A model generated the notes under the pieces. It made no database searches. It was not told where the DNA came from and was given only the letters and a program-made list of their open reading frames with translations. Shown here one piece after another: positions 1 to 64,000 of a stretch of DNA of 64,000 nucleotides (position 1 is its first letter; each line of letters begins with the position of its first letter). This stretch comes from Kineococcus rhizosphaerae (GTDB lineage: Bacteria; Actinomycetota; Actinomycetes; Actinomycetales; Kineococcaceae), in NCBI RefSeq assembly GCF_003002055.1, contig NZ_PVZF01000011.1, positions 1 to 64,000 of the forward strand, in the 5' to 3' direction. Both the position numbers and the translations under genes were made by a program.

Positions 1-163
1 GTCGCCTTCAGCAGCTCCACACTGCCCTCGGAGGTCCTCTCTTGCCTCAACGACCTGCGGTTACCGGCGTGTCACCAACGTCCATGGTCAGTACAACTAG
101 GAGGCCCGGGCGAACCTGCCCCGTTCGACCCGGGGGACGGTCGCTGAGGACCATGATGACCCG

Positions 164-1414
164 GTGCTCGACGACCGCCGGGACCGCGACGTCACCTCGC
201 CGCAGCTGCCGCCCAAGCGCCTGCCCGCCTCCTGGAGCGTCGGGGAGGTGCTCGACGGCACGTTCTTCGTCCTCGCCACCGCGGTGGTCTTCTGGCTGGG
301 GTGGGTCCTGCTCCGCGACCACCGCACCCTCGCCTGGGGCGAGCTGGCCCGGCTGGTCGTCTTCTGGGCCCTGGTGGCCTACGTCGGACTGCCGCGGCTG
401 CAGCAGGTCCTGACCCGGATCTACGTGCCGGACTACTTCATCGGCCGCACCACCACGTCGTCCGGCATCCTCGGCGACCCCGTCAACCTGGCCGTCCAGG
501 GCCGCGCCGAGCAGGTCCACGCGGCGATGAGCGCCGCCGGCTGGACCCGGGCGGACGACCTGACCCTGCGCAGCGGCTGGGGCATCGTCGTGTCCGCCGT
601 GCTGCGCCGCTCCTACCGGTCCGCCCCGGTGTCGGGGTTGTTCCTGTTCGGGCGCCTGCAGGCCTTCGCCTACGAGATGGAGGTCGGCGGGGACGCGGCC
701 CGGCGCCACCACGTCCGCTTCTGGCCCACCCCGGCGGACTGGGTCCTGCCCGGCGGGCAGCGCGTCGACTGGCTGGCGGCGGGCACCTACGACCGCGCCG
801 TGGGCCTGTCCCTGTTCACGTTGCAGGTGACCCACAAGATCGACGCCGACATCGACGTCGAGCGCGACCACGTCGTGGCCACCGTCCGGGCGGGGTCACC
901 GCACGCGCGCACCGGCGTGCTGTCCCACTTCGTGCCGGCCTTCCGCTCCCGCAACGGCGGCGGGGACGTCGTCCGGACCGACGGCAGCCTCGTCGTCCTG
1001 GACCTGACGGACGGACCGGCCGACGACCGCGCCCAGCCCGCGGAGGCCAGCGGGCGCCCCGCCCTGGCCGACCGCCGCACGCCACCGGTGGAACTGGGCC
1101 TGGCCGCGGCGGTCTGCCTCGTGAAGACCGTCGCCGCGCTGGTGGGGGCGGCCGTCCTGCCGGTCCCCGCGGTCCTCGCCCTGCTGCTCTGCGCGCTCGT
1201 CTGGGCCCGCCAGGCGTGGGCGCGACTGCTGCTCATGGCCTTGAGCACCGTCGAGGCGGTCGTCCTGGTCCACGCCGCGAGCGCGGACCCCGGCCCGGGC
1301 AGCCTCACGCGGCTGCTGCACGCCGGGGCCGCGGCGCTCGTGCTGGTGACGGTCAGCTCCGACGGCGCGCGCCGCTGGGTCACGGCCCGCCGGCCCGCGG
1401 CCCGGGCGGGGTGA
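164..1414 (+). CDS. LssY C-terminal-like domain membrane protein
   Basis: The 416-residue product has two N-terminal membrane segments (about residues 30-50 and 60-80). A soluble domain opens with VPDYFIGRTTTSSGILGDP, the signature of the LssY C-terminal domain found in PAP2/LssY phosphatase-like proteins. Two or three more hydrophobic segments lie near residues 305-400. The PAP2 catalytic motifs are not visible, so no phosphatase activity is claimed. The GTG at 164 follows a GAGGA stretch that is rather distant, so the start is moderately sure. It stands alone, upstream of a decayed region. Function is unknown; a membrane-lipid-related role is only inference from the family. Confidence 0.7.
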   Translation: MLDDRRDRDVTSPQLPPKRLPASWSVGEVLDGTFFVLATAVVFWLGWVLLRDHRTLAWGELARLVVFWALVAYVGLPRLQQVLTRIYVPDYFIGRTTTSSGILGDPVNLAVQGRAEQVHAAMSAAGWTRADDLTLRSGWGIVVSAVLRRSYRSAPVSGLFLFGRLQAFAYEMEVGGDAARRHHVRFWPTPADWVLPGGQRVDWLAAGTYDRAVGLSLFTLQVTHKIDADIDVERDHVVATVRAGSPHARTGVLSHFVPAFRSRNGGGDVVRTDGSLVVLDLTDGPADDRAQPAEASGRPALADRRTPPVELGLAAAVCLVKTVAALVGAAVLPVPAVLALLLCALVWARQAWARLLLMALSTVEAVVLVHAASADPGPGSLTRLLHAGAAALVLVTVSSDGARRWVTARRPAARAG

Positions 1415-1422
1415 GGGCGGGG

Positions 1423-1615
1423 TCTCGCAGGTCGAGGCAGACGATGGTGGCGTCCTCGTCGGGCCCGTCGCGCCCGGCGAGGTCGAGGGTCGTGCAGACC
1501 CTGCTCGACGAGCTCACGGGCCGGGTTCTCCAGCTGGGCCGGCAGGTCGGACGGGACGTCCACCCGGGCACCGGCCCGACGCTGGGCCACGACCCGCCCG
1601 CGCGGACGGACCGGG
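1423..1615 (-). pseudogene. Remnant of a MarR/SpoIIE-type regulator (internal deletion)
   Basis: On the minus strand one frame reads GRVVAQRRAGARVDVPSDLP and continues QLENPARELVEQGL, matching the end of the MarR domain of the gene at 4807-6504 (GRVVAQRWADARVAVL...). Directly after it, in another frame, comes LDLAGRDGPDEDATIVCLDL, matching that gene's extreme C-terminus. The roughly 1.2 kb between (GAF and most of the phosphatase) is missing and the frames do not agree. It is therefore a dead, internally deleted paralog, recognisable also at the DNA level (1499-1612 versus 6119-6230). Confidence 0.75.
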
Positions 1616-1675
1616 TCTGCCCAGTCCACTGGTGCTGGCGCCGGACCTGGTCCTGCTGCTGGTCCTGCCCCGCTG

Positions 1676-2154
1676 CTGCCCGCCGACACGAAGACCACCA
1701 CGGTGCGCGAACTGCGAGCCGCGGCGAGGCCGGCACCGCGGCGCACGCCCCGGCCCTGGCTCTGGTCGACCTGGGGATCGCGATGGGCGTGCCGGGCACC
1801 GACGTCGCGGTCGAAACCGCGGACGTGGCCCTCGTCGGGGACGACCGGCGCCGGCTGTCGCAGTTGCGCGACCTCGGCGACCGGACACCGAGCCTGATCA
1901 GGCAGGGCTACGGCGCCTCGATCGCGGTCAACGGGGTGGGTCTGGCGCCGGGGGCGGCTGGGGCGCTCTCGCCGGTGCTGGTGGCCATCGCGCACAACGC
2001 CTCGTCGGTGTTCGTGGTCGTCGACTCCGCGCGGCTGATCCGCTACCGACTGCCGCCGCGACGAGGTGGGGCGCAGCCGAGCAACGCACCTCCCGCTGGT
2101 GGTGTGCGCCCAGCCTCCGGTTTCGCTCAGCGTCAGCGCAGCAGCGGCGCCTGA
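1676..2154 (+). pseudogene. C-terminal remnant of a heavy-metal P-type ATPase
   Basis: Reads LPADTKTTTVRELRAA in one frame, then in the next APALALVDLGIAMGVPGTDV, ETADVALVGDD, LIRQGYG, GALSPVLVAIAHNASSV and DSARLIRYR. This is the last part of the ATP-binding domain and the final two membrane helices of a P1B (CadA/ZntA/CopA-like) cation ATPase. The GDGxND part of the hinge motif is lost at the frame change, and the N-terminal two thirds are absent. It cannot be a working pump. It lies next to the SpoIIE-like remnant, which suggests a decayed locus. Confidence 0.8.
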
Positions 2155-2795
2155 GGAACCCGCTGTTGCCGTGGCGCGGACAACCTCGACCGCCGAGCCC
2201 GGACCGCACGTGGCGATCGCCGGTGCGCGCGGTCACGGTGCCGATCCACCCGGCGTCTCCACCCCTGCGTGCGGGGGCGGATCGCCCGGGAGGACGGCGC
2301 GGCTGATGAGCACTGCCGTCAGACCCGTCGTCCCAGGAACGGTCGAACGCGCGGATTCCCCCTGCTGCAACGCACTCGAGCAGGACTCGGAGGTAGTGGT
2401 CAGCGGAACCACCACGACTCGAGGAGCCCTCCGACGAAGGAGTTCTCCACGACGTGCACCCCCTTCACGTGGTGTCACTCCGGAACCACTTCTCGACAGT
2501 CGAGCACGAGACCATCGACGGAGAGGCCGGCGGTGCGTCGCACATCCCCTCGCAGGGGCGGGGTCGTCCGCTGCGACGCCACCCAGGGGTCGCCTCTCCT
2601 GGCTCCCCCTGGCGACGCGCTCCTGCCGGCTGCTCCTCCTGCCGTCACGGAGGAGAACCCGCGGACCACGAGAACTCGACGAGGCCACCCTCCGGTTCTC
2701 GCGAACCGCACCGTGCACACAGCGCCGGCGGGGCCGTCGAAACGGCCTGCGTCACCGCGAAGTCCATCCTGCCGGCGACCACCACCCCTGCGGCG
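2155..2795. other. Intergenic region without a recognisable gene
   Basis: About 640 bases between the ATPase remnant and the flotillin stop. Open frames exist on both strands but none resembles a known family. Base composition is less regular by codon position than in the neighbouring genes. It may be the rest of the decayed locus. No hairpin with a T-run was seen. Confidence 0.4.
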
Positions 2796-4328
2796 CTACC
2801 CCTGCGGCGCTGTTCCGTCGAGGCGGGCGCGGGCCGGGTCGGAAACCTCCTGGCCCCCTCGCCCCACGCCCGACCGGGCGCTCCCGTGACCGGCGCCGAC
2901 GGAGCGCAGCAGTTCGGTCACGTCGACGCCGGTGGTGCGCTTGAGCACCTCGAACGTCTCCTGCAGGTTGCTGCCCACCGACCGGCTGAGCGCACCGGCG
3001 CCGTCGTTGGAGATGACCGTGAGATCCTTGATGCCGGCGATGGGACTGGCCAGTGCTTGCGCCACCTGCGGCAGGACCTCCAGAGCACGCTGGGTGAGCG
3101 CGGCCTGCCCGAACTCCTTCAAGGCCTGCGCCTCCTTGCTCAGCGCCTCCGCCTTGGCCGCTCCGGTGAGAGTGAGCGCTTCTGCCTGCGCCTGTCCCTC
3201 CAGACGCACCGCGTTGGCGTCAGCGGTGCGACGCTGCAGTTCAGCCTCCGCGGCCAACTGGACCCGGGTCGCGTCGGCCTGCGCCGACAACCGCACCCGT
3301 TCGGCGTCGGCCTGCGCAGTGGCGACGGCGGCCTGCTGCTCGGCCTCAGCAGACAGGACCCGGGCGGTCTTGTGCGCCATCGCCTCCTGCTCGGCCTGGT
3401 AACGCCGGGCGTCAGCGGGCTTGCGGACCTCGGTGTCCAACGTCCGTTCGGTCAGCTCGGCTTGACGCTGGGCCACCCGTTCCTGCTCCTGCAGCACCTG
3501 CTGCTGCGCTGCCGCTTCCGCCAGCCGCCCCGCGGCGTCGGCCTCGGCGGCCGCCTTGTCCTGGTCGGCGCGGAACTGGGCCTGCTGCAACGCCAGGTCG
3601 CGTTGAGCTTGAGCGATCTTGGCGTCGGACAAGGACTTGGCCTGCTGCGCCTCCTGAGCGTTGTTGGCTTCGGCGATCTCCGCGGCACGACGGGCGTTCG
3701 CCGCTTCAGGCCGACCCAGGTCCTTGAGGTAGTTGCCGTCGTCGCTGACGTCCTGGATCTGCAAGGTGTCCAGCACCAGACCCTGGTTGTTCAGGCTGGT
3801 CACCGCCTCCTCCTCCACCTGACGGGCGAAGGCGACCCGGTCGCGGATGATCTCCTCCACCGTCAACGTCCCGATGACCCCGCGCAGGCTGCCGGCCAGG
3901 ACTTCCTGGGTGAACGGCTCGATCTCCTTCTGCTGCTGCAAGAACCGCTGGGCGGCGGCGCGGACGAAGTCCTCGGTCCCACCGACCTTGACGATGGCGA
4001 CCCCGTCGACGTTCAGGCGGATCCCCTGCCGCGAGACCGCGCCGCGGATGGAGATGGGGATGCGCACCGAGGACAACGACAACCGGTGCGCCTGCTGCAC
4101 CAGGGGCTTGACGAAGACGCCGGCACCCATGACCACCTTCTGCCCCGACAGGTCGGTGGTCACCTCCCCGGTCTGGGGGTTGGTGACCGGGCGTCCCTTG
4201 CGCCCCACGATGATGAGGGCCTCGGAGGGGCTGGCGATCTTGTAGCGGATCTTCACCGCCACAGCGACGACGAGCGCGACGAGGACGATCGCGGCGATGA
4301 CGACAGCACTGACGACGACGGTGTCCAT
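2796..4328 (-). CDS. Flotillin / SPFH-domain membrane protein
   Basis: A 510-residue protein of normal flotillin length. One N-terminal membrane helix (residues 1-27, VVVSAVVIAAIVLVALVVAV) is followed by an SPFH/band-7 domain (about 28-210, with RKGRPV and the TVEEIIRDR segment). A long Ala/Glu/Gln-rich coiled coil (about 215-400) contains repeated AEAEA-type motifs, and a flotillin C-terminal segment ends the protein (AQALASPIAGIKDLTVI). Flotillins scaffold ordered membrane microdomains. The ATG has an AAGGAG ribosome site 8 nt upstream. A 91-codon open frame ends 1 nt before it. The stop is TAG. Confidence 0.93.
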   Translation of the reverse strand: MDTVVVSAVVIAAIVLVALVVAVAVKIRYKIASPSEALIIVGRKGRPVTNPQTGEVTTDLSGQKVVMGAGVFVKPLVQQAHRLSLSSVRIPISIRGAVSRQGIRLNVDGVAIVKVGGTEDFVRAAAQRFLQQQKEIEPFTQEVLAGSLRGVIGTLTVEEIIRDRVAFARQVEEEAVTSLNNQGLVLDTLQIQDVSDDGNYLKDLGRPEAANARRAAEIAEANNAQEAQQAKSLSDAKIAQAQRDLALQQAQFRADQDKAAAEADAAGRLAEAAAQQQVLQEQERVAQRQAELTERTLDTEVRKPADARRYQAEQEAMAHKTARVLSAEAEQQAAVATAQADAERVRLSAQADATRVQLAAEAELQRRTADANAVRLEGQAQAEALTLTGAAKAEALSKEAQALKEFGQAALTQRALEVLPQVAQALASPIAGIKDLTVISNDGAGALSRSVGSNLQETFEVLKRTTGVDVTELLRSVGAGHGSARSGVGRGGQEVSDPARARLDGTAPQG

Positions 4329-4329
4329 C

Positions 4330-4605
4330 TCACTCAACTCCTTGTGGGGACAGCACCACGACGCCGGAGGCACCGTGGACGGACAGGGGTGACACGCGGG
4401 GGGGCACGCAGCGCAGAGTGCTGCCGCACGAGCGACTAGCCGAACCCTCACGAGGCGTCTGGACGAGTTCCGCGGCCAGGGTCTCGTCGAACGTTCCGCG
4501 GGGCGCTCGTCGTCCGCTCCGGCGTCTGGCGCGGGAGGAGGCGGGGGTCGCCGAGGGGCCGCAGAACGCGCACCGGCGCAGCGTGGCAGTGAGGTCGGTG
4601 TCCAT
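4330..4605 (-). CDS. Possible small Cys-containing protein upstream of flotillin
   Basis: An ATG-started 91-codon frame (MDTDLTATLRRCAFCGPSAT...) with GC-rich third positions over most of its length and a CxxC pair at residues 12-15. Its TGA ends one base before the flotillin ATG, as expected for translational coupling. The ribosome site is weak, I recognise no family, and it is not NfeD, the usual flotillin partner. It could also be untranslated leader. Confidence 0.35.
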   Translation of the reverse strand: MDTDLTATLRRCAFCGPSATPASSRARRRSGRRAPRGTFDETLAAELVQTPREGSASRSCGSTLRCVPPRVSPLSVHGASGVVVLSPQGVE

Positions 4606-4806
4606 GTCAGCACCTGTTCCCGAGATCGACGACGTCATCGCCGACCAGGCTTCCCGGCACACCAGAGATCATGATAACCACATCCCCGGTCACCGGGGAC
4701 TCGTCGGCCGGCGTCCCGCTCCACCGCGTCGAGCGGGTCCATCGCGATCGACGAGCGTCGGTGTCCTCGCGGGTGGTTCGGCGGTGCGGCAGCGGGGCGT
4801 GCAGCC

Positions 4807-6504
4807 TCACAGGTCGAGGCACACGATCGTCGCGTCCCGGTCCGGGCCGTCGGCACCCGCGAGGTCGAGCAGGTCGGTGATGACCTGACGCACCACCTCC
4901 TCGGCGGCCAGCGCCCGTGAGCGGTTGACGACGGTCTCGACACGGCGGCGGCCCCGGGCGGGGAAGGGACCGAAACCGTCACCCACCAGCACGAGGCGGT
5001 CGCCGCGCTGGACGTCCAGCGGCTCCGTCGCGTAGTCGGCCTCACCCGTGAGCCCCAAGGCGTCGTTGACCGCCAGCTCCAGCTGTTGCAGCGACGCACC
5101 GCGCTGGCGGTGCACGCTGATGTCGGAGCTGGCCAAGGCGTGCACGCGCCAGGGTTCGAACTCCACCCGCAGCAGGAGCATGTCGACGAGCACCTCCCCG
5201 TGGTGCTCTCCGAACACCGCCTCGTCGACCAGCCGCGCCTGCTCCGCGGGATGCAGGCCGAGGCTGCGTGCGTGCCGGAGCGCGCCCAGCGCCAGCCCCG
5301 TCACGCCGGCGGCGTGGCGCCCCTGCGAGCGGCAGTCCAGGACGGCGACGTCCAGGTGGACCGCTGGCCGGCCGTCGGAGGCCGAACCCCGGCGCGGGGG
5401 GACGGACACCACCTCCAGGTCGTGGGCTTCGGCTCCTCCACTGGCCGAGGGCTCGGTGTGCGCTGACGCCCTGACCCCCTGCGCGGCCAGGAACAGCGGA
5501 CCCGACTGACGTGCCTGCACCTCCCCGGCCACGGTCCACTCGCGCGTGCGGGCGGCCAGGTGCATCCGGCGGCTGCCGGTGCTGACCGACGGGAGCAGTG
5601 GACCGGCGGTGGAGGCCAGGGCCGAGAGCAGGTCGGACCAGGTCTCGGGGGGAACGTCCGCTCCGGCGTCGGCGTCGTCCTGCCAGCGCACGCTGAGCAC
5701 CGCGACGCACCGCCCGGCGCACCTCACAGGTGCGTGGACCACCCCCGCGGCACCGTCGACCTCCACGACCACGTCGTCCTCGCGCAGGGCCTGCCCGGCG
5801 GGACTGCGCTCCACCGGTTCGTCCTGCGGGGCCCGTTCGTCCTGCGCCCCGGTCCAGGACACCGGCCTCAGCACCCGGCCGTCCGGGGACAGGAGCCGCA
5901 GGGTCACCGCGTCCGAGGCGAGCGTCCGGCCCACGACCGCCACCAGGACGTCGGGGACGGTGTGCGGGTCGGCAGCCACCAGCGCGGTGGACAGAGCGTG
6001 GCACGCCTGCGCGGTACCGCCCGGGTGGGCCCACCCCGTGCCGCTCCTCGTCGCGTCGGGCTGCGCTCCCGCTCTCTCAGCCCCCTCGTCGCCGTCGGGT
6101 CGCGCAGCGCGCAGGCCCTGCTCCACGGACGCGCGGGCGGGACCCTCCAGCTGGGAGAGCAGGTCGGCCAGGACGGCCACCCGGGCGTCGGCCCAACGCT
6201 GGGCCACGACCCGCCCCCGCCGGGTCAGCGCCAGCTCCACCTCCCGGCGGCTGTCGGAACCGTCCTGGCGCACGAGCAGCCCCGCGCCGCTGAGCCGGTC
6301 GGCCAGCCGGCTGGCCGTCGAGACCGCGACGCCCAGGCTCGTGGCCACGGCGCTCACCGACAGCGGGCCGGTGTCGGCCAGCAGGGCCAGCACGCGCAGC
6401 TGCGTGGGAGTCACCGTCGGCTCGATGGCCTCCGCCGCGCGCATGGTGCCCTGCAGCACGTCCGAGGACAGCTTCAGCAGTCCGCGCCGGAGGTCGTCGT
6501 CCAC
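4807..6504 (-). CDS. MarR-GAF-PP2C (SpoIIE-like) fusion regulator
   Basis: N-terminal MarR winged helix (about residues 1-135: TPTQLRVLALLADTGPLSVS, then AVSTASRLADRLSGAGLL), a GAF-like sensor (about 165-310), and a C-terminal PP2C/SpoIIE-like domain (about 335-565, ending DRDATIVCLDL). The phosphatase metal motifs are altered: the GGDxYD region reads GGAEAHD, GDVxGxG reads LDCRSQG, and TDG reads GDG. Activity may therefore be weak or lost. GTG at 6504 is preferred (GCAGGATGG upstream); an ATG at 6549 is possible. It is divergent from the rhodopsin operon with about 150 bp between, so it is a candidate regulator of it. A deleted paralog lies at 1423-1615. Confidence 0.82.
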   Translation of the reverse strand: MDDDLRRGLLKLSSDVLQGTMRAAEAIEPTVTPTQLRVLALLADTGPLSVSAVATSLGVAVSTASRLADRLSGAGLLVRQDGSDSRREVELALTRRGRVVAQRWADARVAVLADLLSQLEGPARASVEQGLRAARPDGDEGAERAGAQPDATRSGTGWAHPGGTAQACHALSTALVAADPHTVPDVLVAVVGRTLASDAVTLRLLSPDGRVLRPVSWTGAQDERAPQDEPVERSPAGQALREDDVVVEVDGAAGVVHAPVRCAGRCVAVLSVRWQDDADAGADVPPETWSDLLSALASTAGPLLPSVSTGSRRMHLAARTREWTVAGEVQARQSGPLFLAAQGVRASAHTEPSASGGAEAHDLEVVSVPPRRGSASDGRPAVHLDVAVLDCRSQGRHAAGVTGLALGALRHARSLGLHPAEQARLVDEAVFGEHHGEVLVDMLLLRVEFEPWRVHALASSDISVHRQRGASLQQLELAVNDALGLTGEADYATEPLDVQRGDRLVLVGDGFGPFPARGRRRVETVVNRSRALAAEEVVRQVITDLLDLAGADGPDRDATIVCLDL

Positions 6505-6611
6505 CGCCCCATCCTGCCCCGGCGCCCCTCCGGCACATCCCCAGGACATCCCCAGGCGTGCGGGAGCGTTCTGCCGCGCCCGGACCGCGATCCGGTCCTA
6601 CGGTCATGGTG

Positions 6612-6632
6612 TTGCGCCTCGCAAACGTTGCG
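6612..6632. promoter_or_regulatory. TTGCG repeat cluster in the rhodopsin promoter region
   Basis: TTGCG-cct-CGCAA (6612-6624) is followed by another TTGCG (6628-6632) overlapping AACGTT. This gives an inverted plus a direct repeat about 25-45 bp before the rhodopsin start. It has the size and place of an operator for the divergent MarR-type regulator. The link is inference. Confidence 0.4.
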
Positions 6633-6657
6633 TCGCGCTCATACCCGAGGAGATCAC

Positions 6658-7638
6658 GTGCTTCCCACAGCCCTGGCGGGAGCGGAGTTCACCGCCACCT
6701 CGACCTACAGCTCCACCCAGTACTCGCTGGTCCTGTACTCCTTCGTCGTCGCCGCCTTCGCCCTGTTCGCCACCGGCGTGTACGGCGCCAAGACCACCGC
6801 TGAGATCGGCAAGGCGTACCGCCCCGCGGCCATCGCCAGCACCCTCATCTGCTGGGTGGCGACCCTCGCCTACGTCGCGCTCATCCTCGAGTGGGTCCTC
6901 GGCTTCAACGCCTCCGCCGACGGCTCCACCTTCACCCCCGCCCCGGGGACGGTGGTCACCGAGCTGCGGTACACGGACTGGTCGGTCACCGTGCCGCTGC
7001 TGACGGTCGAACTGCTCGCCGTCGCCGCCCTGACCCGCAGCCAGGCGTTCCGGCTGCGCACGATCGCCGTCCCGGCCGCCTTCCTCATGATCGCCACCGG
7101 TTACCTCGGCGTCGTCCAGGGCGAGGACTCCCACCAGGGCACCACCGCGGCCCTGTGGGTCTGGGGGGCGGTCAGCACCGCCTTCTTCATCGTCCTGTAC
7201 GTGATCGCCTGGCGCGCCTACCGGGCCACGAAGGACCGGGTCTCGGCCGAGACCCGGATCAGCTACCGCAACGCGCTCGTCCTGCTGCTCAGCGTCTTCG
7301 GCGCCTACCCGCTGGCCTACCTGGTCCCGGCGTGGGCCGGCGCCTCGAACGCCGGCTGGGCCACGACCGAGCAGCTCGTCTTCAGCTTCGCCGACATCGC
7401 GGCCAAGGCCGGCTTCGGGCTGCTCATCCACAAGGTCGCCAAGCTGCGCACCGCCGAGGACGCCCTCGCCGCCGGCGGCGGCACCGAGACCCACCGGGCG
7501 GTGACGGTGCCGGACACGCTGCCGAGCGAGGTCTGGGTGTCCGGGACCCTGCTGTCCGTGCCGCCGGTCGCGGCGTCCGCGGTCGCGCTGGACGGGACGA
7601 CCGCGGCCTCCGGACCGGCCGCCGCCCACCGGTCCTGA
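6658..7638 (+). CDS. Microbial rhodopsin, predicted light-driven proton pump
   Basis: A 326-residue seven-helix protein (helices near 21-42, 56-78, 106-127, 131-151, 164-187, 203-228, 236-260). Helix C reads RYTDWSVTVPLLTVE: R104, counterion D107, T111 and donor E118, the DTE motif of outward proton pumps. Helix G has D246 and the retinal Schiff-base lysine K250 (SFADIAAK). L115 is at the green-tuning position of proteorhodopsin. G170 (WVWGAVST) matches the Gly that opens the carotenoid site in xanthorhodopsin, where bacteriorhodopsin has Trp. The helix-B His of proteorhodopsin appears to be V73. The GTG is set by AGGAG 6 nt upstream. blh follows directly. Confidence 0.93.
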   Translation: MLPTALAGAEFTATSTYSSTQYSLVLYSFVVAAFALFATGVYGAKTTAEIGKAYRPAAIASTLICWVATLAYVALILEWVLGFNASADGSTFTPAPGTVVTELRYTDWSVTVPLLTVELLAVAALTRSQAFRLRTIAVPAAFLMIATGYLGVVQGEDSHQGTTAALWVWGAVSTAFFIVLYVIAWRAYRATKDRVSAETRISYRNALVLLLSVFGAYPLAYLVPAWAGASNAGWATTEQLVFSFADIAAKAGFGLLIHKVAKLRTAEDALAAGGGTETHRAVTVPDTLPSEVWVSGTLLSVPPVAASAVALDGTTAASGPAAAHRS

Positions 7639-7664
7639 TCGACGTGGCCGCCACCCCGGGCGAG

Positions 7665-8828
7665 GTGCCGCGCGTGCTCTTCATACCCACCCGTGCGTGG
7701 CGCCGGGTCCTGGACCTCCCCGTCCTGGTCGCGGTGGTGACGACGGTCGTGGCCCTCGTCACCACCGCCGGCCGGTCCGGGACGGCGGCGCTGCCCGCCG
7801 TCCTCACCGGGGCGGGCGCCTCCGCCGGCCCGGCAGGTGCCGTCCTGCTCACGGTCAGCCTCCTGGTGGGCCTGCCCCACGGCGCGGTCGACCTGCTGCG
7901 GCCGGAGGTCCTCGCCCCCGGGGCCACGGCCCGCCACCGGCGCGCGGTCACGGCGGCCTACCTGGGCGGTGCGCTGGTCGTCGCCTGCTGCTGGCTGGTG
8001 AGCCCGTCGCCGACCCTGCTCGGCCTGCTGCTGCTGGCCGGGGTCCACTTCGCCGCCGCCGACGACGGCACCAGCCGCTGGAAGGCCGGGACCGGGCGTC
8101 CCTCCCCCTTCCGCGAGCGACTGCCCGGGCTCGTCGCCGCCGGGGGACTGCCGGTCGCCGTCCCCCTCGGTCTGCACGGCGAGGCCGTCCACGACGTGCT
8201 GGCGGGCCTGTCCGGCGGCCACGCCTCCGTGGTCGTCACGTGCGCCAGGGTCTGCGCCGTCCCCGTGCTCGCCGCCGCGGTCGCCGCGGTCGTCCTGACC
8301 CTGCGGCTCCGGCGGTGGTCGGCGGCGGTGGAGACGGCCGCCCTGGCCGGGCTGTTCGTGCTCGTCACCCCGCTGCTGGCCTTCGCCGTCTACTTCGGGC
8401 TCTGGCACTCCTGGCGCCAGGTGGCCCGCATGGTGGCCGTCGACGCCGCCCGCGACCGCGTCGCCCCGTCGGCGGCCCTGCGGGCGTTCTGCCGCACCGC
8501 CGCGCTGCCCACCGCGCTCACCGTCGCCGCCGGGACGGTGGCCGTGCTCGCCGGCGGGAACTCCGTGCTCGTCGTCGGCCTGGCGCTCGTGCTCTGCCTC
8601 ACCGTGCCCCACAGCGTCGTCGTGGCCCGCGCGGACGGGTCGCTGCGCCGGCCGCGACGGGCCGGGCACCGGCCGGACGGTGCGACGGGCCGGCGTCCGG
8701 CCCGGGTCACGGCCGGCCCCCCAGCAGGTCCGGCACCCGCACGCAGGCCTCCAGCGCCAGCGCGTGCACGAAACCCTGCGGCAGGTTCCCGCGCAGCTGG
8801 TGCTGCCCGGGGTCGAACTCCTCGCTGA
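7665..8828 (+). CDS. blh: Brp/Blh-type beta-carotene 15,15'-dioxygenase
   Basis: A polytopic membrane protein that cleaves beta-carotene to two retinals, the chromophore of the rhodopsin encoded just upstream. Conserved iron-ligand histidines of the family are visible: GLPHGAVD (H72), GVHFAAADD (H128), FGLWHSWRQ (H248) and TVPHSVVV (H316). Start choices are GTG 7644, 7665 or 7674; none has a strong ribosome site, consistent with coupling to the rhodopsin stop at 7638. The last about 65 residues are Pro/Ala/Arg-rich and overlap the 3' end of the opposite-strand GH15 gene by 122 bp. No carotenoid synthesis genes are in the window. Confidence 0.9.
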   Translation: MPRVLFIPTRAWRRVLDLPVLVAVVTTVVALVTTAGRSGTAALPAVLTGAGASAGPAGAVLLTVSLLVGLPHGAVDLLRPEVLAPGATARHRRAVTAAYLGGALVVACCWLVSPSPTLLGLLLLAGVHFAAADDGTSRWKAGTGRPSPFRERLPGLVAAGGLPVAVPLGLHGEAVHDVLAGLSGGHASVVVTCARVCAVPVLAAAVAAVVLTLRLRRWSAAVETAALAGLFVLVTPLLAFAVYFGLWHSWRQVARMVAVDAARDRVAPSAALRAFCRTAALPTALTVAAGTVAVLAGGNSVLVVGLALVLCLTVPHSVVVARADGSLRRPRRAGHRPDGATGRRPARVTAGPPAGPAPARRPPAPARARNPAAGSRAAGAARGRTPR

Positions 8829-10518
8829 ACAGCTGCGGCGGTCCGGCGGCGGCCAGCGCCTTCTCCAGCCGGGAGACGGCGCGCACGGTCTGCCCGAGCT
8901 GCGCCTCGGTCAGGGCGGTCCAGTAGGAGCACAGCAGGAACGCCCCCTCGGCCTCCGGCAGCGGGCGGGCGTCGTGGCGGAACCGGAACACGTAGCCGTC
9001 CAGGCTCAGCTCGGACTGCACGGCGGCCAGCGTGTCCAGCGTCCGCGGGTCGTCCACCGGCACGGCCCCGCGCAGCCCGGCCAGCAGCAGCGCCGCGTCG
9101 ACGCGCTCGTCGTCGGCGGCCCGCTGCCAACGACCGCTGGGGTGCAGCCCGGTGCGGGTCGCCTCGGCCAGCACCTGGTCGGCCAGCAGCAGCGTGGACG
9201 TGTCCCGGTGCCGCGCAGGCGCAGCGGACCGGGACGCCGCGGACCAGGCGCGCAACCCGGCGACGACGGCCAGTTTGCTGTGGGTCCACTGCCGGTCCTC
9301 CAGTTCCCAGATCCCGGCGTCCGGTTCCCGCCAGCGCTGCGCGATCGCGTCCACGGCGATCCGGGCGGCGCGTTCGCCGTCCTCGTCGAGCCGGTCCCGG
9401 CGGGCGGCGGCCGCGAAGACCTGCAGGGCCTCGCCGAACGCGTCGAGCTGGAACTGCGTGCGCACCTGGTTGCCCGTACCGGCGTCGGAGCCGGGGTACC
9501 CCGGCAGGTCCACGCGCCCCGGGCCGGGGACGGGGTCGCCGTCGGCGGTGTAGGCCGGGGCCAGGTGCGCGCCGTCGGCCAGCAACCGGGCGGTGAGGAA
9601 CCGGGTCGCGCTGTCCCCCAGCCGGTCGTCGCCCGCGGTGTAGGCGGCCACCCCCGCGTAGCACTGGTCCCGCACCCAGGCGTAGCGGTAGTCGTAGTCC
9701 TCGTGGGCGTCGGCCCGTTCGGGCAGGGACGTCGTGGCGGCGGCGACCATCGCCCCGGCCGCGCTCGTCAGGCCGTGCAGGACGGCGAGGCTGTGCCGGG
9801 CCTGCGGCGGGGACCAGGCCCCGTCGAGCGCGGGGACCCGGCCGGCCCACTCGGCCTCGGTCTCCTGCCAGCGCACGGGGGCGGGGACCGGCCGCGGCCA
9901 GTTCCGCGGGTCCCCCGGCCCGACCTCCAGCACGAGGTCGTGCTCCTGCCCCGCGTCGAGGTCCAGCACGGTCGTGAGCCCGGGGTACCGCCTGCTGCGG
10001 ACCGCGTCGGGGGCACCGGTCCAGCGCAGTCCGAGGTCACCGGTGCGCAGGGTCCACGTCCCGTCGTCCCCGCGGTGCTCGTCGCGCACGCCGTCCCGGT
10101 CGAAACCCGCCCGGGGGTCGAGGTCGACGACGACCCGGGCCCGGCCGCGCAGCACGCGGACCCGGCGCAGCAGCACGACCCGGTCGGGGTCGGCGGGCAG
10201 CGCGAGCGCGTCGCGGCACTCCACGACGGCCCCGTCGTCGCTCACCCACCGGTTGCGCCACACCAGGGACCCGGGTTCGTAGGACCCGCCCCAGGTGCAC
10301 CGCGCGGCGGGCGCGACCCGGTACCGGCTGCGGCCACCGAGCAGCGCCGAGAACACCGCCGGGTCCTCGAACCGCGGTGCGCACAGCCACGCGACGTCGC
10401 CGTGCGGGCCGACGAGCGCACCCCGCTCCCCGTCGGCCAGCAGCGCGAACTCGCGCAGGGTGTGCGCGACGGGGCCCGGGCGCGCCTCGTCGTCCTGCGC
10501 CGCTCCCGCCCCGCTCAC
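8707..10518 (-). CDS. Glycoside hydrolase family 15 protein
   Basis: About 603 residues with an N-terminal beta-rich domain and a C-terminal (alpha/alpha)6 barrel of the glucoamylase/trehalase-type GH15 family. Visible motifs are HEDYDYRYAWVRD, GIWELEDRQWTHSK with the likely general acid Glu, and FSEEFDPGQHQLRGNLPQGF with the likely base Glu. There is no signal peptide, so it probably acts in the cytoplasm on alpha-glucosides such as trehalose or malto-oligosaccharides; the substrate is not settled. GTG 10518 overlaps the upstream stop (GTGA), which argues against starting at 10542. Last gene of a three-gene operon with 10515-10856 and 10853-11908. Confidence 0.9.
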   Translation of the reverse strand: MSGAGAAQDDEARPGPVAHTLREFALLADGERGALVGPHGDVAWLCAPRFEDPAVFSALLGGRSRYRVAPAARCTWGGSYEPGSLVWRNRWVSDDGAVVECRDALALPADPDRVVLLRRVRVLRGRARVVVDLDPRAGFDRDGVRDEHRGDDGTWTLRTGDLGLRWTGAPDAVRSRRYPGLTTVLDLDAGQEHDLVLEVGPGDPRNWPRPVPAPVRWQETEAEWAGRVPALDGAWSPPQARHSLAVLHGLTSAAGAMVAAATTSLPERADAHEDYDYRYAWVRDQCYAGVAAYTAGDDRLGDSATRFLTARLLADGAHLAPAYTADGDPVPGPGRVDLPGYPGSDAGTGNQVRTQFQLDAFGEALQVFAAAARRDRLDEDGERAARIAVDAIAQRWREPDAGIWELEDRQWTHSKLAVVAGLRAWSAASRSAAPARHRDTSTLLLADQVLAEATRTGLHPSGRWQRAADDERVDAALLLAGLRGAVPVDDPRTLDTLAAVQSELSLDGYVFRFRHDARPLPEAEGAFLLCSYWTALTEAQLGQTVRAVSRLEKALAAAGPPQLFSEEFDPGQHQLRGNLPQGFVHALALEACVRVPDLLGGRP

Positions 10519-10856
10519 CGGTCGCTCCGGGCCGCGCACCACGTCGCGGTCCCCCAGCCGGTGGCGACCAGGGCGTCGAGCAGGGCGACGCGGCGGCGGG
10601 CGGGGTCCAGCCGCGCCAGCGCCAGCATCGACGCGCCGTGGGCGGCGTCACCGGCGGCCCCGGCGAGCAGGACCGTGCGGCGCGGGAACGCGCCCGTGAC
10701 CAGCGCCTGCGCGAGGTGGCGCGCACCCAGGACGCGGGCGACCGCCACGGCGCGGTCGTCGTCGGCGCCGGGTCCCCCGGCCCGGTGCAGCAACCGGTGC
10801 GGGACGGTCAGCAGCGCCGTCCCCCAGGCGGCGCGGGCCAGGGCGAGGGTGTTCAC
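10515..10856 (-). CDS. Small hydrophobic protein in the GH15 operon
   Basis: 113 residues, Ala/Leu-rich, with two or three weak hydrophobic segments (LARAAWGTALLTVPHRLLHR at the start, later TVLLAGAAGDAAHGASMLAL). No family recognised. It overlaps the SDR stop by 4 bp and the GH15 start by 4 bp, so the three genes are translationally coupled. A role linked to sugar or membrane metabolism is only guessed from context. Confidence 0.6.
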   Translation of the reverse strand: MNTLALARAAWGTALLTVPHRLLHRAGGPGADDDRAVAVARVLGARHLAQALVTGAFPRRTVLLAGAAGDAAHGASMLALARLDPARRRVALLDALVATGWGTATWCAARSDR

Positions 10857-11908
10857 CGACGCGCCCCCCGGGCCACGACCCCGGCCGCGAGCGCGACCGC
10901 GCCGACGGCGGCGCCCGCCAGCGCCCGGCGGTGACGCAGGGCCCAGACCTGCGGGCTCGACCGCCAGGAGCGGTCGTCGAACTCGCCGTGAGCGCCGTGG
11001 TCACCGGGGACGGGTTCCCACAGGTTGTCGCCGACCATCGTCGAGGCGTCCTGGTCGGTCTGCTGACCGGAGATCCCGCTGCGCGCCAGGTAGCGGTCCA
11101 GCAGGGGCGCCACGGTCCGGTTCCCCAGGATGGTCCCGACCGTGGGTTCACCCACCCAGGTGGTGCGGCGCGGGTTGTCCACGACGTCGGCGACGACGGC
11201 GGCGCAGGCCTCCGGCTGGTAGATGGGGGCCACGGGTTGCGGGTACTTGGGCAGCGTCGTGCGGACCCAGCCGAACTGCGTCGTGTTCATGCCCGGCATG
11301 TGGACCATCGAGACGTGGACGGCGCTGCCGGTGTGCAGGAGCTCGGTGATGACGCTCTCCGTGAAACCCACCATCGCGTGCTTGGACCCGCAGTACGCCG
11401 CCTGCAAGGGGATCCCGCGGAAGGCCAGCGCGGAACCCACCTGCACGACCCGTCCCCGGTCGCGGGGCACCATGCGGCGCAAGGCGGCGCGAGTGCCGTT
11501 GACGAAACCCAGGTAGGTCACCCGTGTGGCCCGTTCGAAGTCCTCCGGGGCGGTGTCCAGGAACGGGGCGAAGACGCTCGTCATCGCGTCGTTGACCCAC
11601 ACCTCGACCGGGCCGAGCAGTTCCTCCACCCGGTCGGCGGCCGCTTCGACCTGCTCGTGCTCGGAGACGTCACAGGGAACTCCCACCGCGCGCCGTCCGG
11701 CGGAGGCCACGTCCTGCACGGCACCCGCGAGCCCGTCGTGACCGCGGGCCAGCACGGCGACGTCCCAGCCCCGGTGGGCCAGGGTGCGCACGATCGCCCG
11801 GCCCAGCCCCGCCGAACCACCCGTCACGACCGCCACCCCTCTCCGGGACGGTGCCGCCTCGAGGGCGAGGAGTTCGTGACCGGTCGTGGGCGCCGCGGGT
11901 TTCGACAT
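10853..11908 (-). CDS. SDR family oxidoreductase with C-terminal membrane helix
   Basis: Classical short-chain dehydrogenase: TGGSAGLGRAI nucleotide-binding motif, CDVSE, and the YCGSKHA catalytic Tyr-x3-Lys. The usual NNAG is VNDAMTS. After the SDR fold there is an extension (about residues 235-351) ending in a hydrophobic stretch (ALAGAAVGAVALAAGVV), suggesting membrane tethering. ATG 11908 (MSKPAAPTTG) is chosen over 11962 because the fold begins soon after. First gene of the SDR-small protein-GH15 operon. Confidence 0.85.
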   Translation of the reverse strand: MSKPAAPTTGHELLALEAAPSRRGVAVVTGGSAGLGRAIVRTLAHRGWDVAVLARGHDGLAGAVQDVASAGRRAVGVPCDVSEHEQVEAAADRVEELLGPVEVWVNDAMTSVFAPFLDTAPEDFERATRVTYLGFVNGTRAALRRMVPRDRGRVVQVGSALAFRGIPLQAAYCGSKHAMVGFTESVITELLHTGSAVHVSMVHMPGMNTTQFGWVRTTLPKYPQPVAPIYQPEACAAVVADVVDNPRRTTWVGEPTVGTILGNRTVAPLLDRYLARSGISGQQTDQDASTMVGDNLWEPVPGDHGAHGEFDDRSWRSSPQVWALRHRRALAGAAVGAVALAAGVVARGARR

Positions 11909-12000
11909 GCCCGCAGCGTGACCCACCGCGCGGTCCACCGCAGGTCGGGACCGGCGTCTCACGGCAGTTTCCCAGGCGGGCGCGGTGCGGGCCGTGCCCC

Positions 12001-12006
12001 TACGGT
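12001..12006 (+). promoter_or_regulatory. -10 box TACGGT of a leaderless transcript
   Basis: TACGGT is followed by six bases and then the GTG at 12013. Transcription would start at the start codon. The same layout recurs at many genes in the window. Confidence 0.5.
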
Positions 12007-12012
12007 CGAGGG

Positions 12013-13272
12013 GTGACCCTGCGATCCGGTTCCGACCCCCGACGCCGCGGCGGCTGGCTGCCCGACCCCGAGAGCGTCGCCGCGTGGGTGGAGGACCTGC
12101 TCCGCAACGTCGCCGTCGCCGGGGACGACGTCCCGCGGCACCCGGCGATCCGCGCGTTCGAGGACCTGGTCCAGCGCGACGCCCTGGTGCGGATGCGGCT
12201 GGAACGCATGATCGCCGAGGTCCCGCAGGGGCCCGGCCACCCCGCGCGCCACCTGAACGACGTGCCCGAGATGCTGCGCCTGCTCAACGCGGTGCTCACC
12301 ACGGCCCCGGAGTTCAGCCCGGACTCGATGGTGATGACCCCGGTCCAGGCCGTCCTGGACCAGACGACCGCCACCCCGTCGGGTTTCGCGGCCTACCGCG
12401 ACCCGACCGTGAACGCCGCGCTCGGCGAGGTGCTGCGGGCGTGGTGCGAGCACCTGGACAGCCCCGCGTCGTTGTCGGTGCTCGACGACTCCGAGGCGGG
12501 GTGGATGTCGCAGGCCGCCGCCGAGGCCATCGGCATCGAGCAGTACCAGCACGACCCCGACGACGAGCACTGGGGTTTCACCTCCTGGAACGACTTCTTC
12601 ACCCGCCGCTTCCGCGAGGGCGAACGCCCCGTCGAGGCCCCCGACGACGACAAGGTCGTCGTCAGCGCCTGCGAGTCGACCCCGTACGCCCTGGTGCACG
12701 GGGTCCAGCGCCAGGACCGGTTCTGGCTCAAGACCCAGCCGTACTCCCTGCAGGACGTGTTCGCCGGCGACCCGGCCGTGGAGGAGTTCGTCGGCGGCAC
12801 CGTGTACCAGGCCTTCCTCAGCGCCACCGACTACCACCGCTGGCACGCCCCGGTCTCGGGGACCGTCGAACGGGCCTTCGTCGTCGGCGGCACCTACTTC
12901 TCCGACGCCGACACCGAGGGGGCCGACGCGGCCGTCCCGCAGGACTCCCAGGGGTACATGGCCCACGTCGCCGCCCGCGCCGTCATCCTGATCCGCGCCC
13001 ACGACCCCGTCCTCGGGCTCGTGGGGTTCGTGCCGGTGGGGATGGCCGACGTGTCCTCCTGCCTCATCGACGAGGCCGTCGTCCCCGGGGCGCGCGTCGA
13101 GAAGGGGGACGAACTGGGCCGCTTCTAGTTCGGCGGTTCCACCCACTGCCTGCTGTTCCGCCCCGGTGCGCTGGCCGACGTCGCCGTCCAGGCCCTGCCG
13201 GGCGGCCCGGCCACCGGGCTCGTCCACGTCCGCTCCCGGATCGCGACCGCCGCCGACCGACTGCCCGGGTAG
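12013..13272 (+). pseudogene. PsiD-like phosphatidylserine decarboxylase family gene with in-frame TAG
   Basis: Reads through as a 419-codon frame with one amber codon. The N-terminal part (about 30-190) resembles the domain that precedes the catalytic part in non-canonical decarboxylases such as fungal tryptophan decarboxylase PsiD. The catalytic part has SACESTPYALVHGV, FWLKTQPYSL and ATDYHRWHAPVSGTV. These enzymes self-cleave at a G-S bond to make a pyruvoyl cofactor. Here the motif is interrupted: KGDELGRF-TAG-FGGSTHCLLFRPG. The TAG (13126-13128, codon 372) lies four codons before the expected serine (codon 376), and the frame runs on intact to a TAG at 13270. Without readthrough the product cannot form its cofactor. 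Confidence 0.8.
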
Positions 13273-13279
13273 GCGGGTC

Positions 13280-13489
13280 CTACCCCTTCGGCAGCTCCTT
13301 GAGCCACTGCTCGACCTCGGCGAGGGTGAGCACGGGCCCGGCGGCGCCGAAGGCGATGCGCGCGTCCTTCTCCCCGGGTTTCCCGCTGGTCAGCAGGTAC
13401 CCGGGGTGGCGCTTGGTGGGGGCCTCCAGCGTCCAGCCCTTGCGCTTGGCCTCGCCGCGCAGCCTCGAGAACTCCTCCTCGTCGCTCAC
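13280..13489 (-). CDS. Small conserved-looking hypothetical protein
   Basis: 69 residues (VSDEEEFSRLRGEAKRKGWT...), charged, with no signal or membrane segment. The middle reads HPGYLLTSGKPGEKDARIAF and the C-terminus looks helical (TLAEVEQWLKELPKG). GTG 13489 overlaps the stop of the MerR gene (GTGA), so the two form one operon. No family recognised. Confidence 0.6.
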   Translation of the reverse strand: MSDEEEFSRLRGEAKRKGWTLEAPTKRHPGYLLTSGKPGEKDARIAFGAAGPVLTLAEVEQWLKELPKG

Positions 13490-13863
13490 GACGCCTCCGC
13501 CGCGCACACGGTGCGGTCCTGCTGGTAGGCCCGGCTGATGCGGATGACGTCGTCGAGCTTGTCGCGGGTCGCGGTGAGCTCGTCGAGCTGGGCCTGCACG
13601 CGGTCGCGCTCGGCGAGCAGGTCGGCGAGCATCGCGTCGGTCAGGACGCCGTGCTCCATGCAGGGCAGGATCCGCAGGACGGCCTTGCTGCCGAGCCCGG
13701 CGGCGTAGAGGTTCTGGATGAACTTGACGCGGTCGACGGCGGAGTCCGGGTAGTGCCGCTGGCCGCTGGGGCTGCGCTCGGCCGTGAGCAGGCCCTGTTC
13801 CTCGTAGTAGCGCAGGGCGCGGACGCTGACGCCCGAACCCTTCGCGACCTCACCGATGCGCAC
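13486..13863 (-). CDS. MerR family transcriptional regulator
   Basis: 125 residues. An N-terminal MerR helix-turn-helix (VRIGEVAKGSGVSVRALRYY, then EEQGLL and SGQRHYPDSAV) is followed by a dimer coiled coil (LLAERDRVQAQLDELTATRD) and a short tail. A single Cys occurs in LPCMEHG, not the four-Cys cluster of SoxR nor the pair of MerR, so the effector is unknown. GTG 13863 has GGGAGG about 6 nt upstream and is preferred to 13896. It is divergent from the SDR at 13920, whose promoter carries a MerR-like palindrome. Confidence 0.88.
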   Translation of the reverse strand: MRIGEVAKGSGVSVRALRYYEEQGLLTAERSPSGQRHYPDSAVDRVKFIQNLYAAGLGSKAVLRILPCMEHGVLTDAMLADLLAERDRVQAQLDELTATRDKLDDVIRISRAYQQDRTVCAAEAS

Positions 13864-13883
13864 TTCGTCCTCCCGAAGACTTG

Positions 13884-13903
13884 CCTCTGACGTCAACGTG
13901 AGG
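13884..13903 (+). promoter_or_regulatory. MerR-type operator/promoter of the SDR gene
   Basis: CCTCTGACGTCAACGTGAGG is an imperfect palindrome with CCTC/GAGG ends, like MerR-family boxes. It lies between a possible -35 (TTGCCT, 13881-13886) and a T-rich -10 region (TTTTAGC, 13904-13910). A long spacer of 17-19 bp is typical of promoters that MerR proteins untwist. Confidence 0.5.
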
Positions 13904-13919
13904 TTTTAGCGTACTCCGC

Positions 13920-14609
13920 ATGACCACTGCACTCGTCACCGGAGCCAACCGCGGCATCGGCCGCCACCTCGCCCTCGAACTGCTCGCCCGCGGCGCGACC
14001 GTCTACGCCGCCGCCCGCCGGCCCGACACCCTCGACCTGCCCGGCGCGAAGGCGATCGCCCTGGACATCACCGACCCCGCCGCGGTCGCCGCGGCCGCCG
14101 ACCTCGCCGGCGACGTCGACCTGCTCGTCAACAACGCCGGGATCTCCACCGGGGCCACCCTCCTGGGCGACCTCGACGGCGTGCGCGCCGAGATGGACGT
14201 GAACTTCTGGGGGACGCTGTCCATGGTCCGTGCCTTCGCCCCCGTCCTGGCCGCGAACGGCGGCGGCGCCGTCGTCAACGTGTCCTCGGCGCTGTCGTGG
14301 TTCGCCTACCCCGGCTCCGGCGCGTACGCCGTGTCGAAGGCCGCGAACTGGAACATGAGCAACGCCCTGCGCCTGGAACTGGCCGGGCAGCGGACGCAGG
14401 TGACCTCGGTGCACCTCGGCCTGGCCGACACCGACATGACCGCCGGGTTCGACGGGGACAAGCTGTCCCCGGCGGTCGTGGCGACGAGGGTCCTCGACGG
14501 TGTCGAGGCCGGTGACCTCGAGGTCGTCGTCGACGACTGGAGCGCCATGGTGAAGGCGTCGCTGGCGAAGGACCCGCGCGAGTTCTACGCGCAGTTCCTC
14601 ACCGCCTGA
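13920..14609 (+). CDS. SDR family NAD(P)-dependent oxidoreductase
   Basis: 229 residues, complete classical SDR: TGANRGIGRHLA, LDITD, LVNNAGIS, the catalytic Ser in NVSSALSW, and YAVSKAA with Tyr-x3-Lys. Substrate unknown. Divergent from the MerR regulator with about 56 bp between and therefore its probable target. The 3' end faces the SGNH hydrolase gene across a strong inverted repeat. Confidence 0.9.
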   Translation: MTTALVTGANRGIGRHLALELLARGATVYAAARRPDTLDLPGAKAIALDITDPAAVAAAADLAGDVDLLVNNAGISTGATLLGDLDGVRAEMDVNFWGTLSMVRAFAPVLAANGGGAVVNVSSALSWFAYPGSGAYAVSKAANWNMSNALRLELAGQRTQVTSVHLGLADTDMTAGFDGDKLSPAVVATRVLDGVEAGDLEVVVDDWSAMVKASLAKDPREFYAQFLTA

Positions 14610-14614
14610 CCACG

Positions 14615-14707
14615 GCGATCGAGGAACTCCGCACCGCGATCGAGGAACGCGCCGCGGCGATCGGGGAAGGGTTCGTCCTCGATCGCGGTGCGGAGTTCCT
14701 CGATCGC
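14615..14707. repeat. Perfect 32-bp inverted repeat between convergent genes
   Basis: Arms 14615-14646 and 14676-14707 are exactly complementary over 32 bp with a 29-nt loop. Each arm contains GCGATCGAGGAA twice in related form, and a third variant (GCGATCGGGGAA) lies in the loop. No T-run follows. Its place between two convergent stops (14609 and 14719) suggests a two-way transcription terminator or an mRNA-end stabiliser. Confidence 0.8.
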
Positions 14708-14718
14708 GGTGGGGTGGG

Positions 14719-15783
14719 TCAGCGCAGGTGGGGCGCGAGGTGAGGGGTGAAGCGTTCCGCCACCAGGCGGTGCCCGGCGGGGTCGAGGTGCAGCGCGTCC
14801 GGCAACGGGTGCGCGGCCTCGTCGGCGGCCCCGAACAGCTCCAGACCGTCGACGAGGAACAGGTTCGGGTCGTCCTCCTGCCGCTGCCGCACGACGCGGG
14901 CCAGTTCCTCGCGCAGCGCCGACAGGGTGAGTCGGCCGGGTTCGGCCGACCCCGTCGCGCGGAACCGGACCTCCCCGCGCGCCAGGGCGTCGAGGTCGAA
15001 CGCCCCCGGTCCGGGGGTCTGCTCGTGCAGCGCGCAGTACAACGGCGTGACCACGAGCAGCGGGGTGTCCGGGTGCCCCTCGCGCACGGTGTCGAGGAAA
15101 CCGTGGACGGCGGGGGTGAACGCCCGCAGGCGCATCGCGTCGGAGTTCACGACGTTGATGCCGAGTTCGAGGCTGACGACGTCGGCCGGTGCGTCCCGCA
15201 GCGCCCGGGCCGTCGAGGCGTCGAGCAGGCACCCGCCGCCGAGCCCCAGGTTCAGCAGCCGCGACCCCGGTGAGGACAGCGCGACCCACGTCGTGCTGGG
15301 ACTGGCCGCGTTCGACCCCTGGGACAGCGAACTGCCGTGGTGCAGCCACACCGGGCGGTCGTCGGCGACGGGTCCGGCGCGGCCGTCCACCCGGCAGGCG
15401 ACGAGTTCGGTCCGCTCGGCGTGCGGCAGCCAGACCTCGACGAGACCCTCGCGCGGGGGCAGGCCGTGGAACTCCACGCGGCCGTCGTCGGCCGTCGTCA
15501 GGGCGAGGAGTTCGCCGTCGACCCGCAGGTCGAACACCCCCGGTGGGCGCGGCGGAACGCCCGGGTGGCTCTGGCGGGTCGAGACGACGTCGAGCTCCAC
15601 GGAGGTCACGGCCCCCCGGAACGCGATCCGCACACCCGCCGGTTGCGCCTCGGAGGTCAGGAGCTGGGGGTCGGGGAACTGCCGGCGCGCCCAGGCCGGG
15701 AGCCGGTGCGGCAGGACGCCGCGCTCCGTCCGCTCCAGTTCCAGGGCACCGTGCACGAACTGCTCGGTGAGGGGGATCTCCAC
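14719..15783 (-). CDS. SGNH/GDSL hydrolase family protein
   Basis: 354 residues. An N-terminal beta-sandwich-like region (1-145) precedes an SGNH hydrolase domain. The nucleophile motif is HHGSSLSQG, the Gly block LNLGLGGGCLLD, the Asn block LGINVVNSD, and the late Asp-x2-His is DALHLDPAGH. Such enzymes are esterases or acyl hydrolases; the substrate is unknown and no signal peptide is seen. The TetR gene stops 5 nt upstream, so the two form an operon. Confidence 0.85.
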   Translation of the reverse strand: MEIPLTEQFVHGALELERTERGVLPHRLPAWARRQFPDPQLLTSEAQPAGVRIAFRGAVTSVELDVVSTRQSHPGVPPRPPGVFDLRVDGELLALTTADDGRVEFHGLPPREGLVEVWLPHAERTELVACRVDGRAGPVADDRPVWLHHGSSLSQGSNAASPSTTWVALSSPGSRLLNLGLGGGCLLDASTARALRDAPADVVSLELGINVVNSDAMRLRAFTPAVHGFLDTVREGHPDTPLLVVTPLYCALHEQTPGPGAFDLDALARGEVRFRATGSAEPGRLTLSALREELARVVRQRQEDDPNLFLVDGLELFGAADEAAHPLPDALHLDPAGHRLVAERFTPHLAPHLR

Positions 15784-15787
15784 GGGG

Positions 15788-16360
15788 TCAGCCTCCTGGG
15801 GTGGGCCACCCGCGCAGGGCGGCGTCGAGGACGTCGAGGGCCCGTTCCCAGGAGTCCTCGAGGTCGGGGGCGCGGTGCCCGAAGGCGCTGTGCAGGGCGG
15901 TGAAACCGTGCACGGTCGCGCCGAGGAACCGGACGGCGTGCACCTGCTCGGACTCCGGCAGCGCGTACCCGCGCAGGACGGCGAACGCCAGGTCGGCGTT
16001 GCGGCCCCCCGCGCGGACGGCGTCGGGCGAGGGTTCGGCCAGCGGGGCGCGGGCCGCCTCGTACCGGCCGGGGTGCTCGTGGGCGTAGGTGCGGTGGGCC
16101 CGGGCGTAGGCGGCGAGCGCGTCGCGTCCCTGCCGTCCCGCGAGGTCCGCGCCCACGCGGTCGGCGAGCTCGTCGAGGGCGAGCGCGGTGATGCCCGCGC
16201 TCAGGTCCGCGAGCCCGCCCACGTGGGCGTACAGGCTCGCGGGCCGGACGCCGAACCGCGCCGCGAGGGCCGACAGCGTGACCCCGGCGAACCCCGCCTC
16301 GTCGGCGAGCTCGGCGCCCGCGCGCACGAGCCGTGCCCGGTCCAGCCCGGCTCTCGGCAC
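15788..16360 (-). CDS. TetR family regulator (WHG-type C-terminal domain)
   Basis: 190 residues. TetR helix-turn-helix (VTLSALAARFGVRPASLYAH) with the ligand domain ending in the FLGATVHGFTAL segment typical of the WHG subfamily. GTG 16360 has GGGGAGG upstream. It is followed at once by the SGNH hydrolase gene, which it probably controls together with itself through the site at 16379-16418. Confidence 0.88.
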   Translation of the reverse strand: MPRAGLDRARLVRAGAELADEAGFAGVTLSALAARFGVRPASLYAHVGGLADLSAGITALALDELADRVGADLAGRQGRDALAAYARAHRTYAHEHPGRYEAARAPLAEPSPDAVRAGGRNADLAFAVLRGYALPESEQVHAVRFLGATVHGFTALHSAFGHRAPDLEDSWERALDVLDAALRGWPTPGG

Positions 16361-16378
16361 GACGACCTCCCCCCACGA

Positions 16379-16424
16379 TTCCTACTTCATGGAGGAGATT
16401 GCCTAATGGTCGTAGGAAACGTCA
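16379..16424 (-). promoter_or_regulatory. Promoter with inverted repeat before the TetR gene
   Basis: On the minus strand a TTGACG hexamer (16424-16419) is followed by a TTCCTAC...GTAGGAA inverted repeat (arms 16379-16385 and 16412-16418) that spans the expected -10 region. It would suit an autoregulatory TetR operator. Confidence 0.45.
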
Positions 16425-17351
16425 AGCCCAGGGCAGGGAGCTCCGCGTCGCCCAGTACGTCTCCGGCTGCTCGCAGTACCCGTCGGGCACCACGGCCGGG
16501 GGCCGGGCCGCGAGGTTCTGCTCCAGCTGCTGCGCCGTCACCGCCCCGCTCAGGACCACGTCCACGAACGGTTGGGCCAGGACCGCGCCGAGCGCGAACG
16601 CGTCCACCGTCTGCCCGTCGACCCGGGCCAGCGCCGCGATCGCCCGGTCCGACCCGTGGGCGGTCAGCCGGCCGTTGGCGACGCCCTCCTTGACCACGAC
16701 CAGCCACCCCTCGTCGTGCGCCTGCGCGAGGACGGGACCGACCGAGCGCTCCAGCAGGTTCCACGTCGCCTGCACGGCCGTGAACGGCCCGTCGAGCCCC
16801 AGCGCCTCCTCCAGGACGGCGCCCTGCGCCGGACCGCTCGTCGAGATCCCCACCCGCACACCGCTGTCCGCGAGGTCGCGCAGCGCGGCGAGCAGGGCCG
16901 CGTCCCGCAGCGCGGGGCTGTCCGGCGTCACCGAGTGGACCAGGTAGACGTCGGGCGGGCCGCCGAGCGCGTCCAGCGTCTCGGGCCACTGCCGCTCGAA
17001 CACCGCGGGGGAGTGGTCCTTGCGCTCGTGGACCGGCGCGTCCAGCGACCAGCCACCCACGTACTCGTACCCCCACTTCGACCCGATCGTCAGCTGCTCG
17101 CGGTGCCCCGGGTGGGCCGCGAGCCAGCTGCCGAGGAAACGCTCCGCGTAGCCGTAGGAGCGGGCCACGTCGACGTAGCGGATCCCCCGCTGCCACGCCA
17201 GGTCGAGCAGCTGGTGACAGCGCGCCTCGAGATCCTCGACGGATCGTGACGCCGCGAGGTCCTCCGACCGCCCCAGCGTGATGTACGCCGGCCGGCCGGC
17301 CGCGGCCAGCCCGAGCCCCAGCCGGTGCACCCAGGAAGTGGTGTTCGTCAC
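16422..17351 (-). CDS. Aldo/keto reductase
   Basis: 309 residues, (beta/alpha)8 aldo/keto reductase fold. Visible are the catalytic Asp and Tyr in YVDVARSYGYAE, Lys in GSKWGY, and His in YLVHSVTP. It reduces aldehydes or ketones with NADPH; substrate unknown. GTG 17351 is six bases after a TACGCT -10 box (17363-17358), so the mRNA looks leaderless. Divergent from zwf, which makes NADPH; the pairing may be functional but this is inference. Confidence 0.88.
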   Translation of the reverse strand: MTNTTSWVHRLGLGLAAAGRPAYITLGRSEDLAASRSVEDLEARCHQLLDLAWQRGIRYVDVARSYGYAERFLGSWLAAHPGHREQLTIGSKWGYEYVGGWSLDAPVHERKDHSPAVFERQWPETLDALGGPPDVYLVHSVTPDSPALRDAALLAALRDLADSGVRVGISTSGPAQGAVLEEALGLDGPFTAVQATWNLLERSVGPVLAQAHDEGWLVVVKEGVANGRLTAHGSDRAIAALARVDGQTVDAFALGAVLAQPFVDVVLSGAVTAQQLEQNLAARPPAVVPDGYCEQPETYWATRSSLPWA

Positions 17352-17418
17352 TCGCGTAGCGTAGGCACGGGGTGCTGAACGAGCACCCGCCCCGACCCCC
17401 CTGAGTTGGAGACGGACC

Positions 17419-18858
17419 ATGAACAACGCGCTGGGCGCCACCACGAGCGCCGGCCCCACCGTCTTCGTGGTGTACGGCGCCAGCGGTGACCTCGCCAAGC
17501 GTCTGGTCATGCCGGGCTTCGCGGCGCTCGCCGCGGCCGGCCTGCTGCCCGAGCAGTGGGTCCTCATCGGCTCCGGCCGCCGCGCCACCCCGGACGACAC
17601 CTACCGCCAGCACGTGCGCGACGGGCTCGCCGAGTTCGCCCGCGGCAAGAACGGCGTCACCGACGAGGTCATCGACTCGATCCTGCCCGGCCTGCGCTTC
17701 GCCGGCGGCGGGTTCACCGCCGACGACCCCGGCGAGCTCCTCGACGCGATCGCCGCCGCGAAGGACGAGCTCGGCCGGGACGCGCAGATCGTCCACTACC
17801 TCGCCCTGCCCCCCTCGACGTTCGAGGACTACACGAAGGCCATCGCCGCCCACGGCCTGGCCGAGGGGACCCGCGTCGTCTACGAGAAGCCCTACGGCAC
17901 CTCCCCGGAGTCCTTCGAGCACCTCGACCAGCTCGTGCTGTCGGTGTTCGACGAGCAGCAGGTGTTCCGCATCGACCACTTCCTGGGCAAGGAGGCCACC
18001 CAGCAGCTGCACGTCATCCGGTTCGCGAACCGGATGATCGAGCAGCTGTGGTCCAACGAGCACGTCGCCCAGGTCCAGATCGACGTCCCCGAGGTCCTCG
18101 GCGTCGACGACCGCGCCACGTTCTACGACGAGACCGGCGCCACCCTGGACATGCTCGTCACCCACCTGCTGCAGGTGGCCGCCGAGGTCGCCCTCGACCC
18201 GCCGGCGGACTGGACCTCCGACGCCCTGGCCCAGGCCCGCGAGGACGTCCTGGCCAAGTTCCGCCCCCTGGACCCCGCCGAGGTCGTCCTCGGGCAGGGC
18301 ACCGGGTACCGGGAGATCAAGGACGTGCGCGAGGGGTCGACGACCGACACGTTCGTCGCGGCCCGCGTGTGGGTCGACACCGAACGCTGGAGCGGGGTGC
18401 CGTTCGTCCTGCGCACGGGCAAGAAGCTCGCCGAGTCCCACCAGCACGTGACCCTGGTGTTCAAGCGGCCGCTGAACTCCCCGCAGAAGGACGACGAGGC
18501 CGCGCCCGAGACCTTGACGTTCACGTTGTCGGGCAACGGGTCCCTGTTCGCCGGAGTCACCGCCCGCCGCCCCGGCGTCTCCGACGACCTGGTCCCCGGC
18601 AAGCTGTACCTGGACCTGGCCGAACTGCCCAACGCCGAACCGCTGCCGCCGTACGCGGCGCTGCTGCGCGACGTCCTCATCGGCGACCGCGCGCTGTTCA
18701 CCACCTCCGCCGGGTTGCGCAGCGCGTGGCAGGTCGCGGCCCCGATGCTGGACCACCGCCCCGAGCTGCACCCGTACGAACCGGGCAGCTGGGGCCCGGT
18801 CGAGGCCGAGGAGATCGCCGCCCCCTACGGCTGGCTCACCGAACGCCCGCGCGGCTGA
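17419..18858 (+). CDS. zwf: Glucose-6-phosphate dehydrogenase
   Basis: 479 residues. Oxidises glucose 6-phosphate to 6-phosphogluconolactone with NADP, the first step of the oxidative pentose phosphate pathway. It has the GASGDLAKR nucleotide motif, EKPYG, the active-site signature RIDHFLGKE and a normal family length. GGAGA lies 9 nt before the ATG. No opcA, tal or pgl follows, so this copy stands outside the usual actinobacterial pentose phosphate cluster and may be a second isozyme. Confidence 0.96.
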   Translation: MNNALGATTSAGPTVFVVYGASGDLAKRLVMPGFAALAAAGLLPEQWVLIGSGRRATPDDTYRQHVRDGLAEFARGKNGVTDEVIDSILPGLRFAGGGFTADDPGELLDAIAAAKDELGRDAQIVHYLALPPSTFEDYTKAIAAHGLAEGTRVVYEKPYGTSPESFEHLDQLVLSVFDEQQVFRIDHFLGKEATQQLHVIRFANRMIEQLWSNEHVAQVQIDVPEVLGVDDRATFYDETGATLDMLVTHLLQVAAEVALDPPADWTSDALAQAREDVLAKFRPLDPAEVVLGQGTGYREIKDVREGSTTDTFVAARVWVDTERWSGVPFVLRTGKKLAESHQHVTLVFKRPLNSPQKDDEAAPETLTFTLSGNGSLFAGVTARRPGVSDDLVPGKLYLDLAELPNAEPLPPYAALLRDVLIGDRALFTTSAGLRSAWQVAAPMLDHRPELHPYEPGSWGPVEAEEIAAPYGWLTERPRG

Positions 18859-18872
18859 ACCCCGGGGAACCC

Positions 18873-19514
18873 GTGCGCCGTCGTCCCCCCGGACGGCGGC
18901 GCACGGTCGTCTTCGACCTCGACGGGACGCTGGTGCGCGGGGACTCGCTGGGGCGGTTCCTGGGCTCCTCGTGGCGGCGCGAACCGTGGCGGGCGGTCCT
19001 GGCCCTGGCGCTCTGCCCGGCCCTGCTGGTCTCCCGGACGCGCGGCGAACTCCTCGTCGTCGCGACGGCCACGGTGGGCCTCGGCCCGCGCGGCGTCGAC
19101 CGCCGGTGGCGCCGGCACGCCGTCCGGCACGCGCGGCGGCGGATCGGACCGGCCCTCGAACGTCTCGCCGCGCACGTCGCCGCCGGGGACCGGGTGGTCG
19201 TCGCCACGGCCTGCGCCGAACCCCTGGCCCGTCTCGTGCTCGCCGACCTCGACCTCACCGGCGTGGAACTCGTCGCGAGCCCCTACGCGCACCGGCGGTG
19301 GCTGCCCCCGCGGGCGACGGCGATCCGCGGCGAGCTGAAGGTCGAGGCGCTGCGCGCTCACGGGGTCGACCTGCCCGTCGACGACGCCTACTCCGACAGC
19401 CTGCTCGACCTGCCGCTGCTGCGGGCCGCACGGACCGCGCACCTCGTCGCGGGCCGGGACCTGACCCGCCTGCGGCGGGTCCTGGGTGACGTCGAGGTGC
19501 TGGAAACCCGTTGA
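18873..19514 (+). CDS. HAD family hydrolase (phosphoserine phosphatase-like, HAD-IB)
   Basis: 213 residues. Motif I is VVFDLDGTLVRGDS (nucleophile Asp), motif II the Thr in VVVATAC, and motif III/IV the Lys in ELKVEALR plus YSDSLLDLPLL. The arrangement is that of HAD-IB small-molecule phosphatases. GTG 18873 lies 14 nt after the zwf stop. Its stop overlaps the TTG start of the next gene (TTGA), so it is likely in the zwf transcript. Confidence 0.85.
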   Translation: MRRRPPGRRRTVVFDLDGTLVRGDSLGRFLGSSWRREPWRAVLALALCPALLVSRTRGELLVVATATVGLGPRGVDRRWRRHAVRHARRRIGPALERLAAHVAAGDRVVVATACAEPLARLVLADLDLTGVELVASPYAHRRWLPPRATAIRGELKVEALRAHGVDLPVDDAYSDSLLDLPLLRAARTAHLVAGRDLTRLRRVLGDVEVLETR

Positions 19515-20131
19515 AGGCCCCCGGGCCGGACGGGATCGTCGTCCCCGTGCTGTTCCACGCCTCGGGGTCGAGCTGCGCGGGCAAGACGACGGTGCTGCCC
19601 GCGCTGCGGCGGTTGCCGTCCCTCGCCGTCCACGACGCCGACGAGCTCGGCGTCCCCAGCGACGCGGACACGGCCTGGCGGCAGTCGTCCCTCGAACGCT
19701 GGGTGCGGTTCGCGCTGGAACGGCAGGCCGAGGGCGTCGACCTGCTGCTGGCCGGGCAGTCCCCGCTGGGGGAACTGCTCGCCTGCCCGTCGGCGCCGCG
19801 GCTCGACGGTCTCGCGGTCTGCCTGCTCGACGTCGAGGACGACGTCCGCCTCGCCCGGCTGCGGGCCCGCGACGGCGACCGGTGGGACGCGGCGGCCCTC
19901 GACGCCTTCGTGGGCTGGGGCCGCTGGCACCGCGCGCACGCCGCCGACCCGCGGCACCACCCCGAGGTCGTCACGACGGGCGGGTGGGCGCCGATGCGCT
20001 GGGACCGGTGGTCGGACTGGACGGCGGGCGACCCGCGGTGGGCCGTCGAGACCCTCGACACGACCCGCACCGGCCCGGACGCCGTCGCCGGCCGGCTGGC
20101 GGGGTGGGTCACCCGGCGGCGGGGACGCTGA
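19511..20131 (+). CDS. P-loop NTPase / kinase-like protein
   Basis: 206 residues. A Walker A motif GSSCAGKTT sits near residue 20, followed by an Asp-rich strand (VHDADELG) and DVEDDVRLARLRARDGDRW, a region like the lid of small-molecule kinases. The TTG start at 19511 overlaps the HAD stop. Phosphotransferase activity is inferred only from the loop. Confidence 0.65.
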   Translation: MKAPGPDGIVVPVLFHASGSSCAGKTTVLPALRRLPSLAVHDADELGVPSDADTAWRQSSLERWVRFALERQAEGVDLLLAGQSPLGELLACPSAPRLDGLAVCLLDVEDDVRLARLRARDGDRWDAAALDAFVGWGRWHRAHAADPRHHPEVVTTGGWAPMRWDRWSDWTAGDPRWAVETLDTTRTGPDAVAGRLAGWVTRRRGR

Positions 20132-20185
20132 GACGGCGCTCGTGTCGCCTGCGCGTGGTGGCGCCGGACGGGCCAGAGTGGGGCC

Positions 20186-20428
20186 ATGTCGGACGACCTG
20201 CTCGCCAACCCGGGCAACTTCCCCGAGCTCATGCTGCTGCCGCACCTCGACGACGAGTGGACCGAGGTCCGGCTCGGGCGGCGCAGCGACGGCGCCTGGG
20301 AGGTCTACGTGACCATCCGCGTCGACGACGGCTACCGCAGCGAGGCCGCGGCGCAGGCCGTCGCCGACCACTACCGGGAGAACCTCGAGGCGTACGTGGA
20401 GCAGCGGCGCCGCAAGCGGCTGCGCTGA
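20186..20428 (+). CDS. Small hypothetical protein
   Basis: 80 residues, acidic then basic (ends EAYVEQRRRKRLR). A short strand pattern (WEVYVTIRVDDGYRSE) is seen, with no membrane segment. ATG 20186 is six bases after a CAGAGT box, the weak form of the leaderless promoter pattern seen elsewhere in the window. No family recognised. Confidence 0.65.
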   Translation: MSDDLLANPGNFPELMLLPHLDDEWTEVRLGRRSDGAWEVYVTIRVDDGYRSEAAAQAVADHYRENLEAYVEQRRRKRLR

Positions 20429-20450
20429 CCGGGCCTGCGGCGCGGCCCGG
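20429..20450. terminator. GC-rich hairpin between convergent genes
   Basis: CCGGGCC and GGCCCGG form a 7-bp stem with an 8-nt loop just after the stop at 20428 and before the convergent stop at 20463. No T-run. Confidence 0.45.
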
Positions 20451-20462
20451 ACCGTGGCGCGG

Positions 20463-21107
20463 TCAGGCGACCTCGCGCGCGCCCCGGTCGAGCACGGGGG
20501 CGTCGGACCCCCCGGCGGGCAGCGCCTGCGGCGCGGTCTGGGCGGCGGTCTGCGCGGGGGCCGGGGCCGGGGCGGGGTGGAAACCGGCGACGGGACCGTT
20601 GGGCTGCTCGAAGACCTGGACCACCCACAGGCGGCCGTCCTGGGACCGGACGGCGCCGAAACCGGCGACGCCGACCTCCGGGCGCAGGATGTTCGCGCGG
20701 TGGCCCGGGGAGTTCATGAACGCGCTCTGCAGCTGGTCGGCGTCCGCGCCGACGCCGACGTTCTCGGCGACGAGGGACCAGCCGTTCAGCTGCCGGGACA
20801 GGTCGGGGTTGTGCTTGAGCTGCGCGTCGCCGGCCATCCGGAACGCCCAGTCGCTGGCGACGCGGTTGGCGTCGTCGGACAGGCCCAGGGCGGGCAGGCC
20901 GTTCTGGACGCGGGCGGCGTTGACGAGTTCGTAGGCGTGCCAGGCCTGCGCGCCGTCACCGACCAGGGACTGCGGGTCGGCCTGCGCCGCACCGGATCCG
21001 GTGACCACACCGGCGGCGGCGGCAGCGACGGCGACGGCGCCGAGGACGCGACGCCGGACGGTGGTGCGGGCAGCGGTGCGGGCGGGGGTACGGGCGGGGG
21101 TGGCCAC
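20463..21107 (-). CDS. Secreted CAP/SCP-domain protein
   Basis: 214 residues with a basic N-terminus (many R-T/A repeats) and a signal peptide (VLGAVAVAAAAAGVVTGSGA, cleavage near AQA-D). The CAP domain follows: AYELVNAARVQNGLPALGL, NVGVGADADQLQ, FMNSPGHRANIL and WVVQVFEQ. A Pro/Ala-rich tail ends it. Bacterial CAP proteins are exported and poorly understood. GTG 21107 has GGAGGA upstream. Confidence 0.88.
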   Translation of the reverse strand: MATPARTPARTAARTTVRRRVLGAVAVAAAAAGVVTGSGAAQADPQSLVGDGAQAWHAYELVNAARVQNGLPALGLSDDANRVASDWAFRMAGDAQLKHNPDLSRQLNGWSLVAENVGVGADADQLQSAFMNSPGHRANILRPEVGVAGFGAVRSQDGRLWVVQVFEQPNGPVAGFHPAPAPAPAQTAAQTAPQALPAGGSDAPVLDRGAREVA

Positions 21108-21238
21108 GGGGTCCTCCGGGGGGCGAGGGCGTTCGGGGGGCGTTGGTGCTCCCCCACTGCCTCGACCCCCGGGGCCGGTTCCTGTAGCCCGAACGAGCGA
21201 CGAGTCGTGACGCCCCGTCGATTCCGCTCCCTCGGCGG

Positions 21239-22120
21239 TCAGCCCGCCGGCGTCGTGAGCACCGGTTCCCGGGCCTCCTCGACGGGGCCCCGAGCCGCCG
21301 TCCAGGTCGCTCCGGCGCTGGCCGCGACGACCAGGACGACCCCGACCCCGCCGAGGACCGTCATGCCCTGCCCGAGCAGCACCCACCCCGCGAGGGAGGC
21401 GATGACCGGTTCCAGGCTGAGCAGGACCCCGAACGTCCGCTGCGGCAACCGGCGCAGCGCGGCGAGTTCGAGGGAGTACGGCACCACCGAGGCGAGCACG
21501 GCCGTCCCCAGCGCCAGCAGCAGCCCGTGGGGGGTCGAGACCGCGTGCAGCGCACCGCTCGCGCCGAAGGGGACGAGCGCGAGCGCCCCCACGGCCGTCG
21601 CCACGGCCAGCCCCCCGTGACCCTCCGTGACCCGCCCCACGCGGGCGCTGGCCAGGATGTACGCCGCCCAGCAGGCCCCGGCCAGCAGGGCGAACGTCAC
21701 GCCGACGGGGTCCAGCGAGCCGCCGTGGTGCTCGCCGGTGAGGCCGAGGACGACGACGCCGACGAGCGCGAGCCCCACCCACACCAGGTCGCGGGCACGG
21801 CGGCTGAGGACGGCCGACAGGGTCAGCGGGCCGAGGAACTCGATGGTGACGGCGGTCCCGAGGTCGATGCGCGACAGGGCCGTGTAGAAGCAGCCGTTCA
21901 TCGCGCCCAGGCTCAGCCCCAGCACCAGGGCGGCGCGCCACTGCACCCGCGTCCACGCCCGCACCCGCGGTCGCACCAGGAGCAGGAGCACGAGCGCGGC
22001 CAGACCCAGCCGCAGCAGGGTCGTCCCGGTGCTGCCGCCGAGGGCGAAGAGGTGGACGGCGAGCGCGGCGCCGAACTGCAACGAGGTGCAGGAGCCGATG
22101 ACGAGGAGGATCGAACCCAC
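21239..22120 (-). CDS. EamA family (RhtA-like) exporter
   Basis: 293 residues with ten predicted membrane helices in two EamA repeats, the size and layout of RhtA-type amino-acid or metabolite exporters in the drug/metabolite transporter superfamily (e.g. AMNGCFYTALSRIDLGTAVT and YSLELAALRRLPQRTFGVLL). GTG 22120 follows CAGACT plus six bases. Divergent from a LysR gene, its likely regulator. Substrate unknown. Confidence 0.85.
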   Translation of the reverse strand: MGSILLVIGSCTSLQFGAALAVHLFALGGSTGTTLLRLGLAALVLLLLVRPRVRAWTRVQWRAALVLGLSLGAMNGCFYTALSRIDLGTAVTIEFLGPLTLSAVLSRRARDLVWVGLALVGVVVLGLTGEHHGGSLDPVGVTFALLAGACWAAYILASARVGRVTEGHGGLAVATAVGALALVPFGASGALHAVSTPHGLLLALGTAVLASVVPYSLELAALRRLPQRTFGVLLSLEPVIASLAGWVLLGQGMTVLGGVGVVLVVAASAGATWTAARGPVEEAREPVLTTPAG

Positions 22121-22205
22121 CCCACCAGTCTGCGCCCGGGAAACGTCCTGTCCAGCGAACGTCTCCGAGCAGTACCGTTCAGTTCTCCTGACGGATCGAG
22201 GGGTC

Positions 22206-23114
22206 GTGCTGGACGTCCACCGCCTGCGACTGCTGCGCGAGCTGCACCGCCGCGGCACCCTCGCGGCCGTCGCCGCGGCCCTGAGCTACAGCCCCTCCGC
22301 CGTCTCGCAGCAGCTGTCCCAGCTGGAGGCCGAAGCCGGCGTCCCCCTCCTGGAGAAGCTCGGCCGCGGGGTCGTGCTGACGCCCGCCGCGCGGCTCCTC
22401 GTCGAGCACGCCGACGTCGTCCTCGCCCAGCTCGAACAGGCCGAGGCCGACCTCGCGGCCCTGGCCGGGGAGGCCGTGGGGACGCTGCGGGTCGCGAGCT
22501 TCCAGACCGTCCTGTTCGCCCTCGTCCCGGACGCGCTGACGGCGCTCGCCGCCGCGCACCCGGCCCTGCGCGTCGTCATCGACCACCGCGAGGTCGAACC
22601 GGCGTTCTCGGCGCTGGCCGCCCGCGACGTCGACCTGGTGCTGGGCGAGGAGTACCCCGACGCCCCGCACCCGCGGTCGGCCTCGGTCCACGAGGAGGAC
22701 CTCGTCCACGACGAGCTGCGGGTCGCGGTGCCCCTGACGGGACCCTGGGCCGGGGCACGGGCGCTGGAGGACCTCGCGGGGGCGCCGTGGGTCCTCGAAC
22801 CCGTCGGCACCGACCCGGGGCGCTGGGCGCTGGCGCGCTGCCGGCGGGCGGGTTTCGAACCGGACGTGCGCGTGCAGACGCCGGACGCGCTGCTGCACGT
22901 GCACCTCGTCGAGACCGGTCACGCGGTCGCGCTGCTGCCGGACCTCTCGCACGCCGGTCGCGCGCCGCGCGTGCGGGTGATCGACCTGCCCGAGCACCCG
23001 GCCCGCCGGTTGTTCACGGGCGTGCGCCGCGGGGCGGCGGACCGGCCCGCGGTGCGGGCGTTCCGCAGCGCGCTGCGGCAGGTGGCGCAGGAGGTCTCCC
23101 GACCCCGGGCGTGA
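22206..23114 (+). CDS. LysR family transcriptional regulator
   Basis: 302 residues. N-terminal winged helix (LHRRGTLAAVAAALSYSPSA, then VSQQLSQLEAEAGVPLLEKL) and a periplasmic-binding-type effector domain (about 90-300). GTG 22206 places the helix-turn-helix at the normal distance. Divergent from the EamA exporter with 85 bp between; LysR proteins usually control such a neighbour. Confidence 0.88.
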   Translation: MLDVHRLRLLRELHRRGTLAAVAAALSYSPSAVSQQLSQLEAEAGVPLLEKLGRGVVLTPAARLLVEHADVVLAQLEQAEADLAALAGEAVGTLRVASFQTVLFALVPDALTALAAAHPALRVVIDHREVEPAFSALAARDVDLVLGEEYPDAPHPRSASVHEEDLVHDELRVAVPLTGPWAGARALEDLAGAPWVLEPVGTDPGRWALARCRRAGFEPDVRVQTPDALLHVHLVETGHAVALLPDLSHAGRAPRVRVIDLPEHPARRLFTGVRRGAADRPAVRAFRSALRQVAQEVSRPRA

Positions 23115-23128
23115 CGGTCCGGTGAGGG

Positions 23129-24289
23129 TCAGCCGGGCAGCGTGACGAGCCCGGCGACGGCGACGACGTAGAGGACGAGGACGACGAGGGAGTCCACGCC
23201 CATCCCCAGCACGCGCCGGGTGGGTCGGAAGATCAACCCCACCACGTAGACGACGGTCAGCAGGATCCCGACGGCCGTGAGGTAGATGTCGCTGGACTGC
23301 GCCTGCGGCAGCACGGCCTGCCCCGAGACGAGGCTCGCGAGGAGGAACAGCACGGGGAGGAACGCGTTGCCGCCGAAGATGTCGCTGACGGCGAGCTGGT
23401 GGTCGCCGTTGCGCACCGACGTGAGCCCGGTGGACAGCTCCGGCAGCGACGTCGCCGCAGCCAGGACCGTCGCCCCGAACAGCACCCCGGACAAGCCGAC
23501 GTGCCCGGCGATCCGGTCACCGCTGCGTTCGAGGACCACTCCGGCGACGAGGGTGACGAGGGCGGCGACGGCGAACACGACCGCGGCGCGCGCGGTGCTC
23601 GTGCCCTTCGACGTCGCCGCCCGTTCCTTCGTGGTGCGGCTGTGACCCTTCGGGGGTCCCTGGTTGTCTGGGGCCTCGCCGGACTCCTGCCACGGCAGCC
23701 CGCGCCCGGCGCGGCCCAGGAGCACCAGGCCGACCACCCACAGCACGGCGATGAGCAGGCCACCGGGCGCGACGCGGGCCACGACCAGGTCGCGCGGCAG
23801 CTGGGTGCCGGCGATGACGACCCCCAGCACGGCGATCACCACGGCCCCCTCCAGCACGAGCCCGAGCGAGGCCGCCCGGTGCGTGAGCGGCCGTCCGCCG
23901 CGGGTCCCGAACGCGTCGAGCGCGACGAGGACGACGGTCTGGATGGCGATGCCGCCCAGGACGTTCCCCGTGGCGACGCCCACGTCCCCGCTCGCGGCGG
24001 CGCTGACGGTGATGGCGATCTCGGGCAGGTTCGTCGCGACGGCGAGCAGGACGGTCCCGCCGAGGGCGGCCCCGAGGTGCAGCCGCTCGGCGAGGACGTC
24101 GGTCTGGTCGGACAGCTGGACACCGGCGACCCAGATCGCGGCGGCGGCGACGGCGAACACGAGCAGCAGCCACGGCAGGGACAGGGAGGCCAGGGACACG
24201 GGGTTCTCCTCCACCGGCGGGTTCTCGGACGCACTGCGGCGCAACCGGCCCGCGACCGGGGGTGCGTGCTCGTGCTCTGACGGTTCCAT
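23129..24289 (-). CDS. Calcium/cation antiporter (CaCA) family protein
   Basis: 386 residues, about ten helices in two halves around a charged cytoplasmic loop (about 205-235). Alpha repeats: ATNLPEIAITVSAAASGD followed by GNVLGGIA, and AATSLPELSTGLTSVRNGD followed by SDIFGGNAF. The ion-binding Glu of each LPE is present. Exchanges Ca or a similar cation against Na or H across the membrane. The residues between the repeats differ from E. coli YrbG, so ion choice is open. Confidence 0.85.
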   Translation of the reverse strand: MEPSEHEHAPPVAGRLRRSASENPPVEENPVSLASLSLPWLLLVFAVAAAAIWVAGVQLSDQTDVLAERLHLGAALGGTVLLAVATNLPEIAITVSAAASGDVGVATGNVLGGIAIQTVVLVALDAFGTRGGRPLTHRAASLGLVLEGAVVIAVLGVVIAGTQLPRDLVVARVAPGGLLIAVLWVVGLVLLGRAGRGLPWQESGEAPDNQGPPKGHSRTTKERAATSKGTSTARAAVVFAVAALVTLVAGVVLERSGDRIAGHVGLSGVLFGATVLAAATSLPELSTGLTSVRNGDHQLAVSDIFGGNAFLPVLFLLASLVSGQAVLPQAQSSDIYLTAVGILLTVVYVVGLIFRPTRRVLGMGVDSLVVLVLYVVAVAGLVTLPG

Positions 24290-24345
24290 GCTGGACCCTC
24301 GTTACCGGTTCCGCCAGATTTGCACGACGTCAACCGTTGGGGGGG

Positions 24346-24813
24346 TCAGACCTCGGGGTTCGGCGGGAGGTCGCCGGAGGCGACGAGGGTCTCCACCGCG
24401 CGGGCGAAGGCCGTCATGCCGAGTTCGATGGACCGGCGTCGGCGTGGCGTCACGTGCGCGAGCACCGTGGCGATCTCGTCCTCCCGGCGCCGCATCACGG
24501 CAGCGACCAGTTCCTCGCCCCGCGCGGTCGCGCCCAGCAGCACCTCGCGCCGGTTCTCCGCGTTCTCGGTGCGCACGGCCCAGCCGCCGGCGACGAGCCG
24601 GTCGGCGAGCCGGGTGAAGCTCGACGGGTGGACGCCGACCTGGTCGGCCAGCGAACCGCTGCGCGTCGGGCCGTCCGTGACGACGAGGACCAGGACGCGG
24701 TACTGGGTCAGGGTGACGTGCTCGAGGGCGTCGGCCAGGGACCGCACCGCGATCCCGACGAGAGCCCGGGCCGCGTCCGCCGTCGCCCGCGGACTGCCGT
24801 CGGTGTCGGTCAC
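24346..24813 (-). CDS. MarR family transcriptional regulator
   Basis: 155 residues with the MarR winged helix: TLTQYRVLVLVVTDGPTRSG, VHPSSFTRLADRLVAGGWAV, then the wing with RREVLL. GTG 24813 is six bases after TACGAT (24825-24820), pointing to a leaderless mRNA. It lies downstream of ribD on the same strand with a gap of 53 bp; its target is not evident. Confidence 0.85.
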   Translation of the reverse strand: MTDTDGSPRATADAARALVGIAVRSLADALEHVTLTQYRVLVLVVTDGPTRSGSLADQVGVHPSSFTRLADRLVAGGWAVRTENAENRREVLLGATARGEELVAAVMRRREDEIATVLAHVTPRRRRSIELGMTAFARAVETLVASGDLPPNPEV

Positions 24814-24866
24814 CGGATCATCGTAGGCGGGGGCCCGTCGGGGACCGGGGCGCCCGCGGGCGGCGG

Positions 24867-25880
24867 TCAGCGGCGCGGACGCCCCGACAGGCGCACGTCC
24901 CCGCCCACGACGGACACGTCGTCGACGTCGAGGGCGATCGCGTCGGCGATCGTCGTGATCCCCGTGCCGCCGAGGGCGTTGGTCCCCGCCCCCAGCAGCG
25001 TCGGCGCGACGTAGGCGACGACCCGGTCGACCAGGCCCGCGGCGAGGAAGGCCCCGGCCAGGGTGGGCCCGCCCTCGAGCAGCACGGACACGACGCCCCG
25101 GCCGTGCAGCTCGTCCAGCAACGCCCGGGGCGTCTCGGCCCGCGAGACGAGCGTCGGGGCGGCGTCGTCCAGCACCCGGGCGCCCGCGGGGACGCGACCG
25201 CGACGGTCGAGCACGACGCGCAGCGGCTGGCGCGCGGACGGGGTGCCGTCGGCGGCGCGGGCCGTCAGGTGCGGGTCGTCGGCGAGGACGGTCCCGGAGC
25301 CGGCGACGATCGCGTCGACGCGCCGGCGCAGGTCGTGCACCTGCTCGCGGGAGGCCGCCGAGGAGATCCAGCGGCTCGTCCCGTCGGCGGCGGCGGACCG
25401 GCCGTCGAGCGTGGCGGCGAACTTCCACAGCACGTGCGGGCGCCCCGAGCGCTTGGCCGTGAGCCACACCTCGTTGACGCGTTCGGCCTCGTCGGCCAGG
25501 ACGCCGGCGACGACGTCGACGCCCGCGGCGCGCAGCGTGCCGGCCCCGCCGCCCTCGAGCGCACCGGGGTCGGCGACGGCGTAGACGACGCGGGTGACCC
25601 CGGCGGCGATGAGGGCCTGGGCGCAGGGACCGGTGCGGCCGTGGTGGTTGCAGGGTTCCAGCGTCACGTACGCCGTGGCTCCCCGGGCGAGTTCCCCGGC
25701 GGCGGCCAGCGCACCCACCTCGGCGTGCGGGCCGCCGGCGCGTTCGTGCCAGCCCTCCCCCACGACCCGGCCGTCGCGCACGAGCACGGACCCCACGACG
25801 GGGTTCGGGGACGTCGTCCCCAGGCCGCGGGCGGCCAGCGCCACCGCCCGGGCCATGAACTCCTCGTCGTGGGCCGGCAT
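24867..25880 (-). CDS. ribD: Bifunctional riboflavin deaminase/reductase
   Basis: 337 residues. The N-terminal deaminase domain has the zinc site HAEVGAL and EPCNHHGRTGPC; the C-terminal domain is a RibD-type reductase (LWKFAATLDGR, SGTVLADDP, LLEGGPTLAGAFL). Catalyses the second and third steps of riboflavin synthesis. The ATG overlaps the ribA stop by one base (TGATG). Confidence 0.94.
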   Translation of the reverse strand: MPAHDEEFMARAVALAARGLGTTSPNPVVGSVLVRDGRVVGEGWHERAGGPHAEVGALAAAGELARGATAYVTLEPCNHHGRTGPCAQALIAAGVTRVVYAVADPGALEGGGAGTLRAAGVDVVAGVLADEAERVNEVWLTAKRSGRPHVLWKFAATLDGRSAAADGTSRWISSAASREQVHDLRRRVDAIVAGSGTVLADDPHLTARAADGTPSARQPLRVVLDRRGRVPAGARVLDDAAPTLVSRAETPRALLDELHGRGVVSVLLEGGPTLAGAFLAAGLVDRVVAYVAPTLLGAGTNALGGTGITTIADAIALDVDDVSVVGGDVRLSGRPRR

Positions 25881-26497
25881 CAGCCCGCGAGGTCCAGCGT
25901 GTGGGCGGTGTGGTCCCGCTTGGCGCGCAGGTACCGCGCGTTCGCGGCGGACAGGTGCACACCGGTGGGGACGCGGCGCTCGACGGAGATGCCGTGCGCC
26001 TCGAGCTGCTCGGCCTTGTCGGGGTTGTTGCTCAGCAGGTTGATGCCGCTCACACCGAGGGCGTCCAGCATCTGCGCGGCCACCGTGTAGTCGCGTTCGT
26101 CCTCCCCGCGACCCAGTGCGAGGTTCGCCTCGTAGGTGTCCAACCCGCTGTCCTGCAACGCGTACGCGTCGAGCTTGGCGTACAGGCCGATGCCGCGGCC
26201 CTCCTGGCGCAGGTAGAGCAGCACACCGCCGGCGGTGGCGATGCGCTCGACGGCCTCGCGGAACTGCGGGCCGCAGTCGCAGCGTTCGGAACCGAAGACG
26301 TCACCGGTGAGGCACTCGCTGTGGGGGCGGACGAGGGGGGTGCCCTCCTGCCAGTTCCCCAGCGCGAGGGCCAGGTGCTCCTTGCCGTCGACGAGACCGT
26401 CGAAGGTGTGGACGCGGGCCGTGGTGCGGTACCCGTCCGCGAAGCGGAGGGGGACGTCGACGGCGGTGCGGACGGTCGCGACGGGTGTCTGGGTCAC
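25880..26497 (-). CDS. ribA: GTP cyclohydrolase II
   Basis: 205 residues. Zinc-binding HSECLTGDVFGSERCDCGPQ, the catalytic RQEGRGIGL, and NLLSNNPDKAEQLE are typical of RibA. Opens GTP to the first riboflavin precursor. Unlike many actinobacterial RibBA fusions there is no DHBP synthase domain. Operon ribA-ribD; no ribE or ribH nearby, and I saw no FMN riboswitch in the short upstream gap. Confidence 0.95.
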   Translation of the reverse strand: MTQTPVATVRTAVDVPLRFADGYRTTARVHTFDGLVDGKEHLALALGNWQEGTPLVRPHSECLTGDVFGSERCDCGPQFREAVERIATAGGVLLYLRQEGRGIGLYAKLDAYALQDSGLDTYEANLALGRGEDERDYTVAAQMLDALGVSGINLLSNNPDKAEQLEAHGISVERRVPTGVHLSAANARYLRAKRDHTAHTLDLAG

Positions 26498-26533
26498 GAT
26501 CTGTTCCTCTCTGGCGACTTCAGGGGCTGCATC

Positions 26534-27397
26534 TCAGGCGACCTGCAGGGAGCGCTTGGCGAACCCCATCTGGAAGTCGTCGATGACGGTGGTGGGTGGT
26601 GCGGCCGCGTCGGTCGCCGCGCCGAGCGTGATGAACAACGGGGTGTAGTGCTCGACGGTCGGGTGGGCGTAGGGCATCCCGGGGGCGCGGTGGTAGTCGG
26701 CCAGGGCGTCGACGTCGCCACGGGCCAGCGCCTCGGCGACCCAGGCGTCGAACTCCCGGGACCACGTCGGCACTTCGTTGTACAAGAACATCTCCCGGGT
26801 CGCGAACTGGAGTCCGTGCGTCATGAAACCCGAACCGATGACGAGCACACCCTGTTCCCGCAGCGGCCGCAACCGGCGCCCGAGGGCCAGGAGCCGGTCG
26901 GGGTCGTGGGTCGGCATGCTGAGCTGCAGCACGGGCACGTCGGCGTCGGGGTACATGACCTTCAGCGGGACCCAGGCGCCGTGGTCCAGACCGCGGCCGG
27001 CGACGTGCAGGGGCTCGTCGGCGGGCATCAGCGCGGCCACCTGCCGCGCGAGCGCCGTGGCGTCCGGGGTGGCGTACCGCATCTCGAAGTAGCGCCGGTG
27101 GAAGCCGCCGAAGTCGTACACGAGCGGTGTGCCCGCCAGCGGCGAGCTGAGGACGGCCCGCTCGGACTCCCAGTGGGCGCTGACGACGAGGATCGCGCGG
27201 GGCGTGGGCAGGCTCAGCGCCCAGTCGGACAGCTGGCGGATCCACAGCGGGTCGTCGAAGACGGGCGGGGCGCCGTGGCTGACGTAGAAGGCCGGGAACG
27301 GGCCGTCGTCCGGCGTCCAGGCGCGCTGCGCGGGACGGCCGGCGCGCAGGAAGTCGTCGAACGCGCCGGCGGGCACGGCGGGGTTGACGATCGACAC
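26534..27397 (-). CDS. DODA-type extradiol ring-opening dioxygenase (class III)
   Basis: 287 residues. LigB/DODA fold with YVSHGAPPVF, SAHWESERA, GLDHGAWVPL, GSGFMTHGLQ and VEHYTPLF, which supply the metal His/Glu ligands of the 4,5-DOPA dioxygenase-like (YgiD) family. Probably cleaves a catechol ring. GTG 27397 has GGGAGG upstream. Divergent from a MarR gene over two identical-type palindromes, the pattern of a phenol- or catechol-responsive unit. Confidence 0.9.
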   Translation of the reverse strand: MSIVNPAVPAGAFDDFLRAGRPAQRAWTPDDGPFPAFYVSHGAPPVFDDPLWIRQLSDWALSLPTPRAILVVSAHWESERAVLSSPLAGTPLVYDFGGFHRRYFEMRYATPDATALARQVAALMPADEPLHVAGRGLDHGAWVPLKVMYPDADVPVLQLSMPTHDPDRLLALGRRLRPLREQGVLVIGSGFMTHGLQFATREMFLYNEVPTWSREFDAWVAEALARGDVDALADYHRAPGMPYAHPTVEHYTPLFITLGAATDAAAPPTTVIDDFQMGFAKRSLQVA

Positions 27398-27421
27398 GGC
27401 GGACCTCCCGGAGACGGTGAC

Positions 27422-27465
27422 TTGATGCTTCAATCGACAGTAGACACCGAGACTTGAACCGTCAA
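27422..27465. promoter_or_regulatory. Two TTGA-N4-TCAA operators between dioxygenase and MarR genes
   Basis: TTGATGCTTCAA (27422-27433) and TTGAACCGTCAA (27454-27465) are palindromes with the same half sites. Their centres are 32 bp apart, three helical turns, so two MarR dimers could bind one DNA face and shut both divergent genes. Confidence 0.65.
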
Positions 27466-27479
27466 CAACGAGGAGGGTG

Positions 27480-27944
27480 ATGGAACCGGACTGGCTCGAC
27501 GCCGAGGAGCAGGCCGCGTGGCGGCGGCTGGCGGCGCTGCTCACCGTCCTGCCCGCCGCCCTCGACGCCCAGCTGCAGCGCGATGCCGGCCTGACCCACT
27601 TCGAGTACTGGGTGCTGTCGGCCCTGTCCGAGGCCCCCGACCGCACCCTGCGCATGAGCTGCCTGGCCGGGCTCGCCCACGGCTCCCTGTCGCGCCTGTC
27701 CCACGTCGCCCGCCGCCTCGAACGCCGGGGCTGGCTGACGCGGCGCCCCGACCCCGGGGACGGCCGCTTCACGCTCGCCACCCTCACCGACGCCGGGTGG
27801 GACCGGGTCGCCGCCGCCGCCCCGGGCCACGTGGGGGCCGTGCGGCGCGCGGTGTTTGACGCGCTCACCCCCGAGCAGGTCCGGGCGCTGCGCGAGATCG
27901 GCGACAGCGTCCTGCGCTCGGCCGAAGCCGAGCGCACCCGGTAG
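27480..27944 (+). CDS. MarR family transcriptional regulator
   Basis: 154 residues. Winged helix with THFEYWVLSALSEAPDRTLR, LSRLSHVARRLERRGWL and the wing DPGDGRFTLATLT. The start is ATG 27480 or the adjacent GTG 27477; AGGAGG lies directly before both. Divergent from the DODA dioxygenase, its likely target. Ends in TAG, showing that TAG works as a stop here. Confidence 0.88.
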   Translation: MEPDWLDAEEQAAWRRLAALLTVLPAALDAQLQRDAGLTHFEYWVLSALSEAPDRTLRMSCLAGLAHGSLSRLSHVARRLERRGWLTRRPDPGDGRFTLATLTDAGWDRVAAAAPGHVGAVRRAVFDALTPEQVRALREIGDSVLRSAEAERTR

Positions 27945-27952
27945 GAGGGCGG

Positions 27953-27958
27953 TACGTT
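27953..27958 (+). promoter_or_regulatory. -10 box TACGTT of a leaderless transcript
   Basis: TACGTT, six bases, then GTG 27965 of the endonuclease/exonuclease/phosphatase family gene. Confidence 0.5.
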
Positions 27959-27964
27959 CGAGGG

Positions 27965-28672
27965 GTGGGAGCACCGACAGGTCGCGCACTGAAGACGATC
28001 AGCTACAACCTCCACGAGGGACGCGCGACGCTCGAGCTCGCCGACCTCGCGCAGGTGCACGACGTCGACGCGCTGTGCCTGCAGGAGTGCGACACCCTGC
28101 GCCTGCCCGAGACCGTCGGCCCCCTCGTCCTGGCCGGTGCCACCCAGCGCAACCGGCTCGGCCTGGCCCTGTACTACCGCCCCGACCGGCTGCACCTGCA
28201 CGGCCACGAGCTGCGTCCGCTGCGCCGGTCCATGCACGACCGCTTCCTGGCCCCCGCCCACGAACGGCTCCTCGCCGTCCGGTTCGAGGACCTGGAGGAC
28301 GACGGGGCGCTGCTGACCCTGGCCTCCATCCACACCGCCCCGCTGTCGGCGACGAACGCCATGCGCCGCCACCAGATCACCGAGGCCCTCGGCGCCATCC
28401 GCGCCGCCGCCCACGGGTCCGCGGCCCTCGTCGTCGGGGACTTCAACTACCCGTGGTTCGCCAGCTCCCTGGCCCGGCGCCTGGCCGAGCAGGGTTTCGA
28501 GGTCTCCCACAGCGACCTGCCCACCTACGTGCGCAAGCGGTTCCGGGGGCACTTCGACTTCGCCATCTCCGAGGGCATGCACATCGAGAAGGTGAAGACG
28601 CTGCAGCAGGCCGGGTCCGACCACCTGCCCGTGCTCGTCGAGGCCCGCGTGAAGGCCCCCGTCCCGGCCTGA
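27965..28672 (+). CDS. Endonuclease/exonuclease/phosphatase family protein
   Basis: 235 residues of the metal-dependent EEP fold: SYNLHEG (first Asn), CLQECD (metal Glu), the His in SIHTAP, VVGDFNYPW (Asp/Asn pair) and SDHLPVLVEA. The substrate may be DNA, a phospholipid or an inositol phosphate; the motifs do not decide. No signal peptide. Leaderless-type promoter directly upstream. Confidence 0.85.
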   Translation: MGAPTGRALKTISYNLHEGRATLELADLAQVHDVDALCLQECDTLRLPETVGPLVLAGATQRNRLGLALYYRPDRLHLHGHELRPLRRSMHDRFLAPAHERLLAVRFEDLEDDGALLTLASIHTAPLSATNAMRRHQITEALGAIRAAAHGSAALVVGDFNYPWFASSLARRLAEQGFEVSHSDLPTYVRKRFRGHFDFAISEGMHIEKVKTLQQAGSDHLPVLVEARVKAPVPA

Positions 28673-28721
28673 GCCCGAGGCCGCCCGCTCCCCGACCCGG
28701 CGCGTGCGCCAGCCTGACCCC

Positions 28722-29603
28722 GTGCCCACCCTGCGTGCCCTGGAGCTCCTCGTCGCGGTGCTCGACCACGGTTCCCTCGCCGAAGCCGCGCGGCGGCTGC
28801 ACACCACCCCGTCGGCGATCTCCCACCAGCTCGCCGCCCTCGAGCGCGAGCTGCGCACCCCGCTCCTGCACCGCCTCCCGCGCGGGGTGCAGGCCACCGC
28901 GGCCGGCCGCGCGGTCGAGGCCGACGCCCGGCGCGCCGTCGAGGCCGCCGCCGCGGTGACCCGCCTGGGCCGGGCCGTGGCCGCCGGGAGCGCGGGACGG
29001 GTGCGGGTCGCCTGCGGAGAGACCCTCACCGCCCCGCTCGTCGCCCCCGTCCTGACCCGCTGGCGGCGCGAGCACCCCGACGTGGTCGTCGAACTCGCCG
29101 AGTTCGTCAGCGCCGACACCCTCGCCGCCCACCTCGAGGCCGGTCGCGCCGACCTCGGGGTGATTCCCCGGCCCGGGAGCTGGACCGGGGAGGTGCACCT
29201 CGTCGGCCGCGAGGAGGTCGTCGCGGTCGTCCCCCCGGGCCACCCCCTGGCCGGGGCCACGACGACGACGGTGGCCGACGTCGCGGCCCACCCCGTCGTC
29301 GGGCTCACCCCCGGCAACGGCCTGGACCGCTGGCTGACCGGGCTGGCCGCCGACGCCGGGACCGTCTTCGACGTCGTGGTCCGGACCCGCAACGCCTCGA
29401 CCGCCGCGCACCTGGCCCGCGCCGGGGCCGGGGTCGCCGTCGTGCCGGTCAGTGCGCTCGGCGGCGACCCCACGGGCGTCGTCCGGTTCACCCCGCCGCT
29501 GGGGCGCGACGTCGTCGTGCTGCTGCCCGCCGGCGGCGGTGACGCCCTCGCCGGGCGGTTCCTCGCCGACCTGCTCGCCGGGGGCGCGCCGGCACTGGCG
29601 TGA
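28722..29603 (+). CDS. LysR family transcriptional regulator
   Basis: 293 residues. Winged helix (LDHGSLAEAARRLHTTPSAI, then SHQLAALERELRTPLLHRLP) and an effector domain. GTG 28722 (VPTLRALELL) is preferred over GTG 28704 because LysR proteins begin just before this helix. It heads a same-strand row of an SDR, a quinone-oxidoreductase-like protein and a small monooxygenase, which it may control. Confidence 0.86.
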   Translation: MPTLRALELLVAVLDHGSLAEAARRLHTTPSAISHQLAALERELRTPLLHRLPRGVQATAAGRAVEADARRAVEAAAAVTRLGRAVAAGSAGRVRVACGETLTAPLVAPVLTRWRREHPDVVVELAEFVSADTLAAHLEAGRADLGVIPRPGSWTGEVHLVGREEVVAVVPPGHPLAGATTTTVADVAAHPVVGLTPGNGLDRWLTGLAADAGTVFDVVVRTRNASTAAHLARAGAGVAVVPVSALGGDPTGVVRFTPPLGRDVVVLLPAGGGDALAGRFLADLLAGGAPALA

Positions 29604-29680
29604 GGAATCCTCACCCCGGCGGCCGGGAAACCTCACGGCAGGACGGGACGCGCACCCGCCGCGGCCACGTTGGGACGACC

Positions 29681-30421
29681 GTGACCACCTTCGCAGGACC
29701 CACCGCAGGACCCACCGCCGAACCCACCGCAGAACTCACCGGGCAGACCGTCCTGGTCGTCGGGACGGGCGGGATCGCCGGGGCCACGGCCCGCCTCGCC
29801 CGGGCCGCCGGCGCCGACGTCGTGCTCGCCGGCCGCGACCCCGGGCGCACCGCAGCCGCCGCCGACGCCGCCAGGGCCCGCCCCGAGAGCGTCGACCTGT
29901 CCGACGAGCGGTCCCTCACGGCGCTCGCCGCACGGCTCGGGCACGTCGACCACGTCGTGAACCTCGCCGCCGCGCCCGCGAACGGGCCGCTGCGCGACCT
30001 GGACCGCGCCGCGCTCGTGCGCGCCTTCGACGTCAAGGTGTTCGGCCCCGCGCTGCTGGCCGGGCGCCTGGACATCGGCCGGTCCCTGACGCTGTTCTCG
30101 GGGTTCATCGCCTGGCGGCCGGCCGCCGAACGCGTCGCGATGGCCACCGCGAACGGCGCCACGGCGTTCCTCGCCCAGGCGCTGGCCGTGGAACTGGCGC
30201 CCGTTCGCGTCAACGCGATCTCCCCCGGGATCGTCGACTCCGGTTCCTGGGACGGGCTCGGCACCGCCAAGGAGGGTTTCCTGGCCGCCACCGCGCAGGC
30301 GAACCCGGCGCGGCGCACCGGGACCGTCACCGACCTGGCGCAGGCCACCCTGTTCGCCATGACCAACCCGTTCCTCACCGCCACGACGCTGCACGTCGAC
30401 GGCGGCGGCCGGTTCGCCTGA
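29681..30421 (+). CDS. SDR-fold protein lacking the usual catalytic Tyr/Lys
   Basis: 246 residues. A short tail with PTA repeats precedes a Rossmann start VLVVGTGGIAGATARLARAA, VDLSDERSL, HVVNLAAAP and the late NAISPGIVDSG and DGGGRFA blocks of SDRs. Where YxxxK is expected the sequence reads RVAMATANGATAF, so neither residue is present. It may have another chemistry or be a binding protein. Starts 78 nt after the LysR stop; followed by the oxidoreductase at 30484. Confidence 0.75.
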   Translation: MTTFAGPTAGPTAEPTAELTGQTVLVVGTGGIAGATARLARAAGADVVLAGRDPGRTAAAADAARARPESVDLSDERSLTALAARLGHVDHVVNLAAAPANGPLRDLDRAALVRAFDVKVFGPALLAGRLDIGRSLTLFSGFIAWRPAAERVAMATANGATAFLAQALAVELAPVRVNAISPGIVDSGSWDGLGTAKEGFLAATAQANPARRTGTVTDLAQATLFAMTNPFLTATTLHVDGGGRFA

Positions 30422-30483
30422 CCACCCCACCCGAAGAAACCAACCAGAGAAACCACTCGAAGAAAACCCGCAGGAGGAAACCC

Positions 30484-31485
30484 GTGAACACCGTCCCCGC
30501 CGTCGCCGCCCTCGACGGCCTGCCCGTCAGCGACCCGGAATCCCTGGTGGACGTCACCGTCCCCGTCCCCGGACTGCGTCCGCACGACCTGCTCGTCGAC
30601 GTCCGCGCCGTCTCCGTCAACCCCGTCGACGTCAAGGTCCGCGCCGGGCTGGAGAAGCAGTCCACCCCCAAGGTCCTCGGCTGGGACGCCGCCGGCGTCG
30701 TGCAGGCCGTCGGCGAGGCCGTGGAGGGTTTCGCCGTCGGCGACGAGGTCTGGTACGCCGGTGACCTGACCCGGCCCGGGTCGAACGCGCACCTGCACGC
30801 CGTCGACGCGCGCATCGCCTCGCGCAAACCCACCACCCTGACCTTCGCCGAGGCCGCGGCGATGCCGCTGACCACCATCACCGCGTGGGAGGCCCTCTTC
30901 GACCGGTTGCAGCTGAACACCGACTCCACCGGGACCCTCCTCGTCCTGGCCGGGGCCGGGGGTGTCGGGTCGGTGATGGTCCAGCTGGCCAAGCAGCTCA
31001 CCGGGCTCACCGTGCTGGGCAGCGCCGGGAAACCCGAGTCCGAGCGGTGGGTCCGCGACCTCGGTGCCGACGGCGTCGTGGACCACCGCGACCTCGTCGC
31101 CTCCGTCCACACCGTGGCCCCCGACGGCGTCGAGCACCTGTTCACCCCCAACACCCAGGGCCAGGTCGAGGCGTTCGCCCAGGTCGTGCAGCCCTTCGGG
31201 CAGGTCGTCGGGATCGACGACCCCGACGGGCTGGACCTGACGCCCTTGAAGGCCAAGAGCATCGCCTGGCACTGGGAGTTCATGTTCACCCGGTCGATGT
31301 TCTCCACCCCCGACCTGGCCGAGCAGGGCGAACTGCTGCGCCGCACCGCCGACCTCGTCGACGCCGGGCGGATCCGCACGACGCTCACCACGACGATCGA
31401 GGACTTCTCGGCCGCCGGGCTGCGCGAGGCGCACCGCCTGGTCGAGACCGGCCGCACCGTCGGCAAGGTCGTCGTGACGCGCTGA
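30484..31485 (+). CDS. Zinc-less medium-chain dehydrogenase (quinone oxidoreductase-like)
   Basis: 333 residues. GroES-like N-terminus (VSVNPVDVKVRAG, VLGWDAAGVV, GDEVWYAG) and Rossmann domain with GAGGVGSVMVQLAK. Zinc-ligand Cys residues of alcohol dehydrogenases are absent, placing it with the NADPH:quinone reductase/zeta-crystallin group (ZADH type). Strong AGGAGG site before GTG. It sits between the SDR-like protein and an ABM-fold monooxygenase, suggesting a quinone or electrophile detoxification set. Confidence 0.88.
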   Translation: MNTVPAVAALDGLPVSDPESLVDVTVPVPGLRPHDLLVDVRAVSVNPVDVKVRAGLEKQSTPKVLGWDAAGVVQAVGEAVEGFAVGDEVWYAGDLTRPGSNAHLHAVDARIASRKPTTLTFAEAAAMPLTTITAWEALFDRLQLNTDSTGTLLVLAGAGGVGSVMVQLAKQLTGLTVLGSAGKPESERWVRDLGADGVVDHRDLVASVHTVAPDGVEHLFTPNTQGQVEAFAQVVQPFGQVVGIDDPDGLDLTPLKAKSIAWHWEFMFTRSMFSTPDLAEQGELLRRTADLVDAGRIRTTLTTTIEDFSAAGLREAHRLVETGRTVGKVVVTR

Positions 31486-31529
31486 ACCCCGAACCCCCGA
31501 AACTCCCCGAAACCCCCAGGAGGACTCCC

Positions 31530-31820
31530 GTGAGCACCACCGTCGTCGCCGACATCACCCCTCTGCCCGGCCACGAGGACGAAGTCGGGCACGTCCTGCG
31601 CGCCGCCGTCGTCCGCGTCCGTCACGAGGACGCCGGCTGCGAGCGCTACGAGCTCAACGTCGACCCCCGCGACGGTTCCTACGTCATGGTCGAGCGGTGG
31701 GCCGACCGCGCCGCGCTCGACGCGCACGCCGCCGGGCCGGCCTTCGCAGACCTGTCCGCGGCGCTGGAGGGACTGCTCGCCCGCCCCATCGCGGTGCGCG
31801 CGCTCACGCCGGTGGGGTGA
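31530..31820 (+). CDS. ABM-fold (YgiN-like) monooxygenase
   Basis: 96 residues of the antibiotic biosynthesis monooxygenase fold: ADITPLPGHEDEVGHVLRAA, CERYELNVDPRD and FVMVERW-like MVERWAD. Small dimeric proteins of this kind act on quinols or aromatic compounds, often next to quinone reductases as here. AGGAGG is close to GTG 31530. Last gene of the row; a hairpin follows. Confidence 0.85.
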   Translation: MSTTVVADITPLPGHEDEVGHVLRAAVVRVRHEDAGCERYELNVDPRDGSYVMVERWADRAALDAHAAGPAFADLSAALEGLLARPIAVRALTPVG

Positions 31821-31833
31821 ACGGACCACGGTG

Positions 31834-31864
31834 GCGCCCCCGGTGGAGACGACGACGGGGGCGC
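31834..31864 (+). terminator. Hairpin after the monooxygenase gene
   Basis: GCGCCCCC (31834-31841) pairs with GGGGGCGC (31857-31864) over a 15-nt loop, 14 nt after the stop; followed by TTCC, no long T-run. Probable transcription end. Confidence 0.6.
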
Positions 31865-32336
31865 TTCCGTCGGCCCTCACCGCACGGCTGCCGCCTCAGC
31901 CCGCGCACCAGGTGTGCCGGCCCACGGGTCGGCCAGATCATCGCGGTGTTCCACCCGGCCGGGACTGCCCCGCCGCGACGCAACAGCCACCAGCCGGCGT
32001 ACGGCGCCGGCCCCGTGAGCTACGGGGTCGGTGGAACTGCGCTCAGCGTTCGCCGGGAACCCGCCGTCGTGTTGCGGTGTGGGCGGCAACTGGTTCCTGC
32101 GATGCCTCCAGCCCACCCGCGAGACCCCACGCCCAAGATCGACCGGCCGCGAGCGCTGCTCCAACACCCCGACCAGTCCTTCGGGCACGACGGCCACGGC
32201 CACCTGCACCTGAACCCGCGCGGAGGATCCGCCGGTTCGGGCACCGTCCGTCGTCGCGGGGTCTGCGCCTGGACACGAACTCCTGGCCGACGGTCGCCGA
32301 GAACCCACCGGACCAGGTCCTCTGGACGTCTACCGG
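31865..32336. other. Gene-free stretch
   Basis: About 470 bases between the terminator and the stop of the XRE gene. Short frames occur on both strands but none has a family motif, a ribosome site or steady codon bias. Probably decayed sequence; no repeat found. Confidence 0.4.
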
Positions 32337-33155
32337 TCAGGTCAGCGACGCCAGCATCGCCAGAGCCTCGGCGGACGGCGTACCCGGCTCAGCGTGGTAC
32401 ACCACGACCACGAGTGAGGTGGTGCCCAGGACGGCGAACTTCTCCCGGTGCAGGATCAACTCCCCCACGACGGGGTGGTTCACGACGCCGGTGGGAGACC
32501 CGACGGCCTTGACGTCGTGGCGGGCCCACAGCCGGCGGAAGCGCTCGCTCTTGAGCGACAACTCACCCACGAGGGCCTGGAACCGCGGGTCGTCCTGGTC
32601 GGCGCCGATGTCTGCGCGCAACTGCGCCACGACGCTGGCGGTGTTCTGCACCCAGTCCGGGTGGTAGCTGCGCGCCTGCGGGTCGGTGAACAGGGACACC
32701 ATCCGGTTGGCGCCGATCACCAGAGCCGGCTCCAACGCGGTCGCGAGCCGGTTGACCGCCATCACGTCCCGGTAGCGGTCCATGACGAAGGCGGGCACGT
32801 TGACCGTCTCCAGCAGCATCCGCACCCCGTCGGGCACCCGCTCCGGACGGTGTGTGGTGGAACCGGCACGTCGGCGCGGGCGGGCGCGGGACAGCTCCAG
32901 GACGTGGGCCGTGCCCTCGTCGTCCAGCTGCAACGCCCGCGCCAAGGCGTCGACCACCTGCTCGGAGGGGTGCTGGTCGCGGCCCTGCTCCAGCCGCAGG
33001 TAGTACTCGTTGCTGATCCCGGCCAGCAGCGCCACCTCCTCGCGCCGCAGTCCCCGCACCCGGCGCCGGCTACCCGCGGGCAGCCCGACGTCCTCGGGCT
33101 GCACCAGCTCGCGGCGAGCGCGCAGGAAGTCGGCCAACGGCGTACGCGGTTCCAC
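32337..33155 (-). CDS. XRE/HTH regulator with MmyB-like sensor domain
   Basis: 272 residues. Helix-turn-helix (RRVRGLRREEVALLAGISNE, then YYLRLEQGRD) followed by the MmyB-like ligand domain (VPAFVMDRYRDVMAVNRLA ... FRRLWARHDV ... HREKFAVLGT). This two-part family is common in actinobacteria, usually divergent from the dehydrogenase it controls. GTG 33155 stands seven bases after TAGCGT and is preferred to 33176. Divergent from the SDR at 33327. Confidence 0.9.
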   Translation of the reverse strand: MEPRTPLADFLRARRELVQPEDVGLPAGSRRRVRGLRREEVALLAGISNEYYLRLEQGRDQHPSEQVVDALARALQLDDEGTAHVLELSRARPRRRAGSTTHRPERVPDGVRMLLETVNVPAFVMDRYRDVMAVNRLATALEPALVIGANRMVSLFTDPQARSYHPDWVQNTASVVAQLRADIGADQDDPRFQALVGELSLKSERFRRLWARHDVKAVGSPTGVVNHPVVGELILHREKFAVLGTTSLVVVVYHAEPGTPSAEALAMLASLT

Positions 33156-33326
33156 CGTCCCGACGCTACTCGCCACCGTGCGAGCCGTGGATGCTCAGCC
33201 TGTCCCCGCCACTACCAGTGTCCGCGGGGTCTTCTCCGGCCACGGGCACGACCCGAACATCGTGTGCAGCACCGGTTCCAAGCACTGCGAGTCCGGGCAC
33301 ACCAGCCACCGAGAGGTCGAACGACA

Positions 33327-34178
33327 ATGGCTCAGCGCACCTGGTTCATCACCGGTTCCAGCAGCGGCTTCGGCCGCCTGATGACCGAGCAGCTCCTGCA
33401 GCAGGGCGACCGCGTGGCGGCCACCGCCCGCGACACCTCCTCCCTGACCGACCTGAGCGAGATCCACGGCGACCGTCTCTGGACCGCCCAGCTCGACGTC
33501 ACCGACACCGCCCGGATCCGCGAGGTCGTCGCGGAGGCGTTCGCCGAGCTCGGCACGATCGACGTCGTCGTCAACAACGCCGGCTACGGCCTGTTCGGCG
33601 CGGCCGAGGAGCTGACCGACGAACTCATCGAGCACCAGCTGGCGACCAACCTCGTCGGCCCCATCCAGGTCCTGCGGGCCGCGGTGCCCCACCTGCGGGC
33701 CCAGGGCGGGGGGCGCGTCATCCAGCTGTCCACCTACGGTGGGCTGGCCACCAACCCCGGCGCCTCGCTGTACCACGCCAGCAAGTGGGGCGTGGAGGGC
33801 TTCATGGAGGCCAACGCCAAGGACCTGGCCCCGTTCGGGATCGGCATCACCATCGTCGAACCCGGTAGCGCCGCCACCGGTTTCCGCACGGGTGGCTCGC
33901 GCCTGCCGCAGCCGCTGGCCGCCTACGACGGCACGCCGGCGGCGATGAGCCGCGGCATCCAGAACCCGGCGCTGCCCTCGGTCAGCGACCCGGCCAAGGT
34001 CGCCGCGGCGATCATCGCGACCGTCGACCAGACCCCGGCCCCGCTGCGTCTGGTGACCGGCAGCGACTCCTTCAGGATCATCCGCGACGCGCTGCGCGAG
34101 CGCCTGGCCGACGTCGAAGCCCAGGAAGCCAGCGCCGCCGCCACCGATCTGGCTGCGACCACCACCAGCGGGGTGTGA
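33327..34178 (+). CDS. SDR family oxidoreductase
   Basis: 283 residues. TGSSSGFGRLM, LDVTD, VVNNAGYGLFG, catalytic Ser in QLSTYGG and YHASKWG. The TGSSSGFG form and the C-terminal extension fit the group of oxidoreductases next to MmyB-type regulators. GAGAGG lies before the ATG. Probable target of the divergent XRE gene; substrate unknown. Confidence 0.9.
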   Translation: MAQRTWFITGSSSGFGRLMTEQLLQQGDRVAATARDTSSLTDLSEIHGDRLWTAQLDVTDTARIREVVAEAFAELGTIDVVVNNAGYGLFGAAEELTDELIEHQLATNLVGPIQVLRAAVPHLRAQGGGRVIQLSTYGGLATNPGASLYHASKWGVEGFMEANAKDLAPFGIGITIVEPGSAATGFRTGGSRLPQPLAAYDGTPAAMSRGIQNPALPSVSDPAKVAAAIIATVDQTPAPLRLVTGSDSFRIIRDALRERLADVEAQEASAAATDLAATTTSGV

Positions 34179-34249
34179 GGTGGAGGTGTCCACCGCGACG
34201 CCGGTCGGCGAGCCGGTCGGTGGCGCGGCCGACGGTTGCCGTGGCAGTG

Positions 34250-34702
34250 GGTCGAGACGGGGGGCTGCCGTGGTCACCGGCGGCACCCGGGGCATCGGGT
34301 CGGCCGTCGCCCGGCACCTGGCCGGGGACGGCTGACCGGTGGCTGTGCTGGGACGCGCTCATGGCGGGCGACCTCGAGGCCGCCTGGTGGTGCACCAGGG
34401 TTGTCACGGACGGGATGCTCGGCCTGACCCGCTCCACGGCCCTGGAGCTGGCCGCGGACGCCATCCGCGTCAACGCCGTCTGCCCCGGCTACGTCCGGCC
34501 CCCCCGTGGTCGCCCCGTACCGGGCGATGCCCGATCCCGAGGCGGCTTGGCGGCACCTGAAGCAGATCTACCCCTCGGTCGGTTCGGAGAGCCGGAGGAG
34601 ATCGCTGCTGTCGTGGCCTTCCTCGTCTCCGACGGGGCCGCCCACGTCACCGGAGCCACCCGGGACGTCGATGGAGGGCTCGGTGCCCGTTTCGGCACCT
34701 GA
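34250..34702 (+). pseudogene. SDR pseudogene (internal deletion and frame breaks)
   Basis: The start AAVVTGGTRGIGSAVARHLA is followed by a stop. About 60 codons of the normal middle are missing, and the catalytic Tyr region is gone. Another frame then gives GMLGLTRSTALELAADAIRV, NAVCPGYV, and after a further frame change RFGEPEEIAAVVAFLVSDGA and GATRDVDGG. It is a decayed FabG-like gene. Confidence 0.75.
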
Positions 34703-35097
34703 CCCGTCACCTGGACCGCAGCGTCGGACCTGCTTCCTCGGCGAGCAACCGGTGGGGGGCCGTCGGCGGCGGAGCGCTTCCGCGCCGCGAGAACCCCTCG
34801 TTCACGCACCACCTGGCGATCCCGTCGCCAGTCCAGCGCTGGCCCGTCCTGGAGCACTGAGCAGCGCACCCGGCGGCCAGCGGTGAACTGCCCACGCCGA
34901 GCCGCCGGCGCTGGGGCGCGGAACAGCCTGCGTGTCCCGTTCTCGACGCGGCGCCCCCCGAGGACGGAGAACCCGGCTGCCGTCGACGATCGTGCGGCGG
35001 GACCGGTGCTCTCCGGGCGCTGCGGCACCCGGGCGGCGTCCGGTTCACCACGGCTCTCGGAAGTGCACGGAGCGACCGGCTGGCCGTCGTCGCCGCG
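34703..35097. other. Gene-free stretch after the SDR pseudogene
   Basis: About 395 bases up to the stop of the TetR gene. No family motif or clear coding bias on either strand; likely continuation of the decayed region. No IS ends or repeats found. Confidence 0.4.
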
Positions 35098-35712
35098 TCA
35101 CCTCCGCAGGAACTGCTTGGCCTCGGAGAGCGCCACGTCGAGAGCCTCGGCGACCCCCTCGAAGTCATCCTGCTCGGCGCAACGGCGGAGCGCCAGTTCC
35201 CAGGCCGCCAGCACGATGGAACAGGGCAGTCGTACGGATGGATCGGTGGGTGTCAACCCCTGCCTGGAGGCGAGTGCTCCGGCCAGGTCGTCGATCCACT
35301 CGTCCATCTTCTGCAGGTGCCGCCGACGCAGCTCCGGGTTCTCGACGTTCAACTGCATGACGGTCCGCATCTGGGGGACGTCTCGCAACACCGCCTCGAC
35401 AGCCACGTTCAGCGCGGCACGCAGGGCTTGCAGGGGCGTCTCACGAACGGGTCTGTCCAGCAGTCGGATCGCGGCATCTCGCCCCAGGTTCTCGACCGGC
35501 TGCAGGACAGCGTCTTCCTTGGACGCGAAGTACCTGAAGAAGGTCCGTCCCGAGACCCCGACCGAAGCGGCGATCGCCTCCACCGTGGTGCCGGCGTACC
35601 CCACCTCCTGGAACATGCGCACGGCAGCGGCCGACAGCTCGCTGCGGATGGCGTCCTTCGTCCTCTCCCGCACACCCTTGGGTGCGGCCGGAGCAGCAGC
35701 TGGGTGTTCCAC
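35098..35712 (-). CDS. TetR family transcriptional regulator
   Basis: 204 residues. Helix-turn-helix AGTTVEAIAASVGVSGRTFF followed by RYFASKEDAV, with an all-helical ligand domain. GTG 35712 is six bases after TACGCT (35724-35719), so the shorter start is chosen over 35736. Divergent from an MBL-fold hydrolase across 258 bp that contain a palindrome (35922-35936). Confidence 0.88.
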   Translation of the reverse strand: MEHPAAAPAAPKGVRERTKDAIRSELSAAAVRMFQEVGYAGTTVEAIAASVGVSGRTFFRYFASKEDAVLQPVENLGRDAAIRLLDRPVRETPLQALRAALNVAVEAVLRDVPQMRTVMQLNVENPELRRRHLQKMDEWIDDLAGALASRQGLTPTDPSVRLPCSIVLAAWELALRRCAEQDDFEGVAEALDVALSEAKQFLRR

Positions 35713-35921
35713 GACTCCAGCGTACCTTTCCGTCACCCGCTACCCGCGCGTCACCCTGTGACAGCTTCTGGCCGGCCAGCCGGCCGGACCGCGGCGCGGC
35801 AGACCCCCGGTTCTGACGGATCCACGCACGAGCACCTGACTGTCGCGCGGAGAACTCCTCACGCCGACGCGGAAGGCTTTCCCCACGGCCTACCAGCAGG
35901 TACATTCACTCGACGTCATCC

Positions 35922-35936
35922 TGTCATTGACTGACA
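35922..35936. promoter_or_regulatory. TGTCA-N5-TGACA palindrome before the MBL gene
   Basis: TGTCATTGACTGACA lies 35-50 bp before the MBL-fold start and overlaps TTGACT, a possible -35. A plausible operator for the divergent TetR. Confidence 0.45.
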
Positions 35937-35970
35937 CAAAGTTAGCGACCGACGAAGCTGGAGCACCCTC

Positions 35971-36822
35971 ATGACCGACAAGATCACCATCGGCGAGTTC
36001 ACCGTCACCGTCCTGACCGACGGCGCCTCCCACCTCCCGCCGTCGGCGTACCCCGGAGCTGACTTCACGAAGTACCCCGACACCCTCGACGCCACGGGCA
36101 CCCACGAGATCCGCCTGGGTGCCCACCTGGTGCAGGGTCCGCACGGGACGTTCCTCGTGGACGCCGGCGCCGGGGAGCTGTCCATGCCCTTCCCCCCTGA
36201 ACTCGCCGCGGCCAACGGCCTGACCAACCCGCCACCCACCATGGCCAGCGCGGGGGCGCTTCCCGCCGCCCTCGCTGCGGAGGGGGTCGCACCCGAGGAC
36301 ATCACCGAAATCTTCACCACCCACCTGCACCTGGACCACATCGGGTGGATCGTGAAGGACGGGCGGCCGTTCTTCCCGAACGCCACCGTGCACTACGGCG
36401 CCGAGGACTGGGCGCTGCTCGTCGATGGAGCTCCGGCGGACGACCCTGCCCGCATCGTCATGGAATCCGCCCGGGAGGCGGGCATCCTGCGGACCTACGC
36501 CGCCGGGGAGAGTCAGCTCCTTCCCGGCGTCTCGGCCGTCCACGCACCTGGTCACACGCCCGGGCACGTCACCGTGACGCTGAGCTCGCAGGGCCAGAGG
36601 TTGTGGTTCGTGGGCGACCTGATCGAGCTGCCCGCCCAGCTGAACGACGAGAACATCCACTTCATGACGGACGTCGACCGGGACACCGCCGGCAGCGCCC
36701 GCCGCCGGATCTTCGAGCAGGCCAAGGAGGGCCGCGTCGTGATCGCGGCATCGCACTTGAGCGATCCCTCCTTCGCCCTCATCACCGAGGACGACACCTG
36801 GGTCGACGCGACCGCCCGCTGA
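35971..36822 (+). CDS. MBL-fold metallo-hydrolase
   Basis: 283 residues. Metal site THLHLDHIGW, later APGHTPGH, WFVGDLIE and a final ASHL. The arrangement resembles lactonase-like (quorum-quenching type) MBL proteins, but substrate is not decided by the motifs. Cytoplasmic. Controlled probably by the divergent TetR. Confidence 0.88.
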   Translation: MTDKITIGEFTVTVLTDGASHLPPSAYPGADFTKYPDTLDATGTHEIRLGAHLVQGPHGTFLVDAGAGELSMPFPPELAAANGLTNPPPTMASAGALPAALAAEGVAPEDITEIFTTHLHLDHIGWIVKDGRPFFPNATVHYGAEDWALLVDGAPADDPARIVMESAREAGILRTYAAGESQLLPGVSAVHAPGHTPGHVTVTLSSQGQRLWFVGDLIELPAQLNDENIHFMTDVDRDTAGSARRRIFEQAKEGRVVIAASHLSDPSFALITEDDTWVDATAR

Positions 36823-36924
36823 GGCCCGACGGACCGGCGTCCACCTGACCCACCACCGGTCCACCCGGTCGACGACCTCCACCCCGACCCGGCCGAGCGG
36901 GACGGACTCCTGGGCCGCGCCGAT

Positions 36925-38694
36925 CTACGCGCGGTCCCGGCGCAGGGCGAACCACACGACCTTGCCGCCGAGCGCCGCGTCGGGCAGCGGGCGGAACCCC
37001 CAGTCGTGCGCCGCGCCGCTGACCAGCTGCAGGCCGCGTCCGGACAGGGCGTCGTCGTCGTGCGCCAGGAGCTCGGGGAGACGGTCGTTCTCGTCCTCGA
37101 CCTCCACGAGCAACCGGTCGGCGGTGCTGGCCACCCGGACGCGGATCTCGCTGCGGGCGTGGATGACGGCGTTCGCCACGAGTTCGCTCACGAGGAGCTC
37201 GGCGACGTCGACGTCGTCCGCCGGCCACCCGCCGGTCCCGGCGACGGAGCGGACGGCCCCCCGCGCGACCGGGGCCGACCGGGGTTCGGGCGAGAGCACC
37301 ACGACCCGTGTCACCGTGTCGGAGTCCCCGGCCGGTTCCCGCGCCGGGGCCGGCTCGGGGGGGCCGGTGGACGCGGGGACCCGCAGCACCAGCAGCGTCC
37401 GGTCGTCGCGCGCGTCCCGCGTCCCGGCCGGCTCGGCCGGGTCCGGGTCCGGGTCGAGGAGGGTGCCGGCGAGCGCCGCGCACACCGTGGAGGCGTCCCC
37501 GACGTCGGCGACCCCGCCCAGCGTCTGGGCGAGGGACCCGATGCCGGTCATGACCTCGGTGTCGCGGCTCTCCACGACACCGTCGGTGACGAGCACCAGG
37601 ACGCTGCCGACGGGGAGGCGGCGACGGTGCTCGGACCGGGCGGCGGGCCAGTCGACGCCCAGCAGCGGTTCCCCGCCGTCCTGCAGGACCTCGACGGTCC
37701 CGTCCGGGTGGCGCAGCACCGGCGGGGGGTGCCCGGCGTCGGCCCAGCGCACGTCCAGCGCGCCGTCGTCCGTGCGGGTCGCGGTCACCAGCACGGCCGT
37801 GGCGGTGATGCCCGGCTCCAGGGCGGCGACCGCGGCGTCCAGCCGGTCCAGCAGCGCGCCCGGCCCGTCGTCGCTGTCGTAGGCCAGCCCGCGCAGCAGC
37901 GTCCGCACCCTCGTCATGGCCGCCGCCGCGAGGGGGTCGTGCCCGGCGACGTCCCCCACGGCCACCACCACGTCACCGCGGGCCCGGACGAAGGTGTCGT
38001 AGAAGTCCCCGCCGATCTCGGCGCCGTCCGCGGCGGGCAGGTAGCAGGCCGCGAGGTCGAGACCGTCCACCGCGGGCAGGTCCGGCAGCACCCCGCGCTG
38101 CAGGGCCCGCGCCATCCGGCCCAGGAGGGCGGTGGCCCGCTGGTCCTGCCCGGCGACCAGGAGCCGCTGCACCGTGGGCGCGCAGTGCGCGGCGAAGACC
38201 TCCAGGACGGCCACCTCGGCCGCGGTGAACTCCGCCGGGTCGGTCCAGGAGACGGCGAGGCTGCCGACGACCTCGCCCTCGGTCCGCAGCGGCAGCAGCG
38301 CCCAGCGGGCCCGCTGGGTGACGTCGACGACCTCGGCCATCCGGGGGTGCACGCGGGCGGCCGCGTCGCGGTCCGGCACGAGGAAGGTGCGGCCCTCGCG
38401 GGCCGCGCGGCACGCGGGCAGCGGGCTGTCGGCGGGTTCGTAGAGGAACCGGGCGCGCAGTCCCGGCGTGAACGACGTGCTCAGCGCGAGCTGCCACCCG
38501 CCGTCGGCGGCGGGCGTGACGATGCCGCACCCGTCCGCGGACAACGCCGGCACCCCGAGGCGGACCAGGGAGCGGACCACGTCCTCCAGGGACAGGGCCA
38601 GGCTCAGGTCCAGCGCGAACCGCGCGACCGCCTCCCACGGGGAGTCGTCGACCGGGCGGGGACCGGAGGCCTCGGCGGAACCCTCGACGGACAT
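36925..38694 (-). CDS. GAF-PP2C-HATPase sensor phosphatase (SpoIIE/RsbU-RsbW type)
   Basis: 589 residues. GAF sensor (about 20-185), PP2C/SpoIIE phosphatase (about 195-435: GGDFYDTFVRARGDVVVAVG with GDVAGHD, TDGVVESRD, DDRTLLVLR), then an RsbW-like histidine-kinase ATPase (about 460-589: ELLVSELVANAVIHA, DENDRLPEL, GRGLQLVSGAAHDWG). All phosphatase metal residues are present. It would both phosphorylate and dephosphorylate STAS-domain partners in sigma-factor control. A STAS protein is coded at 43413-43751. GGAG-like site before the ATG is weak. Confidence 0.92.
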   Translation of the reverse strand: MSVEGSAEASGPRPVDDSPWEAVARFALDLSLALSLEDVVRSLVRLGVPALSADGCGIVTPAADGGWQLALSTSFTPGLRARFLYEPADSPLPACRAAREGRTFLVPDRDAAARVHPRMAEVVDVTQRARWALLPLRTEGEVVGSLAVSWTDPAEFTAAEVAVLEVFAAHCAPTVQRLLVAGQDQRATALLGRMARALQRGVLPDLPAVDGLDLAACYLPAADGAEIGGDFYDTFVRARGDVVVAVGDVAGHDPLAAAAMTRVRTLLRGLAYDSDDGPGALLDRLDAAVAALEPGITATAVLVTATRTDDGALDVRWADAGHPPPVLRHPDGTVEVLQDGGEPLLGVDWPAARSEHRRRLPVGSVLVLVTDGVVESRDTEVMTGIGSLAQTLGGVADVGDASTVCAALAGTLLDPDPDPAEPAGTRDARDDRTLLVLRVPASTGPPEPAPAREPAGDSDTVTRVVVLSPEPRSAPVARGAVRSVAGTGGWPADDVDVAELLVSELVANAVIHARSEIRVRVASTADRLLVEVEDENDRLPELLAHDDDALSGRGLQLVSGAAHDWGFRPLPDAALGGKVVWFALRRDRA

Positions 38695-38897
38695 GTCGGC
38701 CCCTGGTCGTCGACGCGGAGTGTGGGTGGCACTGGTGGCGCTGAGCAGCGGTGCGTGGCGCGGGCCCGGGTTCGACCCGTCGACCACTCCAGCACACCTG
38801 CTCCACCGGGACACCGGCTCCCGCCCGGCGGGACCCGGGGTCCGCCGGACCCACCGGCCGGGGTGCGGGCCCGACGTCGCCGGGTGAGGCTGGCCGG

Positions 38898-39836
38898 GTG
38901 CCTCTCCTGCTGCCCGCCCGGGTGCGGTCCGGGTTCCGGGCCAGGGTCTCCGGCGACCCCGGCGGTGCGCCGGACTGGGTCCGCGACATCGCCACCGTCG
39001 GGGACGGACCCGGCTGGTTCGAACCGGACGGGGTGGTCTGGCGCGTGCACGGCGACCTGTCGACGCTGGTCGGGGGCATCGCGGCGCTGCTGGGGCAGGC
39101 GACGCACCCGCTGGCCCTGGCGGGGGTGCAGCGCCACTCCTCCTACCGCACCGACCCCTGGAAGCGGCTGGCCGGCACGGCGCGCTGGCTCGTGGTGTCC
39201 ACGTTCGGGTCGGCGGAGCTGGCGGAGCGCGAGGCCGCGCGCGTGCGGGGGATGCACGCGCGGGTCACCGGCCGCACCGACGACGGCCGGGCCTACGCCG
39301 CCTCGGACCCCGCGCTGCTGCGGTGGGTGCACCTGGCCTTCACCGATGCCTTCCTCGCCGCGAACGACGCGTGCGGGCACGACCTGACCCGCCGGTTCGG
39401 CCGCGGCTGGGGCGACGTCTACGTCCGCGACTGGGCCCGCAGCGCCCGCGCCCTGGGCGCGGACGACCTGCCGGCCGACCGGGCCGGGCTCGCCGAGGCG
39501 CTGCGGGCCGTGCGCCCGGTGCTGGCGCCGGTGCCCGCCGACCTGCGGGCGTTCATCGGCGGGCCGGCCGGGCTGAACCGGGTCGAGCGCGCCGTCTACG
39601 CGCGGCTGGCCACCGCCGGCGGGCTGGTCCTGTCCCCCGAACTGGCCGACCTGGCGGGGGTGCCGGGGCGCGGGGCGAGGGGTCCGCGCGAGGTCCGGGA
39701 GCTGCGCCGCGCGCGGTGGTCCCTGCGGGCGCTGCAGCTCTCGCTGGGCCCGTACAGCCCCTCGGAGCAGGCCGCCCGGTACCGCATCGGCTGGGCCCCG
39801 CGGCCGGAGTGGCTGGCGGCCCCGCCCGCCGCGTGA
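38898..39836 (+). CDS. MpaB-like oxygenase domain (DUF2236) protein
   Basis: 312 residues, mostly helical. The N-terminal block (HGDLSTLVGGIAALLGQATH) with QRHSSYRTDPWKRL and later VSTFGSAELAEREAARVRGM are hallmarks of the latex-clearing/MpaB heme oxygenase-like family. Chemistry in bacteria is mostly unknown. GTG 38898 is the first start that keeps the family N-terminus; divergent from the sensor phosphatase. Confidence 0.8.
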   Translation: MPLLLPARVRSGFRARVSGDPGGAPDWVRDIATVGDGPGWFEPDGVVWRVHGDLSTLVGGIAALLGQATHPLALAGVQRHSSYRTDPWKRLAGTARWLVVSTFGSAELAEREAARVRGMHARVTGRTDDGRAYAASDPALLRWVHLAFTDAFLAANDACGHDLTRRFGRGWGDVYVRDWARSARALGADDLPADRAGLAEALRAVRPVLAPVPADLRAFIGGPAGLNRVERAVYARLATAGGLVLSPELADLAGVPGRGARGPREVRELRRARWSLRALQLSLGPYSPSEQAARYRIGWAPRPEWLAAPPAA

Positions 39837-39873
39837 GGCCGCCGGACGCGCGGCGCGCACCCCCGCCCGGGCG

Positions 39874-39879
39874 TACGGT
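39874..39879 (+). promoter_or_regulatory. -10 box TACGGT of a leaderless transcript
   Basis: TACGGT, six bases, then GTG 39886 of a small hypothetical gene. Confidence 0.5.
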
Positions 39880-39885
39880 GCGCGG

Positions 39886-40179
39886 GTGCGCAACCACGGC
39901 GGCAGCGGTGACTACGTCGAGGGCGAGCGGGTGTTCGCCCCGCCGGCGGGGAGCCTGGACCCCGACTGGGTCGCGGGGCTGGTCCTGGACCGGATGGGCG
40001 TGAGCGCCGCCGTCCCGCGCCACGTCCTGGCCGCCGCCGCCCAGGCCGACGGGGACGCCCGGCGCCGGGGCGTGCCCGAGGGGGCCCGGCGGCAGGCGCT
40101 GACCGGGCTGCCGGCCGCCGTGGCCCGCGAGGTCGTGCGGGCGGTGGAGGACTTCGTCGCCGCCTACGGCGTGGACTGA
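39886..40179 (+). CDS. Small hypothetical protein
   Basis: 97 residues. A flexible Gly-rich start (RNHGGSGDYVEGERVF) is followed by a helical part with VAGLVLDRMGVSAAVPRHVL and LPAAVAREVVRAVEDFVAAY. No family recognised. Its own leaderless-type promoter supports it as a gene. Confidence 0.65.
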   Translation: MRNHGGSGDYVEGERVFAPPAGSLDPDWVAGLVLDRMGVSAAVPRHVLAAAAQADGDARRRGVPEGARRQALTGLPAAVAREVVRAVEDFVAAYGVD

Positions 40180-40195
40180 CCCCCGGACCCCGCCC

Positions 40196-40564
40196 TCAGC
40201 GGGCGAGCAGCGTCGTGAGGCGGGTGATCCGCCCGCCGGCGATCGTGGCGAGGTCGATCCCGCGGGCGAGAGGCTGCGCCCCGGGCACGCCGAACGTCCA
40301 GGTCAGCGCCGCCTGCTCCCCCGTCCCGTAGACCGGGGAGTCGGCCGCGAAGACGGCCTCGGCGGGGGCCCGGTCCAGGATGGCCCCGGCCCGCTCCAGG
40401 AGGGCCGGGACGCCGTGCGTCGTCTCCTCCTCGTCACCGAAGACGACGTCCTCGCCGAAGAGGCGTTCGGCCGCCGCCCGCCGGGCGGCGGGGTCGCGCT
40501 GGCCGAAGACGTCCAGCAGGTTGGCGCGCATCAGCGCCTCGGTCTCGATCCGGGTCTCGTCCAC
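40196..40564 (-). CDS. SnoaL/NTF2-like domain protein
   Basis: 122 residues of the cone-shaped NTF2 fold (LMRANLLDVFGQRDPAARRA, FGEDVVFGDEEE, WTFGVPGAQPLARGIDLATI). Such proteins bind or isomerise small ligands. GGAGG lies before GTG 40564. It follows the SDR on the same strand with 20 bp between, so both are in one operon. Confidence 0.82.
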   Translation of the reverse strand: MDETRIETEALMRANLLDVFGQRDPAARRAAAERLFGEDVVFGDEEETTHGVPALLERAGAILDRAPAEAVFAADSPVYGTGEQAALTWTFGVPGAQPLARGIDLATIAGGRITRLTTLLAR

Positions 40565-40584
40565 CCGTGTCCTCCGGTGCTCGC

Positions 40585-41346
40585 TCAGAACTGACTGGTC
40601 CCGCCGTCGACGTAGATCTCGGCTCCCGTCATGTAACTGCTCCCGGGCCCGGCGAGGAAGAGGACCGCGTCGGCGATCTCCTCGGGCCGTCCGAGGCGGC
40701 CCATCGGGACGCCCGCCGCCAGGCCGTCGAGCAGCTGCTCCGCACCCGCGGCGTCGGGGGCCAGGCCGGACAGGCCCGGCGTGCCGATCGGGCCGGGGGC
40801 CACGCTGTTGACGCGCACCCCGCGGCCGGCGAGCTCGGCGGCCCAGGACCGGGTGAAGGAGCGCAGCGCGGCCTTGGTGGCGGCGTAGACGCTGAACGAC
40901 GGGCTGGCCTTGACGTCGACGTTGGAGCCGGTCAGTACGACGGAGGCACCGGGGTTCAGCAGCGGCAGCGCCTTCTGGACGGTGAACAGGGTGCCGCCGA
41001 CGTTCGTCGCGAACGTCGACTCGTAGTGCTCCCAGGTGATGTCGGCCAGCGCGGCGAACTCGCCGCCGCCGGCGTTGGCGACGACGACGTCGAGGCCGTG
41101 GCCGCGTTCGGCGACCACGGCGTAGAGGCGGTCGAGGTCGGCCAGGTCGGCCACGTCGGCGCGCACCCCGGTGGCCGAGCCCGGGCGGACGGCGCCGAGG
41201 GCGGCGACGGCCGCGTCGAGCGCCTCCTGCCGGCGGCCGGTGACGACGACGTGCGCGCCCTGCTCGACGAAGCGGTGCGCGACGGCCAGGCCGATGCCGG
41301 AGGTGCCCCCGGTGACCAGGGCCGTCTTGTCCTGCAGCTGTTCCAC
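40585..41346 (-). CDS. SDR family oxidoreductase
   Basis: 253 residues. TGGTSGIGLAVA, RADVAD, VVANAGGG (in place of NNAG), catalytic Ser in LTGSNVD, YAATKAAL, and the C-terminal GRLGRPEEIADAVLFLAG and DGGTSQF blocks. Substrate unknown. Divergent from a TetR gene with two TACCG-type operators between; operon with the SnoaL-like gene. Confidence 0.92.
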   Translation of the reverse strand: MEQLQDKTALVTGGTSGIGLAVAHRFVEQGAHVVVTGRRQEALDAAVAALGAVRPGSATGVRADVADLADLDRLYAVVAERGHGLDVVVANAGGGEFAALADITWEHYESTFATNVGGTLFTVQKALPLLNPGASVVLTGSNVDVKASPSFSVYAATKAALRSFTRSWAAELAGRGVRVNSVAPGPIGTPGLSGLAPDAAGAEQLLDGLAAGVPMGRLGRPEEIADAVLFLAGPGSSYMTGAEIYVDGGTSQF

Positions 41347-41365
41347 GATCTCTCCCCAGGTATGT

Positions 41366-41432
41366 GTACCGTTCGGTACTGATGTGGAACGTAGACCTCC
41401 GCACCGTCGCTGTCAAATCTGTACCGATCGGT
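41366..41432. promoter_or_regulatory. Two TACCG-N2-CGGTA-type TetR operators
   Basis: GTACCGTTCGGTAC (41366-41379) and ACCGATCGGT (41423-41432, preceded by GT) are palindromes with the TACCG half sites used by many TetR proteins of this group. The first lies before the SDR, the second between -35 and -10 of the TetR gene. Confidence 0.7.
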
Positions 41433-41438
41433 TAGGAT
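41433..41438 (+). promoter_or_regulatory. -10 box TAGGAT of the leaderless TetR gene
   Basis: TAGGAT, six bases, then GTG 41445. TGTCAA 16 bp upstream is a possible -35. The operator abuts the -10. Confidence 0.55.
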
Positions 41439-41444
41439 GTCGGC

Positions 41445-42041
41445 GTGGCAGCACGAGGACGACCCCGGGGGTTCGACGCCGACGCGGCCCTCGACCGCGC
41501 GGTCGAGGTGTTCTGGCGGCACGGGTACGAGGGCGCCTCCCTCAGCGACCTCACGGAGGCGATGGGCGTCAACCGCCCCAGCCTGTACGCCGCCTTCGGC
41601 GACAAGGAGCAGCTGTTCCACCGGGCCGTCGCCCGCTACGCCGAGGTCGACATGGCCTACGCCCGCGCCGCCCTGGCCGAACCCACGGCCGCCCGGGTCG
41701 TCGCCGCCTTCCTGCGCGCCAACGTCGAGGCCCTCACCCGACCCGACCGGCCCGCGGGCTGCCTGTCGATCCAGGGCGGCCTCGCGTGCGGCCGCGACAA
41801 CGGGCAGGTCGCCGAGTTCCTCGCCGCCAGCCGCCTCGCCGGCGAGGCCACCTTCGCCGACCGGTTCGCCACCGCCGTCGCCGACGGCGACCTGCCCGCC
41901 GGCACCGACCCCGCCACCCTCGCCCGGTTCGTCATGGCCGTCAGCGAGGGCCACGCCGTCCACGCCGCCGCCGGCGTCGGGCGCGCCGACCTGCTGGCCT
42001 CCGTGGAGTTCGCGCTGCGCGCGGTCCCCGGCGCGGGCTGA
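41445..42041 (+). CDS. TetR family transcriptional regulator
   Basis: 198 residues. Typical RGRPRGFDADAALDRAVEVF, GASLSDLTEAMGVNRPSLYA with AFGDKEQLF, and a ligand domain containing RPAGCLSIQGGL, the form of regulators that often respond to reactive aldehydes or quinones. The GTG is at the inferred transcript start. Represses itself and the divergent SDR-SnoaL operon, by inference from the operators. Confidence 0.9.
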   Translation: MAARGRPRGFDADAALDRAVEVFWRHGYEGASLSDLTEAMGVNRPSLYAAFGDKEQLFHRAVARYAEVDMAYARAALAEPTAARVVAAFLRANVEALTRPDRPAGCLSIQGGLACGRDNGQVAEFLAASRLAGEATFADRFATAVADGDLPAGTDPATLARFVMAVSEGHAVHAAAGVGRADLLASVEFALRAVPGAG

Positions 42042-42053
42042 GCGGCCGCCCGG

Positions 42054-42842
42054 TCAGGCCCCGCTGCCGCCGAGCACCTGCGCGGAGACGCGGTCGATCA
42101 GGCTCTCCAGCGACTCCTCGAACTCCTGCAGCGCCCGGTCCTCACCGAGCAGGCGCGCCAGGCGCCGGACGGTGGGCGCCTCGTCCAGCCCCCCGGCGGG
42201 CTCCTCCTCGTCGACGAGGTCCAGCGGCCCGACGGCCCCTCCCCGCTGGGCGACCTCCAGCAGCAGGTTGCCCAGCAGGAAGCTCGTGAACGCGCGGTAG
42301 GTGGCAGCCGCCTGCTCGTCGGAGAACCCCTGGTGCACCAGGCCCGCCAGGAACGTCTCGACCCACTCCGTGCTGCGCAGCGGCGGACGCAGCCACGGGG
42401 CCTCCGGGGGCGTCGAGGCGACCAGCGGGAAGGCCTTCGGGTGGGCGATCGCCACCCGCCGCACCCCGTGGGCCATGCGCTGCAGGAAGTCCTGCCACCC
42501 GTGGTCGGGGGAGCGCAGCACCTCGGGGTCCTGACCGAGCTCGTCGACCATGACCCCGACGACCCCGTCCAGCAGGTCCTCCCGGCCGGGGACGTAGCGG
42601 TAGAGGGACATCGCCTCGACCCCCAGCCGCGCCCCGAGCCGGCGCATCGTCAAGGCCCCGAGACCCTCCTCGTCGATGGCCCGCAACCCGGCGGCGAGGA
42701 TGCGTTCGCGGTTCAGCGACACCCGTTCGGAGGGGGGCTCCGCACCCTCGACGAGGAGCTCGTCGACGTCGGGCAGGTGGGCGGGGTCGGGCTCGCCGGG
42801 TGGCGGCGGTCCCCCGGCACCGTCGTCGGAGGTCCCCTGCAC
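42054..42842 (-). CDS. TetR family regulator with TetR_C-type ligand domain
   Basis: 262 residues. A long acidic Pro-rich N-terminus (1-35) precedes the helix-turn-helix (GLGALTMRRLGARLGVEAMS then LYRYVPGREDLL); the C-terminal half fits the tetracycline-repressor-like C-domain. GTG 42842 is six bases after CAGGAT. A palindrome ACTTACGCTGTAAGT lies 60 bp upstream. Confidence 0.87.
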   Translation of the reverse strand: MQGTSDDGAGGPPPPGEPDPAHLPDVDELLVEGAEPPSERVSLNRERILAAGLRAIDEEGLGALTMRRLGARLGVEAMSLYRYVPGREDLLDGVVGVMVDELGQDPEVLRSPDHGWQDFLQRMAHGVRRVAIAHPKAFPLVASTPPEAPWLRPPLRSTEWVETFLAGLVHQGFSDEQAAATYRAFTSFLLGNLLLEVAQRGGAVGPLDLVDEEEPAGGLDEAPTVRRLARLLGEDRALQEFEESLESLIDRVSAQVLGGSGA

Positions 42843-42901
42843 GCACCGATCCTGGCACCGCCGGTCCGGACCCGCCCGCCCGCAGGGCTGGCGCTGGAGG
42901 A

Positions 42902-42916
42902 ACTTACGCTGTAAGT
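42902..42916. promoter_or_regulatory. TetR operator ACTTAC-N3-GTAAGT
   Basis: A perfect palindrome between the TetR gene and the divergent Asp23/Gls24 gene, of the form bound by many TetR repressors. It is nearer the middle of the gap and may act on both. Confidence 0.6.
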
Positions 42917-42978
42917 CTGTCCCGTGCCCGGTCCACCAGGTCGGGTCCACGCACGGCGCACCTCGGGAGGACCGGTCC

Positions 42979-43416
42979 ATGTCGGAGACCAGCGGCGGTG
43001 GGACGACGGTCGACGGGGCGACGAGGACCACGACGGGAACCACGGCGAGGACCACGACGATGTCCGACGACGTCGTCGCCGTCATCGCCGGCATCGCCGC
43101 GCGCGGGGTGCCCGGCGTCGTCGCCCTCAGCGAGGAGACCGGTGCGCCCGACGCGCCGCACCCGTGGGTCCCCGGCACCTCCAGCGGCACCGCGCCGGGC
43201 GTGGTGGCCGCGGTCGGTGAGCGGGAGGCCGTGATCGACCTGCGGCTGGTCGCGGAGCACGGGACCGACCTCGTCGACGTCGCCGCCCGGGTGCGCCGGG
43301 AGGTCGTCTCCTCCGTCCTGCGGATGACGGAGCTGCGGGTGACCGAGGTCAACGTCACCGTCGCGGACCTGCACCTGCCCGCCCGCGGTGCCGGCCGGCC
43401 GGGACGGGTCCGCTGA
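42979..43416 (+). CDS. Asp23/Gls24 family envelope stress protein
   Basis: 145 residues. A Thr/Gly-rich start (1-28) precedes the Asp23 fold: VVAVIAGIAARGVPGVVAL, VAAVGEREAVIDLRLVAEHG, VAARVRREVVSSVLRMTELR and VTEVNVTVADLHL. Proteins of this kind gather at the cell envelope in stress. GGGAGG lies before ATG 42979. Followed with overlap by the STAS gene. Confidence 0.87.
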   Translation: MSETSGGGTTVDGATRTTTGTTARTTTMSDDVVAVIAGIAARGVPGVVALSEETGAPDAPHPWVPGTSSGTAPGVVAAVGEREAVIDLRLVAEHGTDLVDVAARVRREVVSSVLRMTELRVTEVNVTVADLHLPARGAGRPGRVR

Positions 43417-43751
43417 CCGGCCGCCGCGAGGGGCCGGGCGAGGGCGGTCCCGGCGCGAGCACGACCGTCGTCCTGCGCGGCGAGGTCGACGCCGAGTGCG
43501 CGGAACACCTCACGGCGCTGGCCGAGGACGCCCTCGCCGCGGGACGCCCCGTCGTCCTGGACGTCGCCGGGGTGACGTTCATGGACTCCACCGGCGCCGC
43601 GTTCGTGGCGACCCTGGCCCGGGGACTGGGGGCCGGGCGGGTCAGCGTGCTGCGGCCGTCGGACCAGGTGAGGTTCCTGCTCGCGGTGACCAGGCTCGAC
43701 ACGGTGGTCCACGTCGTCACCGACCCCGCCGGCCGGCGGTCACCGGGCTGA
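43413..43751 (+). CDS. STAS-domain anti-sigma factor antagonist without a usual start codon
   Basis: The frame gives TTVVLRGEVDAECAEHLTAL, LDVAGVTFMDSTGAAFVATL and a normal C-terminus, a complete anti-anti-sigma STAS domain with the phospho-acceptor Ser in DSTG. From the preceding in-frame stop (43218-43220) to the domain core there is no ATG, GTG or TTG. The only plausible start is CTG 43413, which overlaps the Asp23 stop (CTGA). Otherwise it is made by a -1 frameshift from the upstream gene. The sensor phosphatase at 36925-38694 is a possible partner. Confidence 0.7.
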   Translation: MTGRREGPGEGGPGASTTVVLRGEVDAECAEHLTALAEDALAAGRPVVLDVAGVTFMDSTGAAFVATLARGLGAGRVSVLRPSDQVRFLLAVTRLDTVVHVVTDPAGRRSPG

Positions 43752-43821
43752 ACCGGGAACCCCGCGCCGCCCCCGCGCCGCCGCCTCGACGGCGCCCGGA
43801 CCCGCGGAGCAGACTGCGCCG

Positions 43822-45648
43822 GTGACGGACGGACCGGAGTTCGAGTGCGACCTCGTCCTCAAGGGCGGGGTGACGTCGGGGTTGGTGTACCCCTCGGCCG
43901 TCGTGCGGATCGCCCGCACGCACCGGTTCCGCTCGATCGGCGGTTCCTCGGCGGGTGCGCTGGCCGCGGTGCTCGCGGCGGCCGCCGAACTCGGACGGGG
44001 TTCGGGGGGTTTCGAGCGGCTCGCCGAGGTGCCGGCGCAGATGGCCGCCGTGAGCGGCGGGCGCAGCGGTCTGCTCGCGCTGTTCCGGCCGCAGCCGGGA
44101 ACCCGGGAGCTGCTGGACCTGGCGCTGCTGCTGCGCGGGGCCGGGCGGGTCCGCACGCTGCTCGGGCACGTCGGGGCGCGCGGGGCGCGGACCCGGGGTT
44201 TCGCCGTCGCCGCCGTCGCCGCGCTCGCCGTCCTGGCCGGGGTGCTCGCGCTGGTGGCCGGCGCCGACACCCGCGCGGCCGTCGCGGCGGGGGTGAGTTC
44301 GCTCCTCCTCGCGCTCGTGGTGGTGGCCGGCGCGGCGCTGGGGTTCGGGGCGCGGGCGGTCCTCGGGTCGGCGCCGGGGCGGCTGGACGACAACCTCTTC
44401 GGGCTGTGCACGGGGCTCGGGGGGACCCCGCAGGAGCCGGCTCTCGGGGAGTACCTGCACACGACGGTCCAGCACCTCGCCGGCCGCGAGCAGCCCGTGA
44501 CCTACGGGGACCTCGCGACCGCCGGGATCCGGCTCGTGACGACGACGACGAACGTCTCGCAGGGCGAGTCCTCGCACTTCCCGCTGACGCGCGGGGTGTG
44601 GGCCTACCGCCCCGAGCAGTGGCGGCGGCTGCTGCCCCCGGAGGTGATGGAGTTCCTCGCCTCCCGGCCCCCCGCGGCCGACGTCGCCCCGGAGCACCGG
44701 GCGACGGCGGCCGCGGCCGGGCTCGTCCTGCTGCCCGCGGCGGAGGACCTGCCGATCTGGCTGGGCGCGCGGATCAGCCTGTCGTTCCCCGTCCTGCTGT
44801 CGGCGGTGCCGTTGTGGACGTGGGCCCCCACGGGTTCGGACCCCCAGGGGCCGGCGCGGTGGGTCGAGTGCTGGTTCAGCGACGGCGGGATCACGTCGAA
44901 CCTGCCCGTGCACCTGTTCGACTCCCCGCTGCCGAGCCGGCCCACGTACGCCGTGAACCTCGTCGGGGGTGCGGACCCCGCCAGCCCCGTCGCGCAGCGC
45001 GTGTTCCGGCCGGTCGCCTCCAGCGCGGCCACGACGCCGCCGGTGGCGGCGGTGGGCACCGTCCGGCAGTTCCTGGCCGGCGTCTACGACACGATGCACA
45101 ACTGGGCCGACGAGTCCCAGGCGCGCGTCCCCGGGGTGCGCGAACGCATCTGCACCGTGCGGCTCGCCGACGACCAGGGCGGCCTGAACCTCGACATGGG
45201 ACCGGAGCGGATCGCGGCGCTCGTGCGGCTCGGCGAGGCCGCGGGCGCCGAGCTCGCGGGGTTGCGCGAACGGTCCGGCCCGGACCCCGCGTCGGTGGTG
45301 GGCGACGAGTGGAACCGCCACCGGTACCTGCGGTTGCGCTGCCTCGTCGCCGGGACCGGGCTGCTGCTCGACGACGTCCGCCCGCGCTGGCGCACCGACT
45401 ACCCGGAACTGGCGCGGGTGGCCGCGACGGAGGACCCGTTCCCGCAGTGGGGCCGCTGGGACGAGGAACGGACGGCGCGGTCGTCGGAACTGCTCGACGA
45501 CCTGCTGGCGCGCGACGTCACGGCCTGGACGCAGCAGCCGCCGCCGGCGTCGCGGTTGACGCGCCGGACCCTGCACGACGACCTCGGCGGGGACGTTCAG
45601 GCCGGCGCCGAGAGCAGTTCCAGCAACCGGTCGACGAACACCGCCTGA
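43822..45648 (+). CDS. Patatin-like phospholipase with inserted membrane hairpin
   Basis: 608 residues. LKGGVTSGLVYPSAV oxyanion block, nucleophile GGSSAGA (about residue 42), catalytic Asp in DGGITSNLPVHLF (about 354). Between the two, residues about 130-185 form two hydrophobic segments (VAAVAALAVLAGVLALVAG and VSSLLLALVVVAGAALGFGA). The enzyme is therefore probably membrane-anchored by an internal hairpin. It hydrolyses acyl esters of lipids, by family. GTG 43822 is six bases after CAGACT. Its 3' end overlaps the Nudix gene by 52 bp. Confidence 0.87.
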   Translation: MTDGPEFECDLVLKGGVTSGLVYPSAVVRIARTHRFRSIGGSSAGALAAVLAAAAELGRGSGGFERLAEVPAQMAAVSGGRSGLLALFRPQPGTRELLDLALLLRGAGRVRTLLGHVGARGARTRGFAVAAVAALAVLAGVLALVAGADTRAAVAAGVSSLLLALVVVAGAALGFGARAVLGSAPGRLDDNLFGLCTGLGGTPQEPALGEYLHTTVQHLAGREQPVTYGDLATAGIRLVTTTTNVSQGESSHFPLTRGVWAYRPEQWRRLLPPEVMEFLASRPPAADVAPEHRATAAAAGLVLLPAAEDLPIWLGARISLSFPVLLSAVPLWTWAPTGSDPQGPARWVECWFSDGGITSNLPVHLFDSPLPSRPTYAVNLVGGADPASPVAQRVFRPVASSAATTPPVAAVGTVRQFLAGVYDTMHNWADESQARVPGVRERICTVRLADDQGGLNLDMGPERIAALVRLGEAAGAELAGLRERSGPDPASVVGDEWNRHRYLRLRCLVAGTGLLLDDVRPRWRTDYPELARVAATEDPFPQWGRWDEERTARSSELLDDLLARDVTAWTQQPPPASRLTRRTLHDDLGGDVQAGAESSSSNRSTNTA

Positions 45649-46070
45649 CCCTTCACGAGCTTCGTGCGGGCCTCGTCCGGGCTCAGCCACGCGACGCGGT
45701 CGATCTCGGGGAACTCCCGCAGCGTCCCCGACCGGGGCGGCCACTGCATCGTGAAGGTGCCCGGGACGACCGCCGCCGGGTCGAGGTCGGCCTCGCCCGC
45801 CCAGATCGTCACCAGCTTGCCGTTGGACCGCTGCACCGCCTCGCCGAGCCCGACGAGGTCGACGTCGGGGACGGGCAGACCGAGTTCCTCGGTGAACTCC
45901 CGCCGGGCCGCGGCGAGCGGTTCCTCGTCGGGGTCGAGCTCACCCTTGGGGATGGACCAGGCGTGCTCGTCCTTCGACGACCACAGCGGGCCGCCCATGT
46001 GACCGGCGAGGAGTTCCACCCCGTCCCCGGTCCGGCGGTACAGGAGAATCCCGGCGCTGCGCTTCGGCAC
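45597..46070 (-). CDS. Nudix hydrolase
   Basis: 157 residues. The Nudix box GELDPDEEPLAAARREFTEE followed by LG is intact (G-x5-E-x7-RE-x2-EE). The start SAGILLYRR and the WSSKDEHAWSIPKGE block fit the family with broad nucleoside-diphosphate substrates. GTG 46070 is six bases after CAGGAT. Convergent with the patatin gene. Confidence 0.9.
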   Translation of the reverse strand: MPKRSAGILLYRRTGDGVELLAGHMGGPLWSSKDEHAWSIPKGELDPDEEPLAAARREFTEELGLPVPDVDLVGLGEAVQRSNGKLVTIWAGEADLDPAAVVPGTFTMQWPPRSGTLREFPEIDRVAWLSPDEARTKLVKGQAVFVDRLLELLSAPA

Positions 46071-46209
46071 GGCGCGATCCTGCCCCCGTTCACCGCCCGC
46101 CGCAGCCCGGACGCGAGACGTGACCCCTCTGACCCGATCGGGCGGTGGATCGGGCCCGGACGGAACTCCACCGCGCGGAGCCCTGCCGGCGCTCCTACGT
46201 TCCCGGGCC

Positions 46210-46488
46210 ATGACGACGACGACACCGACCTCGACCACCCGTTCCGAACCCCTCGTCCTGACGGGTTTCATCCTCGGCATCGTGAGCCTGGTCGCCTGGC
46301 TCCTGCCGCTGCTCGGCGTGCCGCTCGCGGTCGTCGGGATCGTGCTGTCGGCCCTGGGCCGCTCGCGGGTCCACCGCAGCGCGGCCCGCAACGGACGGCA
46401 GGCGACGATCGGCCTCGTGCTCTCGATCGTGGGTCTGGTGCTGGCCGTGGGGAACGCCGCGCTCGGCGCCTACCTCGCGACGGCCTGA
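46210..46488 (+). CDS. DUF4190-like small membrane protein
   Basis: 92 residues with a Thr/Ser-rich start and two membrane helices (TGFILGIVSLVAWLLPLLGV and IGLVLSIVGLVLAVGNAALG) joined by a basic loop. The pattern matches DUF4190-type actinobacterial membrane proteins. Function unknown. Confidence 0.75.
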   Translation: MTTTTPTSTTRSEPLVLTGFILGIVSLVAWLLPLLGVPLAVVGIVLSALGRSRVHRSAARNGRQATIGLVLSIVGLVLAVGNAALGAYLATA

Positions 46489-46532
46489 CGGGTTCCCGCT
46501 GCGGGCGGGACGGGCGGGGTGCGCGGAACCTC

Positions 46533-46545
46533 CCTCCCAGGGAGG
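46533..46545. promoter_or_regulatory. Palindrome before the cell-wall-binding protein gene
   Basis: CCTCCC-A-GGGAGG, 45 bp before the start. A GGAAC element just upstream (46525-46529) looks like an ECF-sigma -35. Weak evidence. Confidence 0.3.
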
Positions 46546-46589
46546 TCACGACTGCCACACTGGTCACTCCCGACCCGCAGGAGGCCACC

Positions 46590-47648
46590 GTGTCCCGCCC
46601 GACCGTCCGCCGAGCTCTCCCGGTGGTGCTGCTCTCCACCCTCGTGCTCGCGCTGCCCGTCACGACGGCGGCGGCCGCTCCCGGCGCGGAGACCCTGACG
46701 CCGACCTGCTCACCCGCTCCCCCCGTCAGCCACCCCGGCTGCGGCACCGCCTACGAGGGCGCCCCGCTGCCCGACGGGACGCCGAACCAGGTCGTGCAGC
46801 TGTCCGGTGACGACCGCTACGCGACGGCCGTCGCGATCGCCCGGCACGGTTTCCCGCAGGCCGACGTCGCGGTCCTGGTCAGCGGCGAGGACCGGCACCT
46901 CGTCGACGCGCTGTCCGCCGGTCCCCTCGCCCGCACCCTGGCCGCCCCGGTCCTGCTCGCCGCGCGCGACGCGGTCCCCGCGGCCACGGCCGACTACCTG
47001 CGCAGCACCGGCGTGCAGTCGGTCCTGCTCGTCGGTGGCGACGACGCACTGTCGGCCACGACGCCGGACCGGTTGCGCGCGCTGGGGATCACCGACGTCC
47101 AGCGCGTCGCAGGCGCCGACCGGTACGCGACCTCGCGGGCGCTCGCGGCGTTCATGCCGACCCGCACGCACGGCTGGGCCGCCTCCGGGGAGGACGCCCA
47201 CCTCGTCGACGCGCTCGCCGCGGCCGGTCCCGCCGCCCGGCTCGGCGAACCCCTCGTGCTCGTCGCGGACGACGACCCGATCCCGGCCGGCGACGCGCTG
47301 CGCACCCTCGGGGTCACGCAGACCACGGTCGCGGGCGGGCCGGAGGGCGTGGCCCCCGAGGCGCTGGCCGCCCTGCCCGCCCCGCACCGCGCGGCGGGCA
47401 CCGACCGCTACGCCACCGCGGCGCTGGTGGCCGACGAGTCGGTGCAGCGGGGCGTGGACGACCAGGACGTCGTGTTCGCGCCCGGCGTGACGGGGCACCT
47501 CGTCGACGCCCTGGCCGCCGGTCCGCTGGGCCGCGCGACGCTGCTCGTCGGGGACGAGCAGGCCTCGTACGACGCCGTCGAGGCGTGGTTCGAGACCTAC
47601 GGCGCGGGCCGCGTGACGGCGGTGGGAGCCGTCGAGATCGACGGCTGA
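46590..47648 (+). CDS. Secreted protein with cell-wall-binding repeats (CWB2)
   Basis: 352 residues. Signal peptide (PVVLLSTLVLALPVTTAAAA), then three copies of the cell wall binding 2 repeat: each has a GDDRYAT / GADRYAT / GTDRYAT core and a HLVDALSAG / HLVDALAAA / HLVDALAAG block. Such repeats fix proteins to anionic wall polymers. No other domain is present, so it may be an adaptor or structural wall protein. GGAGG site before GTG 46590. Confidence 0.92.
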   Translation: MSRPTVRRALPVVLLSTLVLALPVTTAAAAPGAETLTPTCSPAPPVSHPGCGTAYEGAPLPDGTPNQVVQLSGDDRYATAVAIARHGFPQADVAVLVSGEDRHLVDALSAGPLARTLAAPVLLAARDAVPAATADYLRSTGVQSVLLVGGDDALSATTPDRLRALGITDVQRVAGADRYATSRALAAFMPTRTHGWAASGEDAHLVDALAAAGPAARLGEPLVLVADDDPIPAGDALRTLGVTQTTVAGGPEGVAPEALAALPAPHRAAGTDRYATAALVADESVQRGVDDQDVVFAPGVTGHLVDALAAGPLGRATLLVGDEQASYDAVEAWFETYGAGRVTAVGAVEIDG

Positions 47649-47649
47649 G

Positions 47650-48978
47650 TCACGCCGGGGCCCGGTGGGACTCCGCGCGGCGCTCCAGTTCGCGCGTGAT
47701 CGTCTCCAGCGGGTCCCCGTAGCCCTCGATCTCGCGCTGCAGGCGCGCGGCCGCCGTGCGGAACGCCGCGCCCTGCAGCACCCGTCGGACCGCTGCGGCC
47801 ACGCGGTCCGGTCGCGGGGACCCGCTGCGCAGGTCGACCCCCGCGCCGGCCCAGGCCACGCGGGCCGCGACCTCCGGCTTGTCCTCGGTGCTGCCGGCCA
47901 CGACCAGCGGGACCCCGGCCGCCAGTGCCTGCTGAACCCCGCCGAAACCGCCGTTGGTGACGACGACGTCCGTGCGCGGCAGCAGGTCCGGGTAGGACAG
48001 GAACTCCGCCGCGCGAGCGTTCGCGGGCAGGTCACCGCCGAGGGCAGTGGTGAGTTCGTGCAGCGGCCGCCCGCCCGTCGTGGCCACGACGAGGACGTCG
48101 TCGTCGGCCAGAGCGCGCAGGGTGGGCACCACGAGGCGACCGAAGTCGGTGTTGTCGATGGTGCCCTGGGTGACGTGCACGACGGGACGGCCCGCGCGGC
48201 GGGCGTCCTCCACGTCGGCCCACCACGGCGGGACGGAGGCCGACGACGGGCCGGGGCGCAGCGGCCCGACGAAGCGCACGGAGTCGGGCAGTTCCCGGCG
48301 CGGGTACTCCAAGCCCCGGGCCGAGAGCTGGAAGGTCACGTCGAAGCCCGTCGACTGGTCGAAGAAGTTCCCGCGCATCGGCGGCGCCCCGACCTCGGCG
48401 AGGGCGGCGTCGGCCGCCCGCTGCACGGGCCGGAACGGTCCCGCGTGGACGACGGTGGTGAGCAGGCGGTTGCGCAGCCGGTGCAGCGCCGTCGTGCCCG
48501 GGGCCAACGCCGGCCCGAACGGGGCGGCGTCCACGCTCGTGAGCGTGACGGGGATCGCGGAGATCCCGACGACCGGGATCCGCTGCCCGGCGGGCGCCGA
48601 CAGCAGCAGGGGCAGGACACCGAGGAAAGCGCTCTCGGCCACGACGGTGTCGTAGCGGTGCCGCGCGAGCTCGGCCGCGACGGCGCGGGCCTGGACCGGG
48701 ATCGGCCGGACGAACATGCCGATGAGGTCGTGGCGGACGGCGGCCAGGCCCTTCTTCCGCTGCCGTCCGGGCAGCCAGGCGTCGAGGTCGGCGTCGTCGT
48801 AGTCGACCTCGGCCGGCAGGGCGAGGAACTCGGCCCCGGCCTGCGCGACGGCCCCGGCGTACTTGCGGCCGGTCAGCACGGTGACCTCGTGACCGCGGGC
48901 CAGGAGGCCGCGGGTGACGGCGAGCGCAGGCGCGACGTGGCCGTGGATGGGTGACGACAGGACGAGGTGGTGCGGCAC
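47650..48978 (-). CDS. GT1 family glycosyltransferase (macrolide/MGT-like)
   Basis: 442 residues, GT-B fold. N-terminal SSPIHGHVAPALAVTRGLLA, and the donor-binding region VVHVTQGTIDNTDF, SYPDLLPRTDVVVTNGGFGG, VPLVVAGSTEDKPEVAARV. Transfers a sugar from a nucleotide sugar to a small acceptor; some relatives inactivate macrolides or decorate lipids. Divergent from a TetR gene with a long operator between, so probably induced by its substrate. Confidence 0.9.
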   Translation of the reverse strand: MPHHLVLSSPIHGHVAPALAVTRGLLARGHEVTVLTGRKYAGAVAQAGAEFLALPAEVDYDDADLDAWLPGRQRKKGLAAVRHDLIGMFVRPIPVQARAVAAELARHRYDTVVAESAFLGVLPLLLSAPAGQRIPVVGISAIPVTLTSVDAAPFGPALAPGTTALHRLRNRLLTTVVHAGPFRPVQRAADAALAEVGAPPMRGNFFDQSTGFDVTFQLSARGLEYPRRELPDSVRFVGPLRPGPSSASVPPWWADVEDARRAGRPVVHVTQGTIDNTDFGRLVVPTLRALADDDVLVVATTGGRPLHELTTALGGDLPANARAAEFLSYPDLLPRTDVVVTNGGFGGVQQALAAGVPLVVAGSTEDKPEVAARVAWAGAGVDLRSGSPRPDRVAAAVRRVLQGAAFRTAAARLQREIEGYGDPLETITRELERRAESHRAPA

Positions 48979-49015
48979 GGTGGGTCCCCCCCAGGAGAAT
49001 CGGCTGTCCCTGATA

Positions 49016-49042
49016 ATTCGCTACGGTGGTACCGTAGTGAAT
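49016..49042. promoter_or_regulatory. Long palindromic TetR operator
   Basis: Arms ATTCGCTACGG (49016-49026) and CCGTAGTGAAT (49032-49042) match at 10 of 11 positions around a TGGTA centre. It lies directly before the TetR start and 37 bp before the glycosyltransferase start. Confidence 0.7.
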
Positions 49043-49759
49043 ATGGGGAAGGTAACGGGTGGACCTGCCGGGGGCAAGGGGGTTCCCGGCACGCGTCGCT
49101 ACGACGGGACCAAGCGCGCCGAACAGGCCGCCGCGACCCGCCGGCGGATCGTCGAGGCGGCGGCCGAGCTGTTCGCCGGCAACGGTTTCGCCGGGACGAC
49201 GATGCCGGCGATCGCCGAACGGGCCGGGGTCTCGGTGGAGACCGTCACGGTGCACGGCCCCAAGCGCGCCCTGCTGCTGGCCGCCTTCGGGCAGACCTTC
49301 GTCGGGGTGGAGACCGGGGGCCGGGTCACCGACCACGAGCCGTGGGCCTCGCTGCTGCGCGCCGACCCGCCCGCACTGCTCACCGGCCTGGCCGAGCTGG
49401 TCGTCGCCGGGCAGGAACGCGGGATCGGCATGTGGCGGGCCGTGAACGCCGCGGCCGTCACCGACGACGGGGTCCGCGAGCTCACCCTCGACCTCGCCCG
49501 CCGCCGCCGCGCGGACCTGCTCGCCGCCACCGAGGTCCTCGCCGGGCGGGGGTTGCTGCGGCCGGGGCGCAGCGTGCAGCAGCACGCCGACACCCTCGCC
49601 CTGCTGGCCGGTTTCGACCCGTACCAGCTCTACGTCGTGGAGTTCGGCTGGACCCACCAGGAGCTGCGGGAGTGGTTCGCCGACACGGTCTCCCGGCTCG
49701 TGCTCACGCCGGCAGGTGCCGCAGTCCCGGGCCGTCGTACGCCGACAGCGGGCGGATGA
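49043..49759 (+). CDS. TetR family transcriptional regulator
   Basis: 238 residues. Basic start, then helix-turn-helix AGTTMPAIAERAGVSVETVT. The C-terminal half is all-helical (e.g. LTGLAELVVAGQERGIGMWR). ATG 49043 is used; GTG 49037 is also in frame. Regulates itself and the glycosyltransferase, by inference. Its last 56 bp overlap the convergent prpC gene. Confidence 0.87.
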   Translation: MGKVTGGPAGGKGVPGTRRYDGTKRAEQAAATRRRIVEAAAELFAGNGFAGTTMPAIAERAGVSVETVTVHGPKRALLLAAFGQTFVGVETGGRVTDHEPWASLLRADPPALLTGLAELVVAGQERGIGMWRAVNAAAVTDDGVRELTLDLARRRRADLLAATEVLAGRGLLRPGRSVQQHADTLALLAGFDPYQLYVVEFGWTHQELREWFADTVSRLVLTPAGAAVPGRRTPTAGG

Positions 49760-50810
49760 GGGAGTTCGCCGCCCGCTGCTCCATCACGTGGGCGCTCCAG
49801 CCGACGACCCGGGACGCCACGAACACCGGCGTGAACACGTCGGTGTCCAGCCCCAGCAGGTGGTACGCGGGACCGGCCGGGTAGTCGAGGTTGGGTCGGA
49901 TGTCCTTGGCCCGCAGCATCTCGGACTCCAGGGCGTCGTAGAGGTCGAGGACGTCGGTGCGCCCGCGGGCCGTCGCCAGCTCGCGCAGGGCCGCGTGCAT
50001 GGTCGGGACGCGGGAGTCGCCGTGCCGGTAGACGCGGTGACCGAACCCCATGACCTTGCGGTGCGCGGCCAGGTTCTCAGCCAGCCACGCCGCGGCCCCC
50101 TGCGCCGACCCGATCTCCTGGAACACCGTCCAGACGGCCTCGTTCGCGCCGCCGTGCAGGGGCCCCTTCAACGCCCCCACCGCGGCCGTCACCGCCGAGT
50201 GCAGGTCCGACAACGTCGACGTGACCACCCGCGCCGCGAACGTCGAGGCGTTGAACGAGTGCTCGGCGTACAGCACGAGCGAGGTCTCGAACGTCCGGGT
50301 CGCGACCTCGTCGGGCTCCTCGCCCGTGACGGTCCACAGGAAGTTCGCGGCGTAGCCGAGGTCGTCGCGCGGGGCCGGCAGGTCCTGCCCGTGGCGGCGG
50401 CGCTGGGCGTACCCGACGACGGCGGGCAGCGCGGCGAACAGTCGTTCGGCCTTGGCGAGCTCGGCCGCGCGCGAGTGGTCCGCGGCCTGCTCGTCCACGG
50501 CCCCCAGGACGCTGACCGCCGTGCGGACCACGTCCATCGGGTGGGCGCTCAGCGGCAGCTCGTCGACGACCCGGCGGACGCGGTCGTCCAGGGCCCGGCC
50601 CGCGCGCTCGCGCTCCCGGAAACCCTCCAGCTCCTCCGCGGTGGGCAGTTCCCCGTCCCACAGCAGCCGGGCGACCTCCTCGAAACCACGGGTCGCGAGT
50701 TCCTGCACGGGGTACCCGCGGTACAGCAGGGAGTTCGACTCCGGGTCGACCTTGGAGACGGCCGTGGTGTCCGCGACGACACCGGCCAGGCCCTTGTGGA
50801 TCTCGCTCAC
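49704..50810 (-). CDS. prpC: 2-Methylcitrate synthase / citrate synthase
   Basis: 368 residues, the short citrate synthase type. Substrate motifs EHSFNASTFAARV, GPLHGGANEAV and MGFGHRVYRHGDSRV carry the catalytic His residues and the late Asp lies in the LDYPAG region. Condenses propionyl-CoA with oxaloacetate. GTG overlaps the prpB stop (GTGA). Last gene of the methylcitrate operon. Confidence 0.93.
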   Translation of the reverse strand: MSEIHKGLAGVVADTTAVSKVDPESNSLLYRGYPVQELATRGFEEVARLLWDGELPTAEELEGFRERERAGRALDDRVRRVVDELPLSAHPMDVVRTAVSVLGAVDEQAADHSRAAELAKAERLFAALPAVVGYAQRRRHGQDLPAPRDDLGYAANFLWTVTGEEPDEVATRTFETSLVLYAEHSFNASTFAARVVTSTLSDLHSAVTAAVGALKGPLHGGANEAVWTVFQEIGSAQGAAAWLAENLAAHRKVMGFGHRVYRHGDSRVPTMHAALRELATARGRTDVLDLYDALESEMLRAKDIRPNLDYPAGPAYHLLGLDTDVFTPVFVASRVVGWSAHVMEQRAANSLIRPLSAYDGPGLRHLPA

Positions 50811-51715
50811 CCTCGGTTCCCCTCCAGGCTGAAGTCGTAGATCCCGGAGTCGAAGTCCCCGTACCCCGCGTAGTCCACGAGGTCGTACAGCTCCGCGCGG
50901 GTCTGCATCTGGGCGACCTTACCGTCCAGGGTCCCGGTGCCGGTGAGTTCGTCGAGCGCCCGGTCGGCGGCCCCCATCGCCAGCCGCAGCAGCGACACGG
51001 GGTGGATGACGATCCGCACCCCCGCGTCGCGCAGCTGCGCGTGCGTGAACAGGTCGCTGCGGCCGAACTCGGTCATGTTCGCCAGGACCGGGACGTCGAG
51101 CGCGGAGCACATGGCCTCGAACTCGGCGAGGTCGGCCATCGCCTCGGGGAACACGACGTCGGCCCCGGCGTCGACGAGCGCCTTCGCCCGGCGCACCGAG
51201 GCGTCGAAACCCTCCACCCCGCGCACGTCCGTGCGGGCGACGACGAGGAAGTCGCCGTCGCGGCGGGCGTCGACCGTGGCCCGCACGCGGCGCACCGCGG
51301 TCCGCTCGTCGACGACCTGCTTGCCCTCCAGGTGACCGCAGCGCTTGGGGTTCACCTGGTCCTCGACGTGCAGCCCGGCCACTCCGGCGTCCTCCATCGC
51401 CTGCACCGTGCGGGCGACGTTGAGGGGTTCACCGAACCCCGTGTCGGCGTCGACGAGGACGGGCAGGTCGCTGACGCGGGCGATCTGCGCGGACCGGCCG
51501 GCGACCTCCGTCAGCGTCGTGAGGCCGATGTCCGGCAACCCCAGGTCGGCCGACAGCACGGCCCCCGAGACGTAGACGCCCTCGAAGCCCTTGCGCTCGA
51601 TCAGTTTGGCGGACAACGGGTTGAACGCTCCCGGGAACCGCAGGAGCTCGGTCCCGGCGAGGGCGAGCCGGAAGGCCCGGCGTTTCGCGCTCGGCGTCGT
51701 CGACGAGTACAGCAC
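50807..51715 (-). CDS. prpB: Methylisocitrate lyase
   Basis: 302 residues, PEP mutase/isocitrate lyase fold. VDADTGFGEPLNVARTV, EDQVNPKRCGHLEGK with the catalytic Cys, and VVARTDVRGVEGFD. Splits 2-methylisocitrate to pyruvate and succinate. 9 nt after prpD. Confidence 0.94.
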   Translation of the reverse strand: MLYSSTTPSAKRRAFRLALAGTELLRFPGAFNPLSAKLIERKGFEGVYVSGAVLSADLGLPDIGLTTLTEVAGRSAQIARVSDLPVLVDADTGFGEPLNVARTVQAMEDAGVAGLHVEDQVNPKRCGHLEGKQVVDERTAVRRVRATVDARRDGDFLVVARTDVRGVEGFDASVRRAKALVDAGADVVFPEAMADLAEFEAMCSALDVPVLANMTEFGRSDLFTHAQLRDAGVRIVIHPVSLLRLAMGAADRALDELTGTGTLDGKVAQMQTRAELYDLVDYAGYGDFDSGIYDFSLEGNRG

Positions 51716-51724
51716 GGGGTCTCC

Positions 51725-53242
51725 TCAGAACAGGCCGGCGGGCAGGGGGACGGTCTCGAGCAGTTCCTCGGGGGCGGCGACCTGCAGGTCGCGCACCTCC
51801 TCGGCGGTCAGTTCCGGCAACCGGCGGGCCAGGTCGGTGAACCGGGCGACCTCGGCGTCGGTGAGGACGCCGGCGGCCAGCGTCGCCAGCTTCGCCTCGT
51901 ACTGCTCCCGGGTGAACGGGTGGGCGCCGAGGGGGTGCGCGTCGGCGACGGCGATCTCGTCGACGACCGTGGTGCCGTCTGTCAGCCGGGCCTCGACGCG
52001 GGCCCCGAACGCCTTCCGCGCGGGGTCGCTCGCGTGGTAGCGCTCGGTCCACTCCGGGTCCTCGACGGTCGACACCTTGCGCCACAGCTCGACCGTGTCG
52101 GGACGCCCGGCGCGTTCGCGGGCGTAGGAGTCGACGTGGTGCCAGCCGCCGTCCTGCAGCGCGACGGCGAAGATGTACGGCACGGAGTGGTCGAGGGTCT
52201 CCCGGCTGGCGGTGGGGTCGTACTTCTGCGGGTCGTTCGCCCCGGAGCCGATGACGACGTGCGTGTGGTGGGAGGTGTGCAGGACGATCCGCTCGACGTT
52301 CGCGGGGTCGCGCAGTGCGGGGTGCTCGCGGTGCAGGCGGCGGGCGAGGTCGATGACGGCCTGCGCCTGGTACTCCGCGGAGTGCTCCTTGGTGTACGTG
52401 TCGAGGATCGCGCGGCGGGGTTCACCGGGTTCGGGCAGCGGGACCCGGTAGACGGCGTCGGGACCGTCGAGCAGCCACGCGACGACGCCGTCCTCGCCCT
52501 CGTAGACCGGGGCCGGGCTCGTCTGCCCGCGCATCGCCCGGTCGACGGCCTCGACCGCGACCTTGCCCGCGAACGCGGGCGCGTACGCCTTCCACGTCGA
52601 GATCGCGCCCTTGCGCGACTGCCGGGTCGCCGTCGTCGTGTGCAGGGCCTGCCCGATCGCTTGGTGCACGACCTCGGTCGACAGCCCCAGCATGGTGCCG
52701 AGGCCGGCCGCGACGGACGGCCCGAGGTGCGCGACGTGGTCGATCTTGTGCCGGTGCAGCGAGATCGCGCGGACGAGGTCGACCTGCACCTCGTAGGCCG
52801 TGACGATGCCCCGCAGCAGGCTCGCGCCGTCGCACCCGACGTGCTGGGCGACGGCCACCAGCGCCGGGACGTTGTCGCCGGGGTGGGAGTACTCGGCCGC
52901 CAGGAACGTGTCGTGGAAGTCGAGCTCGCGCACCGCGACGCCGTTCGCCCACGCCGCCCACTCCGGCGAGGTGGTCTGCGTCGTCCCCACGATCCGGGCC
53001 CCCTCGCCGCCGCGCGAGACGGGGTGGTCCAGGGCCTGCGAGCGCGCCGCGACGACCGGGGCCCGCAGCAGCGACGCGGCGCTGACGGCGGCGTTGTCGA
53101 GGACGCGGTTGACGACCATCTCGGCGACGTCGTCGTCGACGGGGACGTCCTCGGTGGCCAGTTCCGCCAGCTTCCAGGCGAGTTCCTCGTGGCGGGCGAA
53201 CTCCTCGTCGCTGCGGTGGACGCGGACCTCGTGCTCTCTCAC
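51725..53242 (-). CDS. prpD: 2-Methylcitrate dehydratase (MmgE/PrpD family)
   Basis: 505 residues, normal PrpD length. [51 protein letters not shown] and [17 protein letters not shown]-like [15 protein letters not shown] are family hallmarks. Converts 2-methylcitrate to 2-methylaconitate (or methylisocitrate). GTG 53242 overlaps the GntR stop. Confidence 0.94.
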
Positions 53243-53901
53243 GCGCTCTCCTCCGTCGGGGTGGTCAGGCGCTGCCGGAAGTGGCTGCGGCTGCGGTGCA
53301 GGTGGACGTGGACGGCGTGCGCGGCGAGGTCGGCGTCGCCGTCGGTGAGGGCCTCGGCGACGAGCCGGTGCTCGCTGGCCGCGGCCCGCAGCCGGTCCGG
53401 GTCGTGCCGGGCCAGGCGGCGGATCCGGACGAGGTGGGTGCGGACGTCGTCGAGCGCGCGGACGAGCCAGGGGTTCGCGGTCGCGGCGTCGACCGCGGCG
53501 TCGAACTCGGCGCTCAGCGCGTAGTAGCGGTCCAGCTCGCCGGCCGCCACGAGGTCGGGGGCGTGGGCGAAGCGCCGGACGAACCCCTCGAACCCCTCCC
53601 CGGACCGGGCGGCGAGGCGGGCGGCCTTGACCTCCAGCGCCTCGCGGACGTCGTAGAGGTGGTCGAGGTCGCCCAGGTCGAGCGGGGCGACGACGAGACC
53701 GCGACCGCCGACGGGGCGGGCCAGGCCGTCGTGGACGAGCCGGGCGAACGCCTCGCGGACGGGGGTGCGGGAGACGCCGAGGCGGGCGCTCTGCTCCAGC
53801 TCGGCGAGCACTGCGCCGGGGGCCAGGACGCCGTCCAGGACGTCCTCGCGCAGCCGTGCGTACGTCCGGTCGGTCGCCCCACCACGCCGTTGTGCATGCA
53901 C
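53239..53901 (-). CDS. GntR (FadR subfamily) regulator of the prp operon
   Basis: 220 residues. Winged helix ([40 protein letters not shown]) and an FCD ligand domain with helical D-x3-R ([14 protein letters not shown]) and the metal His cluster ([26 protein letters not shown]). GTG 53901 is six bases after CAGAGT and sits inside a perfect operator, so it is preferred to the ATG at 53949. First gene of gntR-prpD-prpB-prpC. Confidence 0.88.
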
Positions 53902-53955
53902 AAGAGCACTCTGTGCCCCCGAGACCCTGACGTCAAGGCACCAGTGCATGCACTG
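53890..53955. promoter_or_regulatory. Two GTGCATGCAC operators of the prp operon
   Basis: TTGTGCATGCACAA (53890-53903) covers the GntR start codon; CAGTGCATGCACTG (53942-53955) lies upstream, inside the end of the kinase gene. Centres are 52 bp apart, five helical turns. A bound dimer at the first would block the transcript start, giving autorepression. Confidence 0.75.
53908..53913 (-). promoter_or_regulatory. -10 box CAGAGT of the prp operon
   Basis: CAGAGT on the minus strand, six bases, then GTG 53901. Weak match to TANNNT but in the recurring position. Confidence 0.4.
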
Positions 53956-54469
53956 CGCGAGCCACGTCGTCCGGGGTGTCGGCCACCCCCACGTCGACGA
54001 CGACGTCCCCGATCCCCGCGGCCGTCAGGACCGCGTCCAGCTCACCGCTGCGGCGCAGGTGCCAGTCCAGACCCTCGGGGTCCCCGGCGTGCCGGGCCCG
54101 CAGCCGCTCGGCGACGACCGGCAGCGCGAGCCGCAACCGGCACACCGTGAGCGGGACGCCGACGGCCTCCGCGTGCAGCGCGCGGTGCGCCGGGTCCTCC
54201 AGGACACCCGCGAGGACCAGCCGCCGCGCTCCCGCCGCGAGGTGGTTGCGGGCGACGTCGCGCAGGTTCGCCAGCTCCAGCCGCTCGTGGAACGGGTCGT
54301 CCGGCGGGGACGGCCAGGCGTACCGCAGGGCGTCGAGGTCGACCACCGCGTGCGGGACGCCCGCCGCGACCAGCAGCGCACCCAGCGCGTGGGCGGTCGT
54401 CGTCTTGCCGGACCCGACGGTGCCGGTGAGCAGCAGCGCGGACGGTTCGGGGGTGGGCTCCGGGTTCAC
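53933..54469 (-). CDS. P-loop kinase-like protein
   Basis: 178 residues. Walker A TGTVGSGKTTTAHALG, DLDALRYAW, then LANLRDVARNHLAAGARRLV and a C-terminal nucleotide-kinase-like half (CRLRLALPVVAERLRARHAG). Similar to small ATPases of the adenylylsulfate-kinase/AAA_33 type; substrate unknown. GTG 54469. Confidence 0.75.
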   Translation of the reverse strand: MNPEPTPEPSALLLTGTVGSGKTTTAHALGALLVAAGVPHAVVDLDALRYAWPSPPDDPFHERLELANLRDVARNHLAAGARRLVLAGVLEDPAHRALHAEAVGVPLTVCRLRLALPVVAERLRARHAGDPEGLDWHLRRSGELDAVLTAAGIGDVVVDVGVADTPDDVARAVHALVP

Positions 54470-54494
54470 CGGGCCGAGGCTGCCACGGGTCGGG

Positions 54495-54935
54495 TCAGAG
54501 GGACCCCCCGAAGGGGTGGTCGATGACGTACTTGACGGTCCCGTCCGGCTGGCGGCGCAGCACCTCGGTGGTGGTCCCGGCCAGCGGGACGAGGTTTCCC
54601 TCGGCGTCGTGACCGCCCGTCATCCGGAACCGGATGCTGCTGAGGACCAACTCGTCCTCCACGAGCCAGTACGACGGGGTGTACTCCAGGGTCCCGCCGA
54701 GGGCGAGGAACTGCTGCAGGGCCACGCGGATGGCCGGGTGGCCGCGCAGCGGTTCCGCGCCCGGTCCGGGCACGATCACGGCGTCCTCCTCGTAGGTGGC
54801 CATCAGGGCCTCGAGGTCGCCGGCGTTGAAGGCGTCGCACCAGGTCTGGTTGAGGGCGTGCGGCCGCCCGGGGTCGGCGTCGGGGGTGGCGGTCGGGTTC
54901 GCGGGCGGGTTCGTGGCGCGGGTCGGTGCGGTCAT
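54495..54935 (-). CDS. SnoaL/DUF4440-like protein
   Basis: 146 residues. Pro/Ala/Thr-rich first 28 residues, then an NTF2-like fold (WCDAFNAGDLEALMATYEED, EPLRGHPAIRVALQQFLAL, VLRRQPDGTVKYVIDHPFGG). Family of small ligand-binding or unknown-function proteins. Good GGAGG-type site before ATG 54935. Confidence 0.8.
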   Translation of the reverse strand: MTAPTRATNPPANPTATPDADPGRPHALNQTWCDAFNAGDLEALMATYEEDAVIVPGPGAEPLRGHPAIRVALQQFLALGGTLEYTPSYWLVEDELVLSSIRFRMTGGHDAEGNLVPLAGTTTEVLRRQPDGTVKYVIDHPFGGSL

Positions 54936-54980
54936 GGTCGGGTCCTCCTGGGTTCGGGTGGGGCGGGTTTCCTCGGACGG

Positions 54981-55784
54981 TCAGGGGCGGGTGGTGCCGT
55001 GGACCTGCAGCGCGCGCCGGGCGTAGACCCGGGGCGCGACGAGGGGGACGAGGACGCGCGGCAGCGCGGGCGCCTGCGCGAGCATCCCGGCCAGGACCTC
55101 CGGGTCGCCCTCGTAGGCGAACATCCCGAAGACCAGGGGCAGCTGCGAGCGCGGGACGGCGGCCGCCCCGGCGGCGCCGACGGCCTCCCACTCCGCCGTC
55201 GTCAGGTGCGTGGCCGCCAGGGGCAGCAGCGTGCGTTCCTCGTCGTCGAGGTGCTCGGCGAGCAGCGCGTGCAGGGTGCGCAGCGCGGCGGTGAGGGCGT
55301 CGCGGGTCTCGACGTCGACCCGTTCGCGCCAGCGCCGGCGAGCGGTAGCCACCGCGTCGAGGGCGGCGTCGAGGCCGGCGTGCTGCTCCTCGGCGGCGTC
55401 GAGGCGGTCCAGTGCGCTGCGCGGCAAGCGGTCCCGCAGCGGCGGCCACAGCAGTTCGTCCTCCCCGGCGTGGTGGTGGTGCAGCAGGTCGCACAGCAGG
55501 CCGAGGTGGCGGTCCACGGCCGCGGCCCGGCCGCGGGCGCCCGGGACGACCCGGTCCACCGCCGCCGGAGCGAGGCGGAACTCGCGCAGCAGCGCGGTGT
55601 GGACGACGAGCATGTCGCGGACGTCGACGACCTCACGGGCGGGGGCCGCGGACGTGCCGGGGACGGTGGGGACGGTGGGGACGGTGGGGACGCAGACCCA
55701 GCCGGCCTGGTCGGGGTTCCACCAGCAGCTCCGGGTGTGCCGGTGCGGTGCGGTTCCGGGGTTCTGGTTCACGGTGGTGTTCAC
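54981..55784 (-). CDS. Hemerythrin HHE-domain protein
   Basis: 267 residues. A His/Trp/Cys-containing start, a TVP triple repeat (about 34-42), then the hemerythrin four-helix domain with iron ligands HTALLREF, HLGLLCDLLHHHHAGEDELL, EEQHAGLDAAL and LLAEHLDDEERTLLPL. A C-terminal helical extension follows. Possible role in oxygen or NO sensing/storage. GTG/ATG start at 55784. Confidence 0.85.
   Translation of the reverse strand: MNTTVNQNPGTAPHRHTRSCWWNPDQAGWVCVPTVPTVPTVPGTSAAPAREVVDVRDMLVVHTALLREFRLAPAAVDRVVPGARGRAAAVDRHLGLLCDLLHHHHAGEDELLWPPLRDRLPRSALDRLDAAEEQHAGLDAALDAVATARRRWRERVDVETRDALTAALRTLHALLAEHLDDEERTLLPLAATHLTTAEWEAVGAAGAAAVPRSQLPLVFGMFAYEGDPEVLAGMLAQAPALPRVLVPLVAPRVYARRALQVHGTTRP
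55659..55685. repeat. Three perfect copies of GGGGACGGT
   Basis: A 9-bp tandem repeat inside the hemerythrin gene coding for TVP-TVP-TVP; a fourth imperfect unit follows. In-frame units allow copy-number change without frameshift. Confidence 0.85.
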
Positions 55785-55888
55785 GTCGCCGAGACTCGTC
55801 CGCGGCCGGGGGCGGGGACCATCCCAGGTTCCTGTGGTCTTCCCCGCGGGGTGTTCCCCCGGCGCACCCGCGTGGGCACCATGGCGGG

Positions 55889-56954
55889 GTGCAGACGAGA
55901 CGGCCGGCCGGGCGACGCGGCCTCGTGAGTTCGGTGCAGGACGTCACCGCGGAGCGCGTGGACCTGCCGACCCTGGCCGAGGAGCTGCTCGCGGCCGTCG
56001 CCCGCCACGTCCCCTTCGACTTCGCCTGCTTCGCCACGACCGACCCCGCGACGGGCCTCATCACGTGGGCGCACAAGTCGCGGTCGCTCGGCGTGGGCGA
56101 CGAGGAGTTCGCCGCGACCGAGTACGGCCCACCGGACGTCAACGGGTTCGCCGAGATCGTCCAGCGCCGCCCGCCGCTGGGTCTGCTCTCCCTCGACACC
56201 GGCGGCGAGGTGGACCGGTGCCGGCGCCACCGCGAGTTCACGGCCCCGCGCTTCGGCTTCACCGACGAGCTCCGGGTGGCGTTCCTGAGCCGGGACGCCC
56301 CGTGGGCCCTGCTGGCCCTCTACCGCGGCCCGGGCGATCCGCCGTTCACCGCCGAGGAGGCGGCACCGCTGGTCGCGATCGGCGAACTGGTCGCCGAGGC
56401 GGTGCAGCGCAGCCTGTTCGACCTGGCCGAACCCGTCGGTGGTTCGGCGGCCGGGGCCGGGCCGGCCGTCCTGCTCGTCGACGGCGACGACCGGGTGACC
56501 CGGTTGACCGCCGCGGCCCGCACCGCGGTGGACGAACTGGGCGGCTGGGACCACGGGTCGCTGCCCGCGAACGTCCTGGCCGTGGTGGCCTCGGCGCGGC
56601 ACGGGGCCCGCGACGGCGAGACCCGGGTGCGGGGGGGTCTCCGGCGGCTGGCTGACCCTGCGCGCGGCGGCGCTGGCTCCCCCGGACGCCGCCGGGGACC
56701 CCGGCGGCGACGTCGTCGTCACCGTGGAACCCACCCCCCGCGGGGCGCTGAGCCGGCTCGCGCTGGCCGCCCACGGGCTGACCGCCCGCGAGGAGGACGT
56801 CGCCCTGCTGGTGCTGCAGGGCGCCGACACCCGCGCCGTGGCGGCGGCCCTGCACCTGTCGCCGTGGACGGTGCAGGACCACCTCAAGGCGATCTTCGCC
56901 AAGCTCGGGGTCGGCAGCCGACGGGAGATGACCGCCCGGCTCGTGCTGGACTGA
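55889..56954 (+). pseudogene. GAF-LuxR regulator frameshifted at a G7 run
   Basis: From GTG 55889 the frame gives a GAF domain (about 15-190: HVPFDFACFATTDPATGLIT, FGFTDELRVAFLSRD). At GCGGGGGGGTC (G7 at 56631-56637) the frame leaves the family pattern. One G fewer restores GVSGGWLTLRAAALAPPDAA and leads to an intact LuxR helix-turn-helix (GLTAREEDVALLVLQGADTR, HLSPWTVQDHLKAIFAKLGV, ending 56954). As read, the DNA-binding half is not joined to the sensor. This may be true mutation, slippage-based switching or a read error. Confidence 0.8.
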
Positions 56955-56984
56955 ACCGGGGGCGCTCCCTGCCACACTGACGCG

Positions 56985-57890
56985 GTGCCGAAAAGACCTC
57001 GTCGCCGGCCGCGGTGGCGCGAACGCAGCCGTCTGGTCCGCCTGTGGCGGCTGGCCCGCACCCGCCGCCCGCGGACCTTCACCGAGAAGGTCCGCTACAA
57101 GATGCTGCGCGACCACCGCCCGCTGATCGTCACCCTCGCCGACAAGGTGGCCGTGCGCGACCACGTCGAGGCACTCGTCGGTCCCGGTCACCTGCCCGCG
57201 CTGCACGCGGTCCTCGACGACCCCTCCGACCTGGCCGCGCTGGACCTGCCGGAGTCGTACGTCCTCAAACCCAGCCACGGCAGCGGGGCGGTCGTCGTGG
57301 TGTCCCCGCAGGCCCCCGCCGAGGCCCGGCTGCCCGTGGCCCACTACAGCTGGGTGTACTGCCACGTCCGCCCCGAGCACGCCGACCGCGACCACTTCGT
57401 CGCCATCGCCCGGCACTGGACGAGCCAGCTCTACGGGCAGGGACCGAACCGGGAGTGGGCCTACGGGCACGTGCCGCGGCGCGTCGTCGTCGAGGAACTG
57501 CTGCGCGGGCCGGACGGCTCCGTCCCCGACGACCACAAGTTCTTCGTGTTCCACGGCCGCTGCCACGCCGTGCAGGTCGACTCGGGCCGGTTCGGGCACC
57601 GGACCCAGGACTTCCACCGCCCGGACTGGGAGCACCTGCCGCTGTCCGGTGGACCGCCGTGGGCCGACCCGCCGCACCCGCGCCCGGAACGGCTGACCGA
57701 GATGCTCGCCCTGGCCGAACGCCTCGGCGCGGGCACCGACTTCGTGCGCGTCGACCTCTACGCCCTGCCCGACCGGGTCGTCGTCGGGGAACTGACGAAC
57801 TACCCCGCCGGCGGGAACAGCCCGTTCCACCCCGCGCACTTCGACGCGGAGTTCGGGGTTCCGTGGACCGTCCCGCGCCGCTACCGGTGA
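56985..57890 (+). CDS. TupA-like ATP-grasp protein
   Basis: 301 residues. TFTEKVRYKMLRDHRPL, LADKVAVRDHVEALVG, YVLKPSHGSGAVVVV (ATP-binding Lys), VPDDHKFFVFHGRCHAVQVD, DFVRVDLYALPDRVVVGELT and NYPAGGNSPFHP match the TupA-like family linked to wall polymers (teichuronopeptide, capsule). Ligates an amino acid or similar to a carbohydrate, by family. GTG 56985 is six bases after CACACT. Confidence 0.88.
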   Translation: MPKRPRRRPRWRERSRLVRLWRLARTRRPRTFTEKVRYKMLRDHRPLIVTLADKVAVRDHVEALVGPGHLPALHAVLDDPSDLAALDLPESYVLKPSHGSGAVVVVSPQAPAEARLPVAHYSWVYCHVRPEHADRDHFVAIARHWTSQLYGQGPNREWAYGHVPRRVVVEELLRGPDGSVPDDHKFFVFHGRCHAVQVDSGRFGHRTQDFHRPDWEHLPLSGGPPWADPPHPRPERLTEMLALAERLGAGTDFVRVDLYALPDRVVVGELTNYPAGGNSPFHPAHFDAEFGVPWTVPRRYR

Positions 57891-57897
57891 GCGCGCG

Positions 57898-58270
57898 TCA
57901 CCGGTGCAGCGCCCTCGTCAGGGCCAGGTGGGGAACTCCGATCGCGTTGCCGCCCAGCAGGAGCGCGGCGTTCACGACGGGCAGCGCCCCGCGCCCGCGA
58001 CCGGGCCACCCGTACCGGCGCGCGACCACCAGGGTGCCGGTCGTGCACAGGCCCGAGCCGGTGAGGAACAGCGCCGTCGTCCCGGCCTCGGCGTGGACCG
58101 CGCCGGGTCCCGTGCGGTGCGCGCGCCGTTCGCACGCCACCGCGACGATCCCCGGGACCAGGCTCAGGGCGCCCGCGCGTCGCGGCGGCGAGCACGCCGA
58201 GGGCGGCGACCGACGTCGCGTCGAGGGCCAGCACCGCGCACAGCCCGCGCAGCGCCCGACCGGTGCGCAC
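57898..58270 (-). pseudogene. Small membrane protein gene with one frameshift
   Basis: GTG 58270 starts TGRALRGLCAVLALDATSVA with LGVLAAA; near 58175-58185 a change of frame is needed to reach LVPGIVAVACERRAHRTG, ALFLTGSGLCTTGTLVVARR and VVNAALLLGGNAIGVPHLAL. Total length is 3n+1. The joined protein would have four membrane helices. The start lies right after the hydrolase stop. Family unknown. Confidence 0.5.
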
Positions 58271-58271
58271 C

Positions 58272-59144
58272 TCAGCCGTCCTCCGGCCCGGTGCGCAGCC
58301 ACTTCTCGACCTGCGCCCGGGCGACGCGCGCCATGGTCGTGGCGTGCCGGGTGAAACCGTGCGGGGAGGCGGGGAACACCCGAAGGTCGACGTCGACGCC
58401 CGCCGCCGCCAGCCGGGCCGCCATCGCGAGGTTGTCCTCCAGCAGGACGTCGTCCGCGCCGACCACGAGCAGGACGGGCGGCAGGCCGCGCAGGTCGGCG
58501 AAGACCGGTGAGACGTCGGGCAGCGTGCGGTCGGGGACGTGGCCGGCGTACGCCCGGAGGAAGAACTCGTCCGCGATGCGCCGCCCCGCGGGGGTCGTCC
58601 CGCTGAGGTCGTAGGTGCCGAACTCCAGGGCCGCCCGGGCGAAGGCCCCCGGCACGCGCAGCAGCGTGGTCACGGCGAGGGTGGCGCCCGCCGAGAGACC
58701 CCCGATCGTGCGGGGGACGTCCCCGAAGCGGTCGACGACCCAGCGCGCGGCCGCCGCGCAGTCGTCCGGCGCCGCGGGCCAGGGGTGCTCGGGCGCCAGC
58801 CGGTGCTCGACACCGACGACCACGACCCCCAGCTCCCCGGCGAGGGCCCGCTGCTGCACGTCGTCCGGGGACCCGAGGAAGAACCCGCCGCCGTGCAGGT
58901 CGAGGTGCACCCCGCGGACCGGACCGGCGGGCCGGTGGACCCGCAGCCGGACCCCCTCGGGCGTCGCCTCCACGACCGCCGGGGGGTCGGAGGGCAGGGG
59001 CGTGGGGACCGCCGCGCGGGCGGCGGCCAGTTCCCCCGGTCCGGACGGACCGCGCCGCGGGGTGCGACGGGCGTAGAACTCCCGCGACTCGGCGGCGAAC
59101 TCCGCGAGGCGGGGGTCGATGAGGTGGTCGAGCCCCAGGCGCAC
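58272..59144 (-). CDS. Alpha/beta hydrolase (hormone-sensitive-lipase family)
   Basis: 290 residues. Oxyanion motif LHGGGFFLGS, nucleophile elbow GGLSAGATLA, Asp in VVGADDVLLEDN and His in SPHGFTRH. Esterase of the HSL/acetyl-hydrolase type; substrate unknown, no signal peptide. GTG 59144 is six bases after TAGGGT. Confidence 0.92.
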   Translation of the reverse strand: MRLGLDHLIDPRLAEFAAESREFYARRTPRRGPSGPGELAAARAAVPTPLPSDPPAVVEATPEGVRLRVHRPAGPVRGVHLDLHGGGFFLGSPDDVQQRALAGELGVVVVGVEHRLAPEHPWPAAPDDCAAAARWVVDRFGDVPRTIGGLSAGATLAVTTLLRVPGAFARAALEFGTYDLSGTTPAGRRIADEFFLRAYAGHVPDRTLPDVSPVFADLRGLPPVLLVVGADDVLLEDNLAMAARLAAAGVDVDLRVFPASPHGFTRHATTMARVARAQVEKWLRTGPEDG

Positions 59145-59150
59145 GGTCCG

Positions 59151-59156
59151 ACCCTA
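59151..59156 (-). promoter_or_regulatory. -10 box TAGGGT of a leaderless transcript
   Basis: TAGGGT on the minus strand, six bases, then GTG 59144. Confidence 0.5.
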
Positions 59157-59193
59157 GGCCGGGAAACGCCCCCGCGGACCCGGGGCCGTCCCC

Positions 59194-59199
59194 TAGGTT
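59194..59199 (+). promoter_or_regulatory. -10 box TAGGTT of a leaderless transcript
   Basis: TAGGTT, six bases, then GTG 59206. Divergent from the hydrolase promoter, with only 37 bp between the two -10 boxes. Confidence 0.5.
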
Positions 59200-59205
59200 C
59201 CCCCT

Positions 59206-60009
59206 GTGCTCCTCGCCGACCAGGTCGCCCTGCTCCTGCTCGACGGCCGCGGTGGCCGGCGGCTGTCCGCCCGGGCGGCGGGCACCGTCCTCGCGGGGGC
59301 GCTGCTGAGCGAACTGGTCCTGCTGCGCCGCCTCGGGGCGGACCCCGACACGGGCGTGCTGCGGGTCCGGCCCGGCCCCGCCCTCGAACCCCGGCTCGCG
59401 GCGGCCCTGGCGGCGGTGACGGACTCCGGCGGCGACACCGCCCGCAGCGTGCGCGCGCTGGCCGCCGCGGCACCGTGGGACGACGCCGTGGCGACCCTGG
59501 CGAAGACCGGCGCGCTGCGCACCGAGAAGCGGCGGCGGTTCCTGGTGCTGACGTCGGTGCGCTGGTTCCCGCGCAAGGGGTCCGTCGTGGGGCTCCAGAC
59601 GCGGCTGCGGACGGCGCTGACGGCCGCCCGGAAACCGGCGAGGGCGCGGGCAGTGGACCCGGCGACCGTCAGCCTCGCCGTGCTGCTCGCCGGGACCGCT
59701 GCCCTGCGGTGGGTGGTGCCGGACCTGCCGCGCGGTCTGGACGCCGACGACGCCGCCGAGGTCCTGGCCGGGGCCCGCCGGCTGGACCCGGAGTTCCAGG
59801 GGGCGCTGGAGGACCTGGAGTCCGCGGTGTCCGTCCGCGCGGGTGCGTGGTCCTCGGACGGGGACTCCTCCGACTGGGCGTCGGGCGACGGCGGGGGGCA
59901 CCACCACGGGGGGCACCACGACGGGCACCACGGGGGCTGGGACGGGGGTTCCGACGGCGGTTCCGACGGGGGCGGGGGCGACGGTGGTGGCGGGGGCGGC
60001 GGGGACTGA
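59206..60009 (+). CDS. GOLPH3/GPP34 family protein with His/Gly/Asp tail
   Basis: 267 residues. LLADQVALLLLDGRGGRRLS, GTVLAGALLSELVLLRRLGA and GALRTEKRRRFLVLTSVRWF match the GPP34 (Golgi phosphoprotein 3) fold known from actinobacteria, which binds phosphoinositide-type lipids in eukaryotes. The last about 45 residues are almost only G, D, S, H and W (GGGHHHGGHHDGHHGGWDGG and so on), a likely metal-binding or disordered tail. The bacterial role is unknown. Confidence 0.87.
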   Translation: MLLADQVALLLLDGRGGRRLSARAAGTVLAGALLSELVLLRRLGADPDTGVLRVRPGPALEPRLAAALAAVTDSGGDTARSVRALAAAAPWDDAVATLAKTGALRTEKRRRFLVLTSVRWFPRKGSVVGLQTRLRTALTAARKPARARAVDPATVSLAVLLAGTAALRWVVPDLPRGLDADDAAEVLAGARRLDPEFQGALEDLESAVSVRAGAWSSDGDSSDWASGDGGGHHHGGHHDGHHGGWDGGSDGGSDGGGGDGGGGGGGD

Positions 60010-60073
60010 CCCTGCGCGCGGGCGGGACCGGCCGCACGATGGCCCCACCCGTCGCCCGCTGGAGGTCGCGCCC

Positions 60074-60763
60074 GTGAACCCGTCCCCGAACCCGCCCGTG
60101 AACCCGTCCGTGGTCGTCTTCGACGTCAACGAGACGCTGTCGGACCTGCGTCCCCTGGCGGACCGGTTCGTCGCGGTGGGCGCCCCCGCCCACCTGGCCC
60201 CGCTGTGGTTCGCCACCGTGCTGCGCGACGGGTTCGCGCTGGCCGCCGTCGGGGACGCGCGGCCCTTCGCGCAGCTGGGGGCCGAGGCGCTGCGCAGCCT
60301 GCTGCCCGGCGCGGGGGTCGAGGCCACCGACGACGCGGTCCAGCACGTGCTGGACGGGGTGGGGCGCCTGCCGCTGCACCCCGACGTCGCCGACGGGGTC
60401 CGCGGTCTGCGCGCCGACGGGCACCGCCTGTTCACCCTCAGCAACGGTTCCGCGGAGGTCGGCGAGCGTCTGCTCACGGCCGGCGGGGTGCGCGGGCAGT
60501 TCGAGGCCGTGCTGTCCGTGGAGGCCGCCGGGGTGTGGAAACCGGCTCGCGCCGCCTACCGGTACGCCGCGCGCGTCGCCGGGGCGGCGCCGGAGGACGT
60601 GCTGCTGGTCGCGGTGCACCCGTGGGACGTGGACGGGGCGGCGCGGGCGGGGCTGCGCACGGCGTGGATCGACCGCTCCGGGGTGCCGTACCCGGCGTCG
60701 GCCACCCGCCCGGACGTGCGGGCGACCGACCTGGCGGACCTGTGCGCGCAGCTGGCCGGGTGA
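60074..60763 (+). CDS. HAD family hydrolase, haloacid-dehalogenase type II-like
   Basis: 229 residues. Motif I VVVFDVNETLSDL (nucleophile Asp), motif II TLSNGS, Lys in GVWKPARAAY and VAVHPWDVDGAARAGL. The VNETL form is typical of 2-haloacid dehalogenases; actual substrate is uncertain. GGAGG site before GTG 60074. A Pro/Asn-rich leader (NPSPNPPVNPS) precedes the domain. Confidence 0.87.
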   Translation: MNPSPNPPVNPSVVVFDVNETLSDLRPLADRFVAVGAPAHLAPLWFATVLRDGFALAAVGDARPFAQLGAEALRSLLPGAGVEATDDAVQHVLDGVGRLPLHPDVADGVRGLRADGHRLFTLSNGSAEVGERLLTAGGVRGQFEAVLSVEAAGVWKPARAAYRYAARVAGAAPEDVLLVAVHPWDVDGAARAGLRTAWIDRSGVPYPASATRPDVRATDLADLCAQLAG

Positions 60764-60773
60764 GGCGGGACCG

Positions 60774-61451
60774 TCACCCGCGCCGCGGCAGCCGCCGGTC
60801 CGCGAACCGGAACGCGGTCAGCAGCAGCACCGAGAGCACGACCACGAACCCGGTGTTGCGCAACGCCGCCCAGAACCCGAGCTCGTCGACGTCCAGGAAC
60901 GGGTAGGGGTACCAGTCGACGACCGACCCCCGCACGAACGTGTACGCGATCCACGCCAGCGGCCAGACGAAGGCCCAGGCCAGCGTGCGCCCGTCGACGC
61001 GCGGGCGCGGGCCGAACACCAGCCAGCCCAGGAACGCCATGACGGGCGAGACGTAGTGGAACCCGGCGTTGATCCACCAGGCGACCCCCGTCGGGTGCAG
61101 CAGCGGCGCGAGGACCGCGCCGAACACCAGCCCCGTGACGGTGATGCCGAGCAGCGCGTCCAGGCGCAGGACCCGCCAGAACCGCCCGTCACGCACCGGG
61201 TCCAGGACGAGCGAGACCGCGGCGGCGAGGACCAGCAGGTTGGACTGGACGGTGAAGTAGCTGACGAACCGGACGAAGGCCGTCGTCCGGGAGGTGCCCG
61301 ACTCCCCCGAGTTCACGTCCGCACCCGCACCGAGCAGGACGACGGTCTGGGTGACGAGGCTCGCCAGGACGACGAGGACGAGGACGGCGTGCCAGGCCCG
61401 GGAGACGGCGGGTGATCTCACCCGGCCATCCTGCCCGGCGGGGTTGGTCAT
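60774..61451 (-). CDS. Pr6Pr family membrane protein
   Basis: 225 residues with six membrane helices. VRFVSYFTVQSNLLVLAAAV, INAGFHYVSPVMAFLGWLVF, LAWIAYTFVRGSVVDWYPYP and FLDVDELGF are the marks of the Pr6Pr (FAR-17a/AIG1-like) family. Function unknown in bacteria. Confidence 0.85.
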   Translation of the reverse strand: MTNPAGQDGRVRSPAVSRAWHAVLVLVVLASLVTQTVVLLGAGADVNSGESGTSRTTAFVRFVSYFTVQSNLLVLAAAVSLVLDPVRDGRFWRVLRLDALLGITVTGLVFGAVLAPLLHPTGVAWWINAGFHYVSPVMAFLGWLVFGPRPRVDGRTLAWAFVWPLAWIAYTFVRGSVVDWYPYPFLDVDELGFWAALRNTGFVVVLSVLLLTAFRFADRRLPRRG

Positions 61452-61461
61452 CGTTGCCTGA

Positions 61462-61965
61462 TCACCAGCCCAGGAGGCCGGCCACCTCCCCGGTCGTGAG
61501 GTCGAGCACCTGGCTGTGGGACGCCCCCTCGGGCGTCACGACCTCGACGGTGCGCTGCTCGGGGTCGACGAGCCACACCTCGCGCACGCCGCGTGCGAGG
61601 TAGAACGGCACCTTGGCGCGGCTGGCGTCGTCCGGGGAGACGATCTCCACGACGATCGTGGCGGTGGGGACGTAGAGCTGCAGCTCGGCGTCGACCGGGA
61701 CGAACGCGAGGTCGGGGACGCGGAAGTCGTTCTCGACGCCGAGGTTGAACTCGGCCAGTCCTTCCAAGCCCCTCTGCGCGGCGCGTCCGTGGAGGGCGAC
61801 GACGAGGCGGATCGCGAGCCGGGCGTGGCTGGCGTGGGCGTGCGGTGTCACGTGGTAGATCCCGTCCCAGATCTCGTCGCGCTTGTCCAGACCCAGCGCG
61901 CGGCGGCGCTCCAGCCAGTCGTCGAGCGCCCCTCCGTGGGCGACGAACGTCGTGGGCGCGGTCAT
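61462..61965 (-). CDS. Uma2 family (PD-(D/E)xK-like) endonuclease
   Basis: 167 residues. DEIWDGIYHVTPHAHASHAR, VPDLAFVPVD and IVVEIVSPDDASRAKVPFYL are the Asp, Glu and Lys-bearing blocks of the Uma2/DUF820 nuclease-like fold. Biological role unknown; no partner gene is evident. Confidence 0.85.
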   Translation of the reverse strand: MTAPTTFVAHGGALDDWLERRRALGLDKRDEIWDGIYHVTPHAHASHARLAIRLVVALHGRAAQRGLEGLAEFNLGVENDFRVPDLAFVPVDAELQLYVPTATIVVEIVSPDDASRAKVPFYLARGVREVWLVDPEQRTVEVVTPEGASHSQVLDLTTGEVAGLLGW

Positions 61966-62074
61966 GCCCGCATCCTCTCAGCCCGGAGGCAGGTCGTCAC
62001 CGCGTGACGGCCCTGTCCACAGCCCGCCGGCAAACCGGTTTCCCGTGTCGGAGCCGGCTCCTAGGGTCGGCCCC

Positions 62075-62626
62075 GTGACCACGTTGACCGACCGCCCCGC
62101 CACCGCCCTGCTCGTCGTCGACGTCCAGCGCGACGTCATGGCCGTCGGCGTCGACGCCGAGCGCGTCGTCGCCACCGTCGCCGGGCTCGTGGACCGCGCC
62201 CGCGCGGCGGGCACCCCGGTGGTGTGGGTGCAGCACTCCGGCGACGGGCTGCCGCGGGGCAGCGAGGGCTGGGAGTACGTGCCCGAGCTGGTGCGCGAGG
62301 AGTCCGAACCGCTGGTGCACAAGCTCTACGGCGACTCCTTCGAGGCGACGGACCTGGAGGCGGTGCTGGCCGGGCGGGGCGTGGGCCGCCTCGTGGTGGC
62401 GGGTGCGCAGTCCGACCAGTGCATCCGCTCGACGCTGCACGGGGCGTTCACCCGCGGCTACGACGTGACGCTCGTGGGCGACGCGCACACCACGGAGGAC
62501 CTCACGTCCTACGGCGCTCCCGACCCGGAGCTGGTGATCGCGCACACGAACCTGTACTGGAGCCACCAGGCGGCGCCGGGCCGCACGGCCGCCGTGCTGA
62601 CGGCCGCCGAGGTCGAGTTCGCGTGA
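62075..62626 (+). CDS. Isochorismatase family cysteine hydrolase
   Basis: 183 residues. Catalytic Asp in LLVVDVQRDV, Lys in VHKLYGDSFE and Cys in AGAQSDQCIRST; GDAHTTED follows. Hydrolyses an amide or ether of unknown identity. GTG 62075 is seven bases after TAGGGT. The stop overlaps the GNAT start (GTGA). Confidence 0.9.
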   Translation: MTTLTDRPATALLVVDVQRDVMAVGVDAERVVATVAGLVDRARAAGTPVVWVQHSGDGLPRGSEGWEYVPELVREESEPLVHKLYGDSFEATDLEAVLAGRGVGRLVVAGAQSDQCIRSTLHGAFTRGYDVTLVGDAHTTEDLTSYGAPDPELVIAHTNLYWSHQAAPGRTAAVLTAAEVEFA

Positions 62627-63147
62627 GGGTCCAACCGGAGACCGCCGCCGACCACGACGCCGTCCGGGCCGTGCACCGGGCGGCGTTCGGGGCCGAGGGG
62701 GAGAAGGTCGCGACGCTGGCCGACCGGCTGCGCGCGAGCGGCGCGGTCTCGCTCGTGGCGGAGGTGGACGGGTCCGTCGTCGGTCACGTGGTGGTGGGGC
62801 GGAACCTGCTGGACGCGCCGCCGCAGCTGGTCGACGTGGGCGTGCTGTCGCCGCTGGGGGTCCTGCCGGGGTTCCAGCGCCAGGGGATCGGGACGGCGCT
62901 GGTGGCAGCGGCCCGGGAGGCGGCGGCCGGGCAGGGCTAGCCCGCGCTGTTCCTCGAGGGCGACCCGGCGTACTACGGACGGCTCGGGTTCCGCCCGGGC
63001 GGCGAGCTCGGGTTCCGGCGGCCGTCGCTGCGGATCCCCGCACCGACGTTCCAGGTGGTCCTGCTGGACGGGTACGAGGACTGGATGACGGGCACGCTCG
63101 TCTACGACCGGGTGTTCTGGGACCTGGACGCGGTGGGGTTGCGCTGA
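62623..63147 (+). pseudogene. GNAT N-acetyltransferase with in-frame TAG
   Basis: Reads as a 174-codon GNAT protein with one amber codon. VAEVDGSVVGHVVVG, VDVGVLSPLGVLPGFQRQGI and GTALVAAA are the acetyl-CoA-binding core. Then AAAGQG-TAG-PALFLEGDPAYYGRLGFRPG continues the family C-terminal part, where Tyr is usual at the TAG place (GYP). The TAG is at 62938-62940 (codon 106), and the frame ends normally at TGA 63145. Without readthrough the last 68 residues are lost. Confidence 0.8.
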
Positions 63148-63151
63148 GGGG

Positions 63152-64000
63152 TCAGGCGGCCGCGAGCCGGTCGCGGCCGGCGCGCTTCGCCGCGTACAGG
63201 GCGGCGTCGGCCCGCGCGTAGAGGTCCTGGGCGCGGTCGGTGGCCGCCTCGGCGAGCCCGGCGCTGATGGACAGCGGGACGAGCGTGCCGTCGGGCAACC
63301 GCAACGGGTTCTCCCGCACCGCGTCGACGAACTGCTGGGCCCGGTAGGAGGCGATGTCCAGCGGGCAGTCGACCATGAGGACGGCCAGTTCGTCGCCCCC
63401 CATGCGCGCGACGACGTCCCGGTCCCGGCACCGCGCGGTCAGCAGGTCGGCGACGTGCGTGAGGGCCGCGTCGCCGCCGAGGTGGCCGTGGGTGTCGTTG
63501 ATCGTCTTGAACCGGTCGAGGTCGATGATCACCAGGCAGACCCGGCCGCCCGCGACGGCGCGGTCGGTGGCGGCGTCCAGGACGCGACGGGTCGACAACC
63601 CGGTGAGGGCGTCGACGCCGGCCTGCTCGCGCAGACGCTCCACGAGGCGTTCCTGGTTCGTGCCCGCCCGGGACAGCACCCCGCAGATCAGCACCAGCAG
63701 GACCGCCACGTAGGCGAAGTCGGTCACGGCCCGTTCCGGTTCCAGGAACCGCCCGACGACGACCGCCTCGCCCACGAGCGTCGCGGACGTCACGACGAGC
63801 GCACCGCCGACCCGCAGCTGGGCGGCGGCCCAGATGACGGGGGCGATGAAGAAGACCTGGCCGGTGACCCCGGCGTCGGCGCTGAGCAGGTCCAGCCAGA
63901 CGATGGTGGCGACGCCGGTCAGCGGGGCCAACCCCACGAACGGGGCGACGCGGTCGGCGGGCGAGCGCAGCAGCAGGGCCGTGCCGAGCGTGAGCACGGC
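63152..64000 (-). CDS. GGDEF-domain diguanylate cyclase (partial, runs off the window)
   Basis: At least 280 residues are seen; the start is not certain to be inside the window. Several membrane helices in the N-terminal half (LVLICGVLSR is the last) lead to a GGDEF domain: VDALTGLSTRRVLDAATD, IIDLDRFKTINDTHGHLGGD and active site RMGGDELAVL. Makes cyclic di-GMP. No RxxD inhibitory site is clear. Confidence 0.9.
   Translation of the reverse strand, partial: AVLTLGTALLLRSPADRVAPFVGLAPLTGVATIVWLDLLSADAGVTGQVFFIAPVIWAAAQLRVGGALVVTSATLVGEAVVVGRFLEPERAVTDFAYVAVLLVLICGVLSRAGTNQERLVERLREQAGVDALTGLSTRRVLDAATDRAVAGGRVCLVIIDLDRFKTINDTHGHLGGDAALTHVADLLTARCRDRDVVARMGGDELAVLMVDCPLDIASYRAQQFVDAVRENPLRLPDGTLVPLSISAGLAEAATDRAQDLYARADAALYAAKRAGRDRLAAA

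Follow-up and report, generated by a model that had tools for sequence, protein, structure and literature searches.

The window analysed here, a stretch of 64,000 nucleotides of Kineococcus rhizosphaerae DNA, holds a regulator gene transcribed divergently from two others, which encode a microbial rhodopsin and the enzyme for its retinal supply. The first-pass annotation had reported this divergent arrangement across 6505-6657, and both the arrangement and the coordinates of the gap were confirmed. The features of the locus, in window positions, are as follows.

4807-6504, minus strand: MarR-GAF-PP2C (SpoIIE-like) regulator, 565 aa, identified by Pfam, an AlphaFold model and an alignment of homologues
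4807-5499, minus strand: PP2C/SpoIIE-like domain with an altered metal site, residues 336-565 (PF07228, 3.1e-15, 57.1 bits versus a cut-off of 25)
5581-6036, minus strand: GAF-fold domain, residues 157-308, assigned by fold match alone
6238-6414, minus strand: MarR winged-helix domain (PF01047, 8e-12, 45.3 bits versus a cut-off of 24.6)
6505-6657, no strand: divergent intergenic region between regulator and rhodopsin
6599-6604, plus strand: TACGGT, a possible -10 picked by eye, 7 nt before the operator-like element
6612-6632, plus strand: operator-like element TTGCG-n3-CGCAA-n3-TTGCG, two overlapping palindromes, with a conserved 18-mer at 6612-6629
6647-6652, plus strand: GAGGAG, ribosome-binding-like, preceding the rhodopsin GTG
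6658-7638, plus strand: DTE-type (proton-pump-type) microbial rhodopsin, 326 aa (PF01036, 1.6e-29)
7644-8828, plus strand: Brp/Blh beta-carotene 15,15'-dioxygenase, for retinal supply (BCD, 7.4e-38; TIGR03753, 152.7 bits versus a cut-off of 95.25)

The rhodopsin has R104, D107, T111, E118, D246 and K250, which provide the Schiff-base lysine (K250) and the DTE motif, and by these residues it is of the outward proton-pump type. The nearest solved structures were those of the CryoRhodopsins CryoR1 and CryoR2 (8r0k, 1.6e-41). Membership in that group was rejected because the helix-B Arg is absent, R57 of CryoR1 (at the position of BR T46) aligning with S61. In a rhodopsin tree from which L044, L050 and L110 were left out for want of a usable frame, clade a, to which the rhodopsin of the window belongs, was supported at 99/96 and was joined to type b at 100/100, values to be read with a long-branch warning. 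Type b, as represented in the genus of the window, forms the sister group of clade a, and in the ORF lists neither blh nor this regulator adjoins the type-b genes.

The distribution of rhodopsin and regulator was determined in 25 genomes of the two families searched. A clade-a rhodopsin was present in 4 of the 25 (2 of 13 and 2 of 12), and the full-length regulator was found in the same four genomes (2 of 11 and 2 of 13, the twelfth genome, G071, giving no match) and was always divergent. The other 21 genomes had neither a clade-a rhodopsin nor a full-length regulator. The four carriers, two of which are congeners, are the window genome, G004, G119 and Quadrisphaera sp. INWT6, and blh at the last three loci was identified by Pfam. 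When the ORF calls of the four loci (18 to 20 kb each) were compared by BLAST at E<=1e-8, the regulator, rhodopsin and blh were the only genes in common. The neighbourhood that the first-pass annotation proposed to look for in relatives is indeed conserved, the trio being kept in every genome with a clade-a rhodopsin, across two families and between differing flanks. No such regulator adjoins any of the other five rhodopsin genes of the genus. A scan of genome contigs with regulator patterns gave 31 pattern matches, none of which was confirmed, and since these strict patterns missed INWT6 too, the rarity of the regulator is taken from the genome-by-genome searches, one of which scored three candidates per genome among the matches listed. 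Plasmid records contained a single distant rhodopsin (38.7%), and the regulator was matched in 11 of these records, in each case over part of its length. The best reading of these distributions is that the rhodopsin, blh and regulator genes form a portable cassette.

The C-terminal tails of the four clade-a rhodopsins are related (PDxLPxxVWxSG-like), which could point to control of the regulator by rhodopsin through membrane contact, a light feedback for which Gloeobacter rhodopsin and GvTcR offer a reported precedent (PMC11217422). A similar EVWIS tail is found, however, in three rhodopsins of the genus that lack this regulator, which weakens the tail as a regulator-specific dock, and we regard such feedback as highly improbable.

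The regulator gene starts with GTG at 6504, where the alignment of homologues begins; an in-frame ATG at 6549 is a possible alternative. Its MarR domain is above the Pfam cut-off in all three homologues as well, has Rv1404 (2nyx, 1.5e-13) as its closest sequence match in the PDB, and contains a VSTASR..DRLS stretch that is common to all four fused proteins. The Pfam search returned no GAF match for the middle of the protein, and this domain was recognized by its fold, with residues 157-308 of the AlphaFold model matching 4g3v (Z 17.5, rmsd 2.6, 142 aligned) and 3ci6 (Z 17.5, rmsd 3.2, 147 aligned). Residues 336-565 matched the PP2C structure 3ke6 (Z 22.6, rmsd 2.8, 212 aligned). The model had a mean pLDDT of 67.6 and a pTM of 0.49, with ten-residue means of 70 to 87 over residues 161-270, and the GAF and PP2C domains fill its list of fold matches, so that the absence of MarR from this list is uninformative. 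The one-chain combination of MarR, GAF and SpoIIE/PP2C that had been read from the letters alone therefore holds, by Pfam cut-offs for the first and last domains and by modelled fold for the GAF domain.

Metal is bound in SpoIIE/PP2C domains by GGD, DGxGxG, DG and DD motifs. At these positions the protein of the window has E359, D390-C391, D509 and R556, and the motifs are not intact. The partial alteration noticed earlier proved to be real and common to all four fused homologues: the DD motif has lost its first Asp, with R/E/E/Q there in the four fused proteins versus D in all five comparison rows, the DGMGHG-type glycine-rich loop is DCR[ST] (Asp-Cys-Arg) in all four, and H361 and C391 occur in 4/4 fused proteins and 0/5 comparison rows. 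D390 and D509 are retained in all four and the Asp at the GGD position in G119 and INWT6, and because each protein thereby keeps two to three metal-site Asp residues, some remaining catalysis is possible. These residues, and a PP2C fold that spans the whole domain, would suit an active Ser/Thr phosphatase that, like RsbU, targets a STAS-type partner, with the MarR part only positioning or reporting it. The loss of the first DD Asp and of the normal loop in every fused protein argues against such an enzyme, as does the Pfam search of the 24 flanking ORFs of the four loci, none of which has a STAS or HATPase domain, and we consider it very unlikely. To judge from its motifs, the PP2C part has probably ceased to work as a normal phosphatase, and its use as a sensor instead of an enzyme, which the first-pass annotation had suggested, is plausible. 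A more specific form of this idea, to which we give only a rather small chance, is that a stressosome-type phosphatase merged with the neighbouring MarR protein, its metal site becoming a Cys/His sensor site (H361, D390, C391 and D509), through which redox state, metal or rhodopsin would switch the pump and retinal genes via one chain and one DNA site, without kinase, anti-sigma or sigma factor.

In G359, G451 and G321 the relatives of the two halves are encoded by a MarR gene and a GAF-PP2C gene that stand apart and diverge from each other, and in G451 and G321 stressosome-like genes adjoin the pair (Pfam). Their GAF-PP2C modules have 28 to 29% identity to that of the fused regulator, and these phosphatases have the last metal Asp, but the Asp of DGMGHG is Asn. 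A long frame of G193 (L080) that was tried as a further MarR fusion was rejected, being GAF-ANTAR plus SpoIIE. The fused regulator looks like the product of joining a MarR to a GAF-PP2C protein, and we infer both this direction of fusion and the loss of catalysis from the sequence comparisons.

The gap between regulator and rhodopsin contains, in all four cassettes, the 18-mer TTGCRCnnCGCAAnnGTT with palindromic half-sites, whose TTGC/GCAA halves we take to resemble the MarR box. The 21-mer common to the four gaps has 13 invariant columns, compared to a maximum of 11 and a mean of 9.5 in 400 dinucleotide shuffles, and the element was defined from the same four gaps in which it was then tested. 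In whole-genome searches allowing <=1 mismatch, it had a single match in each of the four genomes, in each case in the gap, and the control pattern had none. At <=3 mismatches, element and control gave 278 versus 238, 177 versus 158, 164 versus 131 and 141 versus 104 matches (split as 150+128, 88+89, 78+86 and 70+71 versus 112+126, 66+92, 80+51 and 51+53 for the reversed control). A wider regulon was not adopted, this excess being modest and no further target being named among the matches listed; because the pattern exceeds the control in every genome, weaker further sites may exist elsewhere in the four genomes. The element was absent at <=4 mismatches from the 400 bp upstream of all five other rhodopsin genes of the genus. 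It was not found at <=2 mismatches in the G451, G321 and G359 loci, so that the proteins encoded there would bind other DNA; the G451 and G321 gaps have other sequence in common.

The element could instead belong to a promoter core or a leader, or be bound by another regulator, with the MarR protein a mere travelling neighbour, and the position of the element in the window, close to a putative rhodopsin start site, would be in keeping with this. General promoter parts would recur, whereas the element at <=1 mismatch occurs once per genome, beside this regulator only, and is missing from the other rhodopsin genes; an Rfam search of 4000-9500 matched no curated RNA family. The chance that the element has such a role appears slim.

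The start of the element is 46 bp from the rhodopsin end of the gap in the window, 45 bp in G004 and 238 bp in INWT6 (gap as cut). In the window the element ends 25 nt upstream of the rhodopsin start codon and follows TACGGT, which fits the -10 pattern TANNNT; G004 and INWT6 likewise have this pattern ahead of the element, and there is no clear one in G119. A regulator bound here might act as an activator, bringing polymerase to the rhodopsin promoter while its GAF/PP2C part is in the signal-on state. This would agree with the upstream position of the element at every one of the four rhodopsin genes, in INWT6 at a distance of 238 bp, and with a scan of 6400-6760 that found no sigma-70-like promoter, as is the case for activator-dependent promoters. 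Most MarR proteins are repressors, however, and the short distances to the gap end in the window and in G004, with the element past the possible -10, make activation unlikely.

Taken together, the above-described results make it likely that the trio is a portable cassette with a dedicated regulator that binds 6612-6632 and controls the rhodopsin-blh operon. Working from sequence, we infer that the one-chain MarR-GAF-PP2C protein would bind this operator in the shared gap and would control the operon and, probably, its own gene. It would most likely be a repressor, because the operator sits just past the possible -10 and 25 nt ahead of the rhodopsin start; a roadblock at the promoter fits INWT6 less well, given the 238 bp there. 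The MarR dimer would change in response to a signal sensed by the GAF domain, the altered PP2C domain or both, the operator would be released, and the pump and its retinal enzyme would be made together. The catalytic centre has drifted in the fused protein, with the PP2C module probably sensing or relaying instead of dephosphorylating.

Bacterial control of rhodopsin production is little understood, and the cassette gives a testable model of it, in which one specific regulator is paired with an equally specific 21-bp site of low genomic frequency; genomes of one genus that have other rhodopsins and neither regulator nor site serve as natural controls. It also suggests a route from a separate MarR and GAF-PP2C pair to one chain with a degenerate phosphatase, by which a partner-switching enzyme seemingly became the sensory part of a transcription factor. 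Searches of open PubMed Central papers brought up no description of the pairing of this regulator with a rhodopsin.

Several known systems resemble parts of the cassette. MarR/marO is a MarR-family local repressor system, and local repressors of this family with divergent targets have in common with our locus the winged helix, the divergent gene and a TTGC...GCAA palindrome in the gap, but here the regulator is fused to GAF and PP2C and there are three alternating half-sites. The GAF-PP2C (RsbU/SpoIIE-like) phosphatases of G451, G321 and G359 have the same module, likewise divergent from a MarR gene, whereas here there is one fused chain with an altered metal site and a tie to rhodopsin. The PP2C fold is shared with the RsbU-RsbW part of Rv1364c (3ke6), the best structural match, which likewise has several signalling domains in one chain but lacks a MarR domain. 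Bat has a GAF domain, as the regulator described here does, and Bat/Brz are archaeal, with another DNA-binding domain and no PP2C part, while our regulator is bacterial, with MarR and PP2C domains. Bat/Brz are reported to control bop in Halobacterium (PMC3184054) and so also represent dedicated regulation of a rhodopsin gene. The proton-pump rhodopsin of Gloeobacter is reported to bind GvTcR, an HTH regulator of its own gene and of genes for ABC transporters (PMC11217422), and a pump is thus tied to an HTH transcription factor as here; the abstract of that paper does not mention a MarR-GAF-PP2C architecture. The actinorhodopsins KrActR and QsActR are described as pumps from Kineococcus and Quadrisphaera (PMC5974397, PMC11790970), like the host genera here, a comparison of origin and not of sequence type. 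Finally, CryoR1 and CryoR2 are reported to have a long C-terminal tail and an adjoining gene for a putative partner (PMC12227055), both of which our rhodopsin shares, but the latter has S61 and no helix-B Arg, and its partner is a divergently transcribed DNA-binding regulator.

The gene for the one-chain regulator diverges from the rhodopsin-blh operon, and the three genes lie as follows in the window, whose source genome comprises 63 contigs and 5.6 Mb:

4807-6504, minus strand, regulator gene, 565 residues from a GTG start (alternative, an in-frame ATG at 6549)
6658-7638, plus strand, rhodopsin gene (PF01036, 1.6e-29)
7644-8828, plus strand, Brp/Blh dioxygenase gene (blh), assigned by profile matches

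The first-pass annotation had described a MarR domain, a GAF sensor, and a SpoIIE-like phosphatase domain in a single chain, and this three-domain make-up was confirmed because MarR (8e-12) and SpoIIE (3.1e-15) exceeded the cut-offs in a Pfam search and both GAF and PP2C folds were present in an AlphaFold model. That model was built from four homologues (mean pLDDT 67.6, pTM 0.49), and structure comparison matched residues 157-308 to the GAF fold of 4g3v (Z 17.5, rmsd 2.6, 142 aligned) and residues 336-565 to the PP2C fold of 3ke6, the RsbU-RsbW part of Rv1364c (Z 22.6, rmsd 2.8, 212 aligned). The GAF domain had no Pfam match in the regulator and was identified by its fold alone. The rhodopsin carries K250 together with D107, T111, and E118, a D-T-E set typical of proton pumps. 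Its W169-G170 (window 7162-7167), retained in the three rows aligned, places a Gly, by eye, at the position of BR W138, where in other pumps Gly leaves an opening for a carotenoid antenna.

Of the 11 genomes searched in the genus, 2 have a full-length regulator (that of the window and a congener, G004); so do 3 of 119 genomes drawn from the order (these two and G119) and, in the family to which G119 belongs, 2 of 13 (G119 and Quadrisphaera sp. INWT6), giving four distinct genomes. Window-type (clade a) rhodopsins, defined by an E value below 1e-150 with the A2 profile, were present in 2 of 12 genomes in one of the two families and 2 of 13 in the other, and these were the same four genomes; the remaining 21 genomes of the two families had neither a clade a rhodopsin nor a full-length regulator. 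In all four carriers, the regulator diverges from rhodopsin and blh (blh assigned by Pfam), and when the ORFs called over 18-20 kb at each of the four loci were compared by BLAST (E<=1e-8), only these three genes were common to all. The flanks examined with Pfam differed, including a GH15 enzyme and flotillin in the window, a formate/nitrite transporter and a Mutator transposase in G004, BCCT and ThrE transporters in G119, and chemotaxis receptors and a GAF-PAS-SpoIIE phosphatase in INWT6. The outcome that the first-pass annotation had named as refuting, a neighborhood not conserved in relatives, did not occur: the divergent trio is kept in four genomes of two families with differing flanks. 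In a rhodopsin tree, which carried a long-branch warning, the four clade a sequences grouped together (99/96) with type b as their sister (100/100). The same genus has rhodopsins of two further types, five genes in all, and no such regulator lies beside any of these five; both type c genes are accompanied by their own blh (Pfam).

Several side observations concern the surroundings and remnants of the cassette. The next gene after the regulator in the window encodes a flotillin/Band_7 protein (2796-4328, minus strand); among the subset of flanking ORFs searched for the three other carriers, none encodes a flotillin. Flotillin-associated rhodopsins are the topic of PMC10308929. At 1428-1602 on the minus strand lies a decayed partial copy of the regulator, in which residues 96-131 (nt 1495-1602, 72% identity) adjoin, in another frame and with the middle missing, the last regulator residues DLAGRDGPDEDATIVCLDL, which end at nt 1428. 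The congener G002, which lacks a rhodopsin, has an orphan regulator tail (locus L032, 5751-5912; 67% identity to residues 518-565), and in the 14 kb examined there tblastn (E<=0.01) matched neither rhodopsin nor blh, and the gap element described below was absent at <=2 mismatches; this tail hints at cassette loss. A Mutator-family transposase lies approximately 4 kb beyond the regulator of G004 (L025, 13742-15052) and is a possible means of cassette movement.

All four regulator/rhodopsin gaps share the element TTGCRCnnCGCAAnnGTT, which resembles the classical MarR box TTGC...GCAA. In the window (6612-6632) and G004 it extends to TTGCG-n3-CGCAA-n3-TTGCG, three alternating half-sites that form two overlapping palindromes; G119 and INWT6 have an imperfect palindrome (TTGCA-n3-CGCAA). 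When the four intergenic gaps were searched, without gapping, for their best common 21-mer, 13 columns were invariant, compared to a maximum of 11 (mean 9.5, sd 0.56) in 400 sets of dinucleotide shuffles. The palindrome is rare: at <=1 mismatch it occurs exactly once in each of the four whole genomes, always in this gap and with no second site, and a reversed control pattern had no match in them at that threshold. The pattern was derived from the same four gaps, and its weight comes from the comparison with shuffled sequence and from the lack of further copies. At <=3 mismatches, each of the four genomes had a somewhat higher total for the pattern than for its control (278 versus 238, 177 versus 158, 164 versus 131, and 141 versus 104), and weaker sites are therefore possible. 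The genus's other five rhodopsin genes had no copy at <=4 mismatches in their upstream 400 bp. Measured from the rhodopsin-side boundary set for each gap, the first base of the element is 46 bp away in the window, 45 bp in G004, 77 bp in G119, and 238 bp in INWT6. In every gap but that of G119, a -10-like hexamer, TANNNT (window 6599-6604), was seen by eye to precede the element by 7-9 nt; a promoter scan found nothing. The regulator-side half of the window gap also holds a direct repeat, ACATCCCCAGG-ACATCCCCAGG (6535-6556).

The phosphatase motifs had been called partly altered, which proved right because an alignment against five comparison rows, unfused GAF-PP2C or SpoIIE proteins, revealed changes common to the four fused homologues. 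At the first Asp of the last DD, the window, G004, G119, and INWT6 proteins have R, E, E, and Q, versus D in all five comparison rows, and at the GGD Asp they have E, E, D, and D, versus D in all five. The DG motif is kept, as is the DGMGHG Asp in all four; the latter is D in two and N in three comparison rows, so unfused relatives also vary. The loop after this Asp is DCR[ST] in every fused protein, and its C391 is found in none of the comparison rows. These residues make normal catalysis by the fused PP2C domain doubtful, although it may still occur.

A class-wide search of 394 genomes, with three candidates scored per genome, gave regulator matches in 124. Among the matches listed, all except the window's own gene started at query residue 86 or later (the GAF-PP2C part) or ended by 154 (the MarR part), and in three genomes (G359, G451, and G321) a MarR gene stands head to head with a GAF-PP2C gene. 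Because the listed matches cover one part each and such separate pairs exist, the rhodopsin-linked regulator can be read as two divergently encoded partners joined in one chain. The G451 pair adjoins genes whose domains (RsbRD_N-STAS, STAS, HATPase, and HATPase-SpoIIE) together match the composition of an RsbR/S/T/X stressosome set, and the G321 pair has RsbRD_N-STAS, HATPase, and SpoIIE neighbors; no stressosome-like set was seen by eye in the stretch retrieved around the G359 pair. The pair gaps of G451 (L077, 8646-8993) and G321 (L078, 4081-4272) have ACACTCTCGCAGGCAC...GTCAGCGTACTAGGC in common, and that of G359 has a similar ACTCTCGCA, perhaps the operator of this MarR group. In G193 (L080, 1395-3533), a SpoIIE module preceded by a similar unrecognized stretch is joined to GAF-ANTAR, a case of another output domain on this module.

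We propose that a MarR dimer would bind the element in the gap and control its own gene as well as rhodopsin-blh, with repression more likely than activation and the GAF and altered PP2C parts carrying the signal. To the extent that sequence can tell, the first-pass interpretation, in which gap binding would join a ligand or stress signal to rhodopsin expression, is supported. No description of a MarR-GAF-PP2C/rhodopsin pairing was found among the open PubMed Central papers that the searches listed. Links between rhodopsins and transcription factors have precedents in GvTcR, paired with Gloeobacter rhodopsin (PMC11217422), and in Bat/Brz for bop (PMC3184054), and a putative partner gene lies adjacent to that of CryoRhodopsins (PMC12227055). 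That a local MarR-type regulator controls a divergent operon is a known arrangement; the sensor and the target are what is unusual here.
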